Of a stretch of 12,238 nt of DNA, positions 1-12,238 are shown one piece after another. The DNA comes from Clostridia bacterium (lineage in GTDB: Bacteria; Bacillota; Clostridia; Christensenellales; Aristaeellaceae): assembly GCA_900754755.1 (NCBI GenBank), contig CAAEEC010000399.1, forward strand, positions 1 through 12,238, written 5' to 3'. Numbering within the stretch: the first letter of the stretch is position 1; each line of letters opens with the position of its first letter. The notes under the pieces were generated by a model, which worked only from the letters and a program-made list of their open reading frames with translations, was not told the DNA's origin and searched no databases. Made by a program: the position numbers and the translations under genes.

Positions 1-2
1 AA

Positions 3-235
3 ATTTCAATCCACTCGCCTCTGAGAGGCGAGACCTGGTGATTCCGTATATTTCGCTTGCTTATGCGCGTATTTCAATCCACTCGCCTCTGAGAGGCGAG
101 ACCAAAAAAAGACGGACTGCGCGTATGGAAAGAAAAATTTCAATCCACTCGCCTCTGAGAGGCGAGACTGGAGCGGAAAGGCACTAAGTGGAAAACGATG
201 CCCATTTCAATCCACTCGCCTCTGAGAGGCGAGAC
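3..235 (-). CRISPR. Type I-C CRISPR array, leader-proximal end (4 repeats, 3 spacers visible)
   Basis: Four identical 32-base repeats lie at 3-34, 71-102, 137-168 and 204-235, separated by spacers of 36, 34 and 35 bases (35-70, 103-136, 169-203). On the minus strand each repeat contains the perfect 19-base palindrome CTCGCCTCTCAGAGGCGAG (nine paired bases each side of one) and ends in TGGATTGAAAT, the 11-base 5' handle typical of I-C crRNAs. Cas5c would cut just 3' of the hairpin. The array is transcribed leftward from the leader next to cas2, so the spacer at 169-203 should be the most recently acquired; the array continues beyond base 1. No repeat shows a mismatch, as expected at the leader end. 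I saw no extended match of any spacer to the rest of the window. Confidence 0.98.
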
Positions 236-405
236 AGCAAACGGTCATAAAAACTGTTTGCAAAGGTCATTCATACTGCACAGATCACCTCCTCATAAGT
301 CCAACAAAAGGGACTTCCAGCAGAAAAAAGAACCATTCCGACGGAAGAAACAGCATACATTGGGTGCGAACCCATCCGGGATTTGGTGTGAACTGACGGT
401 TCGCA
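236..405 (-). promoter_or_regulatory. CRISPR leader
   Basis: This is the non-coding stretch between the cas2 stop codon (406-408) and the first repeat, where transcription of the array and spacer integration would start. It holds an inverted repeat next to cas2 (365-405), an 11-base perfect Shine-Dalgarno match (283-293) followed by a nine-codon frame (245-274, MNDLCKQFL), and an inverted repeat GCAAAC/GTTTGC at 237-242 and 256-261 just before the first repeat. GGTCAT occurs twice on the plus strand (243-248 and 265-270), 22 bases apart, or about two helical turns. I could not find a convincing pair of -35/-10 hexamers for the pre-crRNA promoter. Confidence 0.8.
365..405 (-). repeat. Inverted repeat at the cas2-leader junction
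   Basis: TGCGAACC (365-372) and GGTTCGCA (398-405) form a perfect 8-base inverted repeat separated by 25 bases, ending at the base before the cas2 stop codon. On the minus strand it would fold as a hairpin immediately after cas2. My recollection is that similar TGCGAACC...GGTTCGCA elements sit at this position in other I-C loci, but I cannot verify that here. It might be a binding site for the adaptation complex, a processing hairpin separating cas mRNA from pre-crRNA, or part of the array promoter. Confidence 0.6.
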
Positions 406-696
406 TCAAAGAATCAACGGTTCATCCACCGAGAGAGCGGGCGATACGCCATAGTGCTCGACCTTACCGCGATAGTGGTTGCCCAGCACATAGAAACGGA
501 CGCTGTCGTGCGCCTCGTCCATTTCGGAGAGAATCAGGTGCTTGAGCGTAACGAGTTGCGCGGCATCCACCTGACATTCAAACACGGAATTCTGCACGCG
601 GATCCCATAGTTGAGGCAGTGTTTGGCAACGCGCCGCAGCCGCCGCTTTCCTGCGAGGTCTTCTATATAGATATCATACGTGACCAAGACAAGCAT
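406..696 (-). CDS. cas2: CRISPR-associated endonuclease Cas2 (type I-C)
   Basis: A 96-residue protein, the normal size for I-C Cas2. It opens LVLVTYDI, with the conserved metal-binding Asp8 at the end of the first beta strand. It continues with the I-C signatures RRLRRVAKHCLNYG, RVQNSVFEC and FYVLGNHY, and ends SVDEPLIL, a characteristic I-C tail. Cas2 dimers bridge two Cas1 dimers in the spacer integration complex; the nuclease activity itself is dispensable for acquisition in studied systems. The ATG at 694-696 is preceded by AGGGG five bases upstream. The gene starts 16 bases after the cas1 stop, so it is the last gene of the cas operon and directly abuts the leader. Confidence 0.97.
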   Translation of the reverse strand: MLVLVTYDIYIEDLAGKRRLRRVAKHCLNYGIRVQNSVFECQVDAAQLVTLKHLILSEMDEAHDSVRFYVLGNHYRGKVEHYGVSPALSVDEPLIL

Positions 697-712
697 GTCA
701 ACCCCTACCTTT

Positions 713-1744
713 TTATTTCCACATAAATGGGGGATAAACGTCCAGATCGCTGCGGATATAGCGGCTCATCAGCATTGCCTGGGCATGAGGCACAAGGCCC
801 CAGGGCAGCTTTTCCTTGAGGAATGGATGGGTAATCATCTCCTGCTTGCGCTTTTGCCAGGCAGCGAGGAAACGCTTTCGGGCATCGTCCGTCAAATAAA
901 ACGCGCCGTTTTCCTTTCGGGCAAAGTCGCTCTCGGTGATCGTACCCAGATTGATGAGCGATAAAACGAAGCGATCCGCAAACGGCGCGCGCAGTTCCTC
1001 GAGCAGATCCAGCGCGAGAGAGGCGCGGCCCGGGCGTAGCGCGTGCAGGAAGCCGACAGCGGGATCGAGTCCCACGGCTTCCAGCGCGCCGGCAATCTCA
1101 TGGCCCAGAATGCTGTATGTGAAGGAGAGCAGCGCATTCACTGGATCCAGCGGCGGGCGGCGGTTTCTGCCGTCGAAGCGGAAGTAGGCGGAATTTTTGA
1201 GGATCATCTGGTCGAACACGGAGAAATAGGCCTTTGCGGCAATGCCTTCCATCCCCATCAGTTCTTCTATGGAGACTGCGTTCATGAGATCGTCCAGCGC
1301 CTGCTTCATTTGCCCAATGGCGCCCTTCAGACGGTCCGCGTCTACGCGCAGAGCGTGATCGCGCAGTGTGCGCTCCAGGCTCCATCTGCCGTTAAAGATT
1401 TTGCCGGTTAGGAACATCTTGGCGATGGGCAGCGCGCCATCTTCGGTGCTGGCGACGCGATATTGCGCAGTGCGAAGCAGCACATTGCCGCTAACGGGCC
1501 CGGAAATACGCGCCAGAAACCGGCCATGCTGCGTCAAAAAGCACAGCCCAATGCCGCGCTCAGCGCACGCGCCCATGAGCCGCGGGCTCGCGCCGCGATA
1601 CCCAAAGCTGACGATGTTCTCCAGATTCAGCAGCGGCACGCGGCCCAGGCACTCGTCCTCATTCTGAATCACGATCGTCTCCCCATCCAGTGAAAGATAG
1701 GCCATCGGCGTGGTGACATAGAGCGTGTTTTGAAGCTTTCTCAC
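713..1744 (-). CDS. cas1: CRISPR integrase Cas1 (type I-C)
   Basis: A 343-residue protein of normal I-C Cas1 length. It begins with the beta-rich domain signature RKLQNTLYVTTPMAYLSLDGE and continues through GYRGASPRLMGACAERG. The C-terminal helical domain carries the metal-binding catalytic residues: Glu166 in GMEGIAAKAYF, His234 in GFLHALRPGR, and Asp246 followed by acidic residues in SLALDLLEELR. With Cas2 it integrates prespacers at the leader-repeat junction; in I-C systems it works with Cas4. The start codon is GTG (1742-1744), chosen because it aligns with the family start and has AGGAGG seven bases upstream. It overlaps the cas4 stop in a GTGA four-base overlap, so translation is likely coupled to cas4. 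Confidence 0.97.
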   Translation of the reverse strand: MRKLQNTLYVTTPMAYLSLDGETIVIQNEDECLGRVPLLNLENIVSFGYRGASPRLMGACAERGIGLCFLTQHGRFLARISGPVSGNVLLRTAQYRVASTEDGALPIAKMFLTGKIFNGRWSLERTLRDHALRVDADRLKGAIGQMKQALDDLMNAVSIEELMGMEGIAAKAYFSVFDQMILKNSAYFRFDGRNRRPPLDPVNALLSFTYSILGHEIAGALEAVGLDPAVGFLHALRPGRASLALDLLEELRAPFADRFVLSLINLGTITESDFARKENGAFYLTDDARKRFLAAWQKRKQEMITHPFLKEKLPWGLVPHAQAMLMSRYIRSDLDVYPPFMWK

Positions 1745-2415
1745 GGGCGGTCCTCCTCGCGCATCTGCCTTACATAGGCAGACGCGCTCATGCGTTTGGC
1801 CAGAAGCGGCTGACAGACTTCAACCAGGGAGCAACTTTTGCAGGCCTTCGTCCATTTGGCCTTTGGCGTATGCCCGCGCGCGAACAGACGGTGCATTTCC
1901 GCAATGGCTTCGGTCGTCATCCGCCGCAGTTCCGCGGTAAAGGCAACCGGAACGCGACGGCGGATCTTGCCGTAATAGATCGCGCCATCCGGAATATCGG
2001 TGACGAGCATTTCCTCCAGGCATAGGGCCTGGGCACACAGTTGCATCTCATCCGCGCCGCGCTCGTCGGGTTGACCATGCTTGTATTCGACGGGAAAGAC
2101 GCGCCACGTTCCGCTCCTTCCGTATATGGCGATGCCGTTTTCATCATGGCGCAGTTCTACGAGATCGCATTCGCCGGTGATGCGCAGCAGTTGTGAGCGT
2201 ACCGGCATGCCGCGCGAAAGCAATACGCTCCCGCGCGACTCGGTGAAATTCTCGTCATGCACGCGCTCATGGATCAGATGGCCGGAAACGGTCAGCGCAT
2301 TTTCCTGCCATTGCTGCTCGATGTGCACCAATGCCCAACGCCTCTGGCAGAAGCAGAAGTGCTTAATGCCGGAGAGCAGCAGGAAATCCGCATCACTCTC
2401 CATCGAGTTGCTCAT
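1741..2415 (-). CDS. cas4: CRISPR adaptation exonuclease Cas4 (type I-C)
   Basis: A RecB-family, iron-sulfur nuclease of about 224 residues that trims and PAM-selects prespacers for Cas1-Cas2. Using the ATG at 2413-2415, visible nuclease residues are His49 (LIHERVH), Asp84 (GECDLVE), Glu110 and Lys112 (PVEYKHG) and Gln125/Gln129 (EMQLCAQAL). The 4Fe-4S ligands are a Cys at 21 or 23 (HFCFCQRRW) and Cys192, 195 and 201 (CKSCSLVEVC). The frame stays open to an ATG at 2440-2442, but that would reach further into cas7. The 2415 start fits the family N-terminus and has GAGGG about ten bases upstream; a second ATG at 2401-2403 is also possible. Its 5' end overlaps cas7 by 23 bases and its stop overlaps cas1 by four. 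Confidence 0.95.
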   Translation of the reverse strand: MSNSMESDADFLLLSGIKHFCFCQRRWALVHIEQQWQENALTVSGHLIHERVHDENFTESRGSVLLSRGMPVRSQLLRITGECDLVELRHDENGIAIYGRSGTWRVFPVEYKHGQPDERGADEMQLCAQALCLEEMLVTDIPDGAIYYGKIRRRVPVAFTAELRRMTTEAIAEMHRLFARGHTPKAKWTKACKSCSLVEVCQPLLAKRMSASAYVRQMREEDRP

Positions 2416-3286
2416 AGGCGAGACCCTCAATGGCGCTCTCATCCACGGTCAGGATGGGCATTCCGTCCTCACCGGTGGTCACGTGCAGAGAGCGGTGTAC
2501 CCTGGCAGAGGAATACTGGCCGTTCGCGCAGTTGTGCGTCCACCAGACAAGCTGAACGACCTCCATGCTGCCATCCGGGCGGGCGGAGGTAGCGTCGTTG
2601 CGGAAAAGCGTGCGCAGCGCCTCCTGGATCGCCACGGCGTCCTCTTCGGTGAAGCCAGTCTTCTGTGCGGGTTGCACGTTGATGGAGCCAAACGTTTTAT
2701 ACACACCAAACTCCACGCGGTGCTTCATGCCCATCGTGTCGGCGGCTTTTTTATCGGGATCGTCGCCGGTTTCCAGATTGACCGACTTGGTGATCTGCGA
2801 ACTCACGATGTTCACGGGAGCAAGGCTGAAGGCAGGCTGAATGGTGACAGGCCCGCGAATGCCGATGGACAGCCCCTCCGCGTCACCGCCTTTCTTGAAG
2901 GAGAATACCTGACCGAAGGCGCGCACATCTATCCATGTTTTGCAGGCGATGGCCGCGTAGTCGTCGCGGGTTGGCACGGGCGCATCCTTGGTTTTCTTTT
3001 TGCTGGTGATGGCGTCCATACACGCCTTGAGTTCGGGGCAGGATTCGGCGCGCTCTTTCAGCGAGCGGCATTCGTCTATGCGGCGATCATCGGATTGAAC
3101 AAAGACGGCATATCCTGCGTCGAGCAGGCGATTGCGGATTTTTCGCTTTAGGCAAACGTCGGAGACTTCCCCCGTTCCGTCGTAAGTGGTGCGTGGGCGG
3201 TTGCCGTCCAGTGGATCTCCGTTGGGGTTGGCATTGCGGACGGTGAAGACGAGGGCGAAATCGATCTTGTGAGTCAATGTAGGCAT
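2393..3286 (-). CDS. cas7: Cascade backbone protein Cas7c (Csd2)
   Basis: A 297-residue Cas7-family RAMP protein, the normal length for Csd2. The signature NANPNGDPLDGNRPR lies at residues 18-32, right after the first beta strand. Seven copies normally polymerise along the crRNA spacer to form the I-C Cascade backbone. The ATG at 3284-3286 aligns with the family start (MPTLTHKIDF). The upstream sequence is A-rich but has only AGG some 16 bases away, a weak ribosome binding site for the most abundant subunit. The stronger AAAGGAG sits at the end of cas8c, about 35 bases upstream. There are 30 bases between the cas8c stop and this ATG, and both are in the same frame. The 3' end overlaps cas4. 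Confidence 0.97.
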   Translation of the reverse strand: MPTLTHKIDFALVFTVRNANPNGDPLDGNRPRTTYDGTGEVSDVCLKRKIRNRLLDAGYAVFVQSDDRRIDECRSLKERAESCPELKACMDAITSKKKTKDAPVPTRDDYAAIACKTWIDVRAFGQVFSFKKGGDAEGLSIGIRGPVTIQPAFSLAPVNIVSSQITKSVNLETGDDPDKKAADTMGMKHRVEFGVYKTFGSINVQPAQKTGFTEEDAVAIQEALRTLFRNDATSARPDGSMEVVQLVWWTHNCANGQYSSARVHRSLHVTTGEDGMPILTVDESAIEGLAYEQLDGE

Positions 3287-3316
3287 CTTTGTTTTTGCGT
3301 GAGACCTCGTGCGGGC

Positions 3317-6040
3317 TCACGCGCTCCTTTCCTGTTTTTTGTTGGTTGGTTCAGCCGTGTAATACTCGTGCAGCCAACCAAAGGCAAGCGCTTCATCGCT
3401 ATCCCAGCCGTTTTCACGGATGGCGTGGTTGAGGGCGCTGACGCGCGCCTCGATGTTCTGCGCCCATCCATTACGCACACTGCGCAGCTTCTTGAGATAG
3501 GGCTGCATTCGCTCCTCAAGATAGCGCCATGTCGAGGCGGGTGCGGCGGCAAATTTGTTCATGAAGCGTATCGCGTTGCTCGTGCGGTTCTCCTCCTCGC
3601 GCTTTTCCAGATCGAGAACGCTGCGCTCAACATGGTTTTCGAGGGCGAGCAGCGAAGCGTAAGCCCTGTCGCGCGTCAAAGGCGCATCCGGTGCAGCGCG
3701 GTTCTCCCATTGGGCTTTTCCGCCGGAGAGCAGGCATGCGCGCATGCGATAAAAACCATGGAGGAAAAGGCTGCTCAACGGCGCGTTGTCAAGCCTTGCT
3801 TCGCGCTCAAATCCGCTCTCGATGCCTTGCAGCATAGCGATGGAGTAGGTACTTGCGCGAATGCCGAGCTTTTCCCAATGCGGCAGCAGCTTGGCGTGGA
3901 TCTCCGTCCACGCAACAGCGGGCTGCTGCGTGAGTTGCACCATCCCGCGCAGCGCAGCGGTATTGCCTTCATGCGCGGATACGGTGCGTTCCTCGCGCTT
4001 TTCGAGTGTGGCGTAGCGCTCCACATAGTCCGCGACGGCTGCCAGCATGCCAAAGCGCTCGCTGCGATCCGTGCCGAACCTGTAAGTCGCCTTGTCCTCC
4101 TCTTGCTGGTTCGAGGCGCTATGCCGCGTATAAAAATCCTGGCGCTGCGCGAGATAGCCCAGCAGAAAGCCCTCGCCGAGCGCGGCGGCGCTCTCCCTGT
4201 CCTCGCGCTCAAACAGCGATTCCACCTCAGCGATCGTGCGCATGAAGCCCTCCGCTTTGCTGTCGCTGCCCAGCGTGGCGAGATAGGGCAAGAGTTTGGC
4301 GTGCAGATGCAGCCATGTCTGCTTGGGAAGTTGAACAAAGCGCTGCGTCAGTCGAACGGCGTTCGTGGGCAGCGCGCGCCGGTCGGGGCGCTCTGTGGCC
4401 TCATATTCGGCCAAATCGGCCAGCGCGAGCAGGCGGCCGTAGAGGTAGTCGCGGTTTCGATTGTCTTTGTCCAGCCGGTCAGACGGAAGCTGCCCATCCA
4501 AATCCGCCCGCGCCTCCCGGGGCAGCGCGTCGAAACGGCTGCGGCGAATCAGCGCGCAGGCCGTGCGCATGCAGGTTTCCCATTCAGACCGCCGCCAGTT
4601 GCCTTCACGATCTTGAAAAGTGAGCGGAACTTCGGCGCGATGCACCGCGCTTTCGAGGAGGTTGCGCGGCAGGGCTGCGCCGTCCACAATACAGCTTAGC
4701 AATCGCTTATATAGCGCGCGCAGCTGTTTGGCGTCGCTCTTCTCGCACTTCGGGTCGGCCTTGGCGCGGCGGACAGCGCTCGTGCCCATGACGGCGTCGG
4801 CGATGGCCAGCGGCGCCGGCGTGCGCACGGCACATTTGTCGCTCGCCTTGTCCCAGTACGTCCAGCAACAAGAACGATACCAGTCGGTGAGCCGCTCGAC
4901 ATAGAGGTCGTCGGGCAGTTCCTGATAGTAGTCGATCGACATGCGGCCATCCGTGGCGGCCTCCATGCTCATGATGACGACGGACGAAGCCCGCTTCTCG
5001 CCATCCACCAGGTTGGCGATACAATCCTCGAAAGCCTTCGCCGTTCGTCCCCTTCCGCTTGCGGCCTCGCAGAGCGTTTGAGAATATTTTTCAAACGTAT
5101 CCGGCAGCGCTACGTTGTCCTCATCTTCCTCCTGGGCGGAATCGCTCTCGTTCAGCGGAACCGAAATGGCGCCCGTTTGAACGTCCCAGGCGACGATGTT
5201 CAGGCCGAGTTTCCGGAAGCTGAGTCCCTGATTGTCCATAAGATATTGCAGCGCGCGATGCGCGCGGCCAGAGGCATCGGCGCTGACCGTTGCGGCGCTG
5301 CGGTCTTCGACAAAGCGCCCTTTATACTGGAAGGGATAGCCTGCATCCTTGGCGGAGATCAGCTTTGCGTTGCCCTGCACCTTGGGATGGTTGTCCAGCG
5401 TGGGCAGCATTTCACCCGTCGCGTAGCACATCTCCGGTGTGCCGCCCTGTCTGCGCGCAAAGTAGGCGGCCCAGCTATCCTGCACATCCTTTCGCTTCCA
5501 CAAACGCATCTCGGGAGAAGTGGCGTCCTCCACGCTGAAACAGACCATCGCCTTGCCGTCTGGACCGTCGAAATCCTTCTCGCGTTCATTCTTGTGCAGC
5601 TTGAGCTTTTGGGGCAATTTGCTGTTCAGATCGTCCAGCAGTGTGCGCTTGCTCAGATAGGTCAGCAATGTGCGGAGGCATTCTGGCGCTTCGGGTTGAG
5701 CGCACCAGTCTGCGAGTTGAGCCAGATACCGGTCAAGCAGCGCGTTGTGGTCGCCTTCTTCCTCCACAAAATACTTGAGGTTTTCGGCCAGTGGAAAGGG
5801 CGCTCCATTTGCGCCGGTGCGCCCCTCCGCCTCCGGTGTCGTGGGCACGACGCATTCACAATCGTCTTTGCCCAGCACGCTGACGGAGGAAAACTCCCCA
5901 TCCGCCGCAACGGTGATCTCATAGCGAACCGCTTTCTTCGTAAATCCAACGCGGACAAGCTGGGTGCGATTGTTCTCTTCGGAAATGTCCACGCGGCTGA
6001 CCACGTCGTAGACGTCACAGAGTTTCTGTATCCAGCCCAT
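3317..6040 (-). CDS. cas8c: Cascade large subunit Cas8c (Csd1) with a triplicated Cas11c-like C-terminal domain
   Basis: Cas8c recognises the PAM and anchors the I-C Cascade. The ATG at 6038-6040 gives MGWIQKL, the family start, with AGGAGG about eleven bases upstream; the frame is open further upstream but that part overlaps cas5c. The product is 907 residues against about 600 for typical Csd1. Residues 1 to about 525 resemble a normal Cas8c body, with an acidic loop near 304-309. Residues 529-639 are the canonical C-terminal domain (DYLYGRLLAL ... FLLGYLAQRQDFYTR). Residues 659-768 and 789-896 repeat it in diverged form. Anchor residues recur in register: W576/W711/W838, P572/P707/P834, HAKLLP at 580-585 and 715-720, and E(S)xFERE at 607-613 and 741-747. 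This domain is what free Cas11c consists of in studied I-C systems. The stop TGA lies 30 bases before cas7. Confidence 0.95.
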   Translation of the reverse strand: MGWIQKLCDVYDVVSRVDISEENNRTQLVRVGFTKKAVRYEITVAADGEFSSVSVLGKDDCECVVPTTPEAEGRTGANGAPFPLAENLKYFVEEEGDHNALLDRYLAQLADWCAQPEAPECLRTLLTYLSKRTLLDDLNSKLPQKLKLHKNEREKDFDGPDGKAMVCFSVEDATSPEMRLWKRKDVQDSWAAYFARRQGGTPEMCYATGEMLPTLDNHPKVQGNAKLISAKDAGYPFQYKGRFVEDRSAATVSADASGRAHRALQYLMDNQGLSFRKLGLNIVAWDVQTGAISVPLNESDSAQEEDEDNVALPDTFEKYSQTLCEAASGRGRTAKAFEDCIANLVDGEKRASSVVIMSMEAATDGRMSIDYYQELPDDLYVERLTDWYRSCCWTYWDKASDKCAVRTPAPLAIADAVMGTSAVRRAKADPKCEKSDAKQLRALYKRLLSCIVDGAALPRNLLESAVHRAEVPLTFQDREGNWRRSEWETCMRTACALIRRSRFDALPREARADLDGQLPSDRLDKDNRNRDYLYGRLLALADLAEYEATERPDRRALPTNAVRLTQRFVQLPKQTWLHLHAKLLPYLATLGSDSKAEGFMRTIAEVESLFEREDRESAAALGEGFLLGYLAQRQDFYTRHSASNQQEEDKATYRFGTDRSERFGMLAAVADYVERYATLEKREERTVSAHEGNTAALRGMVQLTQQPAVAWTEIHAKLLPHWEKLGIRASTYSIAMLQGIESGFEREARLDNAPLSSLFLHGFYRMRACLLSGGKAQWENRAAPDAPLTRDRAYASLLALENHVERSVLDLEKREEENRTSNAIRFMNKFAAAPASTWRYLEERMQPYLKKLRSVRNGWAQNIEARVSALNHAIRENGWDSDEALAFGWLHEYYTAEPTNKKQERSA
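3353..3676 (-). other. Cas11c-like domain, copy 3 within cas8c
   Basis: Residues 789-896 of Cas8c, the most diverged copy. It retains AYASLLALENHVE at the start, NAIRFMNKF, P834 and W838 (PASTW), then QPYLKKL (846-852) in place of the LLPYLATL of copy 1, ending EALAFGWLHEYY. The offset from copy 2 is 127 residues by the aligned tryptophans. The duplicated regions account for nearly all of the roughly 300 residues by which this protein exceeds ordinary Cas8c. Confidence 0.72.
3737..4066 (-). other. Cas11c-like domain, copy 2 within cas8c
   Basis: Residues 659-768 of Cas8c. Aligned to copy 1 it keeps FGMLAAVADY at the start, MVQL, P707 and W711, the exact string HAKLLP (715-720), KLG, and GIESGFEREA (739-748), ending APLSSLFLHGFYRMR. 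The tryptophan-to-tryptophan offset from copy 1 is 135 residues. Similarity is at the protein level; the DNA is diverged, so the duplication is not recent. The linker before it contains AGAGGAGG (complement of 4096-4103) with no start codon at a usable distance. Confidence 0.8.
4124..4456 (-). other. Cas11c-like domain, copy 1 (canonical) within cas8c
   Basis: Residues 529-639 of Cas8c. It starts YLYGRLLAL and ends FLLGYLAQRQDFYTR, closely resembling the C-terminal region of ordinary Csd1 proteins. The core reads NAVRLTQRF, then P-x3-W (P572, W576), HAKLLP (580-585), and VESLFERE (606-613). A possible internal start for a free product is a TTG at 4499-4501 with GGGAGG (4513-4518 complement) eleven bases before it; no ATG here has a convincing ribosome binding site. 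Confidence 0.85.
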
Positions 6041-6815
6041 GGGCTGTATCCCCTCCTTCCTCTCGCAAGGATGCTTCGTCAAGCCCTGTAAAATTGCCAT
6101 ATTTGCCGCCAAAAGCCTTTGCCTTCATTTCTCGCACATCCTTGCGCATTGTGCAGTCCTGCGGCGCGCAGAACTTGATAACGCCATTCACCATTTTGGC
6201 CCGCCAGAAGCGCACGGCGAGCATGTCCCGCCCGGTCTCGTCCGGGTAGTCAAAACCGTGGAACATCACGCCGAAATCAACCTCTCCGCGATCCGCGTAG
6301 TAACTGCGCTTCTTTTCCTCGTCAAAGTCGCAGGGCTCAACATAGCCCTGGCACTCCCGCGTGCCCAGAAAGATGTCGCGCCGCCCTCCGCGCTGTATCA
6401 TGCGCCGGACGATGTTGTGGTGCTTGTGCTCGTTCTGGCCATCTGCGATCAGGTCGGGCTCGGTCCGATAAGGGTTGGCGATAAAATGTGCGCGCACGAG
6501 GTAGACAGGATCGACCAAATAGGTGTATACGGAGAGCGTGTTCTGCGGCTGCTCGTAGCTGATGGGGCGGATGTTTTTGGATTCCATGCGTATGGGATTC
6601 ATGACACAAACCTCGTCGATGATATGGCATATGCTCGGTTTCCAATGAAGGCTTTCCGTTATCCCCTTGAGCGCCTGATACGTCGGGATGGGGTAGCTGA
6701 GTTTCTCGCCGCCCATCCGCGTGATGGGATCGGAGAACAGGGCATAGCGGCCCCATACCTTGTAAACGAATTGGTTGCGAATCTTATCAACGGACAAATT
6801 TATCCCCTCTTTCAT
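6015..6815 (-). CDS. cas5c: crRNA-processing endoribonuclease Cas5c (Cas5d)
   Basis: A 266-residue RAMP protein. I-C systems lack Cas6, and Cas5c cuts the pre-crRNA at the base of the repeat hairpin, then stays bound to the 5' handle in Cascade. Residues equivalent to the Bacillus halodurans catalytic triad (Tyr46, Lys116, His117) are seen as Tyr46 in YPIPTYQALKG and Lys131-His132 in NEHKHH. Other signatures are VWGRYALFSDPITR, GGRRDIFLGTRECQGYVEPC and FGVMFHGFDYPDE. The ATG at 6813-6815 has AAGAGG six bases upstream and fits the family start; a TTG at 6795-6797 with AGGGG is an alternative. The frame is open to 6926, but that extension lies in the regulatory region. The 3' end overlaps cas8c by 26 bases. 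Confidence 0.95.
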   Translation of the reverse strand: MKEGINLSVDKIRNQFVYKVWGRYALFSDPITRMGGEKLSYPIPTYQALKGITESLHWKPSICHIIDEVCVMNPIRMESKNIRPISYEQPQNTLSVYTYLVDPVYLVRAHFIANPYRTEPDLIADGQNEHKHHNIVRRMIQRGGRRDIFLGTRECQGYVEPCDFDEEKKRSYYADRGEVDFGVMFHGFDYPDETGRDMLAVRFWRAKMVNGVIKFCAPQDCTMRKDVREMKAKAFGGKYGNFTGLDEASLREEGGDTAHGLDTETL

Positions 6816-6825
6816 CGAATGCCTC

Positions 6826-6855
6826 TTGTTTATCAAGCGAAGAACGTGGTATACT
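6826..6855 (+). promoter_or_regulatory. Promoter of the repeat-like small RNA
   Basis: On the plus strand TTGTTT (6826-6831) and TATACT (6850-6855) are 18 bases apart, and TGG directly before the -10 makes it an extended -10 promoter. Transcription would start near 6862, just upstream of the repeat-like hairpin and antisense to the 5' untranslated region of cas5c. The hexamers overlap the segment just upstream of the cas5c start codon. Confidence 0.55.
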
Positions 6856-6899
6856 GAATCCGTCATGCGCAGCCGCCTGGCGTGCATGTGGATTGAAAA

Positions 6900-6935
6900 G
6901 CAATGGGGAGCAATGGTATACCGCAATGGTATACG
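6900..6935 (+). repeat. Tandem GCAATGG elements in the pseudo-spacer
   Basis: GCAATGG occurs three times on the plus strand (6900-6906, 6910-6916, 6923-6929). The last two are part of adjacent 13-base units GCAATGGTATACC and GCAATGGTATACG. GGTATACC (6915-6922) is palindromic. The stretch could be the guide part of the small RNA, binding sites for a regulator of the cas promoter, or both. Confidence 0.7.
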
Positions 6936-6936
6936 G

Positions 6937-6972
6937 GCCCGGAAGCCGGAATATTCGGGCTTCCGGGCTTTT
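6937..6972 (+). terminator. Intrinsic terminator of the small RNA / 5' hairpin of the cas5c transcript
   Basis: GCCCGGAAGCC (6937-6947) and GGCTTCCGGGC (6958-6968) form an 11-base perfect stem with a 10-base loop, followed on the plus strand by TTTT (6969-6972). It would stop the plus-strand small RNA. Read on the minus strand the same hairpin lies about eight bases after the predicted cas5c transcription start and has no U tract, so it should not terminate cas transcription but may protect the 5' end. Confidence 0.65.
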
Positions 6973-6982
6973 CCATGCCTGC

Positions 6983-7011
6983 ATTATACTATAAATGGGG
7001 GACGTTGTCAA
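6983..7011 (-). promoter_or_regulatory. Consensus promoter for cas5c-cas8c-cas7-cas4-cas1-cas2
   Basis: On the minus strand a perfect TTGACA (7006-7011 complement) and a perfect TATAAT (6983-6988 complement) are 17 bases apart, the ideal primary-sigma-factor promoter. Start would be near 6976, leaving a 5' untranslated region of about 160 bases before the cas5c ATG. It lies between cas3 and cas5c, so effector and adaptation genes can be expressed apart from cas3. A promoter this strong normally needs repression, which fits the dense elements just downstream. Confidence 0.85.
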
Positions 7012-7041
7012 GATTTTTTTCTCGTAATAGGGAGAAATAAT

Positions 7042-9429
7042 TTATACAATCATCGAGTCGAGTTCGCGGCCCACGGCGGTCAGTCCCCGTTCGGCGTCAT
7101 AGTATTCCGGCTTCAAGGCCATGACGCCCGTGTCTCCCACGGCATAAACCGCACCTTCCTCTTCCAGCCGCTTCATCATGGAATCGTACACATTGACGCT
7201 GTACTGCTGCGCCCGGGCAAGCAGTAGGGTGCGTTGCTTGATCTCGGACTGACTGAGCAAAGCGTTGATGATGGCTGCGCCCTCGCCGTAGGGCACGATG
7301 ACGGCGCGCGTGTCCTCGTCGATCACGCGGAAGGTCTCGCCCGCCGTGCGGAAGGCCTGCTTAAGCGGAAACAGATCTTTCGTGCCATTGGCAAAAGCCT
7401 TGTTTACGCTCAACAGATCAACGAGATTGCCATTTTCGCAGGGGTACTTCTCCGCCTTTTTCGTATAGCTTTGTTCCTCGCCAAAATATCGATAAATGCC
7501 GCTCGGCTTGCACAGCGCCTCAAAGTTCTCCGGGGCTTCGTGATACAGCTTGCGCGTACAACTCTTGCCGTTTTCAATTTCCGCCAGGTTCTTGAGAGCT
7601 TCTTCCTGAAACTCCCATATGTATACATTCCCGCTTTCGCGCTCCATGTTGCGGTTGCAGCGGCCGCCCGCTTGCACAATGCTCGGGATGCCTGCCAGGC
7701 TGCGCACGACGGCCGGGAAGCTGATGTTGATGCCCGCCTCGATCAGCGTCGTGGAAACGCAAAGCGCGCGTCCGCCGCCCTCGAGCCACGCTTTCATGAA
7801 GTCGATGTACGCAAGGCGGTGTTTGGGGCACAGCAGCGTGCTCAGATGGATGCAGAGCACGTCATCCGCCTCTGCGGCTTTTGCCTGCCTTATGACGGCT
7901 TCTCTATCCAGTGTACAGTCGATAGCGACAGGCCGCACCCCCTGTTCCTTTAGGAGGTCTACGGTGTGCCGATAGACTTCCCAGGCAACGGCCTTTGTGT
8001 TGACGACGACCAGCACGCTGCCCTGTAAACACATCAGGTTTTGCAGCTTGCGGGCCGCGTCTTCATTTGTCAGGCTCGTGCTAAGCTCAGGGATCCATCG
8101 TACACGGGTGAGCACGTCATAGAGCTGGGCAAGTTCCTTCTCATCGCCCATCAGTTCGTTATCGTCGGGCATGACGAGATTCGCAAACTCCATTTGCGTC
8201 GCCGTGCACAGCAGCACCGTACAGCCGCAATTGCGCACAAGAAAGTTGACCGCGCGTTCAAAGAGCACCCTGCACTTGCTCGGCAGCGCCTGAATTTCAT
8301 CGAAGACAATCACCGAGCGCATCAGCCGGTGCATGCGGCGCGCGTTTGTATTCTCGCAGCGATAAAGCGCGTTGAGAAACTGCACCATACTGGTCAGAAT
8401 CATGTGGCTATCCCAGCGCTCCGTCAGGCGCCGGTACTGCATCCGCTCGCCTTCATCCTCCACAACAACGTTGGCGTGGTGCTCGAGGATGCTGCCATAC
8501 CCACCCAGCGCCGCGCGAATGTCTCGCGCGTTCTGGTCGAGAATGGTGTTGAATGGAATGACATAGAAGATGCGCGCCATACCGTGACGCGCGGCGTGCC
8601 CGAGAGCAAAGCGTAGGCTCGAAAGCGTCTTGCCGCCTCCGGTAGGCACCGTAAGTCGATACACGCCCGGCATGCGCGCAGCTGCCTCCCCGCATCGCGC
8701 GGCAATCTTGGCGCGGATTTGGTCAATTGGCGTTTTGATCGCAAAGTGTGCGTCCATATATGCGTCCAATCGCCTTAGAAGCTCGTCCCAAGCAGGCTCA
8801 GGCGGCTGTGCAAAAGGATCCTCGCCATATTCAAAGCAGGCCGCATCATAACGGTCGGCATCCACGAGCATGCTTAGCAGCAGCCGCGCAGTCAATCCAT
8901 CGCAAAAAGCGCCTATTTTCCCTTTGGCGCGAAATTGATTCAGTTCTTTGCACGCGTCAGCGAACAGAGCGTCGAGCTTTGGGAGAAAAGCGACGTTTTC
9001 CGTAAAATATGCGACGGCTTCATTATAGTGCAGTTCACGATTATCCAACTGCATTTTCTGGAGAAAAGACGGTTCCGATCTTTTGTTTACACAATCCATC
9101 AGCCCTGTGTGGTGACCGTATACGCACAGGGCAATGATCTGCGCAGCGCGCCTGCGCGTTTCATCGCCGGAAAACCAGCGCTCATAGGCGAAAATTGCGC
9201 CCGCAGGGGCATGGAAGTGCGTCTTTTTCTTCTCGTCTTCAGTGAGGTATGCCTGAAACAGCGGCGTACCCTTGCCCATATCATGTACAAGAGCGATTAG
9301 CCGCGCGGTTTGAGCAAGGCAAAGCGGTGCAGCAAATCGCGCACTGAGTTCTGCGACGTTTTCAACGTGTTCTGTCATCGATTGCGTGCGTCCGCTTTTC
9401 TGATCAACATGGGCTATATAAGGCTGCAT
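7042..9429 (-). CDS. cas3: CRISPR-associated helicase-nuclease Cas3 (type I-C)
   Basis: A 795-residue Cas3 with an N-terminal HD nuclease domain and a C-terminal superfamily 2 helicase, recruited by target-bound Cascade to unwind and degrade DNA 3' to 5'. HD-domain metal ligands visible are His21, His49-Asp50 (LVHDMGKGTPLFQAYL), His73 (HAPAG), His106-His107 (YGHHTG) and Asp190 (LVDADR). Helicase motifs are Walker A PTGGGKT (262-268), DEIQ (377-380), CTATQ (408-412) and QAGGRCNR (586-593). All motifs look intact. The ATG at 9427-9429 has AAAGGAG five to six bases upstream. It is first in the locus and separated from cas5c by 226 bases that carry an independent promoter, so cas3 is probably controlled separately. 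Confidence 0.97.
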   Translation of the reverse strand: MQPYIAHVDQKSGRTQSMTEHVENVAELSARFAAPLCLAQTARLIALVHDMGKGTPLFQAYLTEDEKKKTHFHAPAGAIFAYERWFSGDETRRRAAQIIALCVYGHHTGLMDCVNKRSEPSFLQKMQLDNRELHYNEAVAYFTENVAFLPKLDALFADACKELNQFRAKGKIGAFCDGLTARLLLSMLVDADRYDAACFEYGEDPFAQPPEPAWDELLRRLDAYMDAHFAIKTPIDQIRAKIAARCGEAAARMPGVYRLTVPTGGGKTLSSLRFALGHAARHGMARIFYVIPFNTILDQNARDIRAALGGYGSILEHHANVVVEDEGERMQYRRLTERWDSHMILTSMVQFLNALYRCENTNARRMHRLMRSVIVFDEIQALPSKCRVLFERAVNFLVRNCGCTVLLCTATQMEFANLVMPDDNELMGDEKELAQLYDVLTRVRWIPELSTSLTNEDAARKLQNLMCLQGSVLVVVNTKAVAWEVYRHTVDLLKEQGVRPVAIDCTLDREAVIRQAKAAEADDVLCIHLSTLLCPKHRLAYIDFMKAWLEGGGRALCVSTTLIEAGINISFPAVVRSLAGIPSIVQAGGRCNRNMERESGNVYIWEFQEEALKNLAEIENGKSCTRKLYHEAPENFEALCKPSGIYRYFGEEQSYTKKAEKYPCENGNLVDLLSVNKAFANGTKDLFPLKQAFRTAGETFRVIDEDTRAVIVPYGEGAAIINALLSQSEIKQRTLLLARAQQYSVNVYDSMMKRLEEEGAVYAVGDTGVMALKPEYYDAERGLTAVGRELDSMIV

Positions 9430-9503
9430 GGCGGCTCCTTTCGTCTAAAAAAATTCGTCCATTCAACTGTGTCAAGGCAAAAAATATCCATTTCTACTCC
9501 ATT

Positions 9504-9509
9504 ATTATA
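9504..9509 (-). promoter_or_regulatory. Candidate -10 element for cas3
   Basis: The complement reads TATAAT, giving a start near 9497 and a 5' untranslated region of about 67 bases before the cas3 ATG. No hexamer close to TTGACA is found 16-18 bases upstream, so the promoter would be weak or activator-dependent, or cas3 could also be transcribed from the promoter at 9900-9928. Confidence 0.35.
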
Positions 9510-9657
9510 CACGCCGGCCTTTATAGCTCTATTTCGCCTGTCCCCTATTCATAGTCAGAGTTTTGAACCTGCCTATACCAGGCATGTGCCAAGCTTTGAA
9601 AGCGGTCAGGGGGCAGGGATTTTATATACAGAAATTACAGTCGCACTCCACCGCAAT

Positions 9658-9675
9658 GGCAGGAACGTTCCTGCC
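9658..9675. promoter_or_regulatory. Perfect 18-base palindrome upstream of cas3
   Basis: GGCAGGAACGTTCCTGCC is its own reverse complement. With one extra C on the right, the symmetry continues (AATGG on the left, CCATT on the right). It lies about 150 bases upstream of the candidate cas3 -10. It could be an operator for a dimeric regulator or an RNA hairpin (7-base stem, ACGT loop) in a transcript from 9893. It does not have the four-base GAAC-N4-GTTC spacing of a Firmicute LexA box. Confidence 0.55.
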
Positions 9676-9728
9676 CATTCCATGAATTCACATCAGAGAA
9701 TACACGAAACCGCAATGTATAGTGGTTG

Positions 9729-9860
9729 TCAATTGAGTTTATTGATTTCAGCGATGGAGAGTCCCGTGACGCGGGAAATCAGGTCAGCGGATAGGCCTTC
9801 GTGAAGCATTCCTTTGGCGTTGTTAAGCCTTTCACGCTTCTCGCCCCGCTCTTCGCCCAT
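9729..9860 (-). pseudogene. Rpn-family nuclease C-terminal tail, remnant or stand-alone small protein
   Basis: A 43-codon frame from the ATG at 9858-9860. It begins GEERGEKRERL, a charged linker typical of Rpn (recombination-promoting nuclease / putative transposase) proteins, then the helical tail LHEGLSADLISRVTGLSIAEINKLN, which closely resembles the C-terminus of many Clostridia Rpn proteins. The PD-(D/E)XK nuclease domain of a full Rpn (about 280 residues) is absent, and nothing upstream encodes it in any frame I examined, so it is most simply a deletion remnant. However, a strong promoter (9900-9928) points into it, and Rpn genes of enteric bacteria are known to make small in-frame C-terminal proteins that inhibit the nuclease. 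No strong ribosome binding site precedes the ATG. The frame is open to 9971, but that part overlaps the promoter. Confidence 0.6.
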
Positions 9861-9899
9861 GGCGCATCCGTTTTGCAAACCCGCCAACTTCCCACTTTG

Positions 9900-9928
9900 A
9901 TTATACCACAGATAGACCTGCCTGACAA
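9900..9928 (-). promoter_or_regulatory. Strong promoter upstream of the Rpn-tail frame
   Basis: On the minus strand TTGTCA (9923-9928 complement) and TATAAT (9900-9905 complement) are 17 bases apart with TGG before the -10 (extended -10). Start would be near 9893, 33 bases before the small frame. It points toward cas3, so it could also supply read-through cas3 transcription. Confidence 0.65.
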
Positions 9929-10008
9929 CCCCGGGCCAATCATCCCTCGCGGGTGCGCCGCATTGCGCCAACGCTTCGCCTTTCTACAAGGGTTTTACAC
10001 AATTCCCC

Positions 10009-10037
10009 TTGCAAAAGGGACGAATTCGGATTATACT
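10009..10037 (+). promoter_or_regulatory. Promoter of the MATE exporter gene
   Basis: TTGCAA (10009-10014) and TATACT (10032-10037) are 17 bases apart, with start near 10044 and a leader of about 60 bases before the ATG at 10103. CCCTT (10006-10010) and AAGGG (10015-10019) form a small dyad over the -35 element. It is divergent from the promoter at 9900-9928. Confidence 0.6.
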
Positions 10038-10058
10038 GCAAACAATACGAATTCGGAT
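10020..10058 (+). promoter_or_regulatory. Paired operator-like repeats over the MATE promoter
   Basis: ACGAATTCGGAT occurs at 10020-10031 and again exactly at 10047-10058, 27 bases apart. Each copy contains the palindrome CGAATTCG. One copy lies in the spacer directly before the -10 hexamer and the other just after the predicted start, a placement expected for repressor sites. No regulator gene lies within the window. Confidence 0.55.
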
Positions 10059-10102
10059 AAATACCCTTCCAAATTTGTCGATGCAAAAGAGAGGTTCTCC
10101 AC

Positions 10103-11482
10103 ATGAACACGCACAGCCTGTTTGCCAAGACGCCGCCCGTGCGCCTATTTTTCACCGCCGCCATTCCCGGAGCCATTAGCATGTTGGCTTCCGCGCTATA
10201 TCAGTTGATTGACGGCGTATTTGTGGGGCGGATCCTGGGCGAGACTGCGTTTGCGGCGCTGAATTTGAGCATGCCATTCGTGATCATCAATTTCGCGCTG
10301 GCGGATCTGATCGGCGTGGGCTCGTCCGTGCCCATATCCATCAGCCTGGGCCAAAAACGAGATGCCGCTGCCAACAACATCTTTTCCTGCGCTTGTGCCA
10401 TGATTGTAGGCGCGGGCGTAGCCGTGGGCGCGCTTTTGTATGCCGCCGCGCCGCTGCTCATCGCGCTGATGGGCGCCAGCGGCCAATTTGCTGAACTGGC
10501 TGTGGCCTATCTGCGCGTATACGCGCTATGTTCCCCGGTGACGACCATTGTGTTCGCCATGGACAATTACCTGCGCATCTGTGGCAAGGTGCGCGGCAGC
10601 ATGCTGCTCAACATTCTAATGTCCGTCCTCAGCGCCGCTTTGGAATTTTTGTTTTTGTTTGTGCTGGACCTGGGCATCATCGGCGCGGCGCTGGGCACCT
10701 GCTCCGGTATGATCCTCTGCGCGCTGATCGCCTTCTTCGCCTTCACGCGCGGCAAGATGCAATTGCGCTTTTGCCGCCCACGCTTCCGCCTTTCCATGGT
10801 GCGGGAAATCGTGGCCTGCGGCACGCCGAACTTTCTGAACAACATCGCGGGCCGCGTGACTTCCATCGTGATGAACATGCTGCTGGTGCGCCTGGGCGGC
10901 GAATCGGCGGTTTCGATCTATGGCATTTTGATGTATGTAGAGGGGTTCATCCAGCCCTTGCTCTATGGCATGTGCGATTCCCTGCAGCCCGCGGTGGGCT
11001 ACAACTGGGGCGCGGGCCGGCTCGATCGAGTGAAGGCCATCGAACGCTGCTGCTTCGTTTCCAGCGCGATTCTTTCGCTGCTGTCAGTGGCGGTAATCGC
11101 CCTTTTGCCCGAGCCGATTACCGTGTTGTTCATGGGAGAGACGAACCATACCTTCCTCACAGAGGCGGTTTTCGCATTGAAGCTCTTCAGCCTCACCTAC
11201 ATCACACGCTGGTATTCGTTCGCCGTGCAGAGCTATATGCTGGCCGTGGAAAAGCCCGGAAGCGCTTCCATCATTTCCGTCAGCACGGCGCTGGTGTTCC
11301 CGCTCTTGCTGCTGGCCGCGCTCTATCCGCTGGGGCTGACGGGCATCTGGCTGAATTTTGCGCTCACCGCCGTGCTGGCCGGGATTCTGGCCATCATCGT
11401 GATGGCGCGCTTTTCCCGCAAGCTGCGCGCGGGCATACCGCCGCACGCCGGGCACGATCTCGATGTGAGCGAGATGGACTGA
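10103..11482 (+). CDS. MATE-family multidrug/cation efflux transporter
   Basis: A 459-residue, strongly hydrophobic protein with about twelve membrane segments in two six-helix halves, the usual size for MATE transporters (MepA-like group common in Clostridia). Family features include IPGAISMLASALYQLIDGVFVGR (residues 21-43) in the first helix, GVGSSVPISISLGQ (71-84), and QPAVGYNWGAG (295-305), the equivalent of the conserved QPxxGYNYGAG in the second half. It would export drugs or metabolites in exchange for sodium or protons; the substrate cannot be told. The ATG at 10103-10105 has AGAGG eight bases upstream. It is monocistronic, has its own regulated-looking promoter, and ends in a strong terminator. 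It has no evident tie to the CRISPR locus. Confidence 0.93.
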   Translation: MNTHSLFAKTPPVRLFFTAAIPGAISMLASALYQLIDGVFVGRILGETAFAALNLSMPFVIINFALADLIGVGSSVPISISLGQKRDAAANNIFSCACAMIVGAGVAVGALLYAAAPLLIALMGASGQFAELAVAYLRVYALCSPVTTIVFAMDNYLRICGKVRGSMLLNILMSVLSAALEFLFLFVLDLGIIGAALGTCSGMILCALIAFFAFTRGKMQLRFCRPRFRLSMVREIVACGTPNFLNNIAGRVTSIVMNMLLVRLGGESAVSIYGILMYVEGFIQPLLYGMCDSLQPAVGYNWGAGRLDRVKAIERCCFVSSAILSLLSVAVIALLPEPITVLFMGETNHTFLTEAVFALKLFSLTYITRWYSFAVQSYMLAVEKPGSASIISVSTALVFPLLLLAALYPLGLTGIWLNFALTAVLAGILAIIVMARFSRKLRAGIPPHAGHDLDVSEMD

Positions 11483-11491
11483 GCAACCAAC

Positions 11492-11529
11492 GGGCGGGCC
11501 GAAAAAGCAAATCGGCCCGCCCATTTTTT
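11492..11529 (+). terminator. Intrinsic terminator of the MATE gene
   Basis: GGGCGGGCCGA (11492-11502) and TCGGCCCGCCC (11512-11522) form an 11-base perfect stem with a 9-base A-rich loop, followed by A and six T (11524-11529). It begins ten bases after the MATE stop. The T tract overlaps the stop codon of the convergent aminotransferase gene by two bases; on the minus strand there is no U tract after the stem. Confidence 0.92.
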
Positions 11530-12238
11530 ATCCCCGAATTTCCGGATGCCGCGCGGCGACCACGCCAAAGGCGTCATCCGCGATATCGACGGCCAAGGCG
11601 ATGTCCGCCTCGGTCATGGCGGCGTTCATGAAGTGGTTGTGATGGCTGGCGAGGAACAGGCCGCGCGAAACGCATTCGGCGACCCATTCCTGGTGCAGCA
11701 TCAGGCTATCGTCGTTGGCGATGCGCAGGTAGAACAGCGCCGGTTCGCCGGAAACCACCAAATCGAAGCCGTGCGCCCGGGCCGCGGCCTGAAACCCCTG
11801 CGTGAGCTTTTCGCCCATGCGCCGGAAGAGGCTGGGCGTATCGAGCCGCTTCATCTTATCGATACAGGCGATGCAGGCGGCGAATGGTTCCGCGCTCATC
11901 CAGTACGAACCGGTGAACGAAAGCGAGGCGGCCGTGGCTTTGAGCGGCTCGCGCCCGCACACGGCGGACAGGTTATAGCCATTGGCCAGCGCCTTGCAGA
12001 AACAAATCAGATCGGCTTTGAAACCATAATAGTGATCGGAACCGGCCAGATCCAGCCGGAAGCCCGCGCGCACGTCGTCCAGGATCAGCAGCATATGGTG
12101 CTTGTCGCAAAAGGCGCGCACCTGCTGCCAATATTCGGGGGAAGCCACGCGGTTGTCGAAGAAGTTCCCGTGGTCGTAGGGCTGGGCGATCAGCGCCGCC
12201 ACGTCGCCCTTGCACTGGTCGTAGGCCGCTTCCATGGC
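11528..12238 (-). CDS. Class III PLP-dependent aminotransferase, C-terminal part (partial)
   Basis: The visible 236 residues are the C-terminal half of a fold-type I class III aminotransferase; the gene continues past the right edge, and the ATG at 12233-12235 is internal. Family marks are LLILDDVRAGFR, whose Asp contacts the PLP ring nitrogen, and DLICFCKALANGYNLSAVCGREP, whose Lys (codon at 11993-11995) should form the Schiff base. FTGSYWMSAEPFAA, then NHFMNAAMTEADIALAVDIADDAF, follow. It resembles glutamate-1-semialdehyde aminomutase-like enzymes used in diverse metabolism; the substrate is unknown. It converges with the MATE gene and no functional link to the CRISPR locus is evident. Confidence 0.88.
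   Translation of the reverse strand, partial: AMEAAYDQCKGDVAALIAQPYDHGNFFDNRVASPEYWQQVRAFCDKHHMLLILDDVRAGFRLDLAGSDHYYGFKADLICFCKALANGYNLSAVCGREPLKATAASLSFTGSYWMSAEPFAACIACIDKMKRLDTPSLFRRMGEKLTQGFQAAARAHGFDLVVSGEPALFYLRIANDDSLMLHQEWVAECVSRGLFLASHHNHFMNAAMTEADIALAVDIADDAFGVVAARHPEIRG

Follow-up and report, generated by a model that had tools for sequence, protein, structure and literature searches.

In a type I-C CRISPR-Cas locus from a Clostridia bacterium, the Cas8c protein has three Cas11c-type domains in tandem, and its gene lacks the internal start codon that in single-copy relatives would give rise to a free Cas11c. Because the domains number three, the start is lost at its exact place, no further small-subunit gene is found nearby, the spacers are unchanged and the triplication appears to have arisen repeatedly, we infer that one polypeptide is likely to fill all three minor-filament positions of the type I-C Cascade. 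The locus lies within a stretch of 12,238 nucleotides that was analysed as a whole and is referred to below as the window.

The genes cas3, cas5c, cas8c, cas7c, cas4, cas1 and cas2 all lie on the minus strand, followed by the edge of a CRISPR array, of which the window contains one end only. The features are as follows:

1..235, no strand assigned, CRISPR-array edge with 4 repeats of 32 nt and spacers of 34-36 nt
406..696, minus strand, cas2 (TIGR01573, 58.7 bits)
713..1744, minus strand, cas1c (TIGR03640, 478.2 bits)
1741..2442, minus strand, cas4 (TIGR00372, 115.8 bits)
2393..3286, minus strand, cas7c (csd2; TIGR02589, 303.3 bits, above the cut-off)
3317..6040, minus strand, cas8c (csd1) with three Cas11c-type domains, an ORF of 907 aa (Pfam Cas_Csd1, 4e-99, in 3 stretches)
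3332..3685, minus strand, copy 3 of the domain, residues 786-903, the most divergent copy, with a short last helix
3725..4075, minus strand, copy 2 of the Cas11c-type domain, residues 656-772
4115..4462, minus strand, copy 1, residues 527-642, the normal Cas8c tail
4478..4480, minus strand, codon 521 (GAC, Asp), at the place where single-copy relatives have the internal start codon for Cas11c
4481..6040, minus strand, Cas8c body, residues 1-520, whose model matches the Cas8c chains of solved I-C Cascades
4499..4501, minus strand, TTG (Leu 514) preceded at 11 nt by GGAGG; near copy 1 the window has no other start-like site
6015..6926, minus strand, cas5c open frame (TIGR01876, 224.2 bits, above the cut-off)
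7042..9429, minus strand, cas3 (TIGR01596, 95.9 bits, above the cut-off; TIGR01587, 90.4 bits, below the cut-off of 102.45)

The HD domain of Cas3 thus scores above its cut-off and the helicase core below its own, and the real start of cas5c, whose family match begins at residue 54-56, is probably inside the open frame. Cas8c matches TIGR01863 with 295.5 bits (cut-off 218.65), and this NCBIfam match likewise falls into three stretches. No match to a Cas6 family was obtained among the seven cas ORFs, and no Rfam or tRNA matches were found in the window. By its genes the system is a member of type I-C, and its Cas8c, as judged from sequence, is a new variant. Elsewhere in the window, two 22-nt direct repeats (10010-10058, starts 27 nt apart, 82% alike) stand just upstream of a MATE-family gene (10103-11482; MatE, 9.8e-26) and are a possible regulator site, and a partial class-III aminotransferase gene occupies the window edge on the minus strand (11528-12235; Aminotran_3, 1.9e-18).

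The original prediction, of a 907-residue Cas8c with three repeated segments, is borne out by local alignment scores against shuffles, by Pfam and by profile comparison. Pairwise local alignment of segments 521-660, 656-790 and 786-907 scored 120, 113 and 76; the highest values reached by 500 shuffles per pair were 49, 49 and 63. Each segment alone matches the last 110 positions of Pfam Cas_Csd1 (2.4e-17, 1.3e-6 and 5.3e-11 for copies 1, 2 and 3). The repeat check by HHalign that had been proposed, carried out with profiles from 37 three-copy proteins, was significant for all pairs (E 1.2e-26 or lower), with E-values of 1.2e-40 for copies 1 and 2, 6.5e-27 for copies 1 and 3 and 1.2e-26 for copies 2 and 3, and probabilities of 100%, 99.7% and 99.7%. 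Compared by profile with the lone domain of 78 ordinary Cas8c proteins, each copy matches at 99.8-100%. By sequence all three segments are Cas11c-like as predicted, but the first is the ordinary Cas8c tail, so the extra copies are two.

The tryptophans at 576, 711 and 838 are aligned as claimed. The shared motifs that had been listed hold for copies 1 and 2 (HAKLLP, ESxFERE and a GY or GF end) but not for copy 3, which reads RMQPYLKKL and ends in LHEYYT. A core is present in all three copies (R530/659/790, E545/674/805, A561/696/823, P572/707/834, W576/711/838, P585/720/847 and L621/755/885), each residue being kept at 92-100% per copy in the 39 proteins of the main clade. In these same 39 proteins the YLYGR motif of single-copy proteins is kept in copy 1 and mostly replaced by FG in copy 2, and the end of copy 3 is changed; such drift fits copies that would occupy seats with different neighbours. 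The linkers have medians of 17 and 15 residues (ranges 9-56 and 10-40) in 87 full-length proteins, and at about 15-17 residues they could plausibly span neighbouring seats.

All three copies are predicted to fold as Cas11c bundles. The models of copies 1 and 2 show the Cas11c helical bundle, and the expectation that segments 2 and 3 are alike in fold agrees with their helix order, which is the same in the models; copy 3, with a profile match of 99.7%, has no separate structural match to a Cas11c chain. A Foldseek search with the model of copies 2 and 3 together gave a best E-value of 0.009, none being below 0.001, and a probability of 1.00 for four of five Cas11c chains. No Cas11 came up when solved structures were searched by sequence with the full-length protein or with copy 2 or 3 alone; it was matched there only with the profile of 37 proteins. 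Residue 1 or 2 of the solved Cas11c chains aligns at 520-522 of the window's Cas8c, and the start codon of single-copy relatives, at the equivalent of codon 521, stands where these chains begin. A separate observation is that the model of copies 2 and 3 aligns with 8dfo_I and its kin over 190 residues at 3.8 A on Cas8c 395-608, as if the helical part preceding the Cas11c domain were Cas11-like and similarly placed.

The search for other long Csd1 proteins that had been suggested was productive. The best 120 matches from each of three protein searches (with 1094, 4800 and 5866 matches) yielded 342 fetched Cas8c proteins, among them the window's own and a 99% copy. A single copy is present in 247 of the 342, three copies in 92 and two in three, and none has four; the queries were multi-copy proteins, so these counts are no frequencies. 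Identity of the three-copy proteins to the window's Cas8c is as low as 27%, and two of them (P0034 and P0039) are named simply Cas8c/Csd1 in their NCBI records. Two-copy proteins are P0043 (790 aa) and P0122 (784 aa), both with Arg at the aligned start of copy 1, and P0025, which looks like a truncated three-copy protein. Since P0043 and P0122 exist, three copies are not obligatory.

A genome scan found three copies in 12 of the 80 best loci, out of 488 confirmed relatives. Two deposited strains, [Clostridium] symbiosum ATCC 14940 (L009) and Lactonifactor longoviformis DSM 17459, are among the carriers, and the first of them has a locus complete with the seven cas genes and 58 repeats. Three genome samples were drawn, with three copies called from frame length and, for fetched loci, also from the domain count: 35 of 397 genomes matched in the family of C. 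symbiosum (two of these three-copy), 20 of 396 in the order of L001 (one three-copy) and 40 of 398 in the class of L021 (one three-copy, L150). Spacers are mostly 33-36 nt in the window and in the arrays of nine other three-copy loci, the same as in the 38 single-copy loci with a detected array. The array of L009 had no match in phages, cas8c had none in plasmids and copies 2 and 3 had none in phages.

In 67 of 67 single-copy loci (the frameshifted L067 left out) a start codon falls on exactly the same codon, the ninth ahead of the Arg in RDYLYG. A Shine-Dalgarno (SD) match of at least 4 bases precedes it in all 67, and one of at least 5 bases in 60. With 89 loci added from genome searches, the start codon is found there in 136 of 139 distinct single-copy loci with a Cas8c body, and the three apparent exceptions (L090, L108 and L109) have a start with an SD match a few codons away. 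When a 17-codon interval at the domain head is considered, start and SD are present in 141 of 141 single-copy loci, L067 and L123 counted and G1480 and G1263 not among them; L110, L137 and L141, whose frame lacks the body, were left out of both the 139 and the 141. The site is also intact in L012, L014 and L015, the single-copy loci most closely related to the three-copy clade. In the proteins, the residue at the start place is M, V or L in all 247 with a single copy and in 7 of the 92 with three.

Across the 14 three-copy loci, counting the window, the aligned codon of copy 1 is never a start codon; it is GAC in the window, CCA in L009, ATC in L010 and, behind a weak AAGG, ATT in L150; ATT is a rare start codon. 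Within the 17-codon interval near copy 1, a start with an SD match of at least 4 bases was found in 3 of the 14 three-copy loci; requiring 5 bases left one locus and requiring 6 left none. In background intervals of the same genes the corresponding rates were 7, 1 and 0% for three-copy loci and 13, 4 and 1% for single-copy loci. The TTG with GGAGG in the window lies 7 codons before the lost site and is probably due to chance; the other 13 loci have no start with an SD match of at least 5 bases near copy 1, L007 and L009 having weak GTG sites. The matching place of copy 2 has a start codon in 2 of 13 three-copy loci, without an SD match of 5 bases. An ATG with GGAGG 8 nt upstream stands at the head of copy 3 in L010 (Candidatus Faeciplasma pullistercoris), where a free third-copy Cas11c is possible, and L004 has an ATG with AAGGA at copy 3. 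Three-copy P0251 (936 aa) has Met at the start place (YEMKLN), with L or V in six more of the 92; it is perhaps an intermediate still making a free three-domain piece.

No other Cas11-like frame was found in 13 of 13 three-copy loci checked, window included, and six of seven whole genomes have no second Cas_Csd1 match outside the three-copy gene. The genome of L007 (G406) has two Csd1 genes, on contigs C54 (L172) and C60, one a three-copy frame of 891 aa and the other 721 aa long; the latter has one highly divergent tail, scoring 12 bits against the Cas11c profile, and might supply Cas11c. The three-copy loci with DNA come from two lineages only, so that the 14 start losses are not 14 events, two separate losses being seen; the single-copy loci are also mutually related, and the Fisher values calculated for the start-codon counts take no account of this kinship. 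The absent start codon and the lack of another Cas11-like frame in these loci support the earlier suggestion that the minor filament may be built from a single chain.

Several candidates and single loci call for separate mention. L123, an apparent two-copy locus with an intact start, is one copy split by an insertion. Three long frames of 922-937 aa (G1480, G1352 and G1263) are really single-copy frames of 639-648 aa, two having GTG after AAGGAGG at the exact codon and the third Met one codon on. In L067, from a Clostridiales genome bin, the cas8c frame is broken in the Cas11c domain region. A search of 294 genomes from a single phylum for a lineage B relative with DNA gave 13 matching genomes, none of them with a frame above 679 aa.

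O'Brien et al. (PMC7684278) state, with reference to earlier work, that cas8c of D. vulgaris has an internal ribosome-binding site. Their own finding is that the complex comprises seven Cas7, Cas8c and Cas5c in one copy each, and two small subunits that correspond to Cas8c residues 489-612. The system described here is like this Cascade (PDB 7KHA) in having Cas5c, Cas7 and a Cas8c with a Cas11c-type C-terminal domain, and the three such domains per D. vulgaris complex equal the number encoded in the window's Cas8c. In D. vulgaris, however, two of the three are free Cas11c produced via the internal site, as that paper describes, whereas in the window a single chain contains all three and the aligned start codon is missing.

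In the model we propose, a single Cas8c chain would take the seats that are filled in the studied relative by one Cas8c and two free Cas11c. The Cas8c body would lie at the end where Cas5c and the PAM are found, the three domain copies would dock from 1 to 3 along the Cas7 backbone via their linkers, and together with one another these copies would jointly hold the displaced DNA strand. Copy number would then be set by the gene and not by the balance of full-length versus internal translation, and each copy would be free to specialise for its place.

Types I-B and I-D also encode the small subunit within the large-subunit gene, but there the free subunits arise by internal translation and the passages cited do not mention tandem copies (PMC7684278; PMC11899642). 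Type III-E Cas7-11 (gRAMP) likewise has effector subunits fused into one chain, Cas11 included; it is described as combining four Cas7-like domains with one Cas11-like domain, whereas in the window only the minor filament is concerned, with one domain triplicated (PMC11127173). Other fusions of Cascade genes are known from Cas8-HNH, where cas8 is sometimes fused to cas11, and from a Cas8-Cas5 fusion in incomplete I-C; the former is I-F1-related, the latter system is without Cas3, and the account cited mentions no tandem small subunits (PMC10910872). In the titles and abstracts that searches of the open literature listed, a scope that mostly excludes subscription papers and preprints, no description of tandem Cas11 copies in Cas8c was found.

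It is unlikely that the complex is ordinary and that the long chain still yields free Cas11c, be it from a non-canonical start (TTG, ATT or an ATG before copy 3), by linker proteolysis or from a second locus. The TTG with GGAGG in the window, the ATGs at copy 3 with GGAGG (L010) and AAGGA (L004), the Met kept in P0251 and the second, divergent Csd1 of G406 would favour such an origin, but the candidate sites differ in place and occur near the background rate, 11 of the 14 loci still show no such site near copy 1 when an SD match of 4 bases is enough, and a second Csd1 is absent in six of seven genomes. The start with SD at the domain head of 141 of 141 single-copy loci, which shows how selection for free Cas11c looks, speaks against this origin as well.

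We consider it more improbable still that only one copy sits in the usual place and the extra copies do something else, such as lengthening the filament, offering a surface for Cas3 or avoiding anti-CRISPRs. The drift of copies 2 and 3 at positions fixed in single-copy proteins, for example in the YLYGR motif, might be expected from another role; yet every one of the three copies retains the core of R, E, A, P-x3-W, P and L, none of the 342 proteins has four, spacer length is unchanged and a free small subunit for the remaining places was not found in 13 of 13 loci. An assembly or gene-prediction artefact has practically no probability left and is refuted by the independent sequences that show three copies, namely 92 proteins with identity to the window's down to 27% and the genomes of [Clostridium] symbiosum ATCC 14940 and Lactonifactor longoviformis DSM 17459. 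The preferred reading is thus one chain filling three seats.

When the Cas8c bodies are placed in a tree with the repeats removed, one clade (support 99) takes in 31 of the 32 three-copy rows, and three-copy proteins found later fall outside this main clade. A single grouping of 17 three-copy rows versus 20 single-copy rows was rejected (p-AU 2e-35) in a test whose rows were picked after the later tree and whose groups were defined by copy number. In a domain tree of 81 hand-chosen rows, copies 2 and copies 3 of the main clade each form their own group, 12 copies of lineage A (P0041 and kin) group together (97/89), the three copies of P0123 group together within single-copy rows (100/92), and the copies of P0240, P0124 and P0251 (lineages B, C and F) are not grouped by lineage. 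The L150 copies are 68-73% identical to one another and at most 53% identical to any domain of the 342 proteins, and L150 is probably a recent, separate triplication in which the start codon was changed too. At least three independent triplications are likely. Further lineages could raise this number, although B, C, E and F are represented by few or long rows. Loss of copies, or gene conversion among them, could obscure separate origins.

We lean slightly towards the wider proposal that type I-C systems have repeatedly swapped a translational for a gene-encoded small-subunit number, with Cas11c triplicated, its start dead, the seats position-specialised and copy 3 acting as the end piece. If this is true, three filament positions that are sequence-identical elsewhere evolve separately here, and the family would show the residues that matter at each seat. 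How Cascade obtains exactly two free small subunits per large one becomes testable with the three-copy family, which also offers a test of whether a separate Cas11 is needed for itself or just for three seats. Missing internally translated Cas11 is a known obstacle in genome editing with Cascade, and a Cascade with fewer parts and fixed composition is suggested for this use. Evolution appears to have hard-wired the stoichiometry several times, with at most three copies in every protein seen.
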